Shown here piece by piece: positions 1-64,000 of a DNA stretch of 64,000 bases. This DNA is from Rhizobium jaguaris (GTDB taxonomy: Bacteria > Pseudomonadota > Alphaproteobacteria > Rhizobiales > Rhizobiaceae). The DNA is taken from NCBI RefSeq assembly GCF_003627755.1, contig NZ_CP032694.1, forward strand, positions 2,967,501 to 3,031,500, given 5' to 3'. The notes beneath the pieces were generated by a model that saw only the letters and a program-made list of their open reading frames with translations, made no database searches and had not been told where the DNA came from. The translations under genes and the position numbers were made by a program. Positions within the stretch are counted from its first letter, which is position 1, and every line of letters starts with the position of its first letter.

Positions 1-1
1 A

Positions 2-1078
2 TGGCAGGTGCATGGCGGCGGTTTCTACCACATCCAGAAATATCTCGTGGCTCCCGCCCAGATGCCCGAGCATCTGACCTGGTTCAAATATGAGAGCTAT
101 TTCACCTGGCTCTCCGGCTTCCTGATGCTCTGCATCGTCTATTACGGCGGCGCCAATCTCTTCCTCATCGACCGGCACGTGCTCGACGTCAGCGTTCCCG
201 TCGCCATCCTGATTTCGCTCGCGTCCCTGGCCGGCGGCTGGATCGTCTACGACCTGCTCTGCAAGTCGCCCCTCGGCAACAATACCTGGGGACTGATGGC
301 GGTGCTTTATGTTGTCCTCGTCTTCATGGCCTGGGGTTATACGCATCTGTTCACTGGCCGCGCCGCCTTCCTGCATCTCGGCGCCTTCACGGCGACGATC
401 ATGTCGGCCAATGTCTTCATGATCATCATTCCCAACCAGAAGATCGTTGTCGCCGACCTGATTGCCGGACGCACGCCGGACCCGGAATATGGCCGCATCG
501 CCAAGCAGCGTTCGTTGCACAACAACTATCTGACGCTGCCCGTCATCTTCTTCATGCTGTCGAACCACTATCCGCTGGCCTTCGGTACCACCTACAACTG
601 GATCATCGCGGCGCTGGTGTTTTTGATGGGTGTCACCATCCGCCACTGGTTCAACACGATCCATGCCCGTAAGGGCCGGCCGACCTGGACCTGGATCGTC
701 ACCGTTATCCTCTTCATTCTGATCATATGGCTTTCGACAGTGCCGAAGGTGCTTACCGGCGAGAAGGAAGCCAACGCTATCGCACCCGCATTCCAGCAGT
801 TCGCGGCTGATGCGCACTTTCCGGCGGTGAAGCAGATGATCTCGACGCGCTGTTCGATGTGCCATGCCGCCGAGCCGGCTTTTGAAGGCATTGCCCGCGC
901 GCCGAAGGAAGTGATGCTGGAAAACGACGCAGAAATCGCTATGCATGCCCGCGAGATCTATATTCAGGCCGGCCGCAGCCATGCCATGCCTCCCGGCAAC
1001 GTCACCGACGTGACGCCGGAGGAACGCAAGCTGCTGGTCGCCTGGTTCGAAAGCTCCGTCGGAGAAAAAGACCAATGA
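2..1078 (+). CDS. puuD: Urate hydroxylase PuuD (membrane urate oxidase with cytochrome c domain), 5' end cut off
   Basis: The reading frame is open from base 2, so the start lies upstream of the window. The visible ~358 residues hold several hydrophobic membrane segments (for example the stretches encoded near 100-180, 190-260, 290-345, 380-450 and 690-745) and a C-terminal soluble cytochrome c domain with one haem site, CSMCH, near residue 282. This layout is that of PuuD, which oxidises urate to 5-hydroxyisourate in the inner membrane and passes electrons to a c-type haem instead of directly to oxygen. Its stop overlaps the guaD start (ATGA), so the two are translationally coupled. The uraH, uraD and puuE genes nearby support the assignment. 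Confidence 0.9.
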   Translation, partial: WQVHGGGFYHIQKYLVAPAQMPEHLTWFKYESYFTWLSGFLMLCIVYYGGANLFLIDRHVLDVSVPVAILISLASLAGGWIVYDLLCKSPLGNNTWGLMAVLYVVLVFMAWGYTHLFTGRAAFLHLGAFTATIMSANVFMIIIPNQKIVVADLIAGRTPDPEYGRIAKQRSLHNNYLTLPVIFFMLSNHYPLAFGTTYNWIIAALVFLMGVTIRHWFNTIHARKGRPTWTWIVTVILFILIIWLSTVPKVLTGEKEANAIAPAFQQFAADAHFPAVKQMISTRCSMCHAAEPAFEGIARAPKEVMLENDAEIAMHAREIYIQAGRSHAMPPGNVTDVTPEERKLLVAWFESSVGEKDQ

Positions 1079-2388
1079 CAACCCTTTTGCGCGGCCGCCT
1101 GCTCTCCTTCAAGCGCGCGCCGCAGAGCCTGAGCGATACGGACAGCTATTCGTATGAGAACGATGGCGGCCTGCTGATCGAAAATGGCATCATTGCCGCC
1201 ATCGGCCCCTATGCGGAGGTGAAGGCGAAAGCGCCCGCGCATGTTGCCGAAGCTGACCACCGGCCGAACCTGATCTTGCCGGGCTTCATCGACATGCATT
1301 TGCATTTCCCGCAGATGCAGGTGATCGCCTCCTATGCCGCCAACCTGCTGGAATGGCTGAACACCTATACCTTCCCCGAGGAATGCCGCTTCGTCGAAAG
1401 CACCCATGCTCAGCGCATCGCCACCCACTTCTACGACGAGTTGGTCCGCCACGGCACGACGACCGCAGTCGCCTATTGCTCGGTGCACAAGACCTCCGCC
1501 GACGCCTTCTTTTCCGAAGCCATGCACCGCAACATGCGTATGGTCGGCGGCAAGGTGATGATGGACCGCAACGCACCGCAGGGCCTGCTCGACACACCGC
1601 AAATGGGCTATGACGAGACGCGCCAGGTGATCGCCGATTGGCACGGCAAGGGGCGCAATCATGTCGCCATCACTCCACGCTTCGCCATTACCTCGACTCC
1701 GGAGCAGATGGAGGCTGCAGCAGCCCTTGCTCGCGAATTCCCGGATCTGCACATCCAGACGCATCTCTCCGAAAACCACGACGAGATCAAGTTCACCTGC
1801 GAGCTCTATCCGGATGCGATCGACTACACCGATATCTACGCGCATTACGGCCTGCTCGGACGCAAGAGCCTGTTCGGCCACGCGATCCATCTTTCCGAAC
1901 GCGAAGCAGACGCCATGAGCGAGGCCGGCGCGATCGCCGTCCACTGCCCAACCTCCAACCTTTTCCTCGGTTCGGGCCTCTTTCCGCTGAAGGCTCTTGC
2001 ACGCCGCGAAAAGCCCGTTCGCATCGGCGTGGCCACCGATATCGGCGGCGGTTCCAGCTATTCGATGCTGCGCACGATGGACGAGGCCTACAAGATCCAG
2101 CAGCTGCTCGGCGAGCGTCTGAACCCGCTGGAAAGCTACTACTACATGACCCTTGGCAATGCCGAGGCCCTGTCGCTGGCCGATAAGATCGGCACCCTCG
2201 ATCCCGGCACCGACGCCGACCTCGTGATCCTCAACGCCTCGGCAACGCCGGCCATGGCACTGAAGATGGAAGTGGTGAAGAGCCTCGCCGAGGAACTGTT
2301 CCTCTTGCAGACCATGGGGGATGATCGGGCGATCGTGGAGACCTATGTGGCGGGCGAGCCGGCCAAGAGTGTTCTTGGCCAGCACTGA
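1075..2388 (+). CDS. guaD: Guanine deaminase
   Basis: The 437-residue protein is a cytosolic amidohydrolase-family enzyme converting guanine to xanthine and ammonia. The zinc-site motifs appear in order: GFIDMHLHFPQ (HxH, about residue 66), QTHLSEN (about 230), GHAIHLSE (about 266) and ATDIGGGSSYS (metal-binding Asp, about 321). The HCPTSNLFLGSG stretch is typical of guanine deaminases. The length matches the family. The start overlaps the puuD stop by four bases, so it is in an operon with urate oxidation. Guanine would feed into the pathway through xanthine; the needed xanthine dehydrogenase is not in the window. Confidence 0.93.
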   Translation: MTTLLRGRLLSFKRAPQSLSDTDSYSYENDGGLLIENGIIAAIGPYAEVKAKAPAHVAEADHRPNLILPGFIDMHLHFPQMQVIASYAANLLEWLNTYTFPEECRFVESTHAQRIATHFYDELVRHGTTTAVAYCSVHKTSADAFFSEAMHRNMRMVGGKVMMDRNAPQGLLDTPQMGYDETRQVIADWHGKGRNHVAITPRFAITSTPEQMEAAAALAREFPDLHIQTHLSENHDEIKFTCELYPDAIDYTDIYAHYGLLGRKSLFGHAIHLSEREADAMSEAGAIAVHCPTSNLFLGSGLFPLKALARREKPVRIGVATDIGGGSSYSMLRTMDEAYKIQQLLGERLNPLESYYYMTLGNAEALSLADKIGTLDPGTDADLVILNASATPAMALKMEVVKSLAEELFLLQTMGDDRAIVETYVAGEPAKSVLGQH

Positions 2389-2395
2389 GTGGGTC

Positions 2396-3199
2396 TCAAA
2401 CGACCGGCACCGTACCCCCGTCGATCGTATACTCCGCTCCATGGATGGCCGCCGCGCGGCCCGAGGCGAGGAACGCCACCAACTCGGCGACCTCTTCGGG
2501 AAAGGCGGGGCGGCCGATGGGGATGCCGCCGAGTGCGTCCATGATGCTTTGGCGGGCTACGGCTTCGTCGATGCCGCCGTGTTCGGCGATGCGGCTCACC
2601 ATGTGTTCTGCAGCCTCCGTCATGATCCAGCCAGGCGCGACGGATGTGACCCGTATGCCCTTCGGCCCGACCTCCTTGGAAAGGACCTTGCTATAGGTCG
2701 TCAGCGCGGCCTTGGCCGCAGCATAGGCGATGGTCGATTCATGCAACGGCAGACGGCGCTGGATCGACGAGATATGGATGACGACGCCGGCGCGGCGTTC
2801 AATCATCTGCGGCAGCAAAGCGCGATCCAGGCCAACGGCGGCCATGAGATTGAGGTTCAGCTCCTGTTGCCACAAGACATCGTCGATCACCGCAAAACCG
2901 CCACCAGGCGTCGCGGAACCGCCGAGATTGTGGACGATGACATCGACGGCGCCGAACCTGCCCAGAACTGCGTTCGCCACTTGGGCAACACCTTCTGCTG
3001 TCACAAGATCGGCCTGAACGAAGAGCGCGGGCGAAAGATCCTCCGGCAACGGCGAACGAGCGGCCGTCGCAACCGTTGCGCCAGCCGCCATCAGCCGGCG
3101 GACAATGGCAGCACCCGCCCCCTTGGTGCCACCCGACACAAGCACGTGTTTGCCGGAAAATTCATTGGGATCGATCGAAAACGTCTGCACAAAGGTCAT
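2396..3199 (-). CDS. Short-chain dehydrogenase/reductase (SDR), substrate unknown
   Basis: The 267-residue protein has the classical SDR Rossmann pattern: an N-terminal cofactor loop GGTKGAGAA, an NLGGSA segment in place of the usual NNAG, the active-site Ser in HISSIQ, the YAAAK catalytic Tyr/Lys pair, and the C-terminal DGG of many SDRs. It is probably an NAD(P)-dependent alcohol/ketone oxidoreductase in the cytosol. Its start overlaps the stop of the upstream NTF2-like gene (ATGA), so the two are translationally coupled. The HxlR regulator upstream, on the other strand, is the likely controller. The substrate cannot be read from the sequence. Confidence 0.85.
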   Translation of the reverse strand: MTFVQTFSIDPNEFSGKHVLVSGGTKGAGAAIVRRLMAAGATVATAARSPLPEDLSPALFVQADLVTAEGVAQVANAVLGRFGAVDVIVHNLGGSATPGGGFAVIDDVLWQQELNLNLMAAVGLDRALLPQMIERRAGVVIHISSIQRRLPLHESTIAYAAAKAALTTYSKVLSKEVGPKGIRVTSVAPGWIMTEAAEHMVSRIAEHGGIDEAVARQSIMDALGGIPIGRPAFPEEVAELVAFLASGRAAAIHGAEYTIDGGTVPVV

Positions 3200-3528
3200 A
3201 GACCGATCTCCAGGCGGATGATCTCGCCGTCCGCTCCGAGCGTAAAGTCGTAGTGCAATACGATCGGACTACCGGGGAAAGTACCGGCGACTTGCGCGGA
3301 TACCCGCAGCGCTTGACCTATTGCATCGACACCCTGAATGTCGGCCGTGATGCCGTATTTTCCGGTCGTCTTCACGATCCAGCTGCGAATGGCGGCATGG
3401 CCGCGCATCTCTTCGCCTTCGTCGTGCACGAATGCATCCTCGCCAAACTGCGCGAGCATTCCGGCGACATCACGTTTGTTTACTGCAGCGAAATAGGCTG
3501 CCAGTTTTTCGGGCAGTGATATTGTCAT
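3196..3528 (-). CDS. NTF2-like / SnoaL-type small protein
   Basis: The 110-residue protein has the NTF2-like cone fold pattern: an N-terminal helix pair (AAYFAAVNKRDVAGMLAQF), then DDEGEEMRGHAAIRSW and C-terminal strands ending HYDFTLGADGEIIRLEIGL. Family members are small isomerases, hydrolases or binding proteins; no specific activity can be named. It is the first gene of a two-gene unit with the SDR that overlaps its stop. The pair is divergent from an HxlR regulator, an arrangement often used for responses to reactive carbonyls or quinones; that role is inference only. Confidence 0.75.
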   Translation of the reverse strand: MTISLPEKLAAYFAAVNKRDVAGMLAQFGEDAFVHDEGEEMRGHAAIRSWIVKTTGKYGITADIQGVDAIGQALRVSAQVAGTFPGSPIVLHYDFTLGADGEIIRLEIGL

Positions 3529-3604
3529 ATCTCGAATCCTTCTGTTGTATCAGGGAAACGGAGGCGCCACCGTGTCCAGGCATAGGTGGCGGAGGACAAT
3601 CGAA

Positions 3605-4012
3605 ATGGCAAGAACGCACGAAAAAGTAGGGTACTTACCTGAAAGTCAGTATGAGGCCTTCTCGACGCCTTCCTCGGCGGCCGTCGGTGTTGAAAACGTG
3701 CTGCGAATTCTCGAGGGCCGCTGGAAGTTGGTGATCCTCTTCCATCTGTTCGGCGGCAAGCTGCTGCGCTTTTCGGAACTGGAAAAGGCGATCCCGGCTG
3801 TGTCGCAAAAGATGCTGATCCAGCAGCTTCGGCAGATGGAGGCCGACGGTATCGTCCGGCGGATCGTCCATCATCAAGTGCCACCCAAGGTCGAATATGG
3901 CCTGACCGGCTGGGGTCAGGCATTGTGCCCAGCGCTCGACGCGCTCCTTAAATGGGCTGCTTCCAAAGAAGCTGCCGAAGCCGCTTCCCCACCCAAGGAG
4001 GGTTCGGTCTGA
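3605..4012 (+). CDS. HxlR-family transcriptional regulator
   Basis: The 135-residue winged-helix protein contains the HxlR core: LEGRWKLVILFHLFGGKLLRFSELEKAIPAVSQKMLIQQLRQMEADGIVRR, with the wing following. I chose the ATG at 3605 because a GGAGG lies at 3591-3595; an in-frame upstream start at 3545 lacks such a site. It is divergent from the NTF2-like/SDR pair with about 76 bp between the starts, so it probably controls them and itself. The N-terminal lead has no cysteine, so a redox-sensing Cys of the HypR/YodB kind is not evident there. Confidence 0.87.
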   Translation: MARTHEKVGYLPESQYEAFSTPSSAAVGVENVLRILEGRWKLVILFHLFGGKLLRFSELEKAIPAVSQKMLIQQLRQMEADGIVRRIVHHQVPPKVEYGLTGWGQALCPALDALLKWAASKEAAEAASPPKEGSV

Positions 4013-4088
4013 GCCGAATTCCTCGTCACATCTTCGTCAAAATCATGCTATTGGCGAATGTCTCATTTAAATTCAAAGGCATACTGCC

Positions 4089-5228
4089 ATGACCGAGCCG
4101 CTTACCATTGCCGAACTGAAGAAGCTCGCCAAACGGCGCGTGCCGAAGATGTTCTTCCAATATGCCGATTCCGGCTCGTGGACCGAGTCCACCTATAATG
4201 CGAACGAAGCGGATTTCAAAAAGATCAAGCTGCGCCAGCGCGTCCTCGTCGATATGGCCAACCGCTCTCTGGAAACGCGCATGGTCGGCCAGACGGTGTC
4301 GATGCCGGTGGCGCTGGCTCCGACCGGGCTGACCGGCATGCAGCATGCCGACGGTGAAATGCTGGCGGCGCGCGCGGCGGAGGAGTTCGGCATTCCGTTC
4401 ACGCTGTCGACCATGAGCATCTGCTCGATCGAGGACGTTGCCTCGGTGACGAAAAAACCCTTCTGGTTCCAGCTTTATGTCATGAAGGACCGCGACTTCG
4501 TGATAGACCTGATCAATCGCGCAAAAGCCGCGAAGTGTTCAGCCTTGGTGCTGACAGCCGACCTGCAGATCCTTGGCCAGCGGCACAACGATCTGCGCAA
4601 CGGCCTGACGGCGCCGCCGAAACTCATTCCGAAGCATATGTGGCAGGTGGCGACGCGGCCGCGCTGGTGCCTGGACATGATGCGAACCAAGCGGCATTCC
4701 TTCGGCAATGTCATCGGTCATGCCAAGAACGTTACCAGCCTGGCGTCGCTGGCGGGTTGGACCCATGAGCAATTCGATCCCAAGCTTTCATGGAGCGATG
4801 TCGGCTGGATCAAGGAGCGCTGGGGCGGGCCGCTGATCATCAAGGGCATCCTCGATGTCGAGGACGCCAAAGCCGCCGTCGATACCGGCGCGGACGCGAT
4901 CATCGTTTCCAACCATGGCGGCCGGCAGCTAGACGGCGCCCCCTCCTCCATCAGCGTGCTGCCGAAAATCGTCGACGCTGTCGGCGACAAGATCGAGGTG
5001 CATGTCGACGGAGGTATCCGCTCCGGCCAGGATGTATTGAAGGCCGTGGCGCTTGGCGCCAAAGGCACCTTCATCGGCCGCCCCTTCCTCTACGGCCTCG
5101 GCGCCATGGGCAAGGAAGGCGTCACGCTCGCGCTTGAGATCATCCGCAGGGAGCTGGACATCTCCATGGCGCTGTGCGGCAAGCGGGATATCAAGACCGT
5201 GAATCGGGAGATTATCGCCGAGGTTTAG
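4089..5228 (+). CDS. lldD: FMN-dependent alpha-hydroxy-acid dehydrogenase (L-lactate dehydrogenase type)
   Basis: The 379-residue protein belongs to the FMN alpha-hydroxy-acid oxidase family (L-lactate dehydrogenase, glycolate oxidase). The N-terminal PKMFFQYADSGSW matches the family's start. FWFQLYV and ALVLTADLQ line the FMN site, SNHGGRQLDGAP carries the catalytic His and substrate Arg (about residue 276), and VHVDGGIRSGQDV plus the Gly-Arg-Pro segment bind FMN phosphate. It would oxidise L-lactate or a related 2-hydroxy acid. It stands alone on the plus strand and ends convergently against the metallophosphoesterase, with the two stop codons overlapping. Confidence 0.88.
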   Translation: MTEPLTIAELKKLAKRRVPKMFFQYADSGSWTESTYNANEADFKKIKLRQRVLVDMANRSLETRMVGQTVSMPVALAPTGLTGMQHADGEMLAARAAEEFGIPFTLSTMSICSIEDVASVTKKPFWFQLYVMKDRDFVIDLINRAKAAKCSALVLTADLQILGQRHNDLRNGLTAPPKLIPKHMWQVATRPRWCLDMMRTKRHSFGNVIGHAKNVTSLASLAGWTHEQFDPKLSWSDVGWIKERWGGPLIIKGILDVEDAKAAVDTGADAIIVSNHGGRQLDGAPSSISVLPKIVDAVGDKIEVHVDGGIRSGQDVLKAVALGAKGTFIGRPFLYGLGAMGKEGVTLALEIIRRELDISMALCGKRDIKTVNREIIAEV

Positions 5229-5965
5229 CGCAGCCACCCTGTCGCCAAACCGCTCGCCCAATCGGCGCGGCCGGCACGCCCAGCTAACGCCGCCATCGCT
5301 CGATGATCGTAGGCCACCTGCCGGAATGCCGGCAGCCATATGCCGTCCACCTTTTCCAGAATGACATAGGAGGCGAAGGGATGGCCGGCCTCGACCTTGT
5401 GATAATGGGGCAAATCGTCATCGTAGGCGGGGCAGCCGACGCTGCCGGGGTTGACGATCAGGCGCCCATCACCGAGGCGAACCATACGCGGGATGTGACT
5501 ATGGCCGCATAACAACAGCGGAAAATCGATTCCGGTGGCCAGCGCCTCTATCTCTTCGATCGGCTTCAGATAAATGTGGCCTTGCGGCGAGACGGCTTCG
5601 AGCCAATAGGTATGATCGTCCTTGGGCGTCGCGTGGCAAAGGTAGGCCTCGTCCCCATAGACGGTGCTGAAGGGTAAGGTCCTCAGCCAGTCGAAATGAT
5701 GCACGGACAATTCCGCATGGGCGGCACTGTCCGAAGCATGCATCTCTTTCGGCACCTGTTCGATCAGATGCCGATCGTGGTTCCCGCGAACCGTCACCGC
5801 GTCGAGCGCAACCAGGATTTCGGCCGTCTCCCCCGCCGTTAGTGGCCCGCTAAAGCAGTCGCCGAGATTGACGATGTCGTCGATGCCTTGCGCCCGTATA
5901 TCAGCCAGCACCGCCTCCAGCGCCAGATGATTGCCATGCACATCCGCAATCGCCGCAAAACGCAA
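5225..5965 (-). CDS. Metallophosphoesterase (calcineurin-like), last gene of the ureide operon
   Basis: The 246-residue protein shows the dinuclear metallophosphoesterase motifs in order: DVHGN (residues 8-12), GDC near 36, GNHD near 82, and GHSH near 176. This resembles YfcE/YmdB-type phosphodiesterases. The substrate is unknown. It starts three bases after the uraH stop, so it is probably co-transcribed with the purine-degradation genes. A role in nucleotide or cyclic nucleotide breakdown would fit the neighbours but is inference. Confidence 0.83.
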   Translation of the reverse strand: MRFAAIADVHGNHLALEAVLADIRAQGIDDIVNLGDCFSGPLTAGETAEILVALDAVTVRGNHDRHLIEQVPKEMHASDSAAHAELSVHHFDWLRTLPFSTVYGDEAYLCHATPKDDHTYWLEAVSPQGHIYLKPIEEIEALATGIDFPLLLCGHSHIPRMVRLGDGRLIVNPGSVGCPAYDDDLPHYHKVEAGHPFASYVILEKVDGIWLPAFRQVAYDHRAMAALAGRAGRADWASGLATGWLR

Positions 5966-5968
5966 TTC

Positions 5969-6325
5969 TCAGCTCCCGCGATAGGTGGAATAGCCATAGG
6001 GCGAGAGCAGCAGCGGCACGTGGTAATGCGCCGTCGTATCGGCGATACCGAAACGGATCGGTACAAGATCCAGGAATGCTGGCTCGGGTAGCTTGACCCC
6101 GGTTGCACGCAGATAATCGCCGGCCCGGAAGAGTAATTCATAGATACCGGCAACAAAACTGTCGCCGACCAGCATCGGCCCACCGTCGACGCGTCCGTCC
6201 GAATTGGTCGTGACCGTCTTCAGATGCTGCCGCGTCTCGCCCTCGATCTTGAAGAGATCGATCACCAGGCCTTCGGCCGGTCTGCCAAGGGCAGTATCGA
6301 GCACATGGGTGGTCAGTCCGGTCAT
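5969..6325 (-). CDS. uraH: 5-hydroxyisourate hydrolase
   Basis: The 118-residue transthyretin-like enzyme hydrolyses 5-hydroxyisourate to OHCU (2-oxo-4-hydroxy-4-carboxy-5-ureidoimidazoline). The N-terminal [16 protein letters not shown] with the catalytic His, the internal [21 protein letters not shown], and the C-terminal YRGS signature all match HIUase. The length is normal. The start overlaps the allA stop. It acts right after PuuD and right before UraD. Confidence 0.95.
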
Positions 6326-6822
6326 AGGGTCGGCGCTCCGATGATGAAGGGGGTGTCGAAGAAGAATTCCACCAGATTGTTGCCCGGCCCGTCGCGATCA
6401 ACGACGAGAAAGTCGCTCGGCTGATCAAGGGTCATCAGCGGGTAGTGCCAGACATTGCGACGATAGTTCACACCTTGGTCACCTCGTGCCAAAAAAACCC
6501 GCGGCGTGCCTGGCCTGCCGTCCTCATCCTCCGAAACGATGACAAGAAACTGCCGATCGTTCAGCGGTACGAAACACTGGCTGCCGAGGGGATGGCGCTC
6601 CATCATCTCGACCGCGTATGGAAAGGCCCGCGGCTGGCCGCGAAACAGATTGATGATCACGCGCGCTTCGTCGCCCGCGGCCTCAGCGCTGGAAAGGGCA
6701 TGAAACCGCTCCGTCGTACCGCCATTGATCAGCCTCACCGTCGCTGGGTCCGCTTCGATGACGTCGCCAAAGGGCGCGAACGCGGCCTTGGTAAGAGGGA
6801 AGATATCGAGAGTTCTGGTCAT
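6322..6822 (-). CDS. allA: Ureidoglycolate lyase
   Basis: The 166-residue protein matches AllA, which splits ureidoglycolate into glyoxylate and urea in the last step of ureide breakdown. Visible features are [11 protein letters not shown] near the N terminus, [28 protein letters not shown] (metal and substrate site region), and the C-terminal WHYPLMTL. The start at 6822 is preceded by GGAGAG. A longer reading to 6909 would run into the preceding gene and gives an unrelated N-terminal tail. The stop overlaps the uraH start. Confidence 0.92.
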
Positions 6823-6827
6823 GGGCG

Positions 6828-7190
6828 TCACTCTCCTTCCGCTCGCCAGCGGCGGATGGATTCGAGCTGTGTGAGCAATTCCGGGATCACATGCCCGACC
6901 GTCGTCCAAACGTCCTCGACGTTTGCCGTGACGCCGTCGGCTAGCAGGAGCTCGCTCATGGCTTGCATCTCATTCCAACGTAGATCCGGATGGTCCGGGC
7001 CAAATTCCGGATATTCACGCAGCAATTGGGCTGCCGCCGCACCAATGGCACAGAGGCTATATGCGACGGCATATTGAGTACGATCATCGGCCAGGAACGA
7101 TGCCCTGTCCATTCCTCGAACAAAAAGACGCGCTTCGGACGCGGCCCTCTGCATGTGATCCAGGTAATGGACAGGACCTCTACCGGTCAT
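6828..7190 (-). CDS. HepT-like (DUF86) protein with lost RNase motif
   Basis: The 120-residue all-helical protein aligns with HepT-type HEPN ribonucleases (DUF86): a central [13 protein letters not shown] helix, the tryptophan before the active site, and a downstream [19 protein letters not shown] helix. In active HepT toxins an RX4HXY motif sits six residues after that tryptophan. Here the matching positions are S79, A84 and G86, so all key residues are replaced. No MntA-type nucleotidyltransferase partner is beside it. It sits tightly between alc and allA (3-5 bp gaps), so it is probably translated with the ureide enzymes and is unlikely to be a toxin. Confidence 0.7.
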
Positions 7191-7193
7191 GTC

Positions 7194-8216
7194 CTAGGCC
7201 TTGTTCCCGAAAAGCCTAAGCCGCATGACGCCGCCGTCCGGATGCATGGCGAATCGCACATGCGTTACCGGGCCGATGGACGCCAAGACATCGGCGCCAT
7301 ATTCGTGGATGTGATCCATCTGCAGCTTCTGGCGCGGAAGGATCGGCTTCCAGTTCTCCGAGGCGGCGATCTCCGCATCGGTGAAGGTGTCGCCGTGACC
7401 GGGCAAATAAGCGCCAAGCAGTTCGCACGTATCCGGAAAATTGCCCTTGAAGAATGCGGTGTCGACGATAACGCGGTTGATGGTACCGGGATGACCTAGG
7501 CGGATGATCGTCCAGTCATGGCCGGGGCCACGCCGGCGCTTTGTTTCCCAGCCGTCGCCCATGTTGAGACCACGGCCCGGTCCGAGCATCTTGTCGGGGT
7601 GGCCATAATGCGCATCCGACCAGGCAAGCGCCTTGGCGCCGTTGAAGATATAGCCAAGGTCGACTTCTTCGGTGCCACCCACCTTCGACCAGTCGAAATA
7701 GGCCGCGCCGTAGACGCGTAGACGTGCAACACCGCCATCGGGATAGATGTGCATCCGAAGATGCGTCCAGACTTTTTCCTTATCGGCCACTTCGAAGAAA
7801 TGATGTGCGCTGGAGCCGAGCGGCGATTTTACGAGGATCTCGGTCCAGGCGGTCGCGTCGGTCGGATCGCCATTTTCAACGAACGCGGCCTCGATCGAGC
7901 AATGCGGCGGGTAATTGCCCGTGAAATAGCTGGTATCGACATCAAACCCGAAGATGCGGCCCGGCATGGCGAGGCGGATGTCCGACCAGTCATGCCCCGG
8001 TACACGCTTGCGCCGGCTTTCCCAGCCGTCCATGTACTTGCCGTTGTCATCATAGAGATCCGGATCGAAGCTTGCCGGTACATCCTGCAGCATCCGATCC
8101 AGCGGCGCGAAGAACTCGTCGGTGGCGTAGAGCCCTTTGGCGCCGAGACGGGCGGAGGCAAGGTTAATGGCACCGAGCGCGAAGGACGGAAGGCTGGTAT
8201 CGGCAGTGTCAGTCAT
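7194..8216 (-). CDS. alc: Allantoicase
   Basis: The 340-residue protein hydrolyses allantoate to ureidoglycolate and urea. It shows the internal duplication of allantoicases. Each half has a matching segment: WESRRKRVPGHDWSDIRL with TSYFTGNYPP, and WETKRRRGPGHDWTIIRLG with TAFFKGNFPD. It is cytosolic. It starts directly after uraD (adjacent stop and start) and is followed by the HepT-like gene. The following enzyme in the route, AllA, is two genes downstream. Confidence 0.95.
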   Translation of the reverse strand: MTDTADTSLPSFALGAINLASARLGAKGLYATDEFFAPLDRMLQDVPASFDPDLYDDNGKYMDGWESRRKRVPGHDWSDIRLAMPGRIFGFDVDTSYFTGNYPPHCSIEAAFVENGDPTDATAWTEILVKSPLGSSAHHFFEVADKEKVWTHLRMHIYPDGGVARLRVYGAAYFDWSKVGGTEEVDLGYIFNGAKALAWSDAHYGHPDKMLGPGRGLNMGDGWETKRRRGPGHDWTIIRLGHPGTINRVIVDTAFFKGNFPDTCELLGAYLPGHGDTFTDAEIAASENWKPILPRQKLQMDHIHEYGADVLASIGPVTHVRFAMHPDGGVMRLRLFGNKA

Positions 8217-8714
8217 TCAAGTCTCCGGAAGCATGGATTGCAGGCGTAGCATCGCGATCCTCTCCACCTGCGCCGTTGCGGTCGCAAATTCCGCGTCCCG
8301 GTCATTGCCGATCCGCGTTTCGAAGGCGGTGAGGATATCGTCTTTGCCGAGCCCCCTGACCGCAATAATAAAAGGAAAGCCGAATTTCGTCACGTAAGCC
8401 GTGTTGAGCTCGGTGAAGCGAGCATGCTCAGCCGGTGTCAGCCGATCAAGTCCGGCGCCTGCCTGCTCTTTGCGGCTGTCCTCAGTGAGCTTGCCGGCAA
8501 TGGCCAGCCGACCGGCGAGGTCGGGATGCGCCCGCAAAACGCCAAGCCGCTCGTCAGCACTGGCCCTGCGGAAAATCGCAACCAGAGCGCCATGTACGCC
8601 GACTGACGTCAACGGTTCGACAATGCCACCAGCGTCATAAGCTCGTTCGGCAATGAACGGAGAGTGCTCGAAGACGCCGCCGAAGCGGGTCACAAAATCG
8701 TCGCGCGATATCAT
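8217..8714 (-). CDS. uraD: OHCU decarboxylase
   Basis: The 165-residue protein decarboxylates OHCU to S-allantoin. The catalytic HPDLAG (His about residue 62), the SRKEQAGAGL segment (family SxxEQxxAGL) and YVTKFGFPFIIAVRG are all present. The length is normal for a stand-alone UraD. It lies between puuE and alc with no spacing, consistent with one transcript. Confidence 0.95.
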   Translation of the reverse strand: MISRDDFVTRFGGVFEHSPFIAERAYDAGGIVEPLTSVGVHGALVAIFRRASADERLGVLRAHPDLAGRLAIAGKLTEDSRKEQAGAGLDRLTPAEHARFTELNTAYVTKFGFPFIIAVRGLGKDDILTAFETRIGNDRDAEFATATAQVERIAMLRLQSMLPET

Positions 8715-9641
8715 TCAGGGCGCACCCACGGGAAGGTGATGCTGGTACCAGTGATTGGCGATATCGATGCGCGTAGGTATCCAGACCTTGTCGTGCTTCA
8801 GTACATAGTCGATAAAGCGCCTCAGCGCCGCCGCACGACCCGGCCGGCCGACCAGACGGCAATGCAGGCCGACAGACATCATCTTCGGGCTACCCTGCTT
8901 GCCCTCTTCATAGAGCGTGTCGAAGGCATCCTTGAGATAGGTGAAGAACTGATCACCGGAATTGAAGCCCTGCGGTGTGGCGAACCGCATGTCGTTGGTT
9001 TCAAGCGTATACGGAATGATCAGGAACGGCTTGCCCTCGAGGCCGTCGACCCAATAGGGCAGATCGTCGGCATAGGAATCCGACGAATAGAGGAAACCGC
9101 CCTCTTCCATCACCAGTCGCAACGTGTTGTCGGAAGGTTTTCCCTGATACATGCCGTAGGGACGCTCACCGGTCAGCTCGGCATGCAGGCGCACGGCTTC
9201 GAGGATGTGCTTGCGCTCCAGATCCTCGGAGAAGTCCTTGTATTCCAGCCAGCGATAGCCGTGGCTCGCGATCTCCCAGCCGGCTTCCTTCATGGCAGCG
9301 ACCGCTTCGGGATTGCGCGCCATGGCAAGCGTCACGCCGTAGACGGTCGCCTGAACCTTGAGCTCGGAGAACATGCGCCACAATCGCCAGAAGCCGGCGC
9401 GCGAACCATATTCATAGATCGATTCCATGTTGAGATTGCGCTGGTTCGGCCAGGGTGCCGCACCGACGATTTCCGACAGCAGATTCTCGGAGGCGGGATC
9501 GCCGTCGAGCACGGAGCTTTCCCCGCCCTCTTCGTAATTGATCACAAACTGCACCGCGATGCGCGCATCGCCAGGCCATTTCGGATCCGGTGTATGGCGG
9601 CCATAGCCAACGAGATTGCGGGGATAGGTATCGGACATCAA
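8715..9641 (-). CDS. puuE: Allantoinase PuuE (polysaccharide-deacetylase type)
   Basis: The 308-residue protein is the metal-independent allantoinase class built on a polysaccharide deacetylase barrel, not the amidohydrolase AllB type. The N-terminal YPRNLVGYGRHTPDPKWP, VQFVINYEEGGE and YSSDSYADDLPYW stretches are characteristic. It opens allantoin to allantoate. It is the first of the closely packed ureide genes; a promoter is expected in the ~90 bp between it and the upstream gene. Confidence 0.93.
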   Translation of the reverse strand: MMSDTYPRNLVGYGRHTPDPKWPGDARIAVQFVINYEEGGESSVLDGDPASENLLSEIVGAAPWPNQRNLNMESIYEYGSRAGFWRLWRMFSELKVQATVYGVTLAMARNPEAVAAMKEAGWEIASHGYRWLEYKDFSEDLERKHILEAVRLHAELTGERPYGMYQGKPSDNTLRLVMEEGGFLYSSDSYADDLPYWVDGLEGKPFLIIPYTLETNDMRFATPQGFNSGDQFFTYLKDAFDTLYEEGKQGSPKMMSVGLHCRLVGRPGRAAALRRFIDYVLKHDKVWIPTRIDIANHWYQHHLPVGAP

Positions 9642-9734
9642 AGCACCTTCTCAACTGCGTGAAGACGGTAGCATTCATGGCCGGAAAGTCGAGACGGAAA
9701 GTGCGAAACCCACTTTCCTTTCGCCTGCAAGCAG

Positions 9735-10442
9735 TTAGGCGATCTTGCGAGCGCTGACCTTGCCCATCGGATGAAGAGAGTGCACTCGGAACGGCCCGCC
9801 GCTGCCCTCTTCCACCATCAGTGCAATGTTCGACACCGGCACCGGCTCGGCAAGCGCCGGCTCGAAGAAATCGCGCAATACCCGCTCCATGCGTGGCAGG
9901 TCGGCGGGGCTCACCGTACCTGTCAGCATCATCTGGAAGCGAAATTCATCCATGACATGCGGATGGCCCCAGCGGTGCAGATTGGCGAACTGCGTAGCCG
10001 ACAGATTGTCTGGGTCGCTGCGCTCGATTTCCGCTTCGGTCAGCGGTGCCCGATAGTGGTCGAAGGCCTGGACCAGCGACGCGGCCAGGAAATTCATTTG
10101 CTGACAGGGTTCCGACGGCACCAGTCCGAACGTCCCACCGAGGCGCGCGACTTCCATCCGCGGAATTTCGAATGGCGTCACCGTGCCGGAAAAACGCATG
10201 AGATCGCGCAGCAGCGTCGCCTCGGACATATCTTCGGCCAGGCGAAACGGTGCTTTCAACGTGCCGTTGAAGCCGTAGCGGCGCGGCACTGCGGTATGGA
10301 AGGCGATTTCATGAATGCCGAGCCCGCGAATGGCTGGCGGGTCGACCATCTCCCCGGAGTAGACATTGCGTCCCAGCCAATTTGCGGCCACCAGCGTCAG
10401 CGGATCGCTGGCAGACGGCGTGAAGCAAATGGCGTAGCGCAT
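9735..10442 (-). CDS. DUF1045 (2H phosphoesterase-like) protein
   Basis: The 235-residue protein matches DUF1045, a 2H-phosphodiesterase-related family often met in phosphonate operons. The N-terminal MRYAICFTP, the long IHEIAFHTAVPRRYGFNGTLKAPF segment and the C-terminal NIALMVEEGSGGPF are typical. The ATG at 10442 follows GGAGGAG with good spacing. No phosphonate gene lies in this window; it stands 93 bp upstream of puuE on the same strand. Its role in ureide metabolism, if any, is unknown. Confidence 0.78.
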   Translation of the reverse strand: MRYAICFTPSASDPLTLVAANWLGRNVYSGEMVDPPAIRGLGIHEIAFHTAVPRRYGFNGTLKAPFRLAEDMSEATLLRDLMRFSGTVTPFEIPRMEVARLGGTFGLVPSEPCQQMNFLAASLVQAFDHYRAPLTEAEIERSDPDNLSATQFANLHRWGHPHVMDEFRFQMMLTGTVSPADLPRMERVLRDFFEPALAEPVPVSNIALMVEEGSGGPFRVHSLHPMGKVSARKIA

Positions 10443-10547
10443 AAAATCTCCTCCAGAGCGCGATAAACCGGCCAACCCAACCGGCGGCCGATGGGCAAGG
10501 AGATAGGTGATTTGCGTGACAAATTGACGACCTGGACAGGTTTATAT

Positions 10548-11732
10548 TCACGTTTTATGTGATGCTACCGTAATGTGGTTCGAAAGTGCGAAACCTCGGG
10601 GCAGCTTGAAAGAACAGGGAATTTCCAACGCCTCCCGAACCGCCGCTTCGGCCAAGCGATGCGCCAGACCGAAACTGACCTTGAATCCACCGGTCAGCGC
10701 GATGAGATGTGGATGGTCCGGATGCGCTCCCACCATGGGATCCCGATCGATCGCCTTTGGCCGCAAACCGGCCCAGCGTTCGACCACCTCGGCATCGGCC
10801 AACACCGGCGCCATCATCCGCGCAGCGGTAAGGAGATCGTCCAGTTGAGCATCGGTCGACAACGGATTGTCGAAACGGTTCTCGCTCGTGCTGCCGACCG
10901 CAACCAATCCGCCCTCATGCGGAACGATATAGAGCCCGTCACGGAAAATCACCGGCAAACCTGCATCGACATCCGCTTTCAACAACGCCGCCTGCCCCTT
11001 GACTGGCACGCCGAGGGGCGAATGACGACCGGGCGTCAACCCATCCAGCATCGGAAAGGAGCGATGGCCGGCTGAGAGGATGCAACGGCGGAAACGGATG
11101 ACGCCTTCGCGGGTCACCGCAATGCCTCTGTCCGGCTCGACGCTCTGGACATCCAGTCCTTCTACAACTCGAACATGTTTCGCCTTGCTGAGATATTCGG
11201 CAAGAACCCTCACGACGGCGCGGGGCGCAACGCGAGCGGCGAGCGTGTCGAAAACAAATCCGCTTTCGCCGGCGACCGGATCAATCCAGTCCTCTGCCGG
11301 GGCAGCGTCGAGCACATGCCAATGAAATCGCCGCTCGCCGTGATGCCAATGCGTTTCGGCATCCTGCGAGTGGCCCAGCGCAATCTTGCGCAGATGCGGC
11401 TTCGGCAACGGCATCAGCCGGCCAGAACGGCGGTATCCGGCGGAAAGCCCGATTGCCGCTTCCAGCGCCGCGATCTCATGCTCCAGAGATACGAGTGCAT
11501 CGAACTGAAACTGCTTCTTCTCGGACCACTTGTCCGGCATATGCGGCATCAGCGCACCAAGCAGGCCGCCGCTTGCCCCCTGCCCCAGCCGACCGGCATC
11601 GACGAGCAAGGCCTCGACGCCCAAGCGCTCCGCATGCACCGCCGCCCATAGGCCCATAATGCCGCCGCCAACGATCAGCAGTTCGACGGACGATTGACCG
11701 GCAAGCCCCGGAAGATTATCGGCTGTTCCCAT
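10548..11732 (-). CDS. FAD-dependent oxidoreductase (DAO family), probable MnmC oxidoreductase half
   Basis: The 394-residue protein begins with a dinucleotide-binding motif, LIVGGGIMGLWAAVHAERLG, and continues as a D-amino-acid-oxidase-type flavoprotein. In gammaproteobacterial MnmC an FAD domain of this class is fused to the MnmD methyltransferase and removes the carboxymethyl group from cmnm5U in tRNA. Here the methyltransferase is the divergent neighbour, and the two ATG codons overlap (CATG at 11730-11733). The methyl-precursor oxidase role is therefore plausible but not proven. Other amine oxidases share the fold. A longer start at 11774 would intrude into mnmD and is unlikely. Confidence 0.75.
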   Translation of the reverse strand: MGTADNLPGLAGQSSVELLIVGGGIMGLWAAVHAERLGVEALLVDAGRLGQGASGGLLGALMPHMPDKWSEKKQFQFDALVSLEHEIAALEAAIGLSAGYRRSGRLMPLPKPHLRKIALGHSQDAETHWHHGERRFHWHVLDAAPAEDWIDPVAGESGFVFDTLAARVAPRAVVRVLAEYLSKAKHVRVVEGLDVQSVEPDRGIAVTREGVIRFRRCILSAGHRSFPMLDGLTPGRHSPLGVPVKGQAALLKADVDAGLPVIFRDGLYIVPHEGGLVAVGSTSENRFDNPLSTDAQLDDLLTAARMMAPVLADAEVVERWAGLRPKAIDRDPMVGAHPDHPHLIALTGGFKVSFGLAHRLAEAAVREALEIPCSFKLPRGFALSNHITVASHKT

Positions 11733-12462
11733 GACAGATCCAGTTTCCGATCGGACGCCAGCAGCCGAGGCCAATGCGGGCCAAGCGCTTGAATGGCGCG
11801 ATGGCGATATGCCTTATTCGACCGCCTTTGGCGACCATTTTTATTGCCAGACCGACGGCCGGCTGGAATGCGGCCATGTCTTCCTCGCCGGCAACGGTCT
11901 GCCCGCGCGCTGGAATGAACAACAGAGCTTCCTGATCGGCGAACTCGGCTTCGGCACCGGTCTGAATTTTTGCGAGACCTGGCGGCAATGGCGACAGCAC
12001 CGCGCGCCGAATTCGCAACTGCATTTCATGTCTTTCGAGCTCTACCCGATGCGCGCCGAGGAGATCGATCGCGCGCTGTCGCACTGGCCTGAAATCGAAG
12101 CCGAACGACAGGCGCTTGTCGCCGTTTGGCCTAAAGAACCGCGAGACCTCGTTGCACTCGCACTCGACGCCCAGACGCGCCTCAGCGTCGTCTGCGGCCA
12201 GGCGATCGACGGCGTGAGCCAGGCAGCAACAGGCTTCGACGCCTGGTATCTAGACGGCTTCGCCCCTTCCCGGAACGCCGATATGTGGTCGCCGGAACTC
12301 ATGCAGCGTCTCCACGACAAGACAGTTCCCGGCGGCACCTTCGCCACCTACGCCGCCGCTGGCTTCGTGCGCCGCAACCTGCAGACAGCGGGCTTCACGG
12401 TCGAACGACGCAAGGGGTTTGCGGGAAAACGCGAGATGCTCTGCGGAGTCAAACAGTTTTAA
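11731..12462 (+). CDS. mnmD: tRNA (5-methylaminomethyl-2-thiouridine)(34)-methyltransferase MnmD
   Basis: The 243-residue protein has the MnmD/DUF752 arrangement: EWRDGDMPYSTAFGDHFY at the N terminus, the SAM-binding LGFGTGLNF (about residue 73), and FDAWYLDGFAPSRNADMWSPEL (about residue 170) with the family's LDGF. It methylates nm5s2U to mnm5s2U at the tRNA wobble position. It corresponds to the N-terminal half of E. coli MnmC but is free-standing here, and divergent from the FAD half. Its end overlaps the stop of the convergent histidine kinase by four bases. Confidence 0.88.
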   Translation: MTDPVSDRTPAAEANAGQALEWRDGDMPYSTAFGDHFYCQTDGRLECGHVFLAGNGLPARWNEQQSFLIGELGFGTGLNFCETWRQWRQHRAPNSQLHFMSFELYPMRAEEIDRALSHWPEIEAERQALVAVWPKEPRDLVALALDAQTRLSVVCGQAIDGVSQAATGFDAWYLDGFAPSRNADMWSPELMQRLHDKTVPGGTFATYAAAGFVRRNLQTAGFTVERRKGFAGKREMLCGVKQF

Positions 12463-15400
12463 TTTGTGGAACGCTCGGTCTGGAGCGCCGCATCGCCCAG
12501 CCAACGGCGAGCCTTGGCTTCCAGGAGCTCGGGGCTGATCGGCTTGGACATATAGTCGTCCATCCCCGCCTCCAGGCACATGTCGCGGTCGACATCGAGC
12601 GCATGGGCGGTGACCCCGACGATCGGCACGCGCCAGCCCTGCCCGGCATCTGCTTCCAACTGCCGGATCATACGCGTCGCCTGATGGCCGTTCATGATCG
12701 GCATGGAAACATCCATCATGATCAGCGATGGCCGAAGCTGCTGCCAGGCCTCCACGGCCTCCTGACCGTTCTGAACTACGAGGAAGCGCAGGCCCGTGAC
12801 CTGCAAGATCTGTGTGAAGACGATCTGATTGACCTCGTTGTCTTCCGCGACGAGGATATCGATGGCGCTAACGGGCTTCGCAGCCAACCCGCGTTCGATG
12901 GTGTCGATAGCGGTCGCTGCTTCGGCTGCTACCGGTGACTGCGAAGAGGCTGTGGGTTCGTCGCTACTCACCCGCTGCCGCCGTGCCGTGCGCAAAACGT
13001 CGATGATGGTGCCGCGCAGCACATTGGCGCGCGTGGGTTTCATCAGATGCGCCTGGCCATTTAGCGCCGCAAATTCCTTGTCGCTGCCGGCGACGTCCAT
13101 GGATGTCAGGAAGATCAGCGACACGCCTTCGAAGCGAGAATCGGCGCGAATGGCGCGCGCGACCTCACCGCCGTTCATGTCCGGCATGTGATAGTCCAGG
13201 ATCACGGCATCGACCGGGACGCCCATATCGAAAGCGGCATGGAGGATGGCGAGCCCCGTCTTGCCGTCCTCGGCGGCATAGCCGTCAAAACCCCATTGCT
13301 CCAACTGCTCGGTCAATATCCGCCGGTTGATCTCGTTGTCATCGACGACCAGGATACCGGCGCCCTTGACATTGACCGGCACCGCACGCGGTTCGCTGCG
13401 CATGGCCGCCGGAGAAACGGGCAGATGCACGGTAAAGGCCGAGCCCTTGCCCCATTCGCTCTCGACTTCGAGATAGCCGCCGAAGAGATCGACCAGCCCG
13501 GCTGTTATGGCGAGGCCGAGTCCCGTACCTTCGTGGCGGCGCGTCGAAGAAGCGTCGACCTGCGAAAACTTCTCAAAAATGGAATCGAGCTTCTCGTCGG
13601 GGATACCGATGCCCGTATCCTCGATACGGAGCGTCAACATGATCTCCCCGTTGTCGATCGGCTGACTGTTTACCTCGACCAGCACATGACCGCGCTCGGT
13701 GAATTTGACCGCATTGCCGACAAGGTTCGTGACGATCTGGCGAAAGCGGCCGGCGTCTCCCAACACCATGACCGGCACATCGGGCGCTGTGCGCACCAGC
13801 AACTCGATATCCTTTTCCGCCGCCGGCGACGACAGGAGTGTCGCGACATCTTCCACCGCCTCCGCCGGATCGAAGGCGGCCTTGCGCAAACGCATCTGCC
13901 CGGCATCGATCTTCGAGAAATCCAGGATATCGTTGATGATCGTCAGGAGCGCATTGCCCGATTTGACGATGATATCGATGAAAGTCTTCTGTCGGGCGTC
14001 GAGATCGGTCTTGGCCAAGAGTTCCGCCATTCCGAGAACGCCATTCATGGGCGTACGGATTTCATGGCTCATATTGGCGAGGAACTCGGATTTGGCGCGG
14101 TCGGCAGTTTCGCTGCGGGAAAGCAGCAGTTGCAGCTCTGCTTCGCGCTCCTTCATCTCGGTGACGTCGGTCAGCACCACCGTCCAACGGCGACTTTCGC
14201 TGATCGTCGCTTCGAGCTGCATCCAGCGCTCTCCGGCGACCTGGAACACCGCCGAGACAGGCTTGTTCGCCGCCATGCTTTCGCGCCACGCAAGCCGAAG
14301 CGCCTCCGGCTCGTCGCCGAAATCGCCGCGGGCGGCGCAATGATCGAAGGCGACGGACCAATGCTTGCCGACCTCGAGATAATCTACAGGAACACGCAGC
14401 ATGTCCGTCAATGCGTCGCTTGCCAGCATGATGATGCCGTCCTGCACGATGAGCAGTCCTTGCGACATGGCATGCGTGGCGTCCGTCATCAGCTCGCCAA
14501 GGCGCTCGAGCGCAAGGCGAGCCTCGGTAATTTCGCGAGCTTGCTGGCGCACGGAGGAGATATCCGCATAGGCGACCAGGGTGCGGCCGTTCGAAATGCG
14601 GCGTGCGTCCATGATGACGGACTTGCCGTCGGCAAAATTCAGCTCGGTCTGGAGATGCGGCCCGGCATTGCGGAAGGCGTCCAGTCGCGCCTGGTAGATA
14701 TCGTCGATGCTGCCGGCATCGGCATCGTAGCGGCCGACCTCGAAATGCTTGGCAACGAGGTCACGATAGGGCCGGCCCTCGAAGCGCTCGTCCTTGGGGA
14801 ATTCCCAGATGTCGTAAAAGGCATCATTGGTATATTCCACGTCATAATTGCCGTCATGGATCATCACGCCGATCGGCATCGAGCGCAGGATATTCTCCAG
14901 ATCCTGATGCAGGACCTCGGCGCGCGCCTGCGCGTCGATCAACTCGGTCTCTCGCAGCTTCAACACGGAAATATCGATCATGGACCCAACGGCATAGCGC
15001 TTGCCGTCCGAGGTGACGACGCGGTTGACGCGCGTCATGATCGGATGCTTCACCCGCAGCCGATCAACCACTTCACCTTCGAATTCGAGCCCGCGCCCTT
15101 CGTTCAGCGCCTTCTCGTTTTCCCTGAAGAAATCATCGGCGCCGGTTTCGAACATCTCGTGTTCCGTCTTGCCCAGCACCTCGGCGCGGCTCAGCCCCGT
15201 GATCGCCGCATAGGCCTCGTTGGCATAGATCAGCCGATGGTTGGCATCGCGCACGAAAGCGGCAACCGGCAGATCCTCGAGAATGGTGCGGTAAAGTCCG
15301 ATCTCATCGACGTGATTGCCCGGACTATCGTCCTCTTTGGCAGCCAAGGACGAACGCGAAGGCGTGGCCGGCGCATCGAGAAACATCCCGAAGACGTAGA

Positions 15401-15746
15401 GGCGGTCTTCGGAGGGCGAAAAACTTTCAATCTGCACCCGCGAACGGCTATGGCCCGTCGGATCGAAGCAAAGCGCCATTTCCTCGGAGCCGAAGACCAG
15501 CGCCCGGCGCTCCTTGTCTTCGCGATCGGCCTCTTCGCCGCTATCAAAAAGGTCGCGGCTGCGATTGCCGATGAAATCGGAGATATCGCGCCCAAAGAAG
15601 CGCGCATAGGCTTCGTTGACGGCGACATAGCGCAGATCGCTGTTCTTGACATAAGCCGGCTGATCCAGATCGGCGATCCGGCGACAGGCCATCTCCAGCA
15701 ATTCCCCGTCCGAGTTCAACAGGACCCCTCTTCTCACCACGCACAA
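12459..15746 (-). CDS. Hybrid sensor histidine kinase with PAS domains and two receiver domains
   Basis: The protein is up to 1095 residues. In order: PAS (about 15-90), PAS (150-260), PAS (285-395), a weaker PAS-like segment (420-530), HisKA with the phosphorylated His in NMSHEIRTPMNG (H561), an ATPase domain (NAVKF about 679, DTGIGIP about 710, GTGLGLAI about 740), receiver 1 (phospho-Asp D851 in LDYHMPDMNG) and receiver 2 (D1012 in MMDVSMPIMNG). No membrane segment is visible, so it is probably a cytosolic sensor of redox, small ligands or energy state. The start is uncertain: TTG at 15746 or 15719, or ATG at 15692. The partner regulator is not adjacent. Confidence 0.9.
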   Translation of the reverse strand: MCVVRRGVLLNSDGELLEMACRRIADLDQPAYVKNSDLRYVAVNEAYARFFGRDISDFIGNRSRDLFDSGEEADREDKERRALVFGSEEMALCFDPTGHSRSRVQIESFSPSEDRLYVFGMFLDAPATPSRSSLAAKEDDSPGNHVDEIGLYRTILEDLPVAAFVRDANHRLIYANEAYAAITGLSRAEVLGKTEHEMFETGADDFFRENEKALNEGRGLEFEGEVVDRLRVKHPIMTRVNRVVTSDGKRYAVGSMIDISVLKLRETELIDAQARAEVLHQDLENILRSMPIGVMIHDGNYDVEYTNDAFYDIWEFPKDERFEGRPYRDLVAKHFEVGRYDADAGSIDDIYQARLDAFRNAGPHLQTELNFADGKSVIMDARRISNGRTLVAYADISSVRQQAREITEARLALERLGELMTDATHAMSQGLLIVQDGIIMLASDALTDMLRVPVDYLEVGKHWSVAFDHCAARGDFGDEPEALRLAWRESMAANKPVSAVFQVAGERWMQLEATISESRRWTVVLTDVTEMKEREAELQLLLSRSETADRAKSEFLANMSHEIRTPMNGVLGMAELLAKTDLDARQKTFIDIIVKSGNALLTIINDILDFSKIDAGQMRLRKAAFDPAEAVEDVATLLSSPAAEKDIELLVRTAPDVPVMVLGDAGRFRQIVTNLVGNAVKFTERGHVLVEVNSQPIDNGEIMLTLRIEDTGIGIPDEKLDSIFEKFSQVDASSTRRHEGTGLGLAITAGLVDLFGGYLEVESEWGKGSAFTVHLPVSPAAMRSEPRAVPVNVKGAGILVVDDNEINRRILTEQLEQWGFDGYAAEDGKTGLAILHAAFDMGVPVDAVILDYHMPDMNGGEVARAIRADSRFEGVSLIFLTSMDVAGSDKEFAALNGQAHLMKPTRANVLRGTIIDVLRTARRQRVSSDEPTASSQSPVAAEAATAIDTIERGLAAKPVSAIDILVAEDNEVNQIVFTQILQVTGLRFLVVQNGQEAVEAWQQLRPSLIMMDVSMPIMNGHQATRMIRQLEADAGQGWRVPIVGVTAHALDVDRDMCLEAGMDDYMSKPISPELLEAKARRWLGDAALQTERSTN

Positions 15747-15811
15747 CAGTCTACTGACCAGAGCTTTATCACGAATCGCTTTAACAAGCCGTTAACCATA
15801 TTGCCAGTTCG

Positions 15812-15828
15812 CTGAACGTCGCGTTCAG
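15812..15828. promoter_or_regulatory. 17-bp inverted repeat between the histidine kinase and the MttB-like gene
   Basis: CTGAACG-TCG-CGTTCAG is a perfect 7-bp inverted repeat in the 186-bp divergent gap. It overlaps a second smaller palindrome, GTTC-GCT-GAAC (15807-15817). It may be a regulator-binding site for one or both genes. The protein that would bind it is not known. Confidence 0.4.
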
Positions 15829-15932
15829 GCCACTGACTATCCCAGAACGGTCACCCCTAGGTCGCAAACGACGGCAGCATCCGACGTCGAACTCTGCCAA
15901 GAATCATATCAGGACAATGGTGGAGCGAGAGT

Positions 15933-17519
15933 ATGAGCGACGATAGGAACATGGCCCTGCACGAGATCGAAACTGCTACGATCCCGGTCGAGCGCCGCCG
16001 CCGGGCCGGAGGTCGCGGGGCCGAGCGCAGTCGCAAGCCAAGCGGCGCAAAATATCTCAATCTCGTCAACAATCTCGCCCACACCGAGCTCCTGTCGCCT
16101 GAAGCGCTCGACGACATTCACGAAGCGTCGCTGACCATTCTCGAAGAGATCGGCATGGACATCATCCTGCCGGAAGCGCGCGAGCGCATGAAGGCCGCCG
16201 GCGCTACCATCACGCCCGGCACGGAACGTGTCCGCTTCGACCGCAGCATGATCGCCGAATTGATCGCCTCTGTCCCTTCGACCTTCACCCTGCATGCCCG
16301 CAATCCGCTCCGAAACGTTCAGATCGGCGGCAGGAACCTCGTTTTTGCCCAGGTCGCCTCGGCGCCGTTCGTCGCGGATCGTGAAGGTGGAAGACGAGCT
16401 GGCAATCAGGAGGACTTCCGCAAGCTGATCAAGCTTGCTCAATCCTACGACATCATTCACATGACCGGCGGCTATCCAGTCGAGCCCGTCGATATCCATG
16501 CCTCGGTGCGACATCTCGATTGCCTCTCCGACATCGTCAAGCTCACCGACAAGGCGTTTCATTGCTACTCGCTCGGCAAGCAGCGCAATCTCGACGCGAT
16601 CGAGATCGCCCGCATCGGCCGCGGCATCAGCATCGAGCAGATGGAGCGCGAGCCGTCGCTTTTCACTGTCATCAATTCCTCTTCTCCGCTGCGCCTCGAC
16701 GGACCGATGCTGCAGGGCATCATCGAAATGTCGTCGCGGGGCCAAGTCGTGATCCTCACGCCCTTCACGCTGGCGGGCGCAATGGCGCCGGTAACCATCG
16801 CCGGCGCGCTGGTGCAGCAGAATGCCGAGGCACTGTGCGGCATCGCCTTCACGCAGATGGTGCGCAAGGGAGCGCCCGTCATGTATGGCGGCTTCACCTC
16901 GAATGTCGATATGAAGACCGGGGCGCCGGCCTTCGGCACACCGGAATATATGAAGGCCGTGATCGCCGGCGGTCAGCTCGCTCGCCGCTACGGCATCCCC
17001 TATCGCACCTCCAACACCAACGCCGCCAATACGCTGGATGCCCAGGCAGCCTACGAATCGGCGTTGTCGTTGTGGGCGCTGACCCAGGGTGGCGGCAATT
17101 TCGTGCTGCATGCCGCCGGCTGGAGCGAGGGTGGGCTCACCGCCTCCTTTGAAAAATTCATCCTCGATGTCGACATGCTGCAAATGGTCGCGGAATTCCT
17201 GACGCCATTGGATGTCAGCCAGGACGCGCTGGCGCTGGACGCCGTGCGCGATGTCGGCCCCGGCGGCCACTATTTTGGCACGGCGCACACGCTCGCTCGC
17301 TACGAAACCGCCTTCTATTCGCCCATCCTTTCGGACTGGCGCAACCACGAAACCTGGACCGAAGCCGGTCGACCGACGACCTATGATCACGCCAACCGCG
17401 TCTTCAAGGAATCGCTCGCTCATTACGAGCGTCCTCCGCTTGATCCGGCAATCGAGGAGGAGCTCGATGCCTTTGTCGCCAAGCGCAAAAAGGAAGGCGG
17501 CGTTCCCACTGATTTCTAG
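15933..17519 (+). CDS. MttB superfamily methyltransferase (non-pyrrolysine, MtgB-like)
   Basis: The 528-residue protein belongs to the trimethylamine methyltransferase (MttB) superfamily. The N-terminal LLSPEALDDIHEASLTILEEIGM and the barrel segments NSSSPLRLDGPML and FGTPEYMKAVIAGGQLARRYGIPYR are family-typical. Archaeal MttB has an in-frame amber codon for pyrrolysine; this frame is uninterrupted, so it belongs to the non-Pyl group, whose studied members demethylate glycine betaine or similar quaternary amines onto a corrinoid protein. No corrinoid protein or MtgA-type partner is adjacent, so the substrate is unassigned. Confidence 0.82.
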   Translation: MSDDRNMALHEIETATIPVERRRRAGGRGAERSRKPSGAKYLNLVNNLAHTELLSPEALDDIHEASLTILEEIGMDIILPEARERMKAAGATITPGTERVRFDRSMIAELIASVPSTFTLHARNPLRNVQIGGRNLVFAQVASAPFVADREGGRRAGNQEDFRKLIKLAQSYDIIHMTGGYPVEPVDIHASVRHLDCLSDIVKLTDKAFHCYSLGKQRNLDAIEIARIGRGISIEQMEREPSLFTVINSSSPLRLDGPMLQGIIEMSSRGQVVILTPFTLAGAMAPVTIAGALVQQNAEALCGIAFTQMVRKGAPVMYGGFTSNVDMKTGAPAFGTPEYMKAVIAGGQLARRYGIPYRTSNTNAANTLDAQAAYESALSLWALTQGGGNFVLHAAGWSEGGLTASFEKFILDVDMLQMVAEFLTPLDVSQDALALDAVRDVGPGGHYFGTAHTLARYETAFYSPILSDWRNHETWTEAGRPTTYDHANRVFKESLAHYERPPLDPAIEEELDAFVAKRKKEGGVPTDF

Positions 17520-17664
17520 AGTGAAATCAACCAGTTTTTCCTGTTTATTATGGACAAAATTTAATGCTGCGGCCGTCTTTTTGGCCGCGACTTCGCCCCC
17601 TTTTCCACACACCTTCAAACTCGGCTTCGGCTTGAGGCCCCTGTGTTTTGGGAAAGGGATGTCA

Positions 17665-17973
17665 ATGTCTGTGCTTCGCACTTTAACGACGGCCGGTTTG
17701 ATCGCGTTGACGCTTGGCAGCGCCGCTGCCGTAACCACCACAAATGCCGGCGCCTCCGAACGCGGCGCCTTCTTCGGCGGCCTTGCCGCTGGTGTCGTCG
17801 GTGGTGCCTTGGCGGCGGAGGCGGTACGGCCGGCCTACCCCGTCTATCCGGCTTATTATCCGGCCTATCGAACCTATTACGCTCCTGCCTATGTACGCGC
17901 CTACCCCAGCTGCTACTGGGCATGGCGCCATGACGGTTGGGGCCGGCCCTACCGTGTCGAGGTCTGCCGCTGA
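17665..17973 (+). CDS. Small secreted Tyr/Pro-rich hypothetical protein
   Basis: The ~102-residue protein starts with a signal peptide (MSVLRTLTTAGLIALTLGSAAA, likely cleaved near NAGA), then a Gly/Ala-rich segment resembling a glycine-zipper (FFGGLAAGVVGGALAAEA). A Tyr/Pro-rich middle (AYPVYPAYYPAYRTYYAPAY) and a Cys/Trp end (SCYWAWRHDGWGRPYRVEVC) follow. Such proteins are common in Rhizobiales and their function is unknown; envelope location is likely. The ATG at 17665 has GGAAAGG with better spacing than the in-frame ATG at 17659. A strong terminator follows at 18012. Confidence 0.7.
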   Translation: MSVLRTLTTAGLIALTLGSAAAVTTTNAGASERGAFFGGLAAGVVGGALAAEAVRPAYPVYPAYYPAYRTYYAPAYVRAYPSCYWAWRHDGWGRPYRVEVCR

Positions 17974-18011
17974 AGCATGATGGGACCGCGAGGTGCCGAC
18001 AGTTTGCGAAT

Positions 18012-18037
18012 GCCGCCGGCTTTCCGGCGGCGTTTTT
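18012..18037 (+). terminator. Rho-independent terminator after the small secreted protein
   Basis: The stem GCCGCCGG (18012-18019) pairs perfectly with CCGGCGGC (18024-18031) over a CTTT loop and is followed by GTTTTTG. It closes the transcript of the 17665 gene. Confidence 0.9.
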
Positions 18038-18071
18038 GTTGCACCTGCGAACAAGCTTTCGCCCACACCCC

Positions 18072-18337
18072 TTGACATTAGCGTGGAATAAGACCAAATG
18101 CGCGTCAGCTTTCGCCTTCCGGCCGCCGCGTGAGCGTGCCCTGCGGGACTAGACGTACGCAAGAGAAGGACAAAAGCGCTTTTGAAATGAGACCGCAACC
18201 AAGGCGGTCGGATGCGCTGGAAAGCTTTTTCCAACTAACAAGTTCCCACTTCACGCGGGGTTCTTGACGCCAGAGACAGACCGGGCCGCATGGTGCGATC
18301 CGGCCTATTTGCTTTGGCGCCCCCGAAAGGTATTGAT
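18072..18337 (+). promoter_or_regulatory. Long structured leader of the RhlE-type helicase
   Basis: The 364 bases between the 17973 stop and the helicase start hold no gene. A TTGACA at 18072-18077 may be the -35 of the helicase promoter, although the -10 is weak. The leader would then be ~230 nt. It contains nested inverted repeats: GACCGC (18191-18196) with GCGGTC (18204-18209), enclosed by AGCGC (18175-18179) and GCGCT (18214-18218), followed by TGGAAA-GCTT-TTTCCA. Cold-shock or autoregulatory control by RNA structure is possible; that is inference. Confidence 0.4.
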
Positions 18338-19999
18338 TTGACCGATTTTCATTCGCTTGGTCTCTCCAAGCAGATCGTCGATACGCTGTCGCAGAACAAC
18401 TTCGCGACGCCGACGCCGATCCAGGCACAGGCCATCCCGCTTGTTCTCCAGGGCCGCGATCTCATCGGCCTCGCCCAGACCGGCACCGGCAAGACCGCTG
18501 CATTCGGCCTGCCGATCATCGAAATGCTGCTTAAGGACGCCAAGCGACCCGACAACCGCACCGTCCGCACGCTCATCCTTGCGCCAACCCGCGAACTGGT
18601 GAACCAGATCGCCGACAATCTTAAGCTCTTCGTCCGCAAGACACCGCTGAGAATCAACGTCGTGGTCGGCGGCGCCTCGATCAACAAGCAACAGCTCCAG
18701 CTCGAACGCGGCACCGACATCCTTGTCGCCACCCCTGGCCGCCTGCTCGACCTCATCAACCGCCGCGCCCTGTCGCTCGGCCAGGTCAGCTATCTCGTCC
18801 TCGACGAGGCCGACCAGATGCTCGACCTCGGCTTTATCCACGACCTGCGCAAGATCGCCAAGCTCGTGCCCGCCAAGCGCCAGACCCTGCTGTTCTCAGC
18901 CACCATGCCGAAGTCGATCGCGGATCTCGCTTCCGACTATCTGACCGATCCGGTCAAGGTGGAAGTTACCCCGCCGGGTAAGGCGGCCGACAAGGTCGAG
19001 CAGTATGTCCACTTCGTTGCCGGCCAGAACCATAAGACCGAGATCCTCAAGGAAACGATATCCGCCAATCCGGATGGCCGCGCTATCGTGTTCCTGCGCA
19101 CCAAGCACGGTGCCGAGAAGCTGATGAAGCATCTCGACCACGTCGGCTTTGCCGCGGCCTCCATCCACGGCAACAAGAGCCAAGGCCAGCGCGAGCGCGC
19201 GCTTAAGGCTTTTCGTGACGGTGAGGTTCGAGTTCTCGTCGCTACCGACGTCGCCGCCCGCGGCATCGACATTCCCGGCGTTTCGCATGTCTATAACTAC
19301 GATCTGCCGGAAGTGCCGGACGCCTATGTCCATCGCATTGGCCGCACCGCGCGCGCCGGCCGTGACGGTATCGCCATCGCCTTCTGCTCGCCGGATGAGA
19401 TCCGCTTGCTGCGCGACATCGAGCGCCTGATGGGCATCGAAATCGCCGTTGCCAGTGGCGAAGCTCCGGCGGACCGTGGCCGTCCGGCTCGCGGCAACAA
19501 CCGCGGCGGCGGTCGTGGCGGCCAGGGTCAGGGCCGTGGCGCAGGCCAGGGTCGCTCCGAAGGTCGTCCGGCTCGCCCGGCCCGTCGTCCCTTCTTCGAC
19601 AAAGAAAACGGCGAGGCCCGAAGCCAGGCCGGCGAGCGCCAGGAGGGCCGTCCACACGAAGGTCGTCCGCAGCGCGAAAACAATCGCAATGCCGACTTCC
19701 GCGGCCAGCGCCGCAACGAGCGCACGCCGCGCCCGGAAGTGGACTACGATCTCGCTTCGACGTCCGATTTCCGTCCGGCCAAGAAGCCGCATCATAACGG
19801 CCCGGCAAACGCCAATGGCGCAGCCCACGAAGCCGGCGCCCATCGCGGCCAGCGCCACGCCCATAGCCGCCCCTCCGGCCGCCATAATGAGGAGCGCGGC
19901 CAAGGCCACGCCCATGGCGAACACCGCGAAGGCGGCAATGGCGGGATGAAGCGCCGCGGGCCGCGCAACGGCAACGGCCAGCGTCGCGAACGCGCTTGA
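18338..19999 (+). CDS. rhlE: DEAD-box ATP-dependent RNA helicase (RhlE type)
   Basis: The ~553-residue helicase has every core motif in order: Q motif (FATPTPIQAQAIP), Walker A AQTGTGKT, PTREL, TPGR, DEAD within LVLDEADQMLDLGF, SAT, then VLVATDVAARGIDIPGV and HRIGRTARAG. After about residue 375 comes a long basic Arg/Gly-rich tail, likely for RNA binding. It unwinds structured RNA, with ribosome assembly and cold adaptation as known roles of the family. I favour the TTG at 18338, preceded by GAAAGG; an upstream in-frame start at 18290 has no clear binding site and adds non-conserved residues. Confidence 0.92.
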   Translation: MTDFHSLGLSKQIVDTLSQNNFATPTPIQAQAIPLVLQGRDLIGLAQTGTGKTAAFGLPIIEMLLKDAKRPDNRTVRTLILAPTRELVNQIADNLKLFVRKTPLRINVVVGGASINKQQLQLERGTDILVATPGRLLDLINRRALSLGQVSYLVLDEADQMLDLGFIHDLRKIAKLVPAKRQTLLFSATMPKSIADLASDYLTDPVKVEVTPPGKAADKVEQYVHFVAGQNHKTEILKETISANPDGRAIVFLRTKHGAEKLMKHLDHVGFAAASIHGNKSQGQRERALKAFRDGEVRVLVATDVAARGIDIPGVSHVYNYDLPEVPDAYVHRIGRTARAGRDGIAIAFCSPDEIRLLRDIERLMGIEIAVASGEAPADRGRPARGNNRGGGRGGQGQGRGAGQGRSEGRPARPARRPFFDKENGEARSQAGERQEGRPHEGRPQRENNRNADFRGQRRNERTPRPEVDYDLASTSDFRPAKKPHHNGPANANGAAHEAGAHRGQRHAHSRPSGRHNEERGQGHAHGEHREGGNGGMKRRGPRNGNGQRRERA

Positions 20000-20072
20000 T
20001 GAAATGAAGAAAGGGGGCCCGAATGGCCCGGCCCCTAATCGAAATGTCGAACTAAAGTCGATATTGATGTCG

Positions 20073-20108
20073 AACCGCTTGCAGTACAGACACTGCAAGC
20101 GGTTTTTC
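20073..20108. terminator. Strong terminator after rhlE
   Basis: A perfect 13-bp stem, AACCGCTTGCAGT (20073-20085) with ACTGCAAGCGGTT (20092-20104), has a 6-nt loop and is followed by TTTCTT. It separates the helicase from the convergent MarR gene. The lead-in has A residues, so it may work on both strands. Confidence 0.88.
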
Positions 20109-20179
20109 TTGCTGCGGAATGCCTATTTTGCGACACAGCAAAACCCAGCCGCCAAATCATTGCAAGCTCCATTTGAAGC

Positions 20180-20641
20180 TTAGGATGTGTATGACGATGG
20201 CTCCGCGCTTGTGATTTGATCCAGATTTGCGATCAGCCGGGTGAGTAAGGCGACGAGTTGTAGCGCCTCTTCTTCTGTGAACCCATCCATTGCGTCACGA
20301 TTTCCTTTGAACAAGGTCTCAATCGCGTAAGGCATGCGGGCCTGCGCGGCCTTCGTGAGAACGATGCGGCTACTTCGCCCGTCTTCCGGGTTGGGTGTTC
20401 GCTGGATCAAACCATCCCGCTCCATGCGAGCGAGCATCTGGGCCATCGGCGGCTGTTCGATCTTGGCGAAGCGAGCCAGATCGCGTTGCGTGCTTGCCTT
20501 CCCGTTCTGCAGCGCGACCAGCACCGGCAAGTGACCGACGCCGAACCCAAGCGGCCTCAGGCGTGCCTCGCTTAGACGGGCGAATCCTCTCGCAGCAAGA
20601 CTGATGAGATGCCCCGGCGTAGAAAGCACGTCGTTTTCCAT
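20180..20641 (-). CDS. MarR-family transcriptional regulator
   Basis: The 153-residue protein has the MarR winged helix: LPVLVALQNGKASTQRDLARFAKIEQPPMAQMLARMERDGLIQRTPNPEDGRSSRIVLT. The DGRS wing is classical. I place the start at the ATG at 20641, since the longer frame to 20800 would run over the operator and into the divergent gene. A perfect 10-bp palindrome lies in the divergent promoter. The likely target is the SnoaL-like gene at 20766 together with itself. The ligand is unknown, though MarR proteins usually respond to small aromatics or oxidants. Confidence 0.88.
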   Translation of the reverse strand: MENDVLSTPGHLISLAARGFARLSEARLRPLGFGVGHLPVLVALQNGKASTQRDLARFAKIEQPPMAQMLARMERDGLIQRTPNPEDGRSSRIVLTKAAQARMPYAIETLFKGNRDAMDGFTEEEALQLVALLTRLIANLDQITSAEPSSYTS

Positions 20642-20664
20642 CTTCCGCTTATCCTTTGCCTGTG

Positions 20665-20694
20665 TTGACCGCAAACTACATATGTACGTATATA
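20665..20694 (+). promoter_or_regulatory. Promoter of the SnoaL-like gene with MarR operator in the spacer
   Basis: TTGACC (20665-20670) and TATATA (20689-20694) are 18 bp apart. The perfect palindrome TACATATGTA (20677-20686) lies in the spacer. A dimeric MarR protein bound there would block RNA polymerase. This is read from sequence only. Confidence 0.55.
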
Positions 20695-20765
20695 TATTCG
20701 GGCAAGCTGGCAAGTTCGACTCCATGCCGAGCAACGATCCTTCTAACCAACCTTGAGGAAACGAT

Positions 20766-21143
20766 ATGTCGGAGACCCATACGCAATTGATCGAGCGCAT
20801 CTACGACCGCTTCAACGCCAGAGACATCGACGGCGTACTCACCGAGCTTGCCAATGATGTTGCCTGGGCGAACGGTATGGATGGCGGCCACGTTCATGGG
20901 CGTGAGGCTGTGCGCGATTATTGGACACGGCAATGGGCGGTTGTCAGTCCACACGTTGAGCCCGTGGCAATTCAGACAACCGATGACGGTGTCATCGCTG
21001 TCGAGGTAATCCAGTCCGTGTTTGACCTCAACGGCCAGCCGTTGACGGGGCAAACCCATGGGCTGAAGGACAAGACGGTGACGCATATCTTTCGCATGAA
21101 GAACGGCAAAATCGCTCGCTTTGATATTAAGGACGCCCCGTAG
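20766..21143 (+). CDS. SnoaL-like / ketosteroid-isomerase-type protein
   Basis: The 125-residue NTF2-fold protein shows IERIYDRFNARDIDGVLTELANDVAWANGMDGGHVHGREAVRDYW, the standard SnoaL-like lead, and a C-terminal VTHIFRMKNGKIARFDI strand pair. A TGAGGAAACGAT ribosome-binding region precedes the ATG. Its single-gene unit is divergent from the MarR gene, which probably controls it. Family members include isomerases and ligand-binding proteins; no reaction can be assigned. Confidence 0.8.
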   Translation: MSETHTQLIERIYDRFNARDIDGVLTELANDVAWANGMDGGHVHGREAVRDYWTRQWAVVSPHVEPVAIQTTDDGVIAVEVIQSVFDLNGQPLTGQTHGLKDKTVTHIFRMKNGKIARFDIKDAP

Positions 21144-21229
21144 ACGTCCCGCGAGACCATGCCGAGAAAGCGGTCGTCCGGCGATTTGAGCTTCGGCGGG
21201 TGCCATACCGCCGATGAGCCCAGCCCGCC

Positions 21230-22123
21230 TTATTCCGGTACCACGGCCGCCGTGCGCCGATTGGTCAAATAAACGCCGATCACCACGATCAGGGTGCCGA
21301 TGATGATCGGTAAGGTCAGCGGCTCACGGAAAACGATCGCCGCTTCGATGGCGACGGCGGGCGGTATCAGATAGATCAGTGAAGCAGCGCGCGACACCTG
21401 CCCTCGACGGATAAGATAGAGCAGCAGGCCGACGGCACCCATCGACAGACCGAAGACCGACCAGAGCAGCGCAAGGATGGCCTCAGGCGTGCCGTCGAAA
21501 TGCAGGTTCTCGACCGTCAGCGCCAGAGGCACAGTGACGATGAGCGCGCCGACATATTGCAGCGTCGCGATGGTCCGGAGATCCCCTGTCTGCAAATGAC
21601 GCTTTTGATAAAGTGTGCCATACGTCACCGAAACCATCGACAACAGATTGACGCCGAGCGGGATCGCCGACTGCCAGAGATTGGCGGTATCCGATGTCAA
21701 AAGCTTCGGCGAGATGGCAATCGCAATGCCGACGAAGCCGAGCAGCAGGCCAAGGCGCTGTGCCGGCTGCAGGCGCTCCCCGACCAGATAGGGCGCGGCC
21801 ATCGCCGTCATCAGCGGCTGCAGGGCGGCGATAATGCCCGAAATCCCTGCTGGCACGCCGTTAGCGATCGCCCACCAGAGACCGCCGAGATAAAATCCGT
21901 GCAGAAAGATGCCAGAATAAATGGCGCGGAAGACGCTGGACCAATCGCGCGGCCATTTCGCACCGGTAAATGCGCAGAGCAGGACGAAAGCAAGCGCGGA
22001 CAAGCTGTAGCGGATCACAAGAAAGGTGAACGGACCCGAGTGCATCGCTGCATATTTCGCAACGATCCAGCCTGTAGACCAGAGAAAAACGAAGATCGCC
22101 GGCGCGAATGTATCGAGGGACAT
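21230..22123 (-). CDS. EamA-family (DMT) transporter
   Basis: The 297-residue membrane protein has about ten hydrophobic helices arranged as two EamA repeats, with WSTGWIVAKYAAMHSGPFTFLVIRY in the first helices and AAIVFREPLTLPIIIGTLIVVIGVYLTNR at the end, the typical 'drug/metabolite transporter' finish. Members export amino acids, metabolites or drugs from the cytosol. No neighbour indicates a substrate. It is convergent with the SnoaL-like gene. Confidence 0.87.
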   Translation of the reverse strand: MSLDTFAPAIFVFLWSTGWIVAKYAAMHSGPFTFLVIRYSLSALAFVLLCAFTGAKWPRDWSSVFRAIYSGIFLHGFYLGGLWWAIANGVPAGISGIIAALQPLMTAMAAPYLVGERLQPAQRLGLLLGFVGIAIAISPKLLTSDTANLWQSAIPLGVNLLSMVSVTYGTLYQKRHLQTGDLRTIATLQYVGALIVTVPLALTVENLHFDGTPEAILALLWSVFGLSMGAVGLLLYLIRRGQVSRAASLIYLIPPAVAIEAAIVFREPLTLPIIIGTLIVVIGVYLTNRRTAAVVPE

Positions 22124-22507
22124 GGGGGCTCAGACTGAAATTGATTTTGCAGGCTCGAACCGGGCCAGAATTGAAACCGGAACGTCCCTTGTGCAAGGGG
22201 CAGCTGCTGATAACCGAAGACAGTCAAAGCGTCAAAATCGAACCGCTGAAAACAACCATCAATTTTCTTCATGTCGGCCCCGAACACCCACGCTCGAGAA
22301 AATTCAGCATGCCGTTCAGGCATCGTGACGACAAAAATAAGCAAATGCTTAGATTTTGATCGCAGGCCAGCAGCAGTAATCTTTCATTTACTGGTGCGGC
22401 CACCCAAAATGCCTGGAAATCCAGCATTTTTGCCAGCTCCGAAATTCATGCCCTGAAACGCGCATACTTCTTGCATTGTCAAAACGGTTGTATTCAAATG
22501 AGAAAAA
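22124..22507. other. 384-bp intergenic region with no recognised gene
   Basis: The stretch carries the divergent promoters of the EamA transporter (minus) and the ATP-grasp gene (plus). I found no convincing open reading frame, tRNA or strong hairpin in it. Short frames here are probably chance. Confidence 0.5.
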
Positions 22508-23932
22508 ATGGGGACCGCACCTTTGGCATTTGATGAAATGATAACTGCGGATGAAAGTCCGCGCGCGCCTTACGAGAAATATTTCGAGTGGTACTCCGGC
22601 CAGGACAGAGGCCACCTAATTGCCAAATCCCGCGACGCGGAAAACATCTTCCGAAAGACAGGCATTACCTTCGCAGTCTACGGACACGCGGACTCCGCCG
22701 AGAAACTCATCCCCTTCGACATCATCCCCCGCATTATTTCCGGCCGTGAATGGCGCAAACTCGCCCAAGGCATCGAGCAGCGGGTCATCGCACTGAACGC
22801 CTTCCTCGACGACATCTACCACAAGCAGGAAATCATCCGCGCCGGCCGTATCCCACGCGAGCTGATCGAGAGGAACGACGCTTTCCTGCCGGAGATGATC
22901 GGCTTCCGTCCCCCGGGCGGCGTCTACACCCACATCGTCGGCACCGATATCGTGCGCACCGGCGAGGACCAGTTCTACGTGCTGGAGGACAATGCCCGCA
23001 CGCCCTCCGGCGTCAGCTACATGCTGGAGAACCGGGAAACCATGATGCAGATGTTCCCGGAGCTGTTCCATCAGAACAAGGTGCAGCGCGTCGAGGACTA
23101 TCCGCTACTGCTGCGCCAGAGCCTCGCCTCGCTCGCGCCTCGCGGCTGCAACGGCAAGCCGCGCGTCGCTGTTCTGACCCCCGGCATCTACAATTCCGCC
23201 TATTACGAACATTCCTTCCTTGCCGACATGATGGGCGTGGAGCTGGTCGAGGGTTCGGACCTGCGCGTCATCGATGGCAAGGTGAAGATGCGCACCACAC
23301 GCGGCTATGAGGCGATCGACGTGCTCTACCGCCGGGTGGACGACGACTTCCTCGATCCCCTCACCTTCCGCCCGGATTCGGCGCTCGGCATCCCCGGCAT
23401 CATGGACGTCTATCGCGCCGGGCACATCACTATCGCCAATGCGCCCGGCACCGGCATCTCCGACGATAAGGCGATCTATTCCTACATGCCCGAAATCGTT
23501 GAATTCTACACCGGCCGCAAGCCGATCCTCGAAAACGTGCCGACCTGGCGCTGTTCCGAGCCGGACAGCCTGAAATATGTGCTGGAGAACCTGGCCGATC
23601 TCGTCGTGAAGGAAGTGCATGGCTCCGGCGGCTACGGCATGCTTGTCGGGCCAACCGCCTCGAAGAAGGAGCGGGCGGAATTCGCCGAGAAGCTTAAGAC
23701 CAAGCCGAACAATTATATCGCTCAGCCAACCTTATCCCTGTCGACCGTGCCGATCCTGGTAAACAAGGGCATAGCACCTCGCCATGTCGACCTGCGCCCC
23801 TACGTCCTCGTTTCCGACAAGGTACGGATCATTCCCGGTGGCCTCACCCGCGTCGCACTGAAGGAAGGTTCGCTGGTGGTCAATTCCAGCCAGGGCGGCG
23901 GCACAAAAGATACCTGGGTTCTGGAGGACTAA
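22508..23932 (+). CDS. Circularly permuted type 2 ATP-grasp protein
   Basis: The 474-residue protein is the circularly permuted ATP-grasp family (DUF404/DUF407). Typical stretches are EWYSGQDRGHLIAKSRDAENIFRKTGITFAVYG (N-terminal), YVLEDNARTPSGVSYMLENR, VLTPGIYNSAYYEHSFLADMMGVELVEGSDL and LADLVVKEVHGSGGYGMLVGP with the ATP-binding Lys/Gly region. It is expected to form an amide or peptide bond using ATP. It starts a three-gene unit with an alpha-E protein (7 bp apart) and a transglutaminase, a gene order conserved in many bacteria and proposed to make or modify an unknown peptide. The product is not known. Confidence 0.9.
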   Translation: MGTAPLAFDEMITADESPRAPYEKYFEWYSGQDRGHLIAKSRDAENIFRKTGITFAVYGHADSAEKLIPFDIIPRIISGREWRKLAQGIEQRVIALNAFLDDIYHKQEIIRAGRIPRELIERNDAFLPEMIGFRPPGGVYTHIVGTDIVRTGEDQFYVLEDNARTPSGVSYMLENRETMMQMFPELFHQNKVQRVEDYPLLLRQSLASLAPRGCNGKPRVAVLTPGIYNSAYYEHSFLADMMGVELVEGSDLRVIDGKVKMRTTRGYEAIDVLYRRVDDDFLDPLTFRPDSALGIPGIMDVYRAGHITIANAPGTGISDDKAIYSYMPEIVEFYTGRKPILENVPTWRCSEPDSLKYVLENLADLVVKEVHGSGGYGMLVGPTASKKERAEFAEKLKTKPNNYIAQPTLSLSTVPILVNKGIAPRHVDLRPYVLVSDKVRIIPGGLTRVALKEGSLVVNSSQGGGTKDTWVLED

Positions 23933-23939
23933 GACGGAC

Positions 23940-24884
23940 ATGCTTGGAAGAACCGCGAATGGCCTCTACTGGATGTTCCGTTACATCGAGCGCGCCGAAA
24001 ACATAGCCCGTCTGGTCGATGCCGGCCAGCGCATGTCGCTGACCCGCAGCGGCGCAAACGAGGACGATGACTGGGACGGCGTGCTGCAGAGCGCCGGCGT
24101 GCGCGAAGCCTATGACGAGGTGCATGGCAAGCTGACCGGCGCCGACGCCATCGACTATCTGATGCGCGACCGCTCCAATCCGTCGAGCGTAATGTCCTGC
24201 ATCGATTACGGCCGCAACAATGCCCGCATGGTACGCACGGCGCTCACCCGCGACACCTGGGAAGCGACAAACGAATGCTGGATCGAGCTGAAGACATTGC
24301 TCGGCAAGCGGCTGAAGACGGCCGAGGTGCCGGAGATGATCGAGGTCATCAAGCGCCGCGCCGGATTGATCCGCGGCGCGTTTCACGGTTCGATGCTGCG
24401 CAACGAGCTCTACAACTTCGCCCGCATCGGCACCTTCATCGAACGCGCCGACAATACGGCGCGCATACTCGACGTGAAATACTACGTCCTGCTGCCGTCG
24501 ATCTCGCATGTCGGGTCTTCGCTCGATAATGCCCAATGGGAATCGATCCTGCGTTCGGTCTCTGCCCATCGCGCCTATAAATGGGCCTACGATCCGGAGT
24601 ACAAGCCGGCCAACATTGCCGACTTCCTGATCCTCAATGGCCAGATGCCGCGTTCGCTTGCCTATTGCTACGAAAAGATCGTCAGCAATATCGGCTATCT
24701 CGGGACCGAATACGATCAGCGGCTCCCCGCGCACGACACCGCCGATGCCATCCGCAAGATGCTGCAGACGCTCACGGTCAAGAGCATCATGGATCAGGGA
24801 CTGCATGAATTCCTGGAGGATTTCGTTTCGCGCAACAACAAGCTCGGCGCGGAAATCTCCGAGGGCTACAGGTTCTATGAGTAA
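23940..24884 (+). CDS. Alpha-E domain protein (DUF403)
   Basis: The 314-residue, mostly helical protein starts MLGRTANGLYWMFRYIERAENIARLVDAGQ, the family signature, and keeps FIERADNTARILDVKYYVLLPS in the middle. It is always found with the circularly permuted ATP-grasp protein, sometimes fused to it, and is thought to supply a partner activity in the same pathway. It is cytosolic with no membrane segments. The reaction is unknown. Confidence 0.9.
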   Translation: MLGRTANGLYWMFRYIERAENIARLVDAGQRMSLTRSGANEDDDWDGVLQSAGVREAYDEVHGKLTGADAIDYLMRDRSNPSSVMSCIDYGRNNARMVRTALTRDTWEATNECWIELKTLLGKRLKTAEVPEMIEVIKRRAGLIRGAFHGSMLRNELYNFARIGTFIERADNTARILDVKYYVLLPSISHVGSSLDNAQWESILRSVSAHRAYKWAYDPEYKPANIADFLILNGQMPRSLAYCYEKIVSNIGYLGTEYDQRLPAHDTADAIRKMLQTLTVKSIMDQGLHEFLEDFVSRNNKLGAEISEGYRFYE

Positions 24885-24896
24885 GCGGATCACATT

Positions 24897-25715
24897 ATGA
24901 GACTGACGATCAGCCATACCACCGAATACCGCTATGACGAACCCGCGCAATTTTCATTGCAGCGCCTACGGCTAACGCCGCTCACCGGTCCGGGCCAGAC
25001 CGTCCTCGACTGGAAACTGACGGTCGAGGGCGCTCATCCGGAGGTGGAATATGAGGACCAGTTCGCCAATCGCGTAACACTCGTCTCGCTCGACGGCCAA
25101 CAGGAAGCGACCCGGATCGTCGCCGCCGGCGAGATTGAAACGCAGGACCTGAACGGCGTGGTCGGCCCGCATAGCGGTTTCAGCCCGCTCTGGCTCTTCC
25201 TCAGGGAAACGCCGCGCACCAAGGCTGGCAAGCTGGCGAAGGAACTCGTGCGCGGCCTTTCGGGCGACAACGAACTCGGCAAGATGCATGCACTGATGAG
25301 CGCGATCCATCAGACGGTGGAATACAAGCCCGGCAGCAGCGACACGGAAACGACCGCGGAACAGGCATTGGAGAAGAAGAGCGGTGTCTGCCAGGACCAC
25401 GCCCACATCTTCATTGCCGGCGCCCGCGCACTTCGCATCCCGGCCCGCTATGTCTCCGGCTACCTGTTGATGGAAGGCACGGCCGAGCAGACCGCCACGC
25501 ATGCCTGGGCCGAAGTGCATATTCCCGGCCTCGGCTGGGTCGGCTTCGATCCGGCCAACGACGTCTGCCCCGACGCGCGCTACGTTCGCATCGCAACCGG
25601 CCTCTGCTACCGCGACGCCGCCCCGGTCTCCGGCATGCGCCTTGGCACGCCAGGGGAAAGCCTTTCAGTCAAGGTGACGGTGGCGAGCCAGGAACAAAGC
25701 CAGAGCCAGAGCTGA
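24897..25715 (+). CDS. Transglutaminase-like cysteine peptidase family protein
   Basis: The 272-residue protein has the bacterial transglutaminase-like fold. The N-terminal domain begins MRLTISHTTEYRYDEPAQ. The catalytic Cys is in KKSGVCQDHAHIFIAGARALRIPARYVSGY (about residue 164), the His in THAWAEVHIPGLGWVGFDPAND (about residue 202), and the Asp follows in FDPAND. It may act as a peptidase or amidase on the product of the upstream ATP-grasp/alpha-E pair, 12 bp away. No signal peptide is seen, so it appears cytosolic. Confidence 0.9.
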   Translation: MRLTISHTTEYRYDEPAQFSLQRLRLTPLTGPGQTVLDWKLTVEGAHPEVEYEDQFANRVTLVSLDGQQEATRIVAAGEIETQDLNGVVGPHSGFSPLWLFLRETPRTKAGKLAKELVRGLSGDNELGKMHALMSAIHQTVEYKPGSSDTETTAEQALEKKSGVCQDHAHIFIAGARALRIPARYVSGYLLMEGTAEQTATHAWAEVHIPGLGWVGFDPANDVCPDARYVRIATGLCYRDAAPVSGMRLGTPGESLSVKVTVASQEQSQSQS

Positions 25716-25826
25716 TATCGGCATCTCAGGAATTAGCTGCGCCCAAACGACAATCTTTGGCGACCAAAGAGCGCGCGCCGCTTCCGGCGGTCGGGAGCAT
25801 AGGCGTCATTTTTGGGACGTGCCTCC

Positions 25827-26303
25827 TCAATGCACCCCGCCATCGGGCAACAGGAGTTCCAGCCCGTTTCGCCGCCCGATCTCAACCACACGCGGAATAT
25901 CCGTCGGCTTTCCGTACGGTGGCGGCAAGTCGCATGTGCCGACCGGCATCGCCTCGCCTGCTTCCGTGAAGAAGCCATCGTGAACGCGACCGGGCGAATT
26001 GATGATCAGCAGCCGTCCCGGCGCCGCACCGATATTGCGGAACGCATGAATGGCGCCGGTCGGTATCTTGACAAAACTACCGGCCTGCGCCTGGACGGTC
26101 TCGCCATCGATCATGAATTCAAACAGGCCCTCCAGGATGTAAAACGCTTCATCATCATCGGGATGCCTGTTCGGCGGTGTGCCCGCCCCTGGCGCCGTCA
26201 GCGTCTCGACAAGGCAATAGGCCCCGCCTGTATCGACGCTGTGAGCGTGAAAACGAAAAAGGTTGCCAAAGAGATGATAGGTATCGGCCTGCAAGGCTGA
26301 CAT
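25827..26303 (-). CDS. Cupin-domain protein
   Basis: The 158-residue protein has one cupin barrel: motif 1 (PPNRHPDDDEAFYILEG, with the metal-binding His/Glu set) and motif 2 (PTGAIHAFRNIG, with the second His). The N-terminal and C-terminal tails are short. Single-domain cupins range from dioxygenases to sugar isomerases, so no reaction is assigned. It is convergent with the transglutaminase gene. Confidence 0.8.
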   Translation of the reverse strand: MSALQADTYHLFGNLFRFHAHSVDTGGAYCLVETLTAPGAGTPPNRHPDDDEAFYILEGLFEFMIDGETVQAQAGSFVKIPTGAIHAFRNIGAAPGRLLIINSPGRVHDGFFTEAGEAMPVGTCDLPPPYGKPTDIPRVVEIGRRNGLELLLPDGGVH

Positions 26304-26431
26304 AGCGCCCCCCGGATGCCAAATTAAGGATGCAATCCGGAAGGGACTATATCATGAACTGCTGATCAAAGCAGTGCGGCCGGAACCATGCACCGGAACG
26401 CGCCGCATACTTACCAACGGCCGCAATATGC

Positions 26432-26461
26432 AAAAAGGGCGGAACTTTCGTCCCGCCCTTT
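26432..26461 (-). terminator. Terminator of the chvE-ggu-arabonate operon
   Basis: Read on the minus strand, AAAGGGCGG pairs with CCGCCCTTT across a 10-nt loop and is followed by a run of Ts (26436 down to 26432). It lies 20 bases beyond the dehydratase stop and closes the long sugar operon. Confidence 0.88.
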
Positions 26462-26480
26462 CCAATTCCAAACGCTAAAC

Positions 26481-28226
26481 TTAGTGGCTGTCGCGATTCA
26501 TCGGGACGTCGGAGCCGCGTGAGCCAACCAGGAAGTCCAGGTCGGCACCAGTGTCGGCCTGCATGACGGTGTTGATGTAGAGGCCGCCATAGCCGCCGAC
26601 GAGCGGCTTGACCGGGGAAACCCAGGCGGCGCGGCGCTTAGCCAGTTCTTCGTCGGAGATTTCGAGCTGGATCGTGCGGGCCGGAACGTCGACGGCGATG
26701 ATGTCGCCGTTCTGAACCAGTGCCAGAGGCCCGCCATCGGCAGCTTCCGGAGCCGTATGCAGGATGACGGTGCCGTAAGCCGTGCCGGACATGCGCGCAT
26801 CGGAAATGCGGATCATATCGGTGATGCCCTTCTTCAGCACCTTGGGCGGCAAGCCCATGTTGCCGACTTCGGCCATGCCCGGATAACCCTTCGGACCGCA
26901 GTACTTCAATACCATGATGCAGTTCTCGTCTATGTCGAGGTCCTCGCGGTTGATGCGGGCGTGGTAGTCCTCGATGCTTTCGAAGACGACGGCGCGGCCC
27001 TTGTGCTGCATCAGATGCGGCGAAGCGGCGGACGGCTTGAGAACGGCGCCCTTCGGAGCCAGGTTGCCGCGCAGAACCGCGATGCCGCCGGATTGCGTCA
27101 GCGCCTTCTCGCGCGAGACGATGACGTCCTCATTGTAGTTGACGACATCCTTGACGCCGGCCCAGATGGTATCGCCGGTGACGGTGATTGCATCCTTGTG
27201 CAGCAGCCCCATGTCGCCGACTGCCTTGATGACGACAGGCAGACCGCCAGCGTAATAGAACTCTTCCATCAGATATTTGCCGGAAGGCTGCAGATTGACG
27301 ATGGTCGGCACCTCGCGGCCCAAGCGATCCCAATCGTCCAGCGACAGACCGACGCCGACACGGCCGGCAAGGGCCAGGAGATGCAGCACGGCATTGGTCG
27401 AACCGCCGACGGCACCGTTGACGCGGATGGCATTTTCGAAGGCTTCCTTGGTCAGGATATCGGAAGGCTTCAGGTCTTCCTTGACCATATCGACGATGCG
27501 GCGGCCGGAAAGCTGCGAAATGACGCGGCGACGCGCATCGACGGCGGGGATGGCGGCATTGCCCGGCAGGGTCATGCCGAGTGCTTCGGCCATCGACGCC
27601 ATTGTCGAGGCAGTACCCATCGTCATACAGCTACCGGCCGAGCGGGCCATGCCCTGCTCCGCATCCATGAATTCCTCCAGCGTCATCTCGCCGGACTTGA
27701 CCATTTCCGAAAACTGCCAGACCGCCGTGCCGGAGCCGACATCCTTGCCCCGCCACTTGCCGTTCAGCATCGGGCCGCCGGAAACGAGGATGACCGGGAT
27801 GTCGACGGAGGCGGCACCCATCAAAAGGCTTGGGGTGGTCTTGTCGCAGCCGCCGAGCAGCACGACACCGTCGACAGGATTGCCGCGGATCGCCTCTTCG
27901 ACGTCCATCGCTGCGAGATTGCGGAACATCATCGCCGTCGGGCGCAGCGTGCTTTCACCGGTCGAGAAAACCGGGAATTCCACAGGGAAACCACCAGCTT
28001 CGTAAACGCCGCGCTTCACGCGCTCGGCAAGATCCCGAAGATGCGCATTGCAGGGCGTCAGCTCCGACCAGGTATTACAGATGCCGATGATCGGTCGGCC
28101 GTCGAACGTGTCGGCCGGCAAGCCCTGGTTCTTCATCCACGAGCGATGCATGATCGCGTTCTTGCCGGTGCCGCCGAACCAGTCGTAGGACCGCAATTTG
28201 CGCGGCCATTCTGCTTTCTTTTTCAT
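26481..28226 (-). CDS. IlvD/Edd-family dehydratase, probable L-arabonate dehydratase
   Basis: The 581-residue protein belongs to the IlvD/Edd dehydratases. The three iron-sulfur cysteines are seen in NTWSELTPCNAH, LLGGCDKTTP and SAGSCMTMGTA. The catalytic Ser is in ISDARMSGTAYG near residue 480. The sequence resembles sugar-acid dehydratases described from Rhizobium (L-arabinonate dehydratase, [2Fe-2S]) more than branched-chain IlvD. It would convert L-arabonate to L-2-keto-3-deoxyarabonate. It is the last gene of the chvE operon, next to an aldehyde dehydrogenase, which supports pentonate metabolism. Related acids such as D-fuconate or D-galactonate remain possible substrates. Confidence 0.85.
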   Translation of the reverse strand: MKKKAEWPRKLRSYDWFGGTGKNAIMHRSWMKNQGLPADTFDGRPIIGICNTWSELTPCNAHLRDLAERVKRGVYEAGGFPVEFPVFSTGESTLRPTAMMFRNLAAMDVEEAIRGNPVDGVVLLGGCDKTTPSLLMGAASVDIPVILVSGGPMLNGKWRGKDVGSGTAVWQFSEMVKSGEMTLEEFMDAEQGMARSAGSCMTMGTASTMASMAEALGMTLPGNAAIPAVDARRRVISQLSGRRIVDMVKEDLKPSDILTKEAFENAIRVNGAVGGSTNAVLHLLALAGRVGVGLSLDDWDRLGREVPTIVNLQPSGKYLMEEFYYAGGLPVVIKAVGDMGLLHKDAITVTGDTIWAGVKDVVNYNEDVIVSREKALTQSGGIAVLRGNLAPKGAVLKPSAASPHLMQHKGRAVVFESIEDYHARINREDLDIDENCIMVLKYCGPKGYPGMAEVGNMGLPPKVLKKGITDMIRISDARMSGTAYGTVILHTAPEAADGGPLALVQNGDIIAVDVPARTIQLEISDEELAKRRAAWVSPVKPLVGGYGGLYINTVMQADTGADLDFLVGSRGSDVPMNRDSH

Positions 28227-28288
28227 GTCTTAATACCCTTTGCGTCGCCCAGGCCGCCTCGTTCGCGCCTGGGCTTTGAAATCGATGA

Positions 28289-29722
28289 TCAGGCCAGCGT
28301 GTAAGCCGTCTTGACCGTGGTGAAGAATTCGGCGGCATATTTGCCCTGCTCGCGCGGGCCGAAGGACGAACCCTTGCGGCCGCCGAACGGCACGTGGAAA
28401 TCGACGCCCGCCGTCGGCAGGTTCACCATCACCATGCCGGCTTCCGCATTGCGCTTGAAATGCGTCGCGTGCTTCAGGCTCGTCGTGGCAATGCCGGAAG
28501 ATAGGCCGAACGGCGTGTCGTTGGCCGTTGCCAGCGCCTCTTCGTAATCCTTCACTCGGATGACCGAAGCGACCGGTCCGAAGATCTCTTCGCGGCTGAT
28601 GCGCATCTGGTTCGTCGCTTCGGTGAACAGCGTCGGCTGCAGGTAGAAGCCGGGCGTTTCGCGGCTGATGAGTTCGCCGCCGAAGGTGAGCTTGGCGCCC
28701 TCCTGCTTGCCGATCTCGATGTAGTCCGTATCGGTCTTCAGCTGCTTGGCGTCGACCACGGGACCGATATGCGTGCCGGTCTTGACGGCGTTGTCGACAT
28801 TCAGCCCCTTCAGCCTATCGGTCAGAGCCGCGACGAACTTGTCGTGGATACCCTCGGTGACGATCAGACGCGAAGAAGCGGTGCAGCGCTGGCCGGTCGA
28901 GAAGAAAGCGGAATTGGCCGCGGCCTCGACGGCAACAGTCAGGTCGGCATCGTCAAGCACGACCATCGGGTTCTTGCCGCCCATTTCGAGCTGGTACTTG
29001 CGGCCGTGCTCGACGGAGGAAAGTGCCACACGTTTTCCGGTGCCGACCGAGCCGGTGAAGGTGATGCCCGAAAGAATCGGGCTGTCGAGCATCGCCTGGC
29101 CGACGACCGAACCCTTGCCCATGACGAGGTTCAGCACGCCTTTCGGCAGGCCGGCGCGGTGGAGAATATCGACAATCGCCCAGGAACAGCCGGGCACGAG
29201 ATCGGCCGGCTTGAAGACGACGGTATTGCCGTAGCAGAGCGCCGGCGCAATCTTCCAGGCCGGAATGGCGATCGGGAAGTTCCAGGGCGTGATGATGCCG
29301 ATGACACCGAGCGGCTCGCGGGTGATCTCAACGCCGATGTTGGGGCGGACCGAGGGAACCACTTCGCCCGCCAGGCGCAATGCTTCGCCGGCGAAGAATT
29401 CGAAGATCTGGGCCGCGCGGATCGTCTCGCCGATCGCCTCCGGCAAGGTCTTGCCTTCTTCGCGAGCAAGCAGCGCGCCGAGCTCATCCTTGCGCGCCAT
29501 GATCTCGTCGCCAGCCTTCTTCAGGATGGTATGGCGCTCGAGAATACCCGAACGCGACCAGGCAGGAAACGCGGCCTTGGCCGCCGCAATCGCATCCGCC
29601 ACGTCCTGGACGCTGGCACTGGCATAGAGACCGACGACCTCGTTGGTATCAGATGGATTGATATTCTCGGCGCCGGTCGTGCCGGTCCATTCGCCGGCGA
29701 TCAGATTCTGATGAATGGTCAT
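28289..29722 (-). CDS. Aldehyde dehydrogenase, probable 2-oxoglutarate semialdehyde dehydrogenase
   Basis: The 477-residue NAD(P)-dependent aldehyde dehydrogenase has NFPIAIPAWKIAPAL (cofactor site), FTGSVGTGKRV, the catalytic Glu in LEMGGKNPMVVLDDADL, the catalytic Cys in FFSTGQRCTASSR and the terminal EIFGPVASVI. I place the start at 29722, preceded by GGGAGG; a longer frame to 29788 has a non-conserved lead. In this operon it likely oxidises 2-oxoglutarate semialdehyde to 2-oxoglutarate, the last step of non-phosphorylative pentose breakdown. That substrate is inferred from neighbours. Confidence 0.83.
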   Translation of the reverse strand: MTIHQNLIAGEWTGTTGAENINPSDTNEVVGLYASASVQDVADAIAAAKAAFPAWSRSGILERHTILKKAGDEIMARKDELGALLAREEGKTLPEAIGETIRAAQIFEFFAGEALRLAGEVVPSVRPNIGVEITREPLGVIGIITPWNFPIAIPAWKIAPALCYGNTVVFKPADLVPGCSWAIVDILHRAGLPKGVLNLVMGKGSVVGQAMLDSPILSGITFTGSVGTGKRVALSSVEHGRKYQLEMGGKNPMVVLDDADLTVAVEAAANSAFFSTGQRCTASSRLIVTEGIHDKFVAALTDRLKGLNVDNAVKTGTHIGPVVDAKQLKTDTDYIEIGKQEGAKLTFGGELISRETPGFYLQPTLFTEATNQMRISREEIFGPVASVIRVKDYEEALATANDTPFGLSSGIATTSLKHATHFKRNAEAGMVMVNLPTAGVDFHVPFGGRKGSSFGPREQGKYAAEFFTTVKTAYTLA

Positions 29723-29791
29723 GGCTTCATGCCTCCCTGGATCTTCTTGGAAATGGCCAGCCGCGCATGGGGCAGCCGGCCTCGACATATA

Positions 29792-30799
29792 TTAGAGCTG
29801 GCGAACCGCTACATTCTCCTCAGAGGCAACAGCGAGCCGATTGCGCAGCGGCAGGCCAAAATCAGCAACTTCGATTTCGAAGACATCGCCGGCTTCCGGC
29901 TTGATGCCATCCGCGAAGGAGAGCGTCGCCGTACCGAACATATGGACGTGGACGTCGCCGGGAATTCGGAACAGGCCATACTTGAAATGGTGGTATTCGA
30001 GATTGGCGAAAGTATGCGACATATTCGCCTCGCCCGAGAGGAAGGGCTTTTCGAAGATCACCTTGTCGCCGCGCTTGATGCGCGAAGTGCCCCTGATATC
30101 CTCAGGTGCGGCGCCGATACGGATTTCCGGACCGAAGCTTGCCGGACGCAGCTTGGAGTGGGCAAGATAGAGGTAGTTGATCCGCTCGGTGACGTGATCG
30201 GAAAATTCGTTCGAGAGCGCAAAGCCGATGCGGAACGGCGAACCGTCCTTGGCTATGACATAGATACCGGCCATCTCAGGCTCTTCGCCGCCGTCGAGCG
30301 CGAAGGAGGGAGAAACGAGCGCAGCGCCAGGAGCGGCTGCGCCATAGCCGTTGCCCTTATAGAACCATTCAGGCTGGACACCCTTTTCGCCGGCCTTCGG
30401 CTTGCCGCCCTCGATGCCCATCTTGAACATCTTCATGGAGTCGGTAAGCGTTTCCTCGGCAGCTTCCGTCGTCTTCTTGTGCATGGAATCGCGGGTCGCG
30501 GCGGAACCGAGATGCGTCAGGCCAGTGCCGGTCAGATGCAGGTGAGCCGCATCGGGATGAGTGATCGGCGACAGGAAACGGCCTTCGGTATAGGCTTTTT
30601 CCAAATCGACCACGTCGCCGAACCCGTGCGCTTCGATGACGGAAACGAGGGACTTGCCGCTATCGGCAGCTTCCATCGCGAGCTTATAAACGCTGCCGCC
30701 GTTGACGACGGCCTTGGCAACATCGCAGCGCCTGTTGCGGACCGCAACGACGATCTCGCCGTTCGAACCCTTGATCTGGGAGATGAGCATATCTTTCAT
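29792..30799 (-). CDS. gguC: GguC (AraD1/fumarylacetoacetase-like) protein
   Basis: The 335-residue protein matches GguC of the Agrobacterium chvE-gguABC operon, an AraD1-type member of the fumarylacetoacetate hydrolase superfamily. Notable stretches are LSPITHPDAAHLHLTGTGLTHLGSAATRDSMH near the start and the acidic metal-binding part AGIYVIAKDGSPFRIGFALSNEFSDHVTERINYLYLAHSKLRPASFGPEIRIG. FAH-fold enzymes act on 2-keto acids. Between the arabonate dehydratase and semialdehyde dehydrogenase steps one enzyme is missing: the L-2-keto-3-deoxyarabonate dehydratase. GguC is the candidate in the operon. A start at 30790 is an alternative. Confidence 0.85.
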   Translation of the reverse strand: MKDMLISQIKGSNGEIVVAVRNRRCDVAKAVVNGGSVYKLAMEAADSGKSLVSVIEAHGFGDVVDLEKAYTEGRFLSPITHPDAAHLHLTGTGLTHLGSAATRDSMHKKTTEAAEETLTDSMKMFKMGIEGGKPKAGEKGVQPEWFYKGNGYGAAAPGAALVSPSFALDGGEEPEMAGIYVIAKDGSPFRIGFALSNEFSDHVTERINYLYLAHSKLRPASFGPEIRIGAAPEDIRGTSRIKRGDKVIFEKPFLSGEANMSHTFANLEYHHFKYGLFRIPGDVHVHMFGTATLSFADGIKPEAGDVFEIEVADFGLPLRNRLAVASEENVAVRQL

Positions 30800-30906
30800 C
30801 CTTTCCTAACAGACAGAGATCGGATGCACTTCACCGTTCCGGCTCTCGTCGAGAGCCGGACTCTGTCATGGATTTGGTTTTAAAGCCTCGGTTGATCGCG
30901 CTGCGA

Positions 30907-32121
30907 TCAACCCTTGTTCTTGTTGTAGACGTCGATGAACACGGCAGCGAGCAGCACCGCACCCTTGATCATCTTCTGGGAGTCGGTCTGATAGCCAAGG
31001 ATGGACATGCCCTGGTTCAGCACGCCCATGATCAAGGCGCCGATGACGGCGCCCGTCACCTTGCCGACGCCGCCGGACGCCGAAGCGCCGCCGATGAAGC
31101 AGGCCGCGATCACGTCGAGCTCCAGACCGTCGCCGCCCTTGGCGGTTGCCGAGTTCAAGCGCGTGGCGATGATGATGCCGGCGATGCTGGCAAGGATGCC
31201 CATGTTGATGAAAGTGTAGAACGTCAGGCGGCGGGTATCGATACCCGAAAGCTTCGTCGCCTTCTCGTTACCGCCCATGGCATAGATGCGCCGACCGATG
31301 GTGGTGCGCTGCGTGGCAAAGCTGTAAAGGGCGATCAGCAGCAGCATGAGAACCAGAACGTTCGGCAGTCCTCTGTAGGAGGAAATCTGATAGCCGATGA
31401 AGATGGTCGCGGCGGCAACCACCAGATTCTGGGCGAGAAAGAAGCTGAAAGGCTCGACGTCGATGCCGTGCTGCTCGTTAACATTGCGGCGACGCCACGA
31501 GAGCAGGAACATGACGATCGGGATGGCGATGGTCAGGAAAATCGACGTCGAGCGAATGGTGCCCATATCGACGAAGTCGGGAATGAAGCCCGTTGCGACG
31601 ATCTGGAATGCCGGCGGGAACGGGCCGATACTGCTGCCGTTGCCGGTCGTATTGATGATGGCATAGGTCAGGCCGCGGAAAACCAGCATGCCCGAAAGCG
31701 TGACGATGAACGAGGGAATGCGGTGGTAGGCGATGAAATATCCATGCCAAGCGCCGACCGCGGCACCCATCAGAAGACAAATGACCGTCGCAAGCGCCAG
31801 ATTCATATGCATCTGCACGACCAGCACGCCGGCAACCGCACCAACGAAACCGACGACGGAGCCGACGGATAGGTCGATATGGCCCGCCACGATCACAAGC
31901 AGCATGCCCAACGCCATAATAACGATGAATGAATTCTGCAGCACGATGTTGGTCAGGTTCTGCGGCCTGAACAGAACGCCGTTCGTGAGATACTGGAACA
32001 GCAGCATGATGACGACGAGCGCGATCAACATGCCGTATTCGCGAATATTGTTGCGGATATGGTCGCCGATGGAAACGACGTGGCTGGTTTCCGTGGCTGT
32101 GGCTGGGTTGGCCGAACTCAT
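30907..32121 (-). CDS. gguB: Sugar ABC transporter permease GguB
   Basis: The 404-residue polytopic membrane protein is a CUT2-type permease (BPD_transp_2, RbsC/XylH class). Hydrophobic helices run through the protein, with the conserved segment [11 protein letters not shown] here as [24 protein letters not shown] and the C-terminal [33 protein letters not shown]. It forms the inner-membrane pore for sugars delivered by ChvE. Its start overlaps the gguA stop (ATGA). Confidence 0.93.
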
Positions 32122-33656
32122 TGATGCTTCTCCCCTGAGCGCATGATAGCGCGCATGATACTCTCCTGGCTTGCCTGTGCCTTCGGCAGCTCGGCAACGA
32201 TTCGACCTTCATTCATGACGTAGATGCGGTCGCAGGTACCGAGAAGCTCCGGCATCTCCGATGAAATCATCAGAACGCCCTTTCCGTCGGCGGCAAGCTG
32301 GTTGATGATGGAATAGATTTCGTATTTGGCGCCGACGTCGATGCCACGCGTCGGCTCGTCAAGGATTAGGACGTCCGGATCGGAGAACAGCCATTTCGAC
32401 AGCACCACCTTCTGCTGGTTGCCGCCGGACAGGTTGCCCGCCTCCTGGAAGACGCCTGCCGAGCGGATTCGCAGCTTGGCGCGATAGTTTGTCGCCACCT
32501 GCAGCTCCCGAACGTCGTCAATGACGGTCGCCTTGGAAACGCCCATCAGATTGGCGAGCGTCGTATTGTGCAGGATGCTGTTCGACAGCACGAGGCCGAG
32601 TTGCTTGCGGTCCTCGGTCACATAGGCGAGACCGGCATCAATCGCCCTGCGCACCGTGCTGGTGTCCACCGCCTTGCCGTCGACAAAGACTTCACCGCTG
32701 ACCCTGTGACCGTAGGACTTACCGAACACGCTCATGGCAAATTCGGTGCGTCCGGCACCCATCAGGCCGGCAATACCGACCACTTCGCCCTTGCGCACAT
32801 TGACATTGATATTGTGCAGGACCTGGCGATCGCGATGCTGTTGGTGAAAGGCGTTCCAGTTCTTCACTTCGAATATCGTCTCGCCGATCGGCACCGAACG
32901 GGGCGGATAGCGATCCGCCAGCTCGCGGCCGACCATGTTGCGAATGATGATGTCTTCGCTGATCTCTTCTTCGTGACAGTTCAGCGTCTTCACCGTCATG
33001 CCGTCACGCAGCACCGTAATCTCGTCGGCCACCTTGCGCACTTCGTTGAGCTTGTGCGTGATGATGATCGAGGTGATGCCCTGATTGCGAAACTCGATGA
33101 GGAGGTTGAGCAGCGCATCGGAATCGCTTTCGTTGAGCGATGCCGTCGGCTCGTCGAGAATGAGCAGCTTGACGCTCTTCGACAAGGCCTTGGCGATCTC
33201 GACGAGCTGCTGCTTGCCGACGCCGATGTCGGTGACGAGCGTATTCGGGGATTCCTTGAGGCCTACCTTGGCAAGGAGCTGCTTGGTCCGAGTGAAAGTT
33301 TCCTGCCAATTGATCATGCCATTGGCGATGACCTCATTGCCCAGAAAAATGTTTTCGGCGATCGACAGCAGCGGCACAAGCGCCAGCTCCTGATGGATGA
33401 TGATGACGCCGATCTCTTCGGAGTCCCTGATGGTTTTGAACTGACGGACCGCGCCGTCGTAGTAGATGTCGCCATCATAGGTGCCGGCCGGGTAGACGCC
33501 CGAAAGCACCTTCATGAGGGTGGACTTGCCTGCCCCATTTTCCCCGACCAAGGCATGGATTTGGCCCTGGCGGACCTTCAGATTGACATTTTCCAAGGCG
33601 TTCACACCAGGAAACGACTTGGTGATGCTCCGCATTTCGAGGATGGTATTGTCCAT
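32118..33656 (-). CDS. gguA: Sugar ABC transporter ATPase GguA
   Basis: The 512-residue protein has two ABC domains, as in RbsA/MglA. The N-terminal half has Walker [10 protein letters not shown] (about residue 38), signature and Walker [16 protein letters not shown]. The C-terminal half has [15 protein letters not shown] and [18 protein letters not shown], with a degenerate Walker A ([10 protein letters not shown]), typical of CUT2 ATPases. It powers GguB. A hairpin lies between it and chvE. Confidence 0.94.
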
Positions 33657-33719
33657 TGTCCGTATCCAACGCCGCAGTCGAACATAGCAGACCGGGCGAT
33701 CGTCTTAAATATCAAAGCC

Positions 33720-33743
33720 AGGGCTCGCGTTTCAGCGAGCCCT
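33720..33743 (-). other. Intercistronic hairpin between chvE and gguA
   Basis: A perfect 9-bp stem, AGGGCTCGC (33720-33728) with GCGAGCCCT (33735-33743), lies just after the chvE stop on the minus strand. The following bases have only a short, broken T run. Such a hairpin may protect the 3' end of the chvE mRNA or partly terminate it, giving more binding protein than transporter. That is inference. Confidence 0.6.
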
Positions 33744-33761
33744 GACCGGTATGCAGGAAGA

Positions 33762-34826
33762 TTACTTCAGCTGATCAGCCTTGTAGTAACCACCCTCGAC
33801 GAGAATCTTCTCGTAGTTGGTCTTGTCAACTGCGACCGGGGTCAGCAGGTAGGACGGAACAACCTTGACGCCGTTGTCGTAGGTCTTGGTGTCGTTGACT
33901 TCAGGCGTCTTGCCTTCCATCAGAGCGTTGACCATGTTGACGGTGACCTTTGCGAGGTCACGGGTGTCCTTGAAGATCGTGGAGTGCTGCTCGCCGGCGA
34001 TGATGGACTTGACCGACGGAATTTCGGAGTCCTGACCGGTAACGATCGGGAGCTTCACGCCGCCGCTGCCGTAGCCAACGCCCTTGAGCGAGGAGAGGAT
34101 GCCGATCGACAGGCCGTCATAAGGAGACAGAACAGCATCGACTTTAGCGTCGGTGTAGTAGGCCGACAGCAGGTTGTCCATGCGAGCCTGGGCTGTTGCC
34201 GGATCCCAACGCAGCGTGCCGACCTTGTCCATGCCCATCTGGCCGGACTTCACGACCAGCTTGCCGCTGTCGATGTAGGGCTTCAGGACAGACATTGCGC
34301 CATCATAGAAGAAGAAGGCATTGTTGTCGTCTGGAGAACCGCCGAAGAGTTCGATGTTGAACGGACCCTTGCCATCCTTGAGGCCAAGAGCGTCGACGAT
34401 CGAGCCAGCCTGCAGGACGCCGACCTTAAAGTTGTCGAAGGTCGCATAGTAGTCGACGTTCGGGCTGTTGCGGATCAGACGGTCATAAGCGATGACCTTG
34501 ATGCCGGCATCGTGAGCCTTCTGCAGAACGTCGGACAGCGTGGTGCCGTCGATCGAAGCAACGACGAGGACCTTGTCGCCCTTGGTGACCATGTTCTCGA
34601 TCTGAGACAGCTGGTTCGGAATGTCGTCGTCGCCATACTGCAGGTCGGTGCCGTAGCCAGCTGCCTGAAGCTGCTTGACGATGTTGTTGCCGTCATCGAT
34701 CCAGCGAGCCGAAGCCTTGGTCGGCATGGCGATACCAACGGTACCCTTATCTGCCGCGAAGGCAGGCGCAACCAGCGTAGCGACGCCGAGCGCTGCGCCG
34801 GCCATCAATGAGATAATGGATTTCAT
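33762..34826 (-). CDS. chvE: Periplasmic sugar-binding protein ChvE
   Basis: The 354-residue protein has a cleavable signal peptide ([25 protein letters not shown]) and a periplasmic-binding fold: [59 protein letters not shown], and the second-lobe [40 protein letters not shown]. It matches ChvE, which binds several monosaccharides including arabinose, galactose and glucose for uptake. In Agrobacterium it also helps VirA sense sugars. It is the first gene of the operon and divergent from a gbpR-type LysR regulator. Confidence 0.94.
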
Positions 34827-35031
34827 TACTCTCTCCCTTAGTTAATAATGCGGCGGACTAAAAAAGCCCGCCCGAGACTGCGGCAGGTTCCGTAGAAGGA
34901 ATGGTTACTTCTAATTGTGAGAAACGAAGTAGGTCTCCTCCACGCTCTCACGTGCATGAGCTGCACCCAGCGCACGAGCGGCAAACTCGTACGATTTCGT
35001 ATAACTGTCAAATAGAATAACTGGCGCAACA

Positions 35032-35049
35032 TATACCTAGTTTGGTATA
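35032..35049. promoter_or_regulatory. Putative GbpR operator in the chvE-gbpR divergent region
   Basis: TATACC-TAGTTT-GGTATA is a perfect 6-bp inverted repeat with a 6-nt spacer, lying 50 bp before the gbpR start. Its size and spacing fit a LysR-family site. It is followed by an AT-rich tract that may hold promoter elements. Binding by GbpR is inferred from position. Confidence 0.5.
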
Positions 35050-35098
35050 ATGTTAAAAAATAGTACTTTTTTGCCGACGAACGGGAAATTTGGCCGTC

Positions 35099-36106
35099 AT
35101 GGAGAAAATATATAACGATTATTCGAGCGAAGGCATCGAGATTCACTCGGACAGTTTTCGCGACGATACCCTGCTCAAGGCCGGTTTGAAGCTCAATCAC
35201 CTGCGTATGATCGTCACGATCGAGGACCACGGGCAGATTTCGGCGGCCGCTGAGTCTATGAACATCTCACAACCTGCGGCTTCGCGCATGCTCTCGGAAA
35301 TGGAGTCGATCGTCAAAAGCCCGCTTTACGAGCGTGTCGCCCGCGGCGTTGTGCTGACACCTTTCGGCTTGGCGCTCGCCAAGCGGGCACGCAAGATCCT
35401 GCTTGAGCTGCGTGAGGCGAGCCGCGAGATCGGCGAGCTCAGAACCGGCAAAGGCGGCTCGGTCTTTCTCGGCGCCGTGACCGCGCCTGCAATCAGCCTT
35501 GTCGTACCGGCAATTCAACGCGTGACGCGCGCCTATCCCGGCATCGAGATCAATATCGAGGTGGAAACCAGCAATGTGCTCGCGCGCGAACTGCTCGCCG
35601 CTCGCCACGATTTCATCATCAGCCGCATTCCGGATGAGCTCGATCCGCGCCTGTTCACCGCCTATGAGATCGGTGTGGAGAAAGCCTGTCTCGTGGTCCG
35701 TAGCGGCCATCCGCTGCTGAAGAAGGGCGTGGCTAGTCTCGATGATCTGCCGGGCTACGATTGGGTCTTCCAGCCCCCGGGCACTTTGCTCCGGCGCAAG
35801 GTGGAGGATATCTTCGTCACGGCTGGCGTGCCCCTGCCGGAAAACATCATCAATACCTCTTCGTTGCTCCTGACGCTTGCCATCGTCTGCAAGACGGACG
35901 CCATCACTCCGGTCGCGCTCGACATGGCGCACTTCATGTGCGGGCAGTCATCGCAAGCCGGCGAATCCTCCATTTTGCCCATCGATTTCGATATTGAAGT
36001 GAAGCCCTACAGCCTGATTACCGCCCGTGAGCGCGCCATGCCGCCCAGTGCCCGGTTGCTGCACGATATGATCCTGGAGGAAAGCAGGAGCCTCGATCTC
36101 GCTTGA
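35099..36106 (+). CDS. gbpR: LysR-family regulator of the chvE operon (GbpR-like)
   Basis: The 335-residue protein has an N-terminal LysR helix-turn-helix (KLNHLRMIVTIEDHGQISAAAESMNISQPAASRMLSEMESIVKSPLYERVARGVVLTPFG), then the ligand-binding domain. Its N-terminal extension before the helix-turn-helix matches GbpR-type proteins. It is divergent from chvE, as gbpR is in Agrobacterium, where GbpR activates chvE in response to sugars. I favour the ATG at 35099; an upstream TTG at 35090 is also in frame. Confidence 0.85.
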   Translation: MEKIYNDYSSEGIEIHSDSFRDDTLLKAGLKLNHLRMIVTIEDHGQISAAAESMNISQPAASRMLSEMESIVKSPLYERVARGVVLTPFGLALAKRARKILLELREASREIGELRTGKGGSVFLGAVTAPAISLVVPAIQRVTRAYPGIEINIEVETSNVLARELLAARHDFIISRIPDELDPRLFTAYEIGVEKACLVVRSGHPLLKKGVASLDDLPGYDWVFQPPGTLLRRKVEDIFVTAGVPLPENIINTSSLLLTLAIVCKTDAITPVALDMAHFMCGQSSQAGESSILPIDFDIEVKPYSLITARERAMPPSARLLHDMILEESRSLDLA

Positions 36107-36206
36107 GTCTGCCGAAAAAGCCGCCTCTTCCAGTTCATGATCATACCTGCGGCCATAAGCTCCGCGCCAACTTGCGTGGCTATTCTAGATGCTTCTGGAG
36201 GCAGGC

Positions 36207-36677
36207 ATGTTGTTCGGGCAATCGCTGTTTCAATCCGTCCTCGATCGTCTCGACGCGGAAGAAGAAGATAAGTCAGGGAAGGACGAGGCGGCGCATCGCA
36301 TCCGCGGCCTCAATGTGAGCTTTGCCGCGACCGTTTTCGGAGGCGAGCCGCCGGCATCTGCTCGTCCAGACGACGCCTACGTCGACAATCTCGGCAACGA
36401 GATCCCTTCGCCTGAGCCAATGCTGGAGCCAGAACAGAAAGAGCCGGAGCCGCCGGTAATGCCTGACTATCTGGCGCGCACCTCGCGAGAAGAGGTGGCG
36501 GCCGAACTGGCGATCTCTTCGCAGAGCACGCTTCAGTCCCTCCATGAAAAACGCCGCGCTTTCGCCAAGGCCAATCATCCCGACGGCGTCGCTCCATCTT
36601 TCCGCGAACAGGCGACGACACGCATGATGATTGCCAATCAACTGATCGACGAGGCCATACGGCGTCTCACGCGCTAG
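36207..36677 (+). CDS. J-domain-like small protein, function unknown
   Basis: The 156-residue protein has a disordered acidic/Pro-rich middle and a C-terminal helical segment with a J-domain resemblance: TLQSLHEKRRAFAKANHPDGVAPSFREQATTRMMIANQLIDEAIRRL, including HPD. It lacks the full length of a DnaJ domain before it. I place the start at 36207, with GGAGG nine bases upstream. It may assist DnaK, but that is only suggested by the HPD. Confidence 0.65.
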   Translation: MLFGQSLFQSVLDRLDAEEEDKSGKDEAAHRIRGLNVSFAATVFGGEPPASARPDDAYVDNLGNEIPSPEPMLEPEQKEPEPPVMPDYLARTSREEVAAELAISSQSTLQSLHEKRRAFAKANHPDGVAPSFREQATTRMMIANQLIDEAIRRLTR

Positions 36678-36683
36678 CAATTT

Positions 36684-36699
36684 CAGGAAAAGTGCGAAG
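36684..36699 (+). repeat. Left half of an intergenic palindromic repeat cut by IS110
   Basis: The bases CAGGAAAAGTGCGAAG are the first arm of a rhizobial intergenic palindrome. The other arm, CGGTTTTCCGTCCGG, starts at 37868, on the far side of the IS110-family element. Joined, they give GGAAAA-GTGCGAAGC-GGTTTTCC. A related copy is intact at 38241. Confidence 0.6.
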
Positions 36700-36711
36700 T
36701 ATCCGTCTTAG

Positions 36712-37659
36712 TCAAGCGTGTTCAGGTGTCCAAAATCGATCCTCTCGGATGAGTGCGTTTGCGAGAATGACGAGCTTTCGCATGATGGCGGTAATGGCGG
36801 CCTTGGCGGCTTTTCCGCCGGCGGTGAGTTGCTGGTATTTGCTCTTGAGGGGTGGATTGAAGCGAATGGCGACGAGGGCCGGCATATAGAGGGCGCGGCG
36901 AAGCTGGGTCCTGCCGCCTTGAATGAAGCTTTTGCCTTTCCATTGGCCGGACTGTCGCACGACCGGCGCGAGACCGGCCAGGCTGGCGGCCTGTTTGTTG
37001 GCCAGTGTTCCAAGTTCCGGCATGTCGGCAATCAGCGCCAGGGCGCAGGTTGCCCCGATACCGGGAATGCTGGTGAGGATGTCGAGACGGCGCTGCAATT
37101 GCGGCTCGGCGGCAATCAATCGACGGCTTTCGGCATCGACAGCCTCGATTTGGGCGTCGACCTGCCGCAGCCGTTGCTCGGCCTGGCGCTGCAGCAGGGG
37201 GATGGTCACATTCTTCTGCCGATGCAGGAGAGCGTTCCGGTCCTTAACGAGCGCGCGGCGAGCGGCGAGCAGTTCGGCGAGAAGATCAAGCACTTGGCTG
37301 CGCATTGGCCGGATGTCCGGGGCCATCAATGTGCCGAACCGGGCCATGACGCGCGCGTCGATGCGGTCCGTCTTGGCCAGCCGGCCACAGGCTTTGGCGA
37401 AGGCGCGTAGGCGCTGCGGGTTCACCTTGACGCCGGGCAGGTCCGCCGTTGCCAGCATGCGTTCGAGGCGCCGATGGTAGGCGCCGGTCGCCTCGAAGAC
37501 AATGCGCTCGGGCGCGTAAGGCAACAGCCAGCGGATCAATGCCCGCAGCCCTTTGGCGTCGTTGGGGAACTGCTTGTCGATGCCGTCCGGCAGGAGATGG
37601 ACATCGAGGCGATCTTTCGAGATGTCGATACCGAGGGTTCGTGCTATCGTATGAGCCAT
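36712..37659 (-). CDS. IS110-family transposase
   Basis: The 315-residue recombinase starts with the RuvC-like DEDD domain (LGIDISKDRLDVHLLP, FEATGAYHRRLERML, KTDRIDARVMARFG) and ends with the Tnp_20 domain (LTSIPGIGATCALALIADMPELG, then AASLAGLAPVVRQSGQWKG with the probable catalytic Ser in AASLAGL). Both parts appear intact, so the element may be active. It acts on DNA guided by a bridge RNA in studied family members. Confidence 0.92.
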   Translation of the reverse strand: MAHTIARTLGIDISKDRLDVHLLPDGIDKQFPNDAKGLRALIRWLLPYAPERIVFEATGAYHRRLERMLATADLPGVKVNPQRLRAFAKACGRLAKTDRIDARVMARFGTLMAPDIRPMRSQVLDLLAELLAARRALVKDRNALLHRQKNVTIPLLQRQAEQRLRQVDAQIEAVDAESRRLIAAEPQLQRRLDILTSIPGIGATCALALIADMPELGTLANKQAASLAGLAPVVRQSGQWKGKSFIQGGRTQLRRALYMPALVAIRFNPPLKSKYQQLTAGGKAAKAAITAIMRKLVILANALIREDRFWTPEHA

Positions 37660-37867
37660 CTTTTCCGTGTCCCATGCTTGTCATGCGGGCCGTCAAAGCC
37701 CGGCTATCCGTTCAGGCCTCATGGAAAAGAAAGGGGCGATCCTACTGCGCAACGGTTCTGTCAAACCAGCGGTTTCTCGATCCCACCCCTCCCGCCGTCT
37801 GTGGGTGTTCAGGCCCACAGGCGGCAATCCATTGTCGCCTCAAAACAAGACAAAGTCATAAGACAAG
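37660..37867 (-). ncRNA. Candidate bridge RNA region of the IS110 element
   Basis: This 208-bp non-coding end lies upstream of the transposase, the place where IS110-group elements encode the bridge RNA. It holds hairpin-forming sequence: a near-perfect 12-bp inverted repeat (37794-37805 with 37814-37825, one mismatch) and a second, GGGC-CGTCAAA-GCCC, near 37687. No family model was run, so this is a positional inference. Confidence 0.4.
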
Positions 37868-37945
37868 CGGTTTTCCGTCCGGAATGCCTAAAAACAAAGG
37901 GATAGAGCGGGAAAGCGATTCCGTGAAACGCTGAACCGCGCTCGG

Positions 37946-38206
37946 TCATTTCTTTTCGTCTGTCGGCTCGTCATCTTCTGCTTCGTCGCTCACCGCAGCG
38001 CTTTCAGCCTCAGCCTTGGGCGGCTGCGGATTGAAGCTCAGAAGCAGCATCCAGGCCGCGTAGGCGCCAAGACCGCCCGCAAGGACAGCCCAGAAGGGTT
38101 GCGGCCCCAGGGCCTCAACAACGGCCCAGCCGAAGCAGACGGCTACGATCAGAACCCGCACCCAAAGCGGCTTATAGACGGGATGGTTGGGGTCGATCAG
38201 TTGCAT
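37946..38206 (-). CDS. Small membrane protein, function unknown
   Basis: The 86-residue protein has two hydrophobic helices (VRVLIVAVCFGWAVVEALG and FWAVLAGGLGAYAAWMLLLSF) and an acidic, Lys/Glu-rich C-terminal tail. It lies alone between the IS110 element and iolG. No function is recognised. The hydrophobic pattern and conserved lead (MQLIDPNHPVYKPLW) favour a real gene. Confidence 0.7.
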   Translation of the reverse strand: MQLIDPNHPVYKPLWVRVLIVAVCFGWAVVEALGPQPFWAVLAGGLGAYAAWMLLLSFNPQPPKAEAESAAVSDEAEDDEPTDEKK

Positions 38207-38240
38207 GGGCCTCGTTCGCCTGTTGGAGAGATCTTGTCTT

Positions 38241-38286
38241 TAGCGCATGATCCCGAAAAGTGCGAAGGGGTTTTCGTACAAGATCA
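38241..38286. repeat. Intergenic palindromic repeat
   Basis: The sequence TAGCGCATGATCCCGAAAAG-TGCGAAG-GGGTTTTCG forms arms CGAAAA / TTTTCG inside TGATC / GATCA. The GAAAAGTGCGAAG core is the same as at the IS110 junction. It lies upstream of iolG. Confidence 0.6.
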
Positions 38287-38452
38287 AGCCGGTCAATCTA
38301 GCGCAGGACGGCGATTTGAGGATAAGCCAATTTCGCAACATGAATTTCGGAATTGTGAAACGCTGGCAGCTTGACGCCGCCATCGGAAAATGGAATGAAA
38401 ATTCCATATGGATTATTATTCGGTTCATTTGTTCCGAATTAGGGAGGTAGAG

Positions 38453-39445
38453 ATGACTGTCAGATTTGGTTTGCTTGGCGCCGGGCGCATTGGCAAGGTG
38501 CATGCAAAGGCCGTGAGTGGCGATGCCAACGCCAAGCTCGTCGCAGTGGCGGATGCGTTTCCGGCCGCCGCGGAAGCGATTTCCTCGGCTTACGGCTGCG
38601 AAGTCCGCACCATCGAAGCCATCGAAGCCGCCAAGGACATCGACGCAGTGGTGATCTGCACGCCGACCGACACGCATGCCGATCTTATCGAGCGCTTTGC
38701 CCGCGCCGGCAAGGCGGTCTTCTGCGAAAAGCCAATCGATCTCGATGTCGCCCGCGTCAAGGCCTGCATCAAGGTGGTCGAAGAGGTGAAGGGCAAGCTG
38801 ATGGTCGGCTTCAACCGCCGCTTCGATCCGCATTTCATGGCGGTCAAGAAAGCCATCGACGACGGCCGCATCGGTACGGTCGAGATGGTGACGATCACCT
38901 CGCGCGATCCCGGCGCCCCGCCGGTCGACTATATCAAGCGCTCGGGCGGTATTTTCCGCGACATGACCATCCATGATTTCGACATGGCCCGTTTCCTGCT
39001 CGGCGAAGAGCCGGTCGCAGTCACCGCCACCGCCGCAGTCCTCGTCGACAAAGCGATCGGCGATGCGGGAGACTATGACAGCGTCTCGGTCATCCTGCAG
39101 ACCGCATCCGGCAAGCAGGCGATCATCTCCAATTCCCGCCGAGCCACCTATGGCTACGACCAGCGCATCGAAATTCACGGCTCGAAGGGCATGGTCGCGG
39201 CCGAAAACCAGCGTCCCTTCTCCATCGAAGTCGCCAACGGCGACGGCTACACCCGCCCGCCCCTGCACGACTTCTTCATGACCCGCTACACCGAGGCCTA
39301 CGCCAACGAGATCGCGAGCTTCATCGCCGCCGTCGAAAAGGGCGCTGCGATCACGCCATCCGGCGCTGACGGCCTCGCCGCGCTCAAACTTGCGGACGCG
39401 GCGGTTCAATCCGTCAAGGAAGGCCGACTGGTCAAGCTCAGCTAA
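38453..39445 (+). CDS. iolG: Inositol 2-dehydrogenase
   Basis: The 330-residue GFO/IDH/MocA protein has the NAD motif FGLLGAGRIGKVHAKAV, CEKPIDLDVARV (catalytic Lys in the EKP), and the substrate loop GGIFRDMTIHDFDMARFLLGEEP (His/Asp of the active site). The length and GGGAGG at 38442 support the start. It oxidises myo-inositol to scyllo-inosose. No other iol gene is beside it, as often in rhizobia where the pathway is scattered. Confidence 0.88.
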   Translation: MTVRFGLLGAGRIGKVHAKAVSGDANAKLVAVADAFPAAAEAISSAYGCEVRTIEAIEAAKDIDAVVICTPTDTHADLIERFARAGKAVFCEKPIDLDVARVKACIKVVEEVKGKLMVGFNRRFDPHFMAVKKAIDDGRIGTVEMVTITSRDPGAPPVDYIKRSGGIFRDMTIHDFDMARFLLGEEPVAVTATAAVLVDKAIGDAGDYDSVSVILQTASGKQAIISNSRRATYGYDQRIEIHGSKGMVAAENQRPFSIEVANGDGYTRPPLHDFFMTRYTEAYANEIASFIAAVEKGAAITPSGADGLAALKLADAAVQSVKEGRLVKLS

Positions 39446-39612
39446 GCAGTTGGCCGATCCCACCAAGGGATATGGTTTCGTCCAATGAGTCCGTCGCGAA
39501 TGACTTCGCGGCGGACTTTTTCTTTGGCCGCTCCGCAAGCGTTCGAGAGTCTGCCGTCGGCAACCAGAGAATCATCAGTCGCAAGCTGTTGCGGAAAGCT
39601 CTTGCGAATCAC

Positions 39613-39628
39613 ATAAGTACGTGCTTAT
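39613..39628. promoter_or_regulatory. ArsR-type operator before the ArsR/SRPBCC pair
   Basis: ATAAGTAC-GTGCTTAT is a 16-bp inverted repeat with one mismatched pair, lying just upstream of the ArsR start at 39637. It is in the place expected for autoregulation by the ArsR protein. Confidence 0.5.
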
Positions 39629-39636
39629 CTGTCGCC

Positions 39637-39951
39637 ATGATAGAGAACGAGATATTCCGGGCTTTGGCGGACCCTACCCGCCGCGCCATCTTTGAAAAGC
39701 TGGCTGCGGGCAGCATGAACGCTAGCGGCCTGCGCGAAGGCATGGAGATCAGCCAGCCAGCGATGTCCCAGCATCTTGCGGTCCTGCGGGGCGCCGGGCT
39801 GATCAGAGAAGAACGGCAGGGGCGTTTCGTGAATTACGAAGTCGATCCGGAGGGACTCGCCCTCATCGCCCAGTGGCTGGCGAAATACCGCGCCTACTGG
39901 CCTGCCCGGATCGAAGCTCTCAAGGTCTTGTTGAAGGATATGGACCAATGA
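39637..39951 (+). CDS. ArsR-family transcriptional regulator
   Basis: The 104-residue winged-helix protein starts MIENEIFRALADPTRRAIFEKLAAGSMNASGLREGMEISQPAMSQHLAVLRGAGLIREERQGRFVNYEVDP, the SdpR-like ArsR class that lacks metal-binding CxC motifs. I place the start at 39637 because the longer frame from 39472 gives a non-conserved leader. Its stop overlaps the SRPBCC gene start (ATGA), a common pair. It likely regulates its own operon through the palindrome at 39613. Confidence 0.86.
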   Translation: MIENEIFRALADPTRRAIFEKLAAGSMNASGLREGMEISQPAMSQHLAVLRGAGLIREERQGRFVNYEVDPEGLALIAQWLAKYRAYWPARIEALKVLLKDMDQ

Positions 39952-40307
39952 ACGACCTGAAGACCCCCACGCGTGAAAACGGTATCGAACTTGAATACGA
40001 CCTCAACGAGCCGCCGCAAAAGGTCTGGCGCGCGGTCAGCACCCCTGAACTCCGGGAAAACTGGCTGCCGAAGGAAGCTTTGGCCAATCCCGACGCGATA
40101 TCGGTCAAACCGGGCGAAGAGGTCCGCTACAGGCTGCGCGATGACGAGCCACCATTCCTCGAAAGCACCGTGACGTTCAGGATAGCCCCGAACGCAAGCG
40201 GCGGTACGAGCCTGAGGATCATCCACGAGCTTGATGATGTGAGGCTTCGAAGGACTGCAAAAGCTGCGGCGAACAACAACGGCGTCTCCGTCATGCGCGC
40301 CGCCTAA
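39948..40307 (+). CDS. SRPBCC / AHSA1-like protein
   Basis: The 119-residue protein has the lead of AHSA1-like SRPBCC proteins: IELEYDLNEPPQKVWRAVSTPELRENWL, then a beta-barrel pattern with STVTFRIAPNASGGTSLRIIHEL. It is translationally coupled to the ArsR gene. Ligand or activity is unknown. It is somewhat shorter than typical members (~140-160 residues). Confidence 0.75.
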   Translation: MNDLKTPTRENGIELEYDLNEPPQKVWRAVSTPELRENWLPKEALANPDAISVKPGEEVRYRLRDDEPPFLESTVTFRIAPNASGGTSLRIIHELDDVRLRRTAKAAANNNGVSVMRAA

Positions 40308-40351
40308 CACGCCAAATCCGCCAACAATTTCAGTGATATTGGAGGTCGCCG

Positions 40352-40975
40352 ATGCGCGAAGCGATGCAACTCGTGCCTATGGTCGTAGAACAATCCAGCA
40401 GAGGAGAGCGGTCTTTCGACATCTATTCCCGTCTGCTGCGCGAGAGGATCATCTTCCTGAATGGTGAGGTGAACGATGACGTCTCGGCCCTGGTCTGCGC
40501 GCAACTGCTGTTTCTCGAGGCTGAAAATCCGAAGACGCCGATCAGCCTCTACATTAATTCGCCGGGTGGCGTCGTGACCAGCGGCTTCGCCATGTACGAC
40601 ACCATGCGTTACATCCGCGCGCCAGTGCACACGCTCTGCATGGGGACTGCCCGTTCGATGGGATCGTTCCTGCTGATGGCGGGCGAACCGGGCCAGCGCG
40701 TCGCCTTGCCCAACGCCAGCATCCATATCCATCAGCCTTTGGGCGGCTTCCAGGGCCAGGCCTCCGACATGCTCATCCACGCCGAGGAAATCAAGCGCAC
40801 CAAGCACCGCGTGACGCGGCTTTATGCAGAGCATTGTGGCCGTTCCTATGACGAATTCGAACGCGCTATGGATCGAGACCACTTCATGACGGCGGAAGAA
40901 GCCCTGGAATGGGGATTGATCGATCGTATTCTGCACGTCCGCGAAGAAGATCGGCACATGGGCTTGGTGGATTGA
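40352..40975 (+). CDS. clpP: ATP-dependent Clp protease proteolytic subunit
   Basis: The 207-residue serine peptidase has the catalytic Ser in [17 protein letters not shown], the His in [18 protein letters not shown], and the Asp in [19 protein letters not shown]. It assembles into the ClpP barrel with ClpA/ClpX-type unfoldases. No clpX or tig is adjacent, so this is one of the accessory ClpP copies common in Rhizobiaceae and not the main tig-clpP-clpX locus. It is monocistronic, with a terminator-like hairpin at 41027. Confidence 0.9.
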
Positions 40976-41026
40976 TTTCTATAGCGGCGTTGCGGCGCTT
41001 TATGAATAAGATTGCGCATTCGGTTT

Positions 41027-41049
41027 GAAGGCCGGGTTGCCCGGCCTTC
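41027..41049. terminator. Shared hairpin between clpP and the FG-GAP gene
   Basis: A perfect 10-bp stem GAAGGCCGGG / CCCGGCCTTC with a TTG loop lies between convergent genes. T runs after it are short on both sides, so termination strength is uncertain. Confidence 0.65.
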
Positions 41050-41061
41050 TCTCCCGATTTT

Positions 41062-42813
41062 CTATTTCGTCACAGGTTGATTGCTCGTCTGTTGCCCGGC
41101 GGGTACCGGCGTCGCGGCAGCCGGCTGCGCTGTGGCCTGATCGGTTTTCTGAGGCGGCGGGAACCAGTATTTCGCCGAAGTGGTGCCGCGCTTGATCACC
41201 ACATGCTGGTTGGCGAAGATGCGGTAAGGCTGACTCCACTCCCCGTCCGGCCACTGCACCCGCACCACGGCGCGTTCATTGGTCCCGAGGCCGAAATGGG
41301 TGAAGCCGACATGGCCCGACGCGTGACCGCCGCCGACCTGCACACGCTGCACCTGCGTCTGCGTGCCGGCCCTGACATTGATGGTCGCGCCGATGCCCAT
41401 ATGGTTGATCGGGCCATTGTCCAATTCGATTTCGGTCCAATTGCCGAGCGGACGATAGCCCCAATCGGTCTTTGCACCGAGATTGCGAAACAGGAAGGCG
41501 CGCTGGCTGCGGTTGACGACGAGGATGTCGAGCATGCCGTCATTGTTGAAGTCCTCGACCACGGCGCCGCGCCCCTTGCCGGGAAGTGCAATGCCGGCCT
41601 CGTCCCCCTTCTCGGTGAACTTTCCGTCGAAACCGCCAAGCAGCAGGTTGTCGGGATCACTGCTGGCGAAATCCGGCATGGCCTCGACATTGCCCTTGGT
41701 CATGAAGAGATCCATGTTCGTGTCGTTGTTAATGTCGGCGAACTGCGCGTGCCAGCCCGTCGAGGGACGGTGATCGTTGCCCGTATAAGGACGATAGGCA
41801 GCGACACCCTTTTCATAAGCCGTGTCGCGATAGGTCGGACTGTTTTCGTCAGCCGCCTCGTCATTGAGTTCCTGCAGCTTGTTGTCACCCATGGAGGTGA
41901 TGAAATATTCCGGCCGGCCGTTGGCCTTGGGGTCGGCTTCGGCGATCCCCATGCCCCAAATCTTCAGCGATGCCCAGCCGTCGCTCGCCGTATATTGCCG
42001 CGGCGGCCTGCCGGGAGAGATATCCCAGAGCTGCTCCTGTCCACCGCGATAATATTGCCGGTCGTTGGCAACCCGCAACGAATCCTGGCCCGAATGGTTC
42101 CAGTCGGTGAAGAGCATCGACAGCGTACAATAGCTTGGCTTCAGCGGCAGCGGATTGGAATAATCCGGCTTGTCGTTGCCTACGGGACGATCGAAGACAT
42201 TGTCGCTGCAGGTGCCGAAGGGCGTGCCTGGCGCATAGCGATCGACGTAGTTGCCGAAAGCAAGCGTCGGATATTTGTTGCCGGCTTCCCAGGTGGCCGC
42301 AAAGGCGACCGTCCAGTCCTTGCCGCCGTCGAAGGCAAAGGTGCGATTGGCCTTTTCGAAAGTGCAGTTCGGTCCGCCCTTCAGGATGATATTCTCGCCG
42401 AGCCGCAACAGGACGACGTCCGTGTAACCGTCATTGTCGATATCGATCGGATAGACACCGAGGACGGACCGGAGATCCTTATCGGAGAGATTGATAGGCA
42501 CTTCCTTGAATTTCAGAGCGCCACCCGTCTCGCTTTCATTGACATAAAGCGCCAGCGGGCTGGTGCCGCCGGCCAGCATCAGGTCGGGCTTGCGGTCGCC
42601 GTTGCAGTCGAAGCTGGCGACCCCGCCACCGACGAAATATTCCCAGCCGCCGGTATATTGATGGTCGATGCCGGCGGCGACCGCTTCCTCCTGGAAATGC
42701 GGGACATCCATCAGGAAAGGTGCCGGCGCGGGCGTGTCCTCGGCGAAACTGCCGGGCGCGAACGAGAAGGAAATCAAGCCGGCGACGGCAAGGAGGGCTG
42801 CTATCTTCTTCAT
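41062..42813 (-). CDS. CRTAC1-family secreted FG-GAP/UnbV protein
   Basis: The 583-residue protein has a signal peptide (MKKIAALLAVAGLISFSFAPGSFA), several FG-GAP/VCBS-type calcium-binding repeats (DCNGDRKPDLMLAG, DIDNDGYTDVVLL, DINNDTNMDLFMTKG, DFNNDGMLDILVVN) and a C-terminal UnbV/ASPIC domain (GIGATINVRAGTQTQVQRVQVGGGHASGH). It is expected to be periplasmic or cell-surface. Its start overlaps the di-heme gene stop by four bases. The pair is probably co-expressed; the role is unknown. Confidence 0.87.
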   Translation of the reverse strand: MKKIAALLAVAGLISFSFAPGSFAEDTPAPAPFLMDVPHFQEEAVAAGIDHQYTGGWEYFVGGGVASFDCNGDRKPDLMLAGGTSPLALYVNESETGGALKFKEVPINLSDKDLRSVLGVYPIDIDNDGYTDVVLLRLGENIILKGGPNCTFEKANRTFAFDGGKDWTVAFAATWEAGNKYPTLAFGNYVDRYAPGTPFGTCSDNVFDRPVGNDKPDYSNPLPLKPSYCTLSMLFTDWNHSGQDSLRVANDRQYYRGGQEQLWDISPGRPPRQYTASDGWASLKIWGMGIAEADPKANGRPEYFITSMGDNKLQELNDEAADENSPTYRDTAYEKGVAAYRPYTGNDHRPSTGWHAQFADINNDTNMDLFMTKGNVEAMPDFASSDPDNLLLGGFDGKFTEKGDEAGIALPGKGRGAVVEDFNNDGMLDILVVNRSQRAFLFRNLGAKTDWGYRPLGNWTEIELDNGPINHMGIGATINVRAGTQTQVQRVQVGGGHASGHVGFTHFGLGTNERAVVRVQWPDGEWSQPYRIFANQHVVIKRGTTSAKYWFPPPQKTDQATAQPAAATPVPAGQQTSNQPVTK

Positions 42814-44234
42814 TGGTTCACCCCTGCCTGCTCGATGACCAGCGTCTTGAGGAAAGCGATGATACGGGCGCGATCGTCTTCGGACGCGCCGACGTAGCTA
42901 TCGCGGGCGGTGCGGCCGTCGCCGCCATGGGCACGAATGACGCCGTCAAGGGTCGTAATGTCGTTGCGATGACCATAGGGAGGTGTCGAAGCCACGCCCC
43001 AAAGCTCCGCCGTCATGAAGATATTGCGATCGACGAAACGTTGCGCCAGAAGCTCGTTGCCGAGCTGGTCGACTGTGCTGTCGGTCATGGCGTGACGCTT
43101 GAGATCGCCGAATAGCGGCACCAGCACCTGCCCCTTGTCATTGCGCTTCAGCTTCTTCGTCCAGTCGAGCTGCGACAGGTCGTAGACAGCCGGGTCTTTT
43201 ACCTGGCTCGTGCTCAACGTACCGGACATGTCGTTCGGACCGGGATCGGAGAAGGAGAGACTATCGAGCGGCAGGCTTGTCCTGTGGCAGGCCGTGCAGC
43301 CCATCCCATCGAACAGCTTCTCGCCGGCGGCCGCCATGTCACGCCATTGGGCATTGTCCGGCACCTTCTGGTCGGGCGCAGGCAAGGTTGCTTGCCAGGC
43401 GACCATTGCCGAAACATCGCCGTCGCTGATCTCGTCGGCATGTCCGTCGCCATCGAAATCCGTGGTCCCCGTCCAGCGGCCACCGAAGCGCTCCACCGGC
43501 TCCATGCCGTGATGCTGGTTCAACGCATTGACGGTAAACTGCCGGAGCGAGGTCATCACGCCCTTTTGGCTGAACGGGCGAATGACAAGATCCATGTCGA
43601 CGCCATCGAGCTCCTGCATATCGACCAGGCCGTTGGGCTGCGCAGTCAACCAGCCGTACTTGACGCCCTTGGTCTCGAGCGCGACGCGCTGGGGCTGGCC
43701 GGTTTTTGCCGCAAGCGTAATCGCCTCGGCGCGCTGACGCTGCAGATCGACGGTCATCTCGCGCGCCAGAAGCTCGATCAGACCATCGCCGAATAGGCTG
43801 TTGGTGCCGCGCTCATTGGAAAATTGCGGATCGGTCGTGTCGAAATCCGCGCTCTCAAACCCTTCGGATACGAAGACATTGGTGGTGAAATCGCCCGCGC
43901 CACCCGGAAACGGCATGTTATGGCAGGAGGAACAGGCATTGGCATCGACACCCGCCGTTCGGCTGAATTCGTTCATGACCGGATGCTTGCGCTTGGTCGG
44001 CACGATCGCCTGCGTCGCGCCGGGGCGCCCTGCCCCATCCTCCACCGTGAAGCGCGCCGTGAACAATTGCTCCCCTATCTTGATCAGGTTCTTGAGCTGA
44101 TCGAGCGTCAGATGGCCGGAAACCTCCGTGCCGGCCTGTCCCAGCGCCGCCGTCTTCTCCTCCCAAGGCTGAGCCGCGATCGCGGGCAATCCCGCCGCGG
44201 CAAGACAGAGGCACGCGAGTGCCATTCGTTTCAT
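42810..44234 (-). CDS. Di-heme c-type cytochrome-like protein (DUF1111 di-heme oxidoreductase)
   Basis: The 474-residue exported protein has a signal peptide (MKRMALACLCLAAAGLPAIAA) and two haem c sites: CSSCH (C101-H105) and CTACH (C313-H317). The family is 'di-heme oxidoredictase', related in layout to MauG/peroxidases. A DFDGDGHADE loop near residue 259 resembles a calcium site. It lies 10 bp after the ROK regulator and overlaps the FG-GAP gene. It is expected in the periplasm; electron donor and substrate are unknown. Confidence 0.87.
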   Translation of the reverse strand: MKRMALACLCLAAAGLPAIAAQPWEEKTAALGQAGTEVSGHLTLDQLKNLIKIGEQLFTARFTVEDGAGRPGATQAIVPTKRKHPVMNEFSRTAGVDANACSSCHNMPFPGGAGDFTTNVFVSEGFESADFDTTDPQFSNERGTNSLFGDGLIELLAREMTVDLQRQRAEAITLAAKTGQPQRVALETKGVKYGWLTAQPNGLVDMQELDGVDMDLVIRPFSQKGVMTSLRQFTVNALNQHHGMEPVERFGGRWTGTTDFDGDGHADEISDGDVSAMVAWQATLPAPDQKVPDNAQWRDMAAAGEKLFDGMGCTACHRTSLPLDSLSFSDPGPNDMSGTLSTSQVKDPAVYDLSQLDWTKKLKRNDKGQVLVPLFGDLKRHAMTDSTVDQLGNELLAQRFVDRNIFMTAELWGVASTPPYGHRNDITTLDGVIRAHGGDGRTARDSYVGASEDDRARIIAFLKTLVIEQAGVNQ

Positions 44235-44244
44235 AGTCCCCTCC

Positions 44245-45489
44245 TCAAACAGTCTGGCTATTCAACTCCGCAACGACACCCGAACTGACGATATCGTCAT
44301 CCATCATGGCCAGAGCGCGGTTGAGGTGCCCTTCGAACACCAGCGTCGGTTCGTCCGCCACCACCCGCAGCTCCGGCATGCCCTCCATGCGCACGACATG
44401 CGATTCCGCCAGCCCCTCGGAAATGCCCTCCACCAGCAGGTCGTAATAGCGCGTCCCCGGACCCGTGATCGCGATCGGCATGCTTTCGTGCAGGCTGAGC
44501 ACGCGCGAGAGGCCGTTGCCAAGTGCCAGCCCCGCCTGACGGAAGGCGTGGATGTTGCGGCGGCTGCCCTGCCGGGCGCTGGCCGCGATCTTGTCGAGTT
44601 CGGCGATCGGCACGAATTTAGCGGGGATCGTGTCGAGCGGCACGTCGAAGGCCGTGCGCAGGATGGCGTAGAAGCCGGCATAGGCCTCTATGCAGCCACG
44701 CGAGCCGCAGCGGCAGAGGCCGCCGCCCGGCAGATGCAGCATATGGCCGAAATTCGGCGCCGATATTTGGAGCCTTCCCTCATCGCCGCGGCGCACCACG
44801 CCCAGACCGATGCTGTGGCCGAGCGAGAGTGCCGCAAGCGCCCGGAAATCACGGCCCTTCTTGTTCTCCTCCTGGCGTCCGACGGCAGCAGCGACGAGCA
44901 GCGTCTCATTGCCGAGGATAACTTTTGCCGACCATTCGTCGCGTAACACCGCTGCAAAATCGATTTGCTCGCGCCCGAAGATCGGCGACCAGCGCAGCAC
45001 CGGCTCCGAACTCTCGACCAGGCCCTTGCTGCTGATGGAAATCATCAGGACCTTGTCGCGCGACAACCGCGAGCGCGCGACGATCCGGTTCAAGGCATCG
45101 CGCAGCCCCGTGACGAAAGAGCCGACACCCGAAACGTTCTGCTGCCTCTCCTCGGTGAAGCGGTCGATCAGCCGGCCGGCATAATCCACAAGCGAATATT
45201 GAACGGCATCGGATGAAATGATGACGACGATGAGATAGCCGCAATCGCGCCGCTGCGAGAAGAGCACGCGCGGGCGGCCGCGGCCACTTGCTGCCTGCTG
45301 CTCCGCCTTCTCGATGATCTGCGCCCGCTCCAGATCGGTGGTGATCACCGATATCGTCGCCGACGAAAGCTTGGTGAAATCAGAAAGTTCAGTATGGGCG
45401 AGCGGACCGTGGCGGCGTAGCGCCGTCAACACCAGAACACTGTTTTTCTGGCGGACCAATTCGGTGCTCGATTTGGCCAGCATCATCAA
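44245..45489 (-). CDS. ROK-family transcriptional regulator (XylR-like)
   Basis: The 414-residue protein has an N-terminal winged helix-turn-helix (NSVLVLTALRRHGPLAHTELSDFTKLSSATISVITTDLERAQIIEK) and a ROK sugar-kinase-like domain with the zinc site GGGLCRCGSRGCIEAYAG (Cys-x-Cys-x4-Cys). It is divergent from xylF, with a perfect palindrome in the gap, so it probably represses the xylose importer. On the other side, it is followed at 10 bp by the di-heme gene on the same strand, so it may be co-transcribed with the two periplasmic genes. Confidence 0.88.
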   Translation of the reverse strand: MMMLAKSSTELVRQKNSVLVLTALRRHGPLAHTELSDFTKLSSATISVITTDLERAQIIEKAEQQAASGRGRPRVLFSQRRDCGYLIVVIISSDAVQYSLVDYAGRLIDRFTEERQQNVSGVGSFVTGLRDALNRIVARSRLSRDKVLMISISSKGLVESSEPVLRWSPIFGREQIDFAAVLRDEWSAKVILGNETLLVAAAVGRQEENKKGRDFRALAALSLGHSIGLGVVRRGDEGRLQISAPNFGHMLHLPGGGLCRCGSRGCIEAYAGFYAILRTAFDVPLDTIPAKFVPIAELDKIAASARQGSRRNIHAFRQAGLALGNGLSRVLSLHESMPIAITGPGTRYYDLLVEGISEGLAESHVVRMEGMPELRVVADEPTLVFEGHLNRALAMMDDDIVSSGVVAELNSQTV

Positions 45490-45599
45490 GCCTCCCGCTC
45501 ATTCCATCCCTCCGTCCGCAACTCTAGTCCGCTCTTCTTAAACGGCCGATTAAACCTGGCAGTGCGGTGTTGACAGTTGAAAAAATCTCTGACACTAAA

Positions 45600-45618
45600 T
45601 TTCTCGACTGTCGAGAAA
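45600..45618. promoter_or_regulatory. ROK operator before xylF
   Basis: TTTCTCGAC-T-GTCGAGAAA is a perfect palindrome with a 1-bp centre, lying between the divergent ROK and xylF genes. TTGACA stands at 45570-45575, so the palindrome covers the expected -10/+1 zone. A ROK dimer bound here would block xylF transcription. Confidence 0.68.
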
Positions 45619-45704
45619 AAAATCCGAACCTTTCTCGTCAGCGTTATCGCGGCGGCCGGCGGGAGCTCAGGGCACGTGCGGTCGCATTCACTCGGGAGGA
45701 TAAT

Positions 45705-46745
45705 ATGAGAGCTTTAATCAAGCTGGCTGCTGGTGCGGCCATCGTTTTGACCATGCAGACAGCGGCCTTCGCGAAGGATCTCGTCGTCGGCGTTTCCTGG
45801 TCAAACTTCCAGGAAGAGCGTTGGAAGACCGACGAAGCTGCCATCAAGAAGGCACTCGCTGCGGTTGGCGCCAAGTATATTTCCGCTGATGCCCAGTCTT
45901 CCGCTTCCAAGCAGTTGACCGACGTTGAATCCCTGATTTCCCAGGGTGCCAACGCACTCATCATTCTCGCTCAGGACTCCGACGCCATCGGCCCGGCTGT
46001 TGAAAAGGCTGCCGACGAAGGCATTCCGGTCATCGGCTACGACCGCCTGATCGAAAATAAGGCCGCCTTCTACATCACCTTCGACAACAAGGAAGTGGGC
46101 CGCATGCAGGCTCGCGAAATCCTGAAGGCCAAGCCGGAAGGCAACTACGTCTTCATTAAGGGCTCGTCGTCCGACCCGAACGCTGACTTCCTCTTCTCCG
46201 GCCAGATGGAAGTGCTGAAGCCCTCCATCGATGCCGGCAAGATCAAGAATGTCGGTGAAGCCTACACGGACGGTTGGCTGCCGCAGAACGCACAGCGCAA
46301 CATGGAGCAGTTCCTGACCGCCAACAACAACAAGGTTGATGCGGTCGTTGCCTCCAACGACGGCACCGCCGGTGGCGCCGTTGCCGCTCTCGACGCCCAG
46401 GGCCTCGCCGGCTCCGTTCCGGTTTCCGGTCAGGACGCCGACAAGGCAGCGCTCAACCGCATCGCGCTCGGCACGCAGACCGTTTCCATCTGGAAGGACT
46501 CGCGTGAACTCGGCAAGCGCGCCGCCGAAATCGCCATCGATCTCGCCAACGGCAAGTCCATGGACCAGATCAGCGGCGTCCAGACCTTCAGCGGCGGCCC
46601 GAAGCACGTGCCGATGAAGTCGGTCTTCCTGACACCGCAGCCGATCACCAAGGACAACCTGAGCGTCGTCATCGACGCCGGCTGGATCACCAAGGCTGAA
46701 GCTTGCCAGGGCGTAAAGGCCGGCAGCGTTGCAGCCTGCAAATAA
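45705..46745 (+). CDS. xylF: D-xylose-binding periplasmic protein
   Basis: The 346-residue protein has a signal peptide ([23 protein letters not shown]) and matches Xyl[69 protein letters not shown], then [26 protein letters not shown]. The start at 45705 follows GGGAGGATAAT. It binds D-xylose in the periplasm for XylHG. A long hairpin separates it from xylH. Confidence 0.93.
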
Positions 46746-46778
46746 GCTGTCCTTGAACGGTTGACCCGATCATAATAC

Positions 46779-46810
46779 CGACGCCGCAACGGCACTCCGT
46801 TGCGGCGTCG
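46779..46810 (+). other. Long intercistronic hairpin between xylF and xylH
   Basis: A perfect 14-bp stem, CGACGCCGCAACGG with CCGTTGCGGCGTCG, closes a CACT loop. It is 33 bases after the xylF stop and has no T run. It can protect the xylF mRNA end or stall read-through, giving high XylF relative to XylHG. About 220 bp of further non-coding DNA precedes xylH and may hold a second promoter. Confidence 0.6.
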
Positions 46811-47034
46811 AATGCGGATCAGGAGCAGACAACTCTCCCTTGCAACTGGAGACGGAGCTTCCCGCATCGTGCTGCGCCATCGCATATCCCGCTGGCCCGT
46901 CGGATGACGGTCATCGGGACCGGTACGAAGACCGGCCGCACGGCGATGACGCATTTTTGAGATTGGCGCGGTTTCGCCAGCGATAGCCTGGAAGGTATCG
47001 CAGACCGCGCCCAACAGTGGAGAACGGCAAAGCG

Positions 47035-48363
47035 ATGGCCGACATGACACAGTCCACAACATCGAGCGGTCCCCGCGACGCGGAAGCCGGCGCAATTACC
47101 CGCTTCCTGCGTGCCACCGAAATCGATACCCGCCTGCTCGGCATGATCGGAGCGTTGCTGATCATCTGGATCGGCTTCGATCTTTATCTCCGGATATTCG
47201 ACGGCCGGGAATTCCTCACCGCCAGAAACCTTTGGAACCTTTCGGTGCAGACCTGCGAAATTGCGGTCCTCGCGACAGGCATGGTGCTGGTCATCGTCAC
47301 GCGCAACATCGATCTTTCGGTCGGCTCGCTGCTCGGCTTCGTCGCCATGATCATGGGCGTCATGCAGGCCAAATGGCTGCCGCAATATCTCGGCTTCGAC
47401 AGTTCCTGGACCTGGGTCATCACGCTGATCTGCGGCCTTGCGATCGGCACGGCCATCGGCGCCTTCCAGGGCGCGATCACCGCCTTCATGAATGTTCCCT
47501 CCTTCATCGTGACGCTCGGCGGACTTCTCGTCTGGCGCGGCCTTGCCTGGTATGTCACCAGCGGCCAGACCGTGGCGCCGATGGATTCCACCTTCGTCGT
47601 CATGGGCGGCGGCGGCGCGACCGGTTCGATCGGCGCGACCTGGAGCTGGGTGGTAGGTGTGGCCGCCTGCCTGCTGATCATCGCCGGCATCATCGGCTCG
47701 CGCCAGCAAAGAAAGCGCTTTCACTTTCCGCGCCGTCCGCTTTGGGCGGAATATTTCCTTGCCTGCCTCGGCTCCCTGATCGTCCTCGGCACCGTCTATC
47801 TCTTCAACAGCTACAATTGGCCGATCGGTATCGCCAAGCGCTACGCCACGGACCATAATATTCCCTGGCCGGAGACCGGATTGGACATTCCTTACGGCAT
47901 TGCCGTTCCGGTTCTCATCGCCGTCTTCATCGGCATCGTGATGACCTTCATCGCCACGCGCCTGCGCTTCGGCCGTTATGTCTTCGCAATCGGCGGCAAC
48001 CCGGAAGCAGCCGAGCTCGCCGGCATCAAGACCAAATGGGTCATCGTCAGGATCTTCGCGCTGATGGGCTTCCTAGCCGCCGTCGCGGCCGCTATATCGA
48101 CGGCGCGCTTGAATTCGGCGGTCAACTCGCAGGGCACGACCTACGAGCTCTTCACCATCGCCGCGGCCGTCATCGGCGGCACCTCGCTTGCCGGCGGCAG
48201 CGGCACGGTAGCCGGCGCCATGATCGGCGCCCTGGTCATGCAATCGCTGCAATCGGGCATGGGTCTCGCCAATGTCGATACGCCAATTCAGAACGTCGTC
48301 GTGGGCATTGTCCTGGTGGTCGCCGTCTGGCTCGACATCGTCTACCGCTCGCGCGCCAAGTAA
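47035..48363 (+). CDS. xylH: Xylose ABC transporter permease
   Basis: The 442-residue CUT2 permease has an N-terminal DTRLLGMIGALLIIWIGFDLYL, the RNIDLSVGSLLGFVAMIMGV motif, and the C-terminal GGTSLAGGSGTVAGAMIGALVMQSLQSGMGLANV. It has about twelve or more hydrophobic segments, matching XylH (longer than RbsC). I choose the ATG at 47035; GTG at 47017 and ATG at 47044 are also in frame. Confidence 0.9.
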   Translation: MADMTQSTTSSGPRDAEAGAITRFLRATEIDTRLLGMIGALLIIWIGFDLYLRIFDGREFLTARNLWNLSVQTCEIAVLATGMVLVIVTRNIDLSVGSLLGFVAMIMGVMQAKWLPQYLGFDSSWTWVITLICGLAIGTAIGAFQGAITAFMNVPSFIVTLGGLLVWRGLAWYVTSGQTVAPMDSTFVVMGGGGATGSIGATWSWVVGVAACLLIIAGIIGSRQQRKRFHFPRRPLWAEYFLACLGSLIVLGTVYLFNSYNWPIGIAKRYATDHNIPWPETGLDIPYGIAVPVLIAVFIGIVMTFIATRLRFGRYVFAIGGNPEAAELAGIKTKWVIVRIFALMGFLAAVAAAISTARLNSAVNSQGTTYELFTIAAAVIGGTSLAGGSGTVAGAMIGALVMQSLQSGMGLANVDTPIQNVVVGIVLVVAVWLDIVYRSRAK

Positions 48364-48378
48364 AAGGAATTCTGAACC

Positions 48379-49161
48379 ATGACGGATCAAACCACTCCGC
48401 TTGTGGAAATGAAGAACATTTCCATCTCCTTCGGCGGCATTCACGCTGTCGACAACGCCTCGGTGGACCTCTTTCCCGGCGAGGTCGTGGCGCTGCTCGG
48501 CCATAACGGCGCCGGCAAGTCGACACTGATCAAAATTCTCTCCGGCGCCTACAAGCGCGACAGCGGTGAAATCCTGATCAACGGCGAACCGGCTGATATC
48601 CGCACGCCACGCGACGCCAAGAAATACGGCATCGAGACGATCTACCAGACACTTGCCGTCGCCGACAATGTCGATGCCGCCGCCAACCTCTATCTCGGCC
48701 GCGAGTTGCAGACCCGCTGGGGCACGCTGGACGACGTCGCCATGGAGGCTTCCGCCCGCAAGGTGATGGGTCGCCTGAACCCCAACTTCAAGCGCTTCAA
48801 GGAGCCGGTGAAGGCGCTCTCCGGCGGCCAGCGCCAGTCGGTGGCGATCGCCCGCGCCATCCTCTTCAACGCCCGCATCCTGATCATGGACGAGCCGACG
48901 GCGGCCCTTGGCCCTCAGGAAACCGCGCAGGTGGGCGACCTGATCAAGGAGCTGAAGAAGGACGGCATCGGCATCTTCCTCATCAGCCACGACATCCACG
49001 ACGTCTTCGACCTCGCCGACCGCGTCTCGGTGATGAAGAACGGCCAGGTCGTCGGCCACGCCCGCACCGAAGACGTCACCAAGGACGAAGTCCTCGGCAT
49101 GATCATCCTCGGCAAGGTCCCGCCCAAAGCCATCCCCGGCCCCGGCGCGATGAAGAGCTGA
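48379..49161 (+). CDS. xylG: Xylose ABC transporter ATPase, single-domain
   Basis: The 260-residue protein has one ABC domain: Walker [10 protein letters not shown] (about residue 42), signature [15 protein letters not shown], and Walker [17 protein letters not shown]. coli XylG has two domains (~510 residues); this shorter one-domain type is the rhizobial FrcA-like form. It follows xylH by 15 bp. The gguA ATPase in the same window is the long two-domain kind. Confidence 0.88.
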
Positions 49162-49185
49162 GCCCGCAATCGCAAACAAACAAAC

Positions 49186-49218
49186 AGGGCCGCGACATCA
49201 AACGATCGCGGCCCTTTT
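49186..49218 (+). terminator. Terminator of xylFHG
   Basis: AGGGCCGCGA (49186-49195) pairs with TCGCGGCCCT (49206-49215), a perfect 10-bp stem followed by TTTTG. It lies 24 bases past the xylG stop. Confidence 0.88.
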
Positions 49219-49328
49219 GCATTCAAACAAATCGATATGTGGTTTCCCGCATTTTCCGCATTGAAGCCAAACGCTTCCTAGGCTAAGAACCACCTCATCG
49301 GACAGGCGAGTCAGATCGCCAAAGGCAT

Positions 49329-49405
49329 GCACCCGTAGCTCAGCTGGATAGAGTGTTGGATTCCGATTCCAAAGGTCACAGGTTCGAATCCTGTCGGGTG
49401 CGCCA
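49329..49405 (+). tRNA. tRNA-Arg (anticodon CCG)
   Basis: The 77-base gene starts GCACCCG and ends CGGGTGC-G-CCA, giving a perfect 7-bp acceptor stem and an encoded CCA. The D arm is GCTCAGCTGGATAGAGT, the anticodon arm TTGGA-TTCCGAT-TCCAA with anticodon CCG, and the T arm ACAGG-TTCGAAT-CCTGT. It reads CGG codons. The island of foreign-looking genes begins straight after it. Confidence 0.96.
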
Positions 49406-49912
49406 ACAATTTCAATAACTTATTACAAAGCTAGTGGCCTTAACTTTAAAGGTAGGAAGCATATAGGAAGCGGTATGACGGCACTTTTCTCGATCCCCGT
49501 TGAAAATGCAGATCTGAATCTTCCGGAATGCTGCTTGGTCGTTCCATCCGCGGCATCTGTTTTTTCCATCTCGGCAGAATCTGCCCTAAATCGCTCTTCC
49601 TGACCTTTGAAAGGCCGGGTCGACCCTTGTCGCGCAAAAACGAAAGCCCACGAGGCTCGGGAGCAACATATCGCAATTAGGTGAAGCCCCACCACTCGGT
49701 CAGGTGACATGTGAAAACCTGCATATCGAGCGAAGAGCAGAGCTGTGGACTCGCTTGCGCCGACAGACGGGGACTCACGATCGATCGCGTTCATTGCGCC
49801 ACGGAATATTCATGGAAGGCGCAAGCAAATGACTCACATTACAAAACGGCGGGATGTTCCCTCGTCTTGCTGGCTTCCTATGCCAATTAATCTCCTTCGC
49901 TTTGAACGCGTT
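49406..49912. other. AT-richer 507-bp gap at the start of the island
   Basis: No gene is recognised. A minus-strand frame at 49446-49676 (76 codons) is open but has no family features, and I do not call it. No copy of the tRNA 3' end and no integrase gene was found here, so the insertion end is not fixed. Confidence 0.45.
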
Positions 49913-50188
49913 TTAGCCGGCTCGGAGAAGCCTAACGTCGCCTATATTGAGCCTCGCAGAAATTGCGGCACTCAACGCATCGCGGATTCGATTGACGACA
50001 ACGTGGCGAATATTGGTGACATTCCAGCGGACGCTTCCCAGGATGTTGCTGTCGGCAGTAAGCGTTTCCGTGGCTTCGAACAATGCTTGATGGCGAGCCA
50101 CCAATTTCTGATGTGCTGCTTCGCGTTCGTCCAGCTCATCATCTATCTCTTTGCGGTGACGCTGATTAATAAAAAGATCCGGTGGCAT
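49913..50188 (-). CDS. Hypothetical coiled-coil protein
   Basis: The 91-residue protein has a charged helical segment (RHRKEIDDELDEREAAHQKLVARHQALFEATETL) likely to form a coiled coil, then a basic C-terminal part. The ATG at 50188 has AGGAGG ten bases upstream, a good start; the longer frame to 50326 would overlap the next gene. No family is recognised. It is the last of three minus-strand genes with island-type base use. Confidence 0.55.
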   Translation of the reverse strand: MPPDLFINQRHRKEIDDELDEREAAHQKLVARHQALFEATETLTADSNILGSVRWNVTNIRHVVVNRIRDALSAAISARLNIGDVRLLRAG

Positions 50189-50276
50189 GACGACGTATCC
50201 TCCTAATCGAGCTTGAAAACTGAGGGAAATGCGCTTGCAAGTGCCTGATGAGCCGAACTCTTCTCCCCCCTGGAGT

Positions 50277-50858
50277 TCAGAGCGTCTTGCGCCCAATCGA
50301 AGTCCAAGCTCGATAAAGGAGGCCACCAGTCAAAATTGGCCAGATTATCATTCCCCAGGACTCGGCGGCTTGGGGGTACATATAGAATGGGGCAGCCTTG
50401 TTGATCTCTTCAGTACCACTCATGCAATGATTGATCTGCGTCGTTCCATCCAGATTGTTGAACAGAAGGGAGAAGCCGCCCCCATCACTACAGTGCCCAG
50501 CAGGGGCAAGAACAACGAAATACTGTAGGGACAAAAAAGCCGTGAGGGCCGTAATCAGCACAAAAATTACGGCTAGAGGAAGCTGACCTATATCCGATGC
50601 GACTGGAACTTTGAGCTGTCGTGACAGATACCATATGACGACTGAGACGATCACCGCGGCGGGCGGGCCAAAGACGATTAGATAAACGACATTGAGGTTA
50701 AGCGGCAGACTGACCAAGGGCAACGTTCCAGTGAATGTTGTCGGCGCGCGCGATACAAAGGCGGAAAGTGCCAACAAGGCAAGAACGGTTCCGGATATTT
50801 TCCATATGGCCTTTGCCGAGGCGGATTTGGCATTGCCGGTCGGTTCAATCTGCGCCAT
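50277..50858 (-). CDS. Hypothetical membrane protein
   Basis: The 193-residue protein shows about four hydrophobic helices: ISGTVLALLALSAFVS, VVYLIVFGPPAAVIVSVVIWYL, LPLAVIFVLITALTAFLSLQYFVVL and WGMIIWPILTGGLLYRAW. A loop with two cysteines (GHCSDGGG... NHCMSG) lies between helices 3 and 4. No family is recognised. It begins 15 bases after the stop of the exported protein upstream, so the two may be one unit. Confidence 0.65.
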   Translation of the reverse strand: MAQIEPTGNAKSASAKAIWKISGTVLALLALSAFVSRAPTTFTGTLPLVSLPLNLNVVYLIVFGPPAAVIVSVVIWYLSRQLKVPVASDIGQLPLAVIFVLITALTAFLSLQYFVVLAPAGHCSDGGGFSLLFNNLDGTTQINHCMSGTEEINKAAPFYMYPQAAESWGMIIWPILTGGLLYRAWTSIGRKTL

Positions 50859-50873
50859 CGTCGTCTTCTCCGG

Positions 50874-51380
50874 TTATTGCTTGCACAATTTCGTCAGTTG
50901 CTGGGGCAACCCGCCTTTGAGCCCCTCCTGGATTTGCGGCTTGAGTGCGTCGATAAATTTTTTGAAAGTTCCGCCGGTGTCGATAATTTGCACATCGTTG
51001 CTGGTAACCACGCAGGTTCCAAGATCGACCTGTGCTTTGATGGCGAACGTGGCCGAAACATCACCTTTCATAACAGCTTGATCTGACGTCTTGCATGCCA
51101 GTGATGCGTTCAGACTAACATTCGCGGTATTCCCTTGGATATCGACCGACGCAGCTTTCACATCTACGGATTCGAACTTATCGACGCCAACCGTAACGAA
51201 ACCTGCCTTCACCTTGAGCGAACTACACGGCTGAGCGGCCGCAATCGCGCGGTCAACAATATTGTCAGCTTGCGCAATACCATCGGCGCCAATGAGGCAC
51301 AGGCCGCCTAAAGAAATCGGCATGAATAACCGAAGTGTTATTGCGAGAAAATAATGCTTTCGGCTAGCATCCATGCGCAT
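50874..51380 (-). CDS. Hypothetical exported protein
   Basis: The 168-residue protein has a signal peptide ending near DGIAQA. The mature part has repeated beta-strand-like segments (VGVDKFESVDVKAASVDIQGNTANVSLNASLAC) and four cysteines (PCSS, ACKT, TCVV, LCKQ) that could form disulfides. GGAGAGG stands just upstream of the ATG at 51380. It is probably periplasmic or surface-exposed. No family is recognised. Confidence 0.65.
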   Translation of the reverse strand: MRMDASRKHYFLAITLRLFMPISLGGLCLIGADGIAQADNIVDRAIAAAQPCSSLKVKAGFVTVGVDKFESVDVKAASVDIQGNTANVSLNASLACKTSDQAVMKGDVSATFAIKAQVDLGTCVVTSNDVQIIDTGGTFKKFIDALKPQIQEGLKGGLPQQLTKLCKQ

Positions 51381-51592
51381 TTTATCCTCTCCAAAAGTTG
51401 AAGACGCTTAGGCTGATGGATTGTATTGCGGTGTTCTGCCCTTAATTATTCTAAAATGTAGCTCAGTTGTGCTTGTGGAGCTAGAGTGAATTTTACAGCC
51501 ATGGGCTGCTGCCAGCTTTGAATATTATCATACTTGCCCGTTGAGCAAGACTCGTGCGGCGACAGTATGCTCGGGGCAACTGGCCCATAGTT

Positions 51593-53791
51593 TCAGCGAG
51601 GTGCCATCATCATGTCGTAATGCGCGGATTGCTCCGTAACAGCGAAAACCTGTTTGAAGACAGCCAAGAAACGTTCGACGGTCGTGGAATCACAAGCAAG
51701 ATAGAGGTCTTCGTAGGCGTTGTGTGATCCGTCGTTTACCCAAGAGAACAGCGAATTGCAGATCTGTTGATCCTGACCGACGAATTTGTCGATAATCTTG
51801 TCCTTGTCCATATTTCCGAGGATCGTGAAATAGTTTTCCAGGATCCGCCTGAGCGTGTTTTGGATTGTGAGCATCGAACGGTTCTCATTTCGAACCTCCT
51901 GCCAAAGCATCTCGTAGGAGGTGCGTATCGGATTATGGAGGTGGCCCTCGATGACGGAATAATCGTCTTTCTTCCTGACAACCCAGAACGTCTCGAAATT
52001 TCGCCTCTCACCACCCGAGCGCTTCGGATCGAATGCGACTTCCTTGTGAAAGTAGATGTTGTGGGTCAGGACGAAAACTTGCTTCAACGTCGAAGCTGGT
52101 TCTTGCACCTTCGCGAACAGCTTCTTGATCAGGCTGCTCACGATGAACAGAATGTCGCTGTCCAGGCTGGAAACCGGGTCATCGATCACCACGATCCGGT
52201 TCGTGGTTATGCCGCTTTCGGAAACGCTGCCGCTGATAAGATAATAGAAGTAGAGAAAGACGATGAAGGTCTTCTCACCTTCGCTGAGCGTTTCTCGGGC
52301 TTCTGAACCATCACTCCGGATAACCGTATAAAATCGGTCGCCTTCGTGAGCTGTGGCGAGTTTGAAGTTCCGGAAGCCAAACGAATCCAGCAGGCTATTA
52401 ATAGCGTTCACTGTCGGCTGGACGCTGGTTACCTGCCTTTCAAGCTCCTGCAGCCTCGCCGATTTCTCATTCCTTTCTCGCTCTTTTGCGGCAATGCCGG
52501 TTGTCAGGCCGGAAATGGCATTTGTCAGGGCCAATCGAGCAGTCTTGTACGCCTCCAGAGGCAGCTTGGCTTCATCAACGATATAACGCCAAATTTCCGA
52601 AATCAGCTTTTCGCGCTCAGAGACGATGTTATCGATTAGCGCATTGTGAGCATCAATTTTCTGGTTCGCCTCAGCGGCGATAGCGTTAAGGGTGTCGATT
52701 GTTGCTGCAACCCCTTCCAAGATTATCTTGACGCTCGGCTCAGCTCGCTTTCTGCCAATATGCTGTGCGTTCAAGCTGAGCTTGGTGCGAAGTGCCTCCG
52801 CGGTTTGTTCGAACAATGGCCTGTCGAGATATTCCGACTGGACGAGAAGCACCGCGTCAAGTTGGCGGATGATGCTTTTGGAATGTTCGTCGTAAGCGGT
52901 GGCTATGCCGGCAATAGCATCAAGGTCGCGTTGATATGTTTCGTCGAAATACGCCTCAAGATCGTGGCGGAAGGCATCATCTGTAGTTTGCTGGCAAAAG
53001 GGACAGCAGTCCCCGTTCTGATGAAAATATCCGAGGCCCTGCTTTACCCAATCGCTGTTTCCAAGGCGCTTGATCATATCTGCTATGGAAACGTCCTCTT
53101 TGCCAACCACACGCTTGTCGAGAATAGCAGCAGCCTCTAGCGCCACAATTTCCGATCCCGGGATGTCCGGAAGGCGATCCTGGCGCAGCTTGACATCAGC
53201 AAAAATAGTGGCGGCTCGGGTCTCCAAATCATCTTGCGATTTGAGGTCGACCGAATTGCTTTCGAACTCAGCAAACATGCGGTCGGCGAAATTGGCTCGG
53301 GAATTCAGAACCCCGCGAAACGCCTCACGAAACTTGTCCTCGTGCTTAAGCTTGGTTTTCCAGCATGCCTCTTGAAAATTGGTATTTAAATCGTGCAGTT
53401 CTTTGCGCTTTCCTCCATTGCCATCCGGCCCCTCTAGCGTATGCTTTCTGGCCCGGATAGTGTTCGAGACGTCATCGATGTCTTTCTTTAGGTCTTCAAT
53501 CGCTTGTAGAACCGCAGCGTCTTCATGACCAAGAGTGAATATGCCTCGCATCCGAGCAGTGAAGTTTTCTTCAATGAAGTCGCGATTGTACACAAGGCAT
53601 TGGAGCGGCGACCGACCTGCCCAACTGACGGCACAGTTGGCATAGGTCTCTGGTTTAGCTATCACTCGTGAGAGTGTAGTCTTTCCCGAGCCGTTGGCGC
53701 CGAATATGAAGTTCACCGACCTCAATTCAGAAAGAACCGCAGCACCTCCAGTGTAACTCGCCACGCCATCGATGGATATCTGTTCAATCAT
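51593..53791 (-). CDS. RloC-like ABC-type ATPase, candidate anticodon nuclease
   Basis: The 732-residue protein belongs to the AAA_13/PrrC-RloC group. Walker A is GANGSGKTT (31-39). A long coiled coil interrupted by a zinc-hook CPFC (263-266) follows. The ABC signature LSEGEK (502-507), Walker B VVIDDPVSSLDSD (about 534-546) and the H-loop LTHN (about 575) come next. The C-terminal region holds R648-x3-E652 in RRILENYF and H690 in WVNDGSHN, matching in order the Arg-Glu-His triad of PrrC/RloC anticodon nucleases. Such enzymes cut tRNA on phage infection. Their activity here is untested. Base use is unlike the core chromosome. Confidence 0.75.
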   Translation of the reverse strand: MIEQISIDGVASYTGGAAVLSELRSVNFIFGANGSGKTTLSRVIAKPETYANCAVSWAGRSPLQCLVYNRDFIEENFTARMRGIFTLGHEDAAVLQAIEDLKKDIDDVSNTIRARKHTLEGPDGNGGKRKELHDLNTNFQEACWKTKLKHEDKFREAFRGVLNSRANFADRMFAEFESNSVDLKSQDDLETRAATIFADVKLRQDRLPDIPGSEIVALEAAAILDKRVVGKEDVSIADMIKRLGNSDWVKQGLGYFHQNGDCCPFCQQTTDDAFRHDLEAYFDETYQRDLDAIAGIATAYDEHSKSIIRQLDAVLLVQSEYLDRPLFEQTAEALRTKLSLNAQHIGRKRAEPSVKIILEGVAATIDTLNAIAAEANQKIDAHNALIDNIVSEREKLISEIWRYIVDEAKLPLEAYKTARLALTNAISGLTTGIAAKERERNEKSARLQELERQVTSVQPTVNAINSLLDSFGFRNFKLATAHEGDRFYTVIRSDGSEARETLSEGEKTFIVFLYFYYLISGSVSESGITTNRIVVIDDPVSSLDSDILFIVSSLIKKLFAKVQEPASTLKQVFVLTHNIYFHKEVAFDPKRSGGERRNFETFWVVRKKDDYSVIEGHLHNPIRTSYEMLWQEVRNENRSMLTIQNTLRRILENYFTILGNMDKDKIIDKFVGQDQQICNSLFSWVNDGSHNAYEDLYLACDSTTVERFLAVFKQVFAVTEQSAHYDMMMAPR

Positions 53792-53935
53792 ATCCTGCCT
53801 CCGAACTCCCGGCCGAAATATACGCGTAAAACGCGATCAATCAAACCGGTAAATACAACGAAAAACAGTGAAAGGATCGGTGTAGGAAGGCAAGGATGTC
53901 ACCACGTTGGGGGCACTCCCGGTCTGCGAAAGTTG

Positions 53936-53943
53936 GCGCTTTC
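53936..53943 (+). repeat. Target-site duplication of IS66 (left copy)
   Basis: GCGCTTTC stands directly left of the element; the same eight bases follow its right end at 57092-57099. IS66 elements make 8-bp duplications. Confidence 0.9.
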
Positions 53944-54003
53944 GTGAGCGCGACGAACAGCCCACTGTTTTCGGCGTTGACGGGATCGCAATAGCACTTT
54001 CTT

Positions 54004-54567
54004 TCAGAACTTCTGCTTTGCCCTTTTCGGCATAAAGTAGGTTCGGATATTGACGAGCGCTTCGGCGACGGCAGCAGCATCCTGGCGGGTGGCTTTCCGT
54101 TTTGTCTCGCCGAGCTTGCGGATGGGCGCGATGATATCGCCAGTGACGGCATGACCTCGAAGGACCGGCTGCCAAAGCCTCGGCGCGTATCCTGTTCCCA
54201 GCAGAAAGCAGAGATCCCAATCGAATGGATCAAAGGTCTGATCATCGATCCTGGTGAACTTGGGCCGGTGGTCTTTCGGCGTTTCGGAGAGGCTTGCCGA
54301 GATACGGTTGTACTCTGCAACGATCGTCTGCACGGCCCGATGTTCGATTGTTTCCATCGGCAGATTCAGGGCGTCCGGACCGGTCAGTTCCGGGATCCAC
54401 TTGCGTGGGTCGATGAACTTTGGGCCGATGATGAGAGCCGTGAGATAGCCATCGAGACCGCTCATTGACCAGATAGGCGATGGCGGACGACGTTTCCTGA
54501 TAAAGGCTTCGAATGCGTCGTCATCGAGCTTCGGTCGCGGCGTCATCTCCTGGCTGTTCTGTGTCAT
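54004..54567 (-). CDS. UPF0149/YecA-like protein carried by IS66
   Basis: The 187-residue protein resembles the UPF0149 (YecA) domain: DDDAFEAFIRKRRPPSPIWSMSGLDGYLTALIIGPKFIDPRKWIPELTG. The start overlaps the tnpC stop (ATGA), so it is translated with the transposase. It lies inside the IS66 ends, so it is a passenger or accessory gene of the element. Its function in transposition is not known. Confidence 0.8.
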   Translation of the reverse strand: MTQNSQEMTPRPKLDDDAFEAFIRKRRPPSPIWSMSGLDGYLTALIIGPKFIDPRKWIPELTGPDALNLPMETIEHRAVQTIVAEYNRISASLSETPKDHRPKFTRIDDQTFDPFDWDLCFLLGTGYAPRLWQPVLRGHAVTGDIIAPIRKLGETKRKATRQDAAAVAEALVNIRTYFMPKRAKQKF

Positions 54568-56138
54568 GCCGCTTGTCGCTCCTGCTGTGTCATCGCTTCG
54601 CGCTCCGCCTTCCAGGCCCAAGGCAAAAGGCTCTCCATCTCGTTGGCTTTCACTTTGCCGGAGATGATGCGCTCCAACACATCGGCAAGCCAGACGTCGG
54701 GGTCCACGCCGTTAAGCTTTGCCGTGTTGACGAGCGATGCCAGAACAGCGAAGGACTTTCCACCCCGCTCGTTGCCCACGAATAATGAGTTCTTTCTCGT
54801 CAGAGCCACGGATTTCATTGAACGCTCGACGACATTGGAGTCCACCTCGATCCGGCCATCCTCCAGGAAGGCTGTCAGTCCGCTCCAGTGGTTGAGCATG
54901 TAAGTGACTGCCTTGCCAAGTGCCGATTTCGACGACACCTCGTCGCTCAGTTCGGTGAGATGGACCTTCAGTTCTCTCATGATGGGAGCTGCCTCACGAC
55001 GCCTGCCGCTAAGCCGGGTATCTTCATCTTCCCCTCGTAGTTTTGCTTCGATGCGATAGATTTCGGCAATCCTGGCAAGGATCGACAAGGCCTCCGAAGA
55101 GCCGGTCAGCTTGACGACATCGACGAACTTTCGCCGGGCGTGGGCCAGGCAGAAGGCCAGCCGCATGGGGGCAACGTTGCTCTTGCCGCGTCGTTTGACC
55201 ATGGTTTTATAGGCTTGGTATCCATCAACCTGAAGCACGCCGGCAAACGACGACAGTTGCCCCTCAACCTCGCGAGCGCTGCGGCTTTCGGCAAAAGTAT
55301 AGGCCACCGCCGGTGGCGCCGGACCATTCCAGGGGCGGTCGTCAACTGCTTGCGCCCATAACTGGCAAAGCTTGGTTCGTTTGCGCCCCGGATCGAGGCG
55401 CGGCAACGGCGTCTCATCACAGAACATCCTCGGCTGCGAGCGGATGAAGGCGAGTAGCTCGTTATAGAGAAGTTCTAGCCACCAGGCGACCCGCATGACC
55501 CAGGCGCCGAGTGTGCCGCGATCGATGATGACGCCGCAGGAGGCCAGCATCTGGGCCTGGCGATTGAGCGGGAGATGCCAGGCAAACTTCGAAACAGCGA
55601 CATGCGCGGCAAACGCCGTGGTCACCATGCCACCATCCATCACGCGCGCTGGTGCCGGCGCCTGCACAACAACGCTTTCGCAAGCCCGGCATGCGTAGCG
55701 CGGCCGGATCGTCCGTTTCACCCGGACAACCGCAGGCACGATGCCGAGCGCCTCGCTGACATCAGCGCCGATGCAATGAAGTTCGAACGAACAGCAGGGG
55801 CAAGTCTTGCTCTCCGGCTCGATGACCTCGTCATAACGCGGAAGGTGCTTGGGCAAGCGGCCGATATTGCGGGCTGGCGATCTCCGTGCCTGCGTTTTGT
55901 CGTCATCGACTGGCGCGACATCGTCATTGGCAGCAACGGGAATGTCGCTTAGATCGCCAAGATCGAGCATTGCCTGCGTCGGATCGAGCACCGTCATCTT
56001 CTCCGATTTCGTCCCGAAGAGTTGGCGCTCAAGGAAGGCCACGCGCGCTTTGAGATCGGCATTCTCTTCGTTGAGCGAGAGAATGATCCGGGTCAATTGC
56101 GCAGCATCCTGGGGCAAGGGATCGGGTCGAAGCGGCAT
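54564..56138 (-). CDS. tnpC: IS66 transposase TnpC
   Basis: The ~524-residue transposase has an N-terminal leucine-zipper-like segment (LTRIILSLNEENADLKARVAFLERQLFG), a zinc-finger-like CPCCSFELHCIG, and a DDE region with QVDGYQAYKTM and LAHARRKFVDVVKL, ending in the IS66 C-terminal NSLFVGNERGGKSFAVLASL. Both length and motifs look intact. I place the start at 56138 (MPLRPDPLPQD); the frame extends to 56171. Confidence 0.93.
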   Translation of the reverse strand: MPLRPDPLPQDAAQLTRIILSLNEENADLKARVAFLERQLFGTKSEKMTVLDPTQAMLDLGDLSDIPVAANDDVAPVDDDKTQARRSPARNIGRLPKHLPRYDEVIEPESKTCPCCSFELHCIGADVSEALGIVPAVVRVKRTIRPRYACRACESVVVQAPAPARVMDGGMVTTAFAAHVAVSKFAWHLPLNRQAQMLASCGVIIDRGTLGAWVMRVAWWLELLYNELLAFIRSQPRMFCDETPLPRLDPGRKRTKLCQLWAQAVDDRPWNGPAPPAVAYTFAESRSAREVEGQLSSFAGVLQVDGYQAYKTMVKRRGKSNVAPMRLAFCLAHARRKFVDVVKLTGSSEALSILARIAEIYRIEAKLRGEDEDTRLSGRRREAAPIMRELKVHLTELSDEVSSKSALGKAVTYMLNHWSGLTAFLEDGRIEVDSNVVERSMKSVALTRKNSLFVGNERGGKSFAVLASLVNTAKLNGVDPDVWLADVLERIISGKVKANEMESLLPWAWKAEREAMTQQERQAA

Positions 56139-56186
56139 GACAGACCCTACCATATGAGTCTGAATCTTCAAGCAAAACCAATAGGA

Positions 56187-56543
56187 TCAGCCTGCTTTTG
56201 AGGGCCTTCTCACCGCGTTTCGTTTGACCCTCGTCCAGTCAATGCCGGCCAGCAAAAGCGAGAACTCCTGGGCACTCATCTGCATCGCGCCATCGCAGAT
56301 CGGCGGCCAAACGAACTTTCCGCTTTCCAACCACTTCGTTGCCAGGATCATGCCGGATCCGTCCCAATAGATGCAGCGCAGCCGATCGAGACGCTTGGCG
56401 CGGAACACAAAAACATCGCCACAATACGGATCAGCAGCAAGCGCCGAAGCCACCAATGCCACCAGGCCATTCATCCCGCGCCGGAAGTCGACAGGTTGCG
56501 TCGCAATCATGATCTTCACGCCATTTGGCGAAACTCCGATCAC
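56187..56543 (-). CDS. tnpB: IS66 accessory protein TnpB
   Basis: The 118-residue protein has the IS66 Orf2 pattern: IMIATQPVDFRRGMNGLVALVASALAADPYCGDVFVFRAKRLDRLRCIYWDGSGM. It is needed with TnpA and TnpC for transposition in this family. Its start overlaps the tnpA stop by four bases. Confidence 0.93.
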   Translation of the reverse strand: MIGVSPNGVKIMIATQPVDFRRGMNGLVALVASALAADPYCGDVFVFRAKRLDRLRCIYWDGSGMILATKWLESGKFVWPPICDGAMQMSAQEFSLLLAGIDWTRVKRNAVRRPSKAG

Positions 56544-57010
56544 CGGCGTCCTCGCAACGCCGCCACCATTGCTTGTGCCAGCTCAGGCGCTACCGAACCG
56601 ATAACCGTCATGCGCGCGCCGGCAATCTCGATCTCAATCCGGCCAGCAAGAACCTCCGAGGCATTCGATGGCGAGCCTTCGTGTCGTGCGCCATCCCCAA
56701 CCACTGTCACCGGCACGAATACGGCAGGCGGCAAGCTGGCCTTTGCCGACCGTTGAGAGGTTAGTCCGGCATCCCGTCGCCACACATTCAGCAAGCCGCG
56801 ATTGACGCCCCAGCGCCTCGCAACAGCCGAAATGTTCACTTCAGGTTCTGCGCTCTCCGCGAGAATCCGCGCCTTCTCCTCGTCAGTCCAATTCCGCCGC
56901 TGCCGCCGACCGGTGATCATCTCGATCCGCCGATACTTTCCCTCATGCCTGGCTTCATGCATGCCTTCATCCATGACTTCAAGCATGGCATCAGCGCGAT
57001 CTCCAACCAT
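56540..57010 (-). CDS. tnpA: IS66 accessory protein TnpA
   Basis: The 156-residue protein has a helix-turn-helix of the transposase-8 type: RRNWTDEEKARILAESAEPEVNISAVARRWGVNRGLLNVWRRDAGL. The N-terminal 20-30 residues are poorly conserved, so a shorter start is possible. It is the first gene of the element, 60 bp from the right inverted repeat. Confidence 0.9.
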   Translation of the reverse strand: MVGDRADAMLEVMDEGMHEARHEGKYRRIEMITGRRQRRNWTDEEKARILAESAEPEVNISAVARRWGVNRGLLNVWRRDAGLTSQRSAKASLPPAVFVPVTVVGDGARHEGSPSNASEVLAGRIEIEIAGARMTVIGSVAPELAQAMVAALRGRR

Positions 57011-57091
57011 CCCGGTCCACTCCTATCAATGATAGAGCTTATCTCGCGGCCTCATTCACAAAAGAAAAGGTGGGCTGTTCGTCGCGCTCAC

Positions 57092-57099
57092 GCGCTTTC
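57092..57099 (+). repeat. Target-site duplication of IS66 (right copy)
   Basis: GCGCTTTC matches the left copy at 53936-53943. The 65 bases from 57100 to 57164 are pre-insertion DNA before the IS21 element. Confidence 0.9.
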
Positions 57100-57295
57100 A
57101 GGCCGATCCAGATAACCGTTATGATTTTGGTCCTCAATCCCGCGATGCAGTTGCACCACCTCGAAGAGTTGCCGATTCCGATGAAGCCGCCCCTTTGTTC
57201 CGAGATGATTGCGCCCCTTGATTCCGGGATGATCTCGCCCCCTGTTTAGTGGGGTCTGCAGGCGATGATTGTTGTCAGTCCATTTAGGCGGGGTG

Positions 57296-58033
57296 TCAAG
57301 CTTTTCGGGGCAGGTTTCGGCGTAGGCTATCGCCGCTCAATTCGATGCGATGGGCGTTGTGAACGAGGCGATCCAGGATGGCATCAGCATAAGTCGGGTT
57401 TCCTATGACGTCGTGCCATGCCGACACCGGAAGTTGGCTGGTAATGATGGTTGATCTGCGGCCGTAGCGATCTTCCAGGATTTCGAGGAGGTCGTGCCGG
57501 GCCTGTTCGTTGAGCGGTTCGAGACCCCAGTCGTCGAGGATCAGGACTTGAACATGGCCCAGGGTACGTTGCAGCCGAGCATACCTGCCGTCGCCGCGAG
57601 CAAGTGCGAGCTGAGCAAACAGTCGTGGGACACGCTGATAGAGAACGGAACGATCGTCACGGCAAGCCTTGTGGCCGAGAGCGCAGGCTAACCAGCTTTT
57701 TCCGACACCCGAGGGTCCGCAAATGGCCAGATTGTCATGAGCGTTGATCCAGTCGCCGCCGAGCAGCTTCATGAAGAGCGCGCGATCAAGGCCGCGCTCG
57801 CTGCGGTAGTCGACATCTTCCGGGGTGGCCTGGTGGCGAAGCTTGGCAAACCTGAGGCGTGCGGCAAGCTTACGATCGTAGCGGGAACTCCACTCCCGTT
57901 CGAGCAGCAGTCCTAGCCACTCGGCATGCGAGAGATGTTCGGCTTCGCCGTTGGTGACGAGCTCCCCGAAGGCCTTTGCCATGCCGGCCAGGCCCATGGA
58001 ATTGAGTTTGTCGAGTGTTGGATGGGCAAGCAT
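57296..58033 (-). CDS. istB: IS21 helper ATPase IstB
   Basis: The 245-residue AAA+ ATPase has Walker A GPSGVGKSWLA (about residue 108) and Walker B LILDDWG (about 170), with RLEIEDRYGRRSTIITSQLPVSAWH-type family features. It helps IstA choose and load target DNA. It follows istA by 12 bp. Confidence 0.95.
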   Translation of the reverse strand: MLAHPTLDKLNSMGLAGMAKAFGELVTNGEAEHLSHAEWLGLLLEREWSSRYDRKLAARLRFAKLRHQATPEDVDYRSERGLDRALFMKLLGGDWINAHDNLAICGPSGVGKSWLACALGHKACRDDRSVLYQRVPRLFAQLALARGDGRYARLQRTLGHVQVLILDDWGLEPLNEQARHDLLEILEDRYGRRSTIITSQLPVSAWHDVIGNPTYADAILDRLVHNAHRIELSGDSLRRNLPRKA

Positions 58034-58045
58034 TCTTTGTTCTCC

Positions 58046-59596
58046 TTAGTGGTAATAGCGAGGTCCACGGATGTTTTCGTGTTGGATAGGCTCATGCGAA
58101 GGTGGTCCATTGGTGGAGGCGGCTCGATCGAGATGATTGTCGAGGATGGAGCGCACCGAACCGTAGGTCCGGGCCCCGATCTCAAGCGCACGGCTGCAAG
58201 CAGCGTTCACTCTGTCGCGGCCAAAGCTTTTGTTCAGGCGGATAATTCCCATGCAGGCTCGAAAGCCCTGCTCCGGGTGCGGCCTGTCGGCGAGGATCTT
58301 CTCACACAGCAATGCAACCTCCGGCCCGATGGAAGAGGCCTCGCGTTGAATGCGTTCGATCGTCCAGTCGGCAAAGCGGCGGTGGGCCGAGGGCATGTGA
58401 TCGGGGATTGTGGTGTGCTTGCCGTTACCGCTGGAGCGGCGATGAGCGGCTATTCGCTCGCCTTTGTGGAATATCTCGATCGTATTGGCGGTGATGCGCG
58501 CCTCGACTTGCTCGCGAGCAAAGCGATAGGGAACGGAGTAATAATGCCGCTCGATCTCGACGTGGTAATCCAATCCAGCACGCCGGATACGCCATTCCGC
58601 AAAGACATAGCGTTCAACGGGCAATGGCCTTAAAGCGGGCCGGTCGAGCTCTTCGAACAATTGGCGGCGCGTGACGCCAACCCGGCGAAGGACACGCCTG
58701 TCGTTCAAATCATATAGCAAGTCGGCAATCGCCGCATTGACTTCGGCCAGACTGTAGAAGGTGCGATGGCGGAGGCGGCCCAGCAGCCAACGCTCGACGA
58801 TACGAACCGCAGCCTCGACTTTCGCCTTGTCGCGGGGGCGTCTCGGCCTCGTCGGCAGGACGGCGCTGCCATAATGCGCTGCCATCGCGCAATACGTCCG
58901 GTTGACCTGGGGATCGAAGTGGCACGCCTTGATGATCGCCACCTTGGCATTGTCGGGAACCAGCAACGCCGGCGCACCGCCGAAGAACTCCAGCGCCTGA
59001 ACATGGCATTCGACCCAGTCCGGAAGCGTCTCGGTCCAGCGCGCCTGCGCGAACGAAAGACTGGATGCCCCCAGGACAGCGACAAATAAATGGGCCTGCC
59101 GTGTTTTGCCCGACAGCCGATCAACGACAACAGTGACCGTGTCGCCGGCGTAGTCGACGAACAATTTGTCGCCCGCCATATGATCCTGCCGCATCGTCAC
59201 CGGCAGCTTCAACGCCCAGCCGCGATAGAGGTCACAATATCGGCTGTAGCGGTAACCATCGGGATAACGGCTTATGTATTCGTCCCAGAGAATTTGCAGC
59301 GTCACGTGCTTGCGCTTGAGCTCGCGATGGACTTGCACCCAGTCAGGCTCCGGTGCGCGACGATGACCCGTCTTCGTCCCAGCCGCACGGTAGAGCGCCG
59401 CCTCCAGGACGGCATCACTCACGTCATCATCCAACGGCCACGAAAGCCCCGCAGCCGCCGCCCGTCGCAGCGTCTCGCGCACCGTCGAGGCTGCTGCTCC
59501 GACCCGAACCGCAATCGATTTGTGGCCCAGCCCTTGCTCGGACCGATATCTCAGTATCTCGCGGACACGCCGCATCTCCAGTCTCTCCGCAGGCAT
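58046..59596 (-). CDS. istA: IS21 transposase IstA
   Basis: The 516-residue transposase has an N-terminal helix-turn-helix (RVREILRYRSEQGLGHKSIAVRVGAAASTVRETLRR) and an rve DDE core: D in KLFVDYAGDTV, D in LLVPDNAKVAIIKA, and E in KAKVEAAVRIVERW. C-terminal DNA-binding segments follow. It looks complete. Confidence 0.95.
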   Translation of the reverse strand: MPAERLEMRRVREILRYRSEQGLGHKSIAVRVGAAASTVRETLRRAAAAGLSWPLDDDVSDAVLEAALYRAAGTKTGHRRAPEPDWVQVHRELKRKHVTLQILWDEYISRYPDGYRYSRYCDLYRGWALKLPVTMRQDHMAGDKLFVDYAGDTVTVVVDRLSGKTRQAHLFVAVLGASSLSFAQARWTETLPDWVECHVQALEFFGGAPALLVPDNAKVAIIKACHFDPQVNRTYCAMAAHYGSAVLPTRPRRPRDKAKVEAAVRIVERWLLGRLRHRTFYSLAEVNAAIADLLYDLNDRRVLRRVGVTRRQLFEELDRPALRPLPVERYVFAEWRIRRAGLDYHVEIERHYYSVPYRFAREQVEARITANTIEIFHKGERIAAHRRSSGNGKHTTIPDHMPSAHRRFADWTIERIQREASSIGPEVALLCEKILADRPHPEQGFRACMGIIRLNKSFGRDRVNAACSRALEIGARTYGSVRSILDNHLDRAASTNGPPSHEPIQHENIRGPRYYH

Positions 59597-59867
59597 CCCG
59601 TTCCTTCCTTGTCATCATTGACGGAAGGAACTTCACACCGGCAGAACACCCTTGCCACATCCCTCCGTAGGGGGCGGCATCATCTCGGAACAAGGGGGCG
59701 ACTAATTCTCGGAATTGGGGGGCGACATCATTTCGGAATCAGGGGGCGGATTGCCTCGGAATTTGCAAAGAGTTGCACCGCGGCGTGCCTACCGATTGCG
59801 CCGTCGTTGACAGAGGGGCCTTTGCAGGTGCCCAGAAGTAGCAAATATTTCGGGAAATTAAGGAATC

Positions 59868-60536
59868 TTATTTCGGCGCCGTCGCCAGCCAATGGTCGTT
59901 TATAGCGCGATCAACGATGGCCCGGATCGTCGGCTGGTCGAGGTCGGGAAACAGATGTTGCGCAAGCGCAGTGCGTTTGCCAGTGCCCACCTTGGGTCCA
60001 TTAAAGCGAGAATCTCCCATTAGCTGCTTGGCCTTGAGAATAATGGTCTTTTCTTTGGCGGCTTGCAGTTCCCTCTCGCTGATTTCCTGCTGTTGAAGCA
60101 GTTCGGTCACCAACTGCTCAATCTCGCCTTCAAATTCCTCCAACCAATCGGTCTGTTCAATAGCGCGATGTAAGATGCCATCGCACATCAAGCCCGCGGC
60201 CACACGGCAGGCCTGGCCATCGTGGCTGCGCCATATCGCAATAATCTTCTTGGCTTCTGGAAGGTCGCTAATGTCGTCCTCTTCGAAGTTGTCGCCGAGT
60301 TCTTCCGCCGCATCAAAACTGGTGGTGATGAGATAGACGATTTTTGGCTTGGCATGCCTTATAAGATTAAGAAACTCGCCAAATGAAACAGATGCGATGA
60401 ACCCGCCTCTGCCTTCCACGGGCAGCACCGCTTCCAGCAATAGCGCGCCGCATTCTGCCGCGGCCTCTTTCAAATCATTCGCAAGGCGGTCGATATCTGC
60501 AGTATCCATGACCTGTGTCCAATATCGAGGCTGCAT
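59868..60536 (-). CDS. Hypothetical protein of the restriction/exclusion cluster
   Basis: The 222-residue (or 213 from the ATG at 60509) acidic, soluble protein has an N-terminal alpha/beta part (IASVSFGEFLNLIRHAKPKIVYLITTSFDAAEEL), a long charged helix likely to be a coiled coil (LEEFEGEIEQLVTELLQQQEISERELQAAKEKTIILKAKQLM) and a C-terminal segment (TIRAIVDRAINDHWLA). No family is recognised. It is ~106 bp after the methyltransferase-nuclease gene on the same strand. Before the insertions it was also in line with the RloC-like gene. Confidence 0.6.
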   Translation of the reverse strand: MQPRYWTQVMDTADIDRLANDLKEAAAECGALLLEAVLPVEGRGGFIASVSFGEFLNLIRHAKPKIVYLITTSFDAAEELGDNFEEDDISDLPEAKKIIAIWRSHDGQACRVAAGLMCDGILHRAIEQTDWLEEFEGEIEQLVTELLQQQEISERELQAAKEKTIILKAKQLMGDSRFNGPKVGTGKRTALAQHLFPDLDQPTIRAIVDRAINDHWLATAPK

Positions 60537-60642
60537 GGCTTGTTATAATCAATCAGTGCGAGCATCTAAAGATGGCCCCTCTGCCGTGGAGTCTTTAAGT
60601 TCCTGTCTACGCAAGAAAACCAACACGGCAGTTCCTCTATCT

Positions 60643-62364
60643 CTAAAGCAATCGTTGATCTTGCTCTGCTTCCCGCGCTGCTGCTGGATTGAAATGTACA
60701 ACAACATCGTCTGATTTGCTGCCCGTAAACGAAAAAGCAAATTCCGGAGCATTTGGATCTGGTCGCCGGATCGCTTTAGAGACTTGCCGCTTCTCCGGCT
60801 GAAAGAACTCTCGGGATATGTGTCCGAGCGATGGGAGTGCTGGACGAACGCCCTTGAACCACTCGCCGATCGTGACGATTTGAAGCCGGGGAAGATGGCC
60901 GTGAGCTGTATCAACAAAACCGAACGACGCCGCTTCGGCTCTCATCTCACGAGTGGCTTCATGAAGACAGATAAAGAGCCCCATTTCCGCGCGTTCGCGG
61001 TCGATTACAGCCTTGAACTCTCTGACGTCTTTTGCCCCGACATGCTGCCCACCTTTCACTGATGTTAAGATCCGGCCCCAGCCGCGTGGACCGTTCATAA
61101 AATACATCTCGCCATCGATGCCGCGATCTGGTCCCTTTTTTGTTTCTTTCAGCGCTTGCACTCCGACCAGATAGTTCGCCCACCACTGAAACTGAAACTT
61201 GTCCTTCAACGCCAAACGTTCAGCGCTGAGAAAATCTCTCGGTATTCCCCCGACATCATAGGCAGCATTTGGATTCAATCCTCGGATCCGATTCTCAATG
61301 ACCTTGATCGCGTGAAAGGCAACATCGATTCCCACCCACTGCCTTTTAGCAATCTCCGCTGCGGCTATCGTCGTCCCGCAACCACAGAAAGGATCGAGGA
61401 CCACTCCTCCTTCAATTGTAGCAGCACTCAGAATTCGGTTGAGGAGCTTTACCGGCTTTTGAGTGGGGTATCCGAGCCTTTCGCGCGCTTGCGAGTTAAG
61501 CGGGGGAATATCTGTCCAGACATCACCAAGCGGCATCCCTCGTTGCTCGTCCAAATAACGCTTTAGGCGTGGCACTCTTCCTGGTGCTGATTGATGAATC
61601 AAACCAGCGAGAAATGCTTCCTCCATTCGGCTTCTCGTCCAACGCCAAACGCGCGTGACGCCCAAGAACTCGTATGTCAGATTTGGGCGGTCGTGATTTG
61701 GATTTAGAAGATTGTCAAGCTGATACTTTCTGCCATCGCCATCGTCGTGAACGTACTTTTCCGCAATGGACGGCGGAAGGTTATTCAGATCATATGGCTC
61801 GTACAATTCATCGCTGTTCCAGGTCCATTCTCTCCCTTTTGCAAAGCTCAAAATTACATCGTGATTGTTGGGAAGCCGTCTGGTTGACAGCGACTTGCCC
61901 GTGCTTCTCTGCCATATTATTTCGTTGGCAAATTGCTCAGGTCCAAAAATGGAATCCAGAACGATCTTCAGATAGTGGCTCGCCGTTGCGTCACAATGCA
62001 AAAAAAGTGATCCGGTTGGCTTTAAGACGCGCCTCAACTCGTGAAGACGTTGCGCCATCATAACGAGGTAAGCCATCATGTCGCTTTCGCCCAGAGCTGC
62101 GTGCAACGCATGGATAATGGCGGCAACGCTACCACCAGTTCGCATCAACTCATCAAATGCCCACTGCGCCTCGCTACCCCAAGTCCAAGTATCTCGGAAC
62201 GCCTCAACCTGAGCACTCGCAGCCTCGTCGGCCGGAGTTCGAAAAAGTACGTTGTAGTTCGCGTTACTGTTGAATGGTGGGTCAAGGTAAACAAGATCCA
62301 CGCTTTCGCTCGCGATTTCTTCCCGCAATATAGTCAGATTGTCCCCAAACCAAAGTTGATTCAT
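60643..62364 (-). CDS. DNA methyltransferase fused to an Mrr-like nuclease domain
   Basis: The 573-residue protein opens with a beta-class N4/N6 methyltransferase: the catalytic DPPF at 28-31, then the target-recognition part, and the SAM motif DPFCGCGTT at 324-332. After about residue 385 a second domain follows with GPDRGIDGEMYF (D413, D417) and ILTSVKGGQ (S435-x-K437), the PD-(D/E)xK pattern of Mrr-like restriction nucleases. Thus one polypeptide probably modifies and cuts DNA. The recognition site is unknown. It is an island gene and not part of the core CcrM. Confidence 0.85.
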   Translation of the reverse strand: MNQLWFGDNLTILREEIASESVDLVYLDPPFNSNANYNVLFRTPADEAASAQVEAFRDTWTWGSEAQWAFDELMRTGGSVAAIIHALHAALGESDMMAYLVMMAQRLHELRRVLKPTGSLFLHCDATASHYLKIVLDSIFGPEQFANEIIWQRSTGKSLSTRRLPNNHDVILSFAKGREWTWNSDELYEPYDLNNLPPSIAEKYVHDDGDGRKYQLDNLLNPNHDRPNLTYEFLGVTRVWRWTRSRMEEAFLAGLIHQSAPGRVPRLKRYLDEQRGMPLGDVWTDIPPLNSQARERLGYPTQKPVKLLNRILSAATIEGGVVLDPFCGCGTTIAAAEIAKRQWVGIDVAFHAIKVIENRIRGLNPNAAYDVGGIPRDFLSAERLALKDKFQFQWWANYLVGVQALKETKKGPDRGIDGEMYFMNGPRGWGRILTSVKGGQHVGAKDVREFKAVIDRERAEMGLFICLHEATREMRAEAASFGFVDTAHGHLPRLQIVTIGEWFKGVRPALPSLGHISREFFQPEKRQVSKAIRRPDPNAPEFAFSFTGSKSDDVVVHFNPAAAREAEQDQRLL

Positions 62365-62832
62365 CGCTTGTTACTCCACACCCTCAGTAAATTTGAGCGA
62401 ATATAGTTAACATCTTCCTACACCTCATAATTGAATAAACATGAGGGCCATTCGCCGGTACGGAGAGCACTGCTGATAAGCACGTGGGCGTGCGCGACCC
62501 TCACGAGGCGAAGAGGAACCCAATGGTCCCCAATTTTGATATCTTTGATCCTTCAGATCAAAGATATCGCAAAAGGCGCTCGGGGTTTTTGCGCTTTCGA
62601 TCTTCGTATGACCAATTCGGATTGTACTTTGGTCAATCGGTTCCTTCCGTCCACTCCGTCGTATGCTGTTCTCATAGTTATGGATCAACTTGATAGCTCC
62701 GTGAGCACATGATCAAGTAGAGGTATTTTATCCGGTGTGGCAGCACGCTATTTGAGCGCGTGACTACGGGAGGGTTAGATCATATGACATCCGCTGAGGC
62801 TCTGCGCGGTGGGCCGCAGATAAAAAATGTAG
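62365..62832. other. 468-bp gap with inverted repeats, no gene recognised
   Basis: This gap separates the methyltransferase (minus) from the tniQ gene (plus), so it carries divergent promoters. It contains a perfect 13-bp hairpin (listed separately) and, right after it, CGCAAAA / TTTTGCG arms. Short open frames here lack any family feature. Confidence 0.5.
62538..62568. repeat. Perfect 13-bp inverted repeat
   Basis: GATATCTTTGATC (62538-62550) and GATCAAAGATATC (62556-62568) pair perfectly over a CTTCA loop. No T run follows on either strand, so it is not a standard terminator. Its role is unknown; it may be an operator, a recombination site or a small-RNA hairpin. Confidence 0.75.
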
Positions 62833-64000
62833 ATGGCTAGCGGTGTAGTCGTGAACACGGTTCGGCTGCCCTTCCAGATCGCGATGCAGGACGATGAGCT
62901 TCCTGCCAGCTTTGTAAGTCGAGTTGCGATTGCGAACGGCTTTCGATCCGGGTCGGAATTTTGCGCGATTACGGGGATGAACCGCGATCGACTCATCCAT
63001 GGCAGCGAATATGAAATCAAATTGCTAGCAGAATGGACTGGTGTAGATCCAGCGCAGATCAATGCATTCACTTTCAAGCAAGGCCACCTTTTTGCATTTG
63101 GCCAGGCGGTCTTGAAAACTCGCGGCTTCTGCCGAGACGGTTTCCGCTTTTGCTCGGAATGTTACGTCGCAGACACCAGCCTCGGTCCGCCGGTGATCCG
63201 GGCGACCTGGCAATGGCTGCCTATTTCCTGCTGCCCGGTACACGGAATACCTTTAGCGTCATCATCTGGCGATGTTGGTGAGATCGGCGCCGTTCCTGAA
63301 ATGGCTAACGAAGCCTTCAAAAGCACTAAGCGGCTCGCCTATCCAAAGGCTATCGCGCTATCCAAATATCTCACCGATCGGATATTGCGATCTGCCGATG
63401 ACGATTTTGTCGGAAGACTTCCGCTCTACGTCGCGCTCGAGTTCTTTGATGTCCTGGGTTCTCTGCATCGAAGAATTCGTCAAAGTTCATGCCTGGGCAC
63501 CGGGAGGTTCGAGCTGGCCCAAGCTGGATACCAAATTGCGCAGCGTGGACCAGATGCGGTGTCCGAGCTGCTGTCGCGCTACACGACGAAGGGAAGCGCG
63601 AGCAGCGCCAACAGACTTCGGGTCAAGATCTATGGAGACGCGAAGCAATGGTTGTGGCGTCACAAGGATGACGCCGATTACTCCCCGATTGCCGATCTGT
63701 TCCAATCACAGGCTAGATGGAATCCATCGTTTGCGACCGGTGGGATATCTGCCAGGAAAGCCCGAGCGAGCCGCACTCATACGGTACGGAGCGCATCAGA
63801 AGAATATTGCGTTCCCGTTGCACTCGTGGAGCGATTTCTCAAGGAGCGGGGCGTGGCCCTCCCATCAGACTGCTTGCTCTCGAGCTTCAAGTTCGACGCC
63901 GCCGTCGCTGATGAACTGTTCGGAGGAGCTGGTATCCCACTTGGCCTGCACCAGGCCGCTGAGGTACTCGGCTGTTCGCCTGCCACAATCATCGAGCTGC
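62833..64000 (+). CDS. TniQ-family protein, 3' end beyond the window
   Basis: The frame stays open to the last base; 389 residues are visible. The N-terminal part LPFQIAMQDDELPASFVSRVAIANGF matches TniQ. It is followed by a zinc-binding set: FCSEC (C107, C110) and CCPVHGIPL (C134, H137). TniQ proteins work with TniA/TniB or TnsABC in Tn5053- and Tn7-like transposons, where they help choose the target. Near the end is a likely helix-turn-helix (GLHQAAEVLGCSPATIIEL). No other tni gene is seen in the window; if present they lie downstream. Confidence 0.85.
   Translation, partial: MASGVVVNTVRLPFQIAMQDDELPASFVSRVAIANGFRSGSEFCAITGMNRDRLIHGSEYEIKLLAEWTGVDPAQINAFTFKQGHLFAFGQAVLKTRGFCRDGFRFCSECYVADTSLGPPVIRATWQWLPISCCPVHGIPLASSSGDVGEIGAVPEMANEAFKSTKRLAYPKAIALSKYLTDRILRSADDDFVGRLPLYVALEFFDVLGSLHRRIRQSSCLGTGRFELAQAGYQIAQRGPDAVSELLSRYTTKGSASSANRLRVKIYGDAKQWLWRHKDDADYSPIADLFQSQARWNPSFATGGISARKARASRTHTVRSASEEYCVPVALVERFLKERGVALPSDCLLSSFKFDAAVADELFGGAGIPLGLHQAAEVLGCSPATIIEL

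Follow-up and report, generated by a model that had tools for sequence, protein, structure and literature searches.

An RloC-type protein gene in a probable low-GC island of the Rhizobium jaguaris chromosome and its relation to two neighbouring genes

The stretch of the Rhizobium jaguaris chromosome analysed here (the window; 64,000 nucleotides, contig NZ_CP032694.1) carries genes for a methyltransferase with a nuclease-like domain (M), for a protein without family assignment (B) and for an RloC-like ATPase, with two insertion sequences lying among them. A first-pass annotation proposed that the three genes had formed one exclusion cassette before the insertions occurred. We asked whether the genes belong together, in their original order and in function.

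Gene order before the insertions

ORF analysis placed the three genes on the minus strand in the order M-B-RloC, with open frames at the coordinates of the first-pass annotation. The reading frame proposed for B (60536-59868) is also present, but a start at 60509 is more likely than one at 60536 because the relatives of B start there. As had been described, an IS66 and an IS21 element are both located between B and RloC, and part RloC from its upstream genes (Table 1).

The IS66 element is flanked by identical 8-bp copies of GCGCTTTC, in agreement with the earlier description, and the ends of its plasmid copies in other rhizobia differ from 53944 and 57091 by no more than a few bases. The boundaries of the IS21 element had been placed at 57169-59768, with a 4-bp target duplication. 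The same genome contains 10 full-length copies, the window copy included, which are approximately 100% identical and match exactly over 1-2598; they set the boundaries at 57170-59767, and the target duplication is the 6-bp AAGAGT. Identical duplications flush with the ends of both elements are no chance pattern, and they support the contiguity of M, B and RloC before the insertions. Both elements, which are common in rhizobia, came later into the B-RloC spacer without breaking any gene. IS66 and UPF0149 were not found together in any paper of a limited literature collection.

Table 1. Features of the M-B-RloC locus (window coordinates)
Feature	Position	Strand	Remarks
Gene of RloC-type protein (predicted anticodon nuclease), 732 aa, intact	51593..53791	-	Pfam AAA_13, PADLOC PDC-S06, motifs
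RloC-side spacer remnant, 152 bp	53792..53943	.	ends in 8-bp duplication GCGCTTTC
IS66-family element, 3148 bp	53944..57091	-	UPF0149 passenger gene 54004-54621
Middle spacer remnant, 70 bp, between elements	57100..57169	.	follows second IS66 duplication copy 57092-57099
IS21-family element (istA, istB), 2598 bp, TG...CA ends	57170..59767	-	6-bp duplication AAGAGT
B-side spacer remnant, 94 bp	59774..59867	.	follows second IS21 duplication copy 59768-59773
Gene B, 213 aa	59868..60509	-	ORF extendable to 60536
Gene M, 573 aa, methyltransferase and nuclease-like domain	60643..62364	-	PF01555, PF04471, PF22722

Without the elements the spacer between B and RloC amounts to 152+70+94 = 316 bp; the earlier estimate was about 310 bp. 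The spacer between M and B is 133 bp. By consensus scan only, the RloC-side remnant has a single promoter-like match and a single terminator-like one, both on the minus strand; such scans gave results similar to those of shuffled sequences around M and B, and a slight excess upstream of RloC. The locus illustrates that the footprints of IS elements allow an earlier gene arrangement to be reconstructed, and also why such an arrangement by itself is no proof of a system.

Sequence features of RloC and M

The RloC-like character of the ATPase gene was borne out by ABC-ATPase motifs, zinc hook and nuclease triad alike. The protein matches AAA_13 in Pfam (E 3.9e-183) and PDC-S06 in PADLOC (E 1.1e-281). 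It contains the Walker A (GANGSGKT, 31), signature (LSEGE, 502) and Walker B (IVVIDDP, 533) motifs and the linchpin histidine motif THN at 576. The zinc hook C263PFC, situated between Walker A and the signature, splits the ATPase domain, and the anticodon-nuclease triad R648-E652-H690 is present, with a serine preceding the histidine. Published RloC proteins have 658-897 aa and a triad R-X3-E-X36-52-H, as given in passages of PMC2610378. A rhizobial RloC with every sequence hallmark is thereby added, which by these motifs is predicted to be a tRNA nuclease triggered by DNA ends: its Rad50-like zinc-hook ATPase would sense broken DNA and unleash tRNA cleavage. No match was found among PDB sequences, and the matches listed for RloC with Rhizobium in the limited literature collection were, by title, environmental surveys.

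In its split ABC ATPase, CXXC zinc hook, triad and size the protein is like the known RloC of Geobacillus kaustophilus and Acinetobacter baylyi (Davidov and Kaufmann 2008; PADLOC PDC-S06). In the window, however, RloC follows M and B, neither of which is mentioned in the passages of PMC2610378 and PMC3874168 considered here. The mechanism proposed for the cassette came from PrrC-EcoprrI, a tRNA-Lys nuclease held silent by a type Ic restriction-modification (R-M) enzyme, which has the catalytic triad and the ABC ATPase motifs in common with the window protein. According to passages of PMC2610378, PrrC has 341-416 aa and lacks a zinc hook, whereas the window RloC has the CPFC hook and twice the length. 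Moreover, no hsdR, hsdM or hsdS was found among the proteins scanned near the locus, and M is a single chain. In the same passages a link with type I/III R-M is given for RloC in 8 of 73 cases, and PrrC is named as the one tied to a restriction enzyme. Those of PMC3874168 describe an internal break-responsive switch in RloC, which is activated by DNA breaks in R-M mutants and needs no R-M.

Residues 1-365 of M correspond to a beta-order N6/N4 DNA methyltransferase (PF01555, E 3.1e-42), and the C-terminal region from about 400 to 490 to an Mrr/PD-(D/E)XK-like domain. The methyltransferase motifs DPPF (28-31) and FCGCGT (326-331) are at least 99% conserved in 120 aligned homologues; in the nuclease-like domain D417 and K437 are found in 100%, and S435 in 98% of these. 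The best Pfam match of the latter domain was NA-iREase1 (PF22722, a family named inactive; E 1.2e-7), just ahead of Mrr_cat (PF04471, E 2.6e-7). M may be a self-contained single-chain methyltransferase-nuclease and is a candidate R-M enzyme. Like single-chain type II (Type IIC) R-M enzymes, it combines a methyltransferase and a predicted nuclease in one polypeptide; the nuclease domain of classical type IIG/IIC enzymes is typically N-terminal, whereas the nuclease-like domain of M is C-terminal and Mrr-like.

Occurrence of M, B and RloC in other genomes

In the proposed cassette M would restrict foreign DNA and silence RloC, B would link or regulate, and RloC would cut tRNA once restriction is beaten. 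The shared strand, the physical order, the 316-bp ancestral spacer and the PrrC-type precedent favour such a unit, although spacers of 133 and 316 bp are not operon-tight and the published RloC described above does without an R-M partner. R-M systems of several types were found near RloC in four of the eight plasmid records examined (8 of 294 matching records), and a general R-M link therefore keeps some support, but the types concerned (type I, Eco57I/PaeR7I-like, ISP) differ from M.

RloC was detected in 6 of 394 family-level and 2 of 385 class-level genomes, and M in 7 and 8, respectively. With few candidates scored per genome, this genome was the only one in the two samples to have both. 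M was found in none of 15 B-bearing genomes (E <= 1e-80) and in none of 55 Rhizobium genomes; these zeros are empty search outputs of a query that did match in the family- and class-level samples. Seventeen B loci (15 genome, 2 plasmid) lacked M, 19 other M stretches lacked both B and RloC, and 19 other RloC stretches lacked M. In R. freirei and Rhizobium ASV20, which have the closest RloC relatives (74-75%), the predicted ORFs upstream are divergent, and M and B do not stand at the upstream side of RloC; ORFs in the compared loci are longest-frame predictions, not annotations. A DNA search with B plus M returned four plasmid records, all matching within M only, and one with positions 40000-62832 returned 353 records, none of which covered 80%.

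The search for an uninterrupted three-gene order in relatives, suggested in the first-pass annotation, thus yielded no second example among the genomes examined. With no side-by-side recurrence, and M accompanied by RloC or B in no other examined genome, the claim of one functional cassette is unsupported and we consider it very unlikely. M as a PrrC-like silencer of RloC was rejected on the same ground.

A tRNA-Arg gene lies at 49329-49405; the GC content, about 61-63% before this gene, drops to about 49-54% after it and is back to 61% about 10 kb into the stretch designated L009. The locus probably belongs to an accessory island of low GC content and approximately 23 kb, starting directly after tRNA-Arg in the rhizobial chromosome, where defence-type genes that were acquired separately would stand in tandem by chance. 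There RloC would be a stand-alone anticodon nuclease with no need of M. No repeat of the end of the tRNA gene that could have served to attach the island was detected in the stretch searched.

An FtsH-like gene pair is located 7-9 kb beyond M; in R. freirei and ASV20 relatives of the pair lie in the neighbourhood of B, and in one genome in that of RloC. The pair was rejected as proof of a cassette: a copy with 93.7% DNA identity is present in Rhizobium sp. CB3171, where the stretch read gave no match to M, B or RloC, and it is therefore only a common accessory gene.

Neighbours of the B family

B obtained no family assignment from Pfam, PADLOC, NCBIfam or PHROGs, and had no match among PDB sequences. 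A query built from all 32 aligned members gave only scattered weak matches to Pfam. The AlphaFold2 model of B has a mean pLDDT of 89.5. The family has at least 116 members at E <= 1e-3; the relatives nearest to the window protein are on metagenome contigs (P0002, 21 kb, with 70% identity; P0003, 4.6 kb), the neighbourhood counts being those of genome and plasmid loci. Viral contigs searched with the B alignment gave 22 pattern matches, none confirmed, and phage records searched with the Sphingopyxis B gave none.

The unnamed family adjoins DNA-end genes and sometimes RloC. Its most regular neighbours are the WYL-SbcD-SbcC (Mre11/Rad50-type) accessory modules of Caulobacterales and sphingomonads: 10 of 15 genome loci, and also a Caulobacter plasmid, have WYL-SbcD close to B. 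B thus presumably assists Rad50-like ATPases or travels with them. No paper on SbcCD with a WYL domain and a defence system was found in the limited literature collection.

These neighbourhoods, together with the 9-bp (SbcC-B) and 31-bp (B-RloC) spacers of an in-line SbcC-B-RloC arrangement in one Caulobacter lineage, would fit a two-gene unit in which B, as loader, sensor or silencer, cooperates with RloC and M is a bystander, the B family serving Rad50-like ATPases generally, be it SbcCD or RloC depending on the lineage. RloC is present in 5 of the 15 B-bearing genomes, above the background of the family- and class-level samples (Fisher p 7e-6 and 2e-7, with differing thresholds and non-independent genomes), and in a 55-genome Rhizobium sample it occurs only in the two B carriers. 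B and RloC also recur together in R. freirei, at a distance of 9.7 kb. On the recurrence of B with RloC the idea of the first-pass annotation may keep some support. However, B was absent from 16 of the 19 other RloC stretches, and of the exceptions (L002, L025, L071) the first two count as one event (B 99%, RloC 98% identical). The window itself has no WYL, SbcC or SbcD match. Between the window and R. freirei B is 41% and RloC 74% identical, as against 87% and 85% between R. freirei and ASV20, so that by these identities the two genes appear to have diverged out of step. We regard the two-gene unit as unlikely.

A more specific proposal is somewhat more doubtful still: the B family would act as an accessory dedicated to zinc-hook Rad50-like ATPases, serving SbcCD in Caulobacterales and sphingomonads and passed to RloC, the SbcC-B-RloC and B-RloC loci would couple DNA-end detection to tRNA cutting, and the window would hold a rhizobial B-RloC pair with the methyltransferase-nuclease as source of breaks. 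A B-RloC link, if true, would provide an approach to the recognition of broken DNA by RloC, the partners being left open in published work. The slot downstream of WYL-SbcCD-B is variable: besides RloC it can hold a different zinc-hook PDC-S06 ATPase, found 20 bp from B in Phenylobacterium, which agrees with cooperation between B and such ATPases, or SIR2-HerA in place of RloC, which speaks against a B-RloC unit.

Gene order and insertion history

The first-pass annotation had read three genes, a methyltransferase and nuclease-like gene (M), a gene of a family without assignment (B) and a gene of an anticodon-nuclease-type ATPase (RloC), as a single restriction and tRNA-cutting cassette split later by IS66 and IS21. 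The insertion history holds, including the open frames and IS66; only the IS21 duplication had to be corrected, from 4 to 6 bp. Rejoining the remnants leaves a B-RloC spacer of 316 bp. Within this genome IS21 has 10 full-length copies (window copy counted) that are ~100% identical; they set its ends and point to a probable recent multiplication of the element there. One 87% copy and one split copy are also present.

Genes and insertion elements of the locus (window coordinates)
Feature	Position	Strand	Remarks
M	62364-60643	minus	open frame, 573 aa
B	60536-59868	minus	open frame, 222 aa as listed; 213 aa from 60509 more likely
RloC-like	53791-51593	minus	open frame, 732 aa
IS66	53944-57091		8-bp duplication GCGCTTTC
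IS21	57170-59767		6-bp duplication AAGAGT

IS66 carries a UPF0149/YecA-type passenger gene (54004-54621), present too in rhizobial plasmid copies of the element; a literature search of limited coverage found no publication joining IS66 and UPF0149. Other IS66 copies of the own genome match the window copy only from base 61 onward (53944-54003 being the part left out), and plasmid copies in other rhizobia match it from its very start.

Immediately behind tRNA-Arg (ccg, 49329-49405) the GC content falls from 61-63% to about 49-54%; it is back at 61% about 10 kb beyond M (M, 51.5%; B, 53.6%; RloC, 51.1%; IS elements, 59-60%). No repeat of the tRNA end was found in the stretch searched on the right side of the island. 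M is adjoined by a gene for a 491-aa TniQ-domain protein (PF06527), extending from window position 62833 to position 2309 of the continuation beyond the window (L009); the neighbouring ORFs scanned included no recognised TnsA, TnsB or TnsC. Further on (L009:7151-9763) lie genes for an FtsH-like AAA/M41 protein and a 198-aa protein. Relatives of this pair occur near B in R. freirei and Rhizobium ASV20 and near RloC in another genome (G595); in Rhizobium sp. CB3171 the pair has 93.7% DNA identity, and the stretch read contains no M, B or RloC.

Co-occurrence of M, B and RloC

Among 394 family-level genomes RloC was detected in 6 (E <= 1e-30) and M in 7 (E <= 1e-100); among 385 class-level genomes the counts are 2 for RloC (E <= 1e-60) and 8 for M (E <= 1e-90). 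A combined M-B-RloC system was not demonstrated: in both samples M and RloC meet only in the own genome. This is also the only one of 297 order-level genomes in which a six-sequence profile found B. A scan of genome contigs yielded 15 further B loci, whose genomes contained M in no case (E <= 1e-80) and RloC in five (E <= 1e-30). Among 55 Rhizobium genomes sampled none had M, and the two with RloC are also the two B carriers of the sample. None of 19 other M stretches (13 from 12 genomes, six from plasmids) yielded B or RloC; M was not found in any of 19 other RloC stretches, three of which contain B (L025, L071 and the Caulobacter plasmid L002).

The first-pass annotation had named uninterrupted relatives without this gene order as evidence against its cassette, and such relatives exist. 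In R. freirei and ASV20, the nearest ones, whose RloC proteins are 74% and 75% identical to that of the window, the order is missing and divergent predicted ORFs lie upstream of RloC. B is 9.7 kb from RloC on the same R. freirei contig; in ASV20 the two are on separate contigs, RloC at a contig end. Identities between window and R. freirei are mismatched (B, 41%; RloC, 74%), those between R. freirei and ASV20 matched (87% and 85%). The IS history is genuine and well read, and the genes beside it are ordinary ones of a defence island.

M and the RloC-like protein

M joins a beta-order DNA methyltransferase (PF01555, 3.1e-42) to an Mrr-like domain at its C-terminus (PF04471, 2.6e-7; PF22722, named 'inactive', 1.2e-7). 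Among the matches listed, all of 120 homologues (100%) keep D417 and K437, so that the nuclease may plausibly be active. M would modify DNA, and may cut it, by itself. A relative on the S. fredii GR64 plasmid (L075:6117-7695) is probably broken, since it is annotated as two consecutive pieces.

The RloC-like protein matches AAA_13 of Pfam (3.9e-183) and the PADLOC model PDC-S06 (1.1e-281). Compared with the motif set of Davidov and Kaufmann (PMC2610378), it has Walker A (31), the zinc hook CPFC (263), the signature (502), Walker B (533) and His 576, and R648-E652-H690 fits R-X3-E-X36-52-H; the eight relatives tested carry the same motifs. In RloC relatives it is established that the Rad50-like part senses broken DNA and the enzyme cuts tRNA. 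The window protein may do likewise, without M. In PMC2610378 a link to restriction-modification (R-M) of type I or III is given for 8/73 RloC genes, and PMC3874168 describes activation of Acinetobacter RloC by a DNA-break inducer in R-M mutants as well. Eight of 294 matching plasmid records were examined: four have annotated R-M within 6 kb of RloC (type I twice, Eco57I/PaeR7I-like, type ISP), two have none annotated and two are barely annotated. On these records, the R-M genes near RloC are of many types, and M is not among them. In one Rhizobiaceae genome (L054:5359-7446) RloC is directly followed by the gene of an nSTAND3 NTPase (PADLOC PDC-S73) that has a weak match to an Mrr-like domain.

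Neighbours of B

With a mean pLDDT of 89.5, the predicted structure of B is a confident one; a single comparison with solved structures gave no whole-chain match. WYL and SbcD matches lie near B in 10 of the 15 genome loci (L014, L015, L016, L018, L019, L021-L025) and on the Caulobacter plasmid. SbcC accompanies them in nine of the ten, the L014 contig ending before it. A piece of SbcC remains in L020, L017 is truncated by a contig end, and L011, L012 and L013 have no WYL/SbcCD matches. In sphingomonads 1.5-2.2 kb separate B from WYL, in most with a DUF6035/CoiA-like gene in between. In Caulobacterales B directly follows SbcC, and the gene behind it varies: RloC in L002 and L025, which at 98-99% identity we count as one event; another zinc-hook PDC-S06 protein in L022 (convergent); and, in the same slot after WGR-WYL-SbcD-SbcC-B of a MAG, a SIR2-HerA defence pair (L024:10541-13572). 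B may help Rad50-like ATPases or travel alongside them, and its link to SbcCD and RloC is the part of the finding that deserves follow-up.
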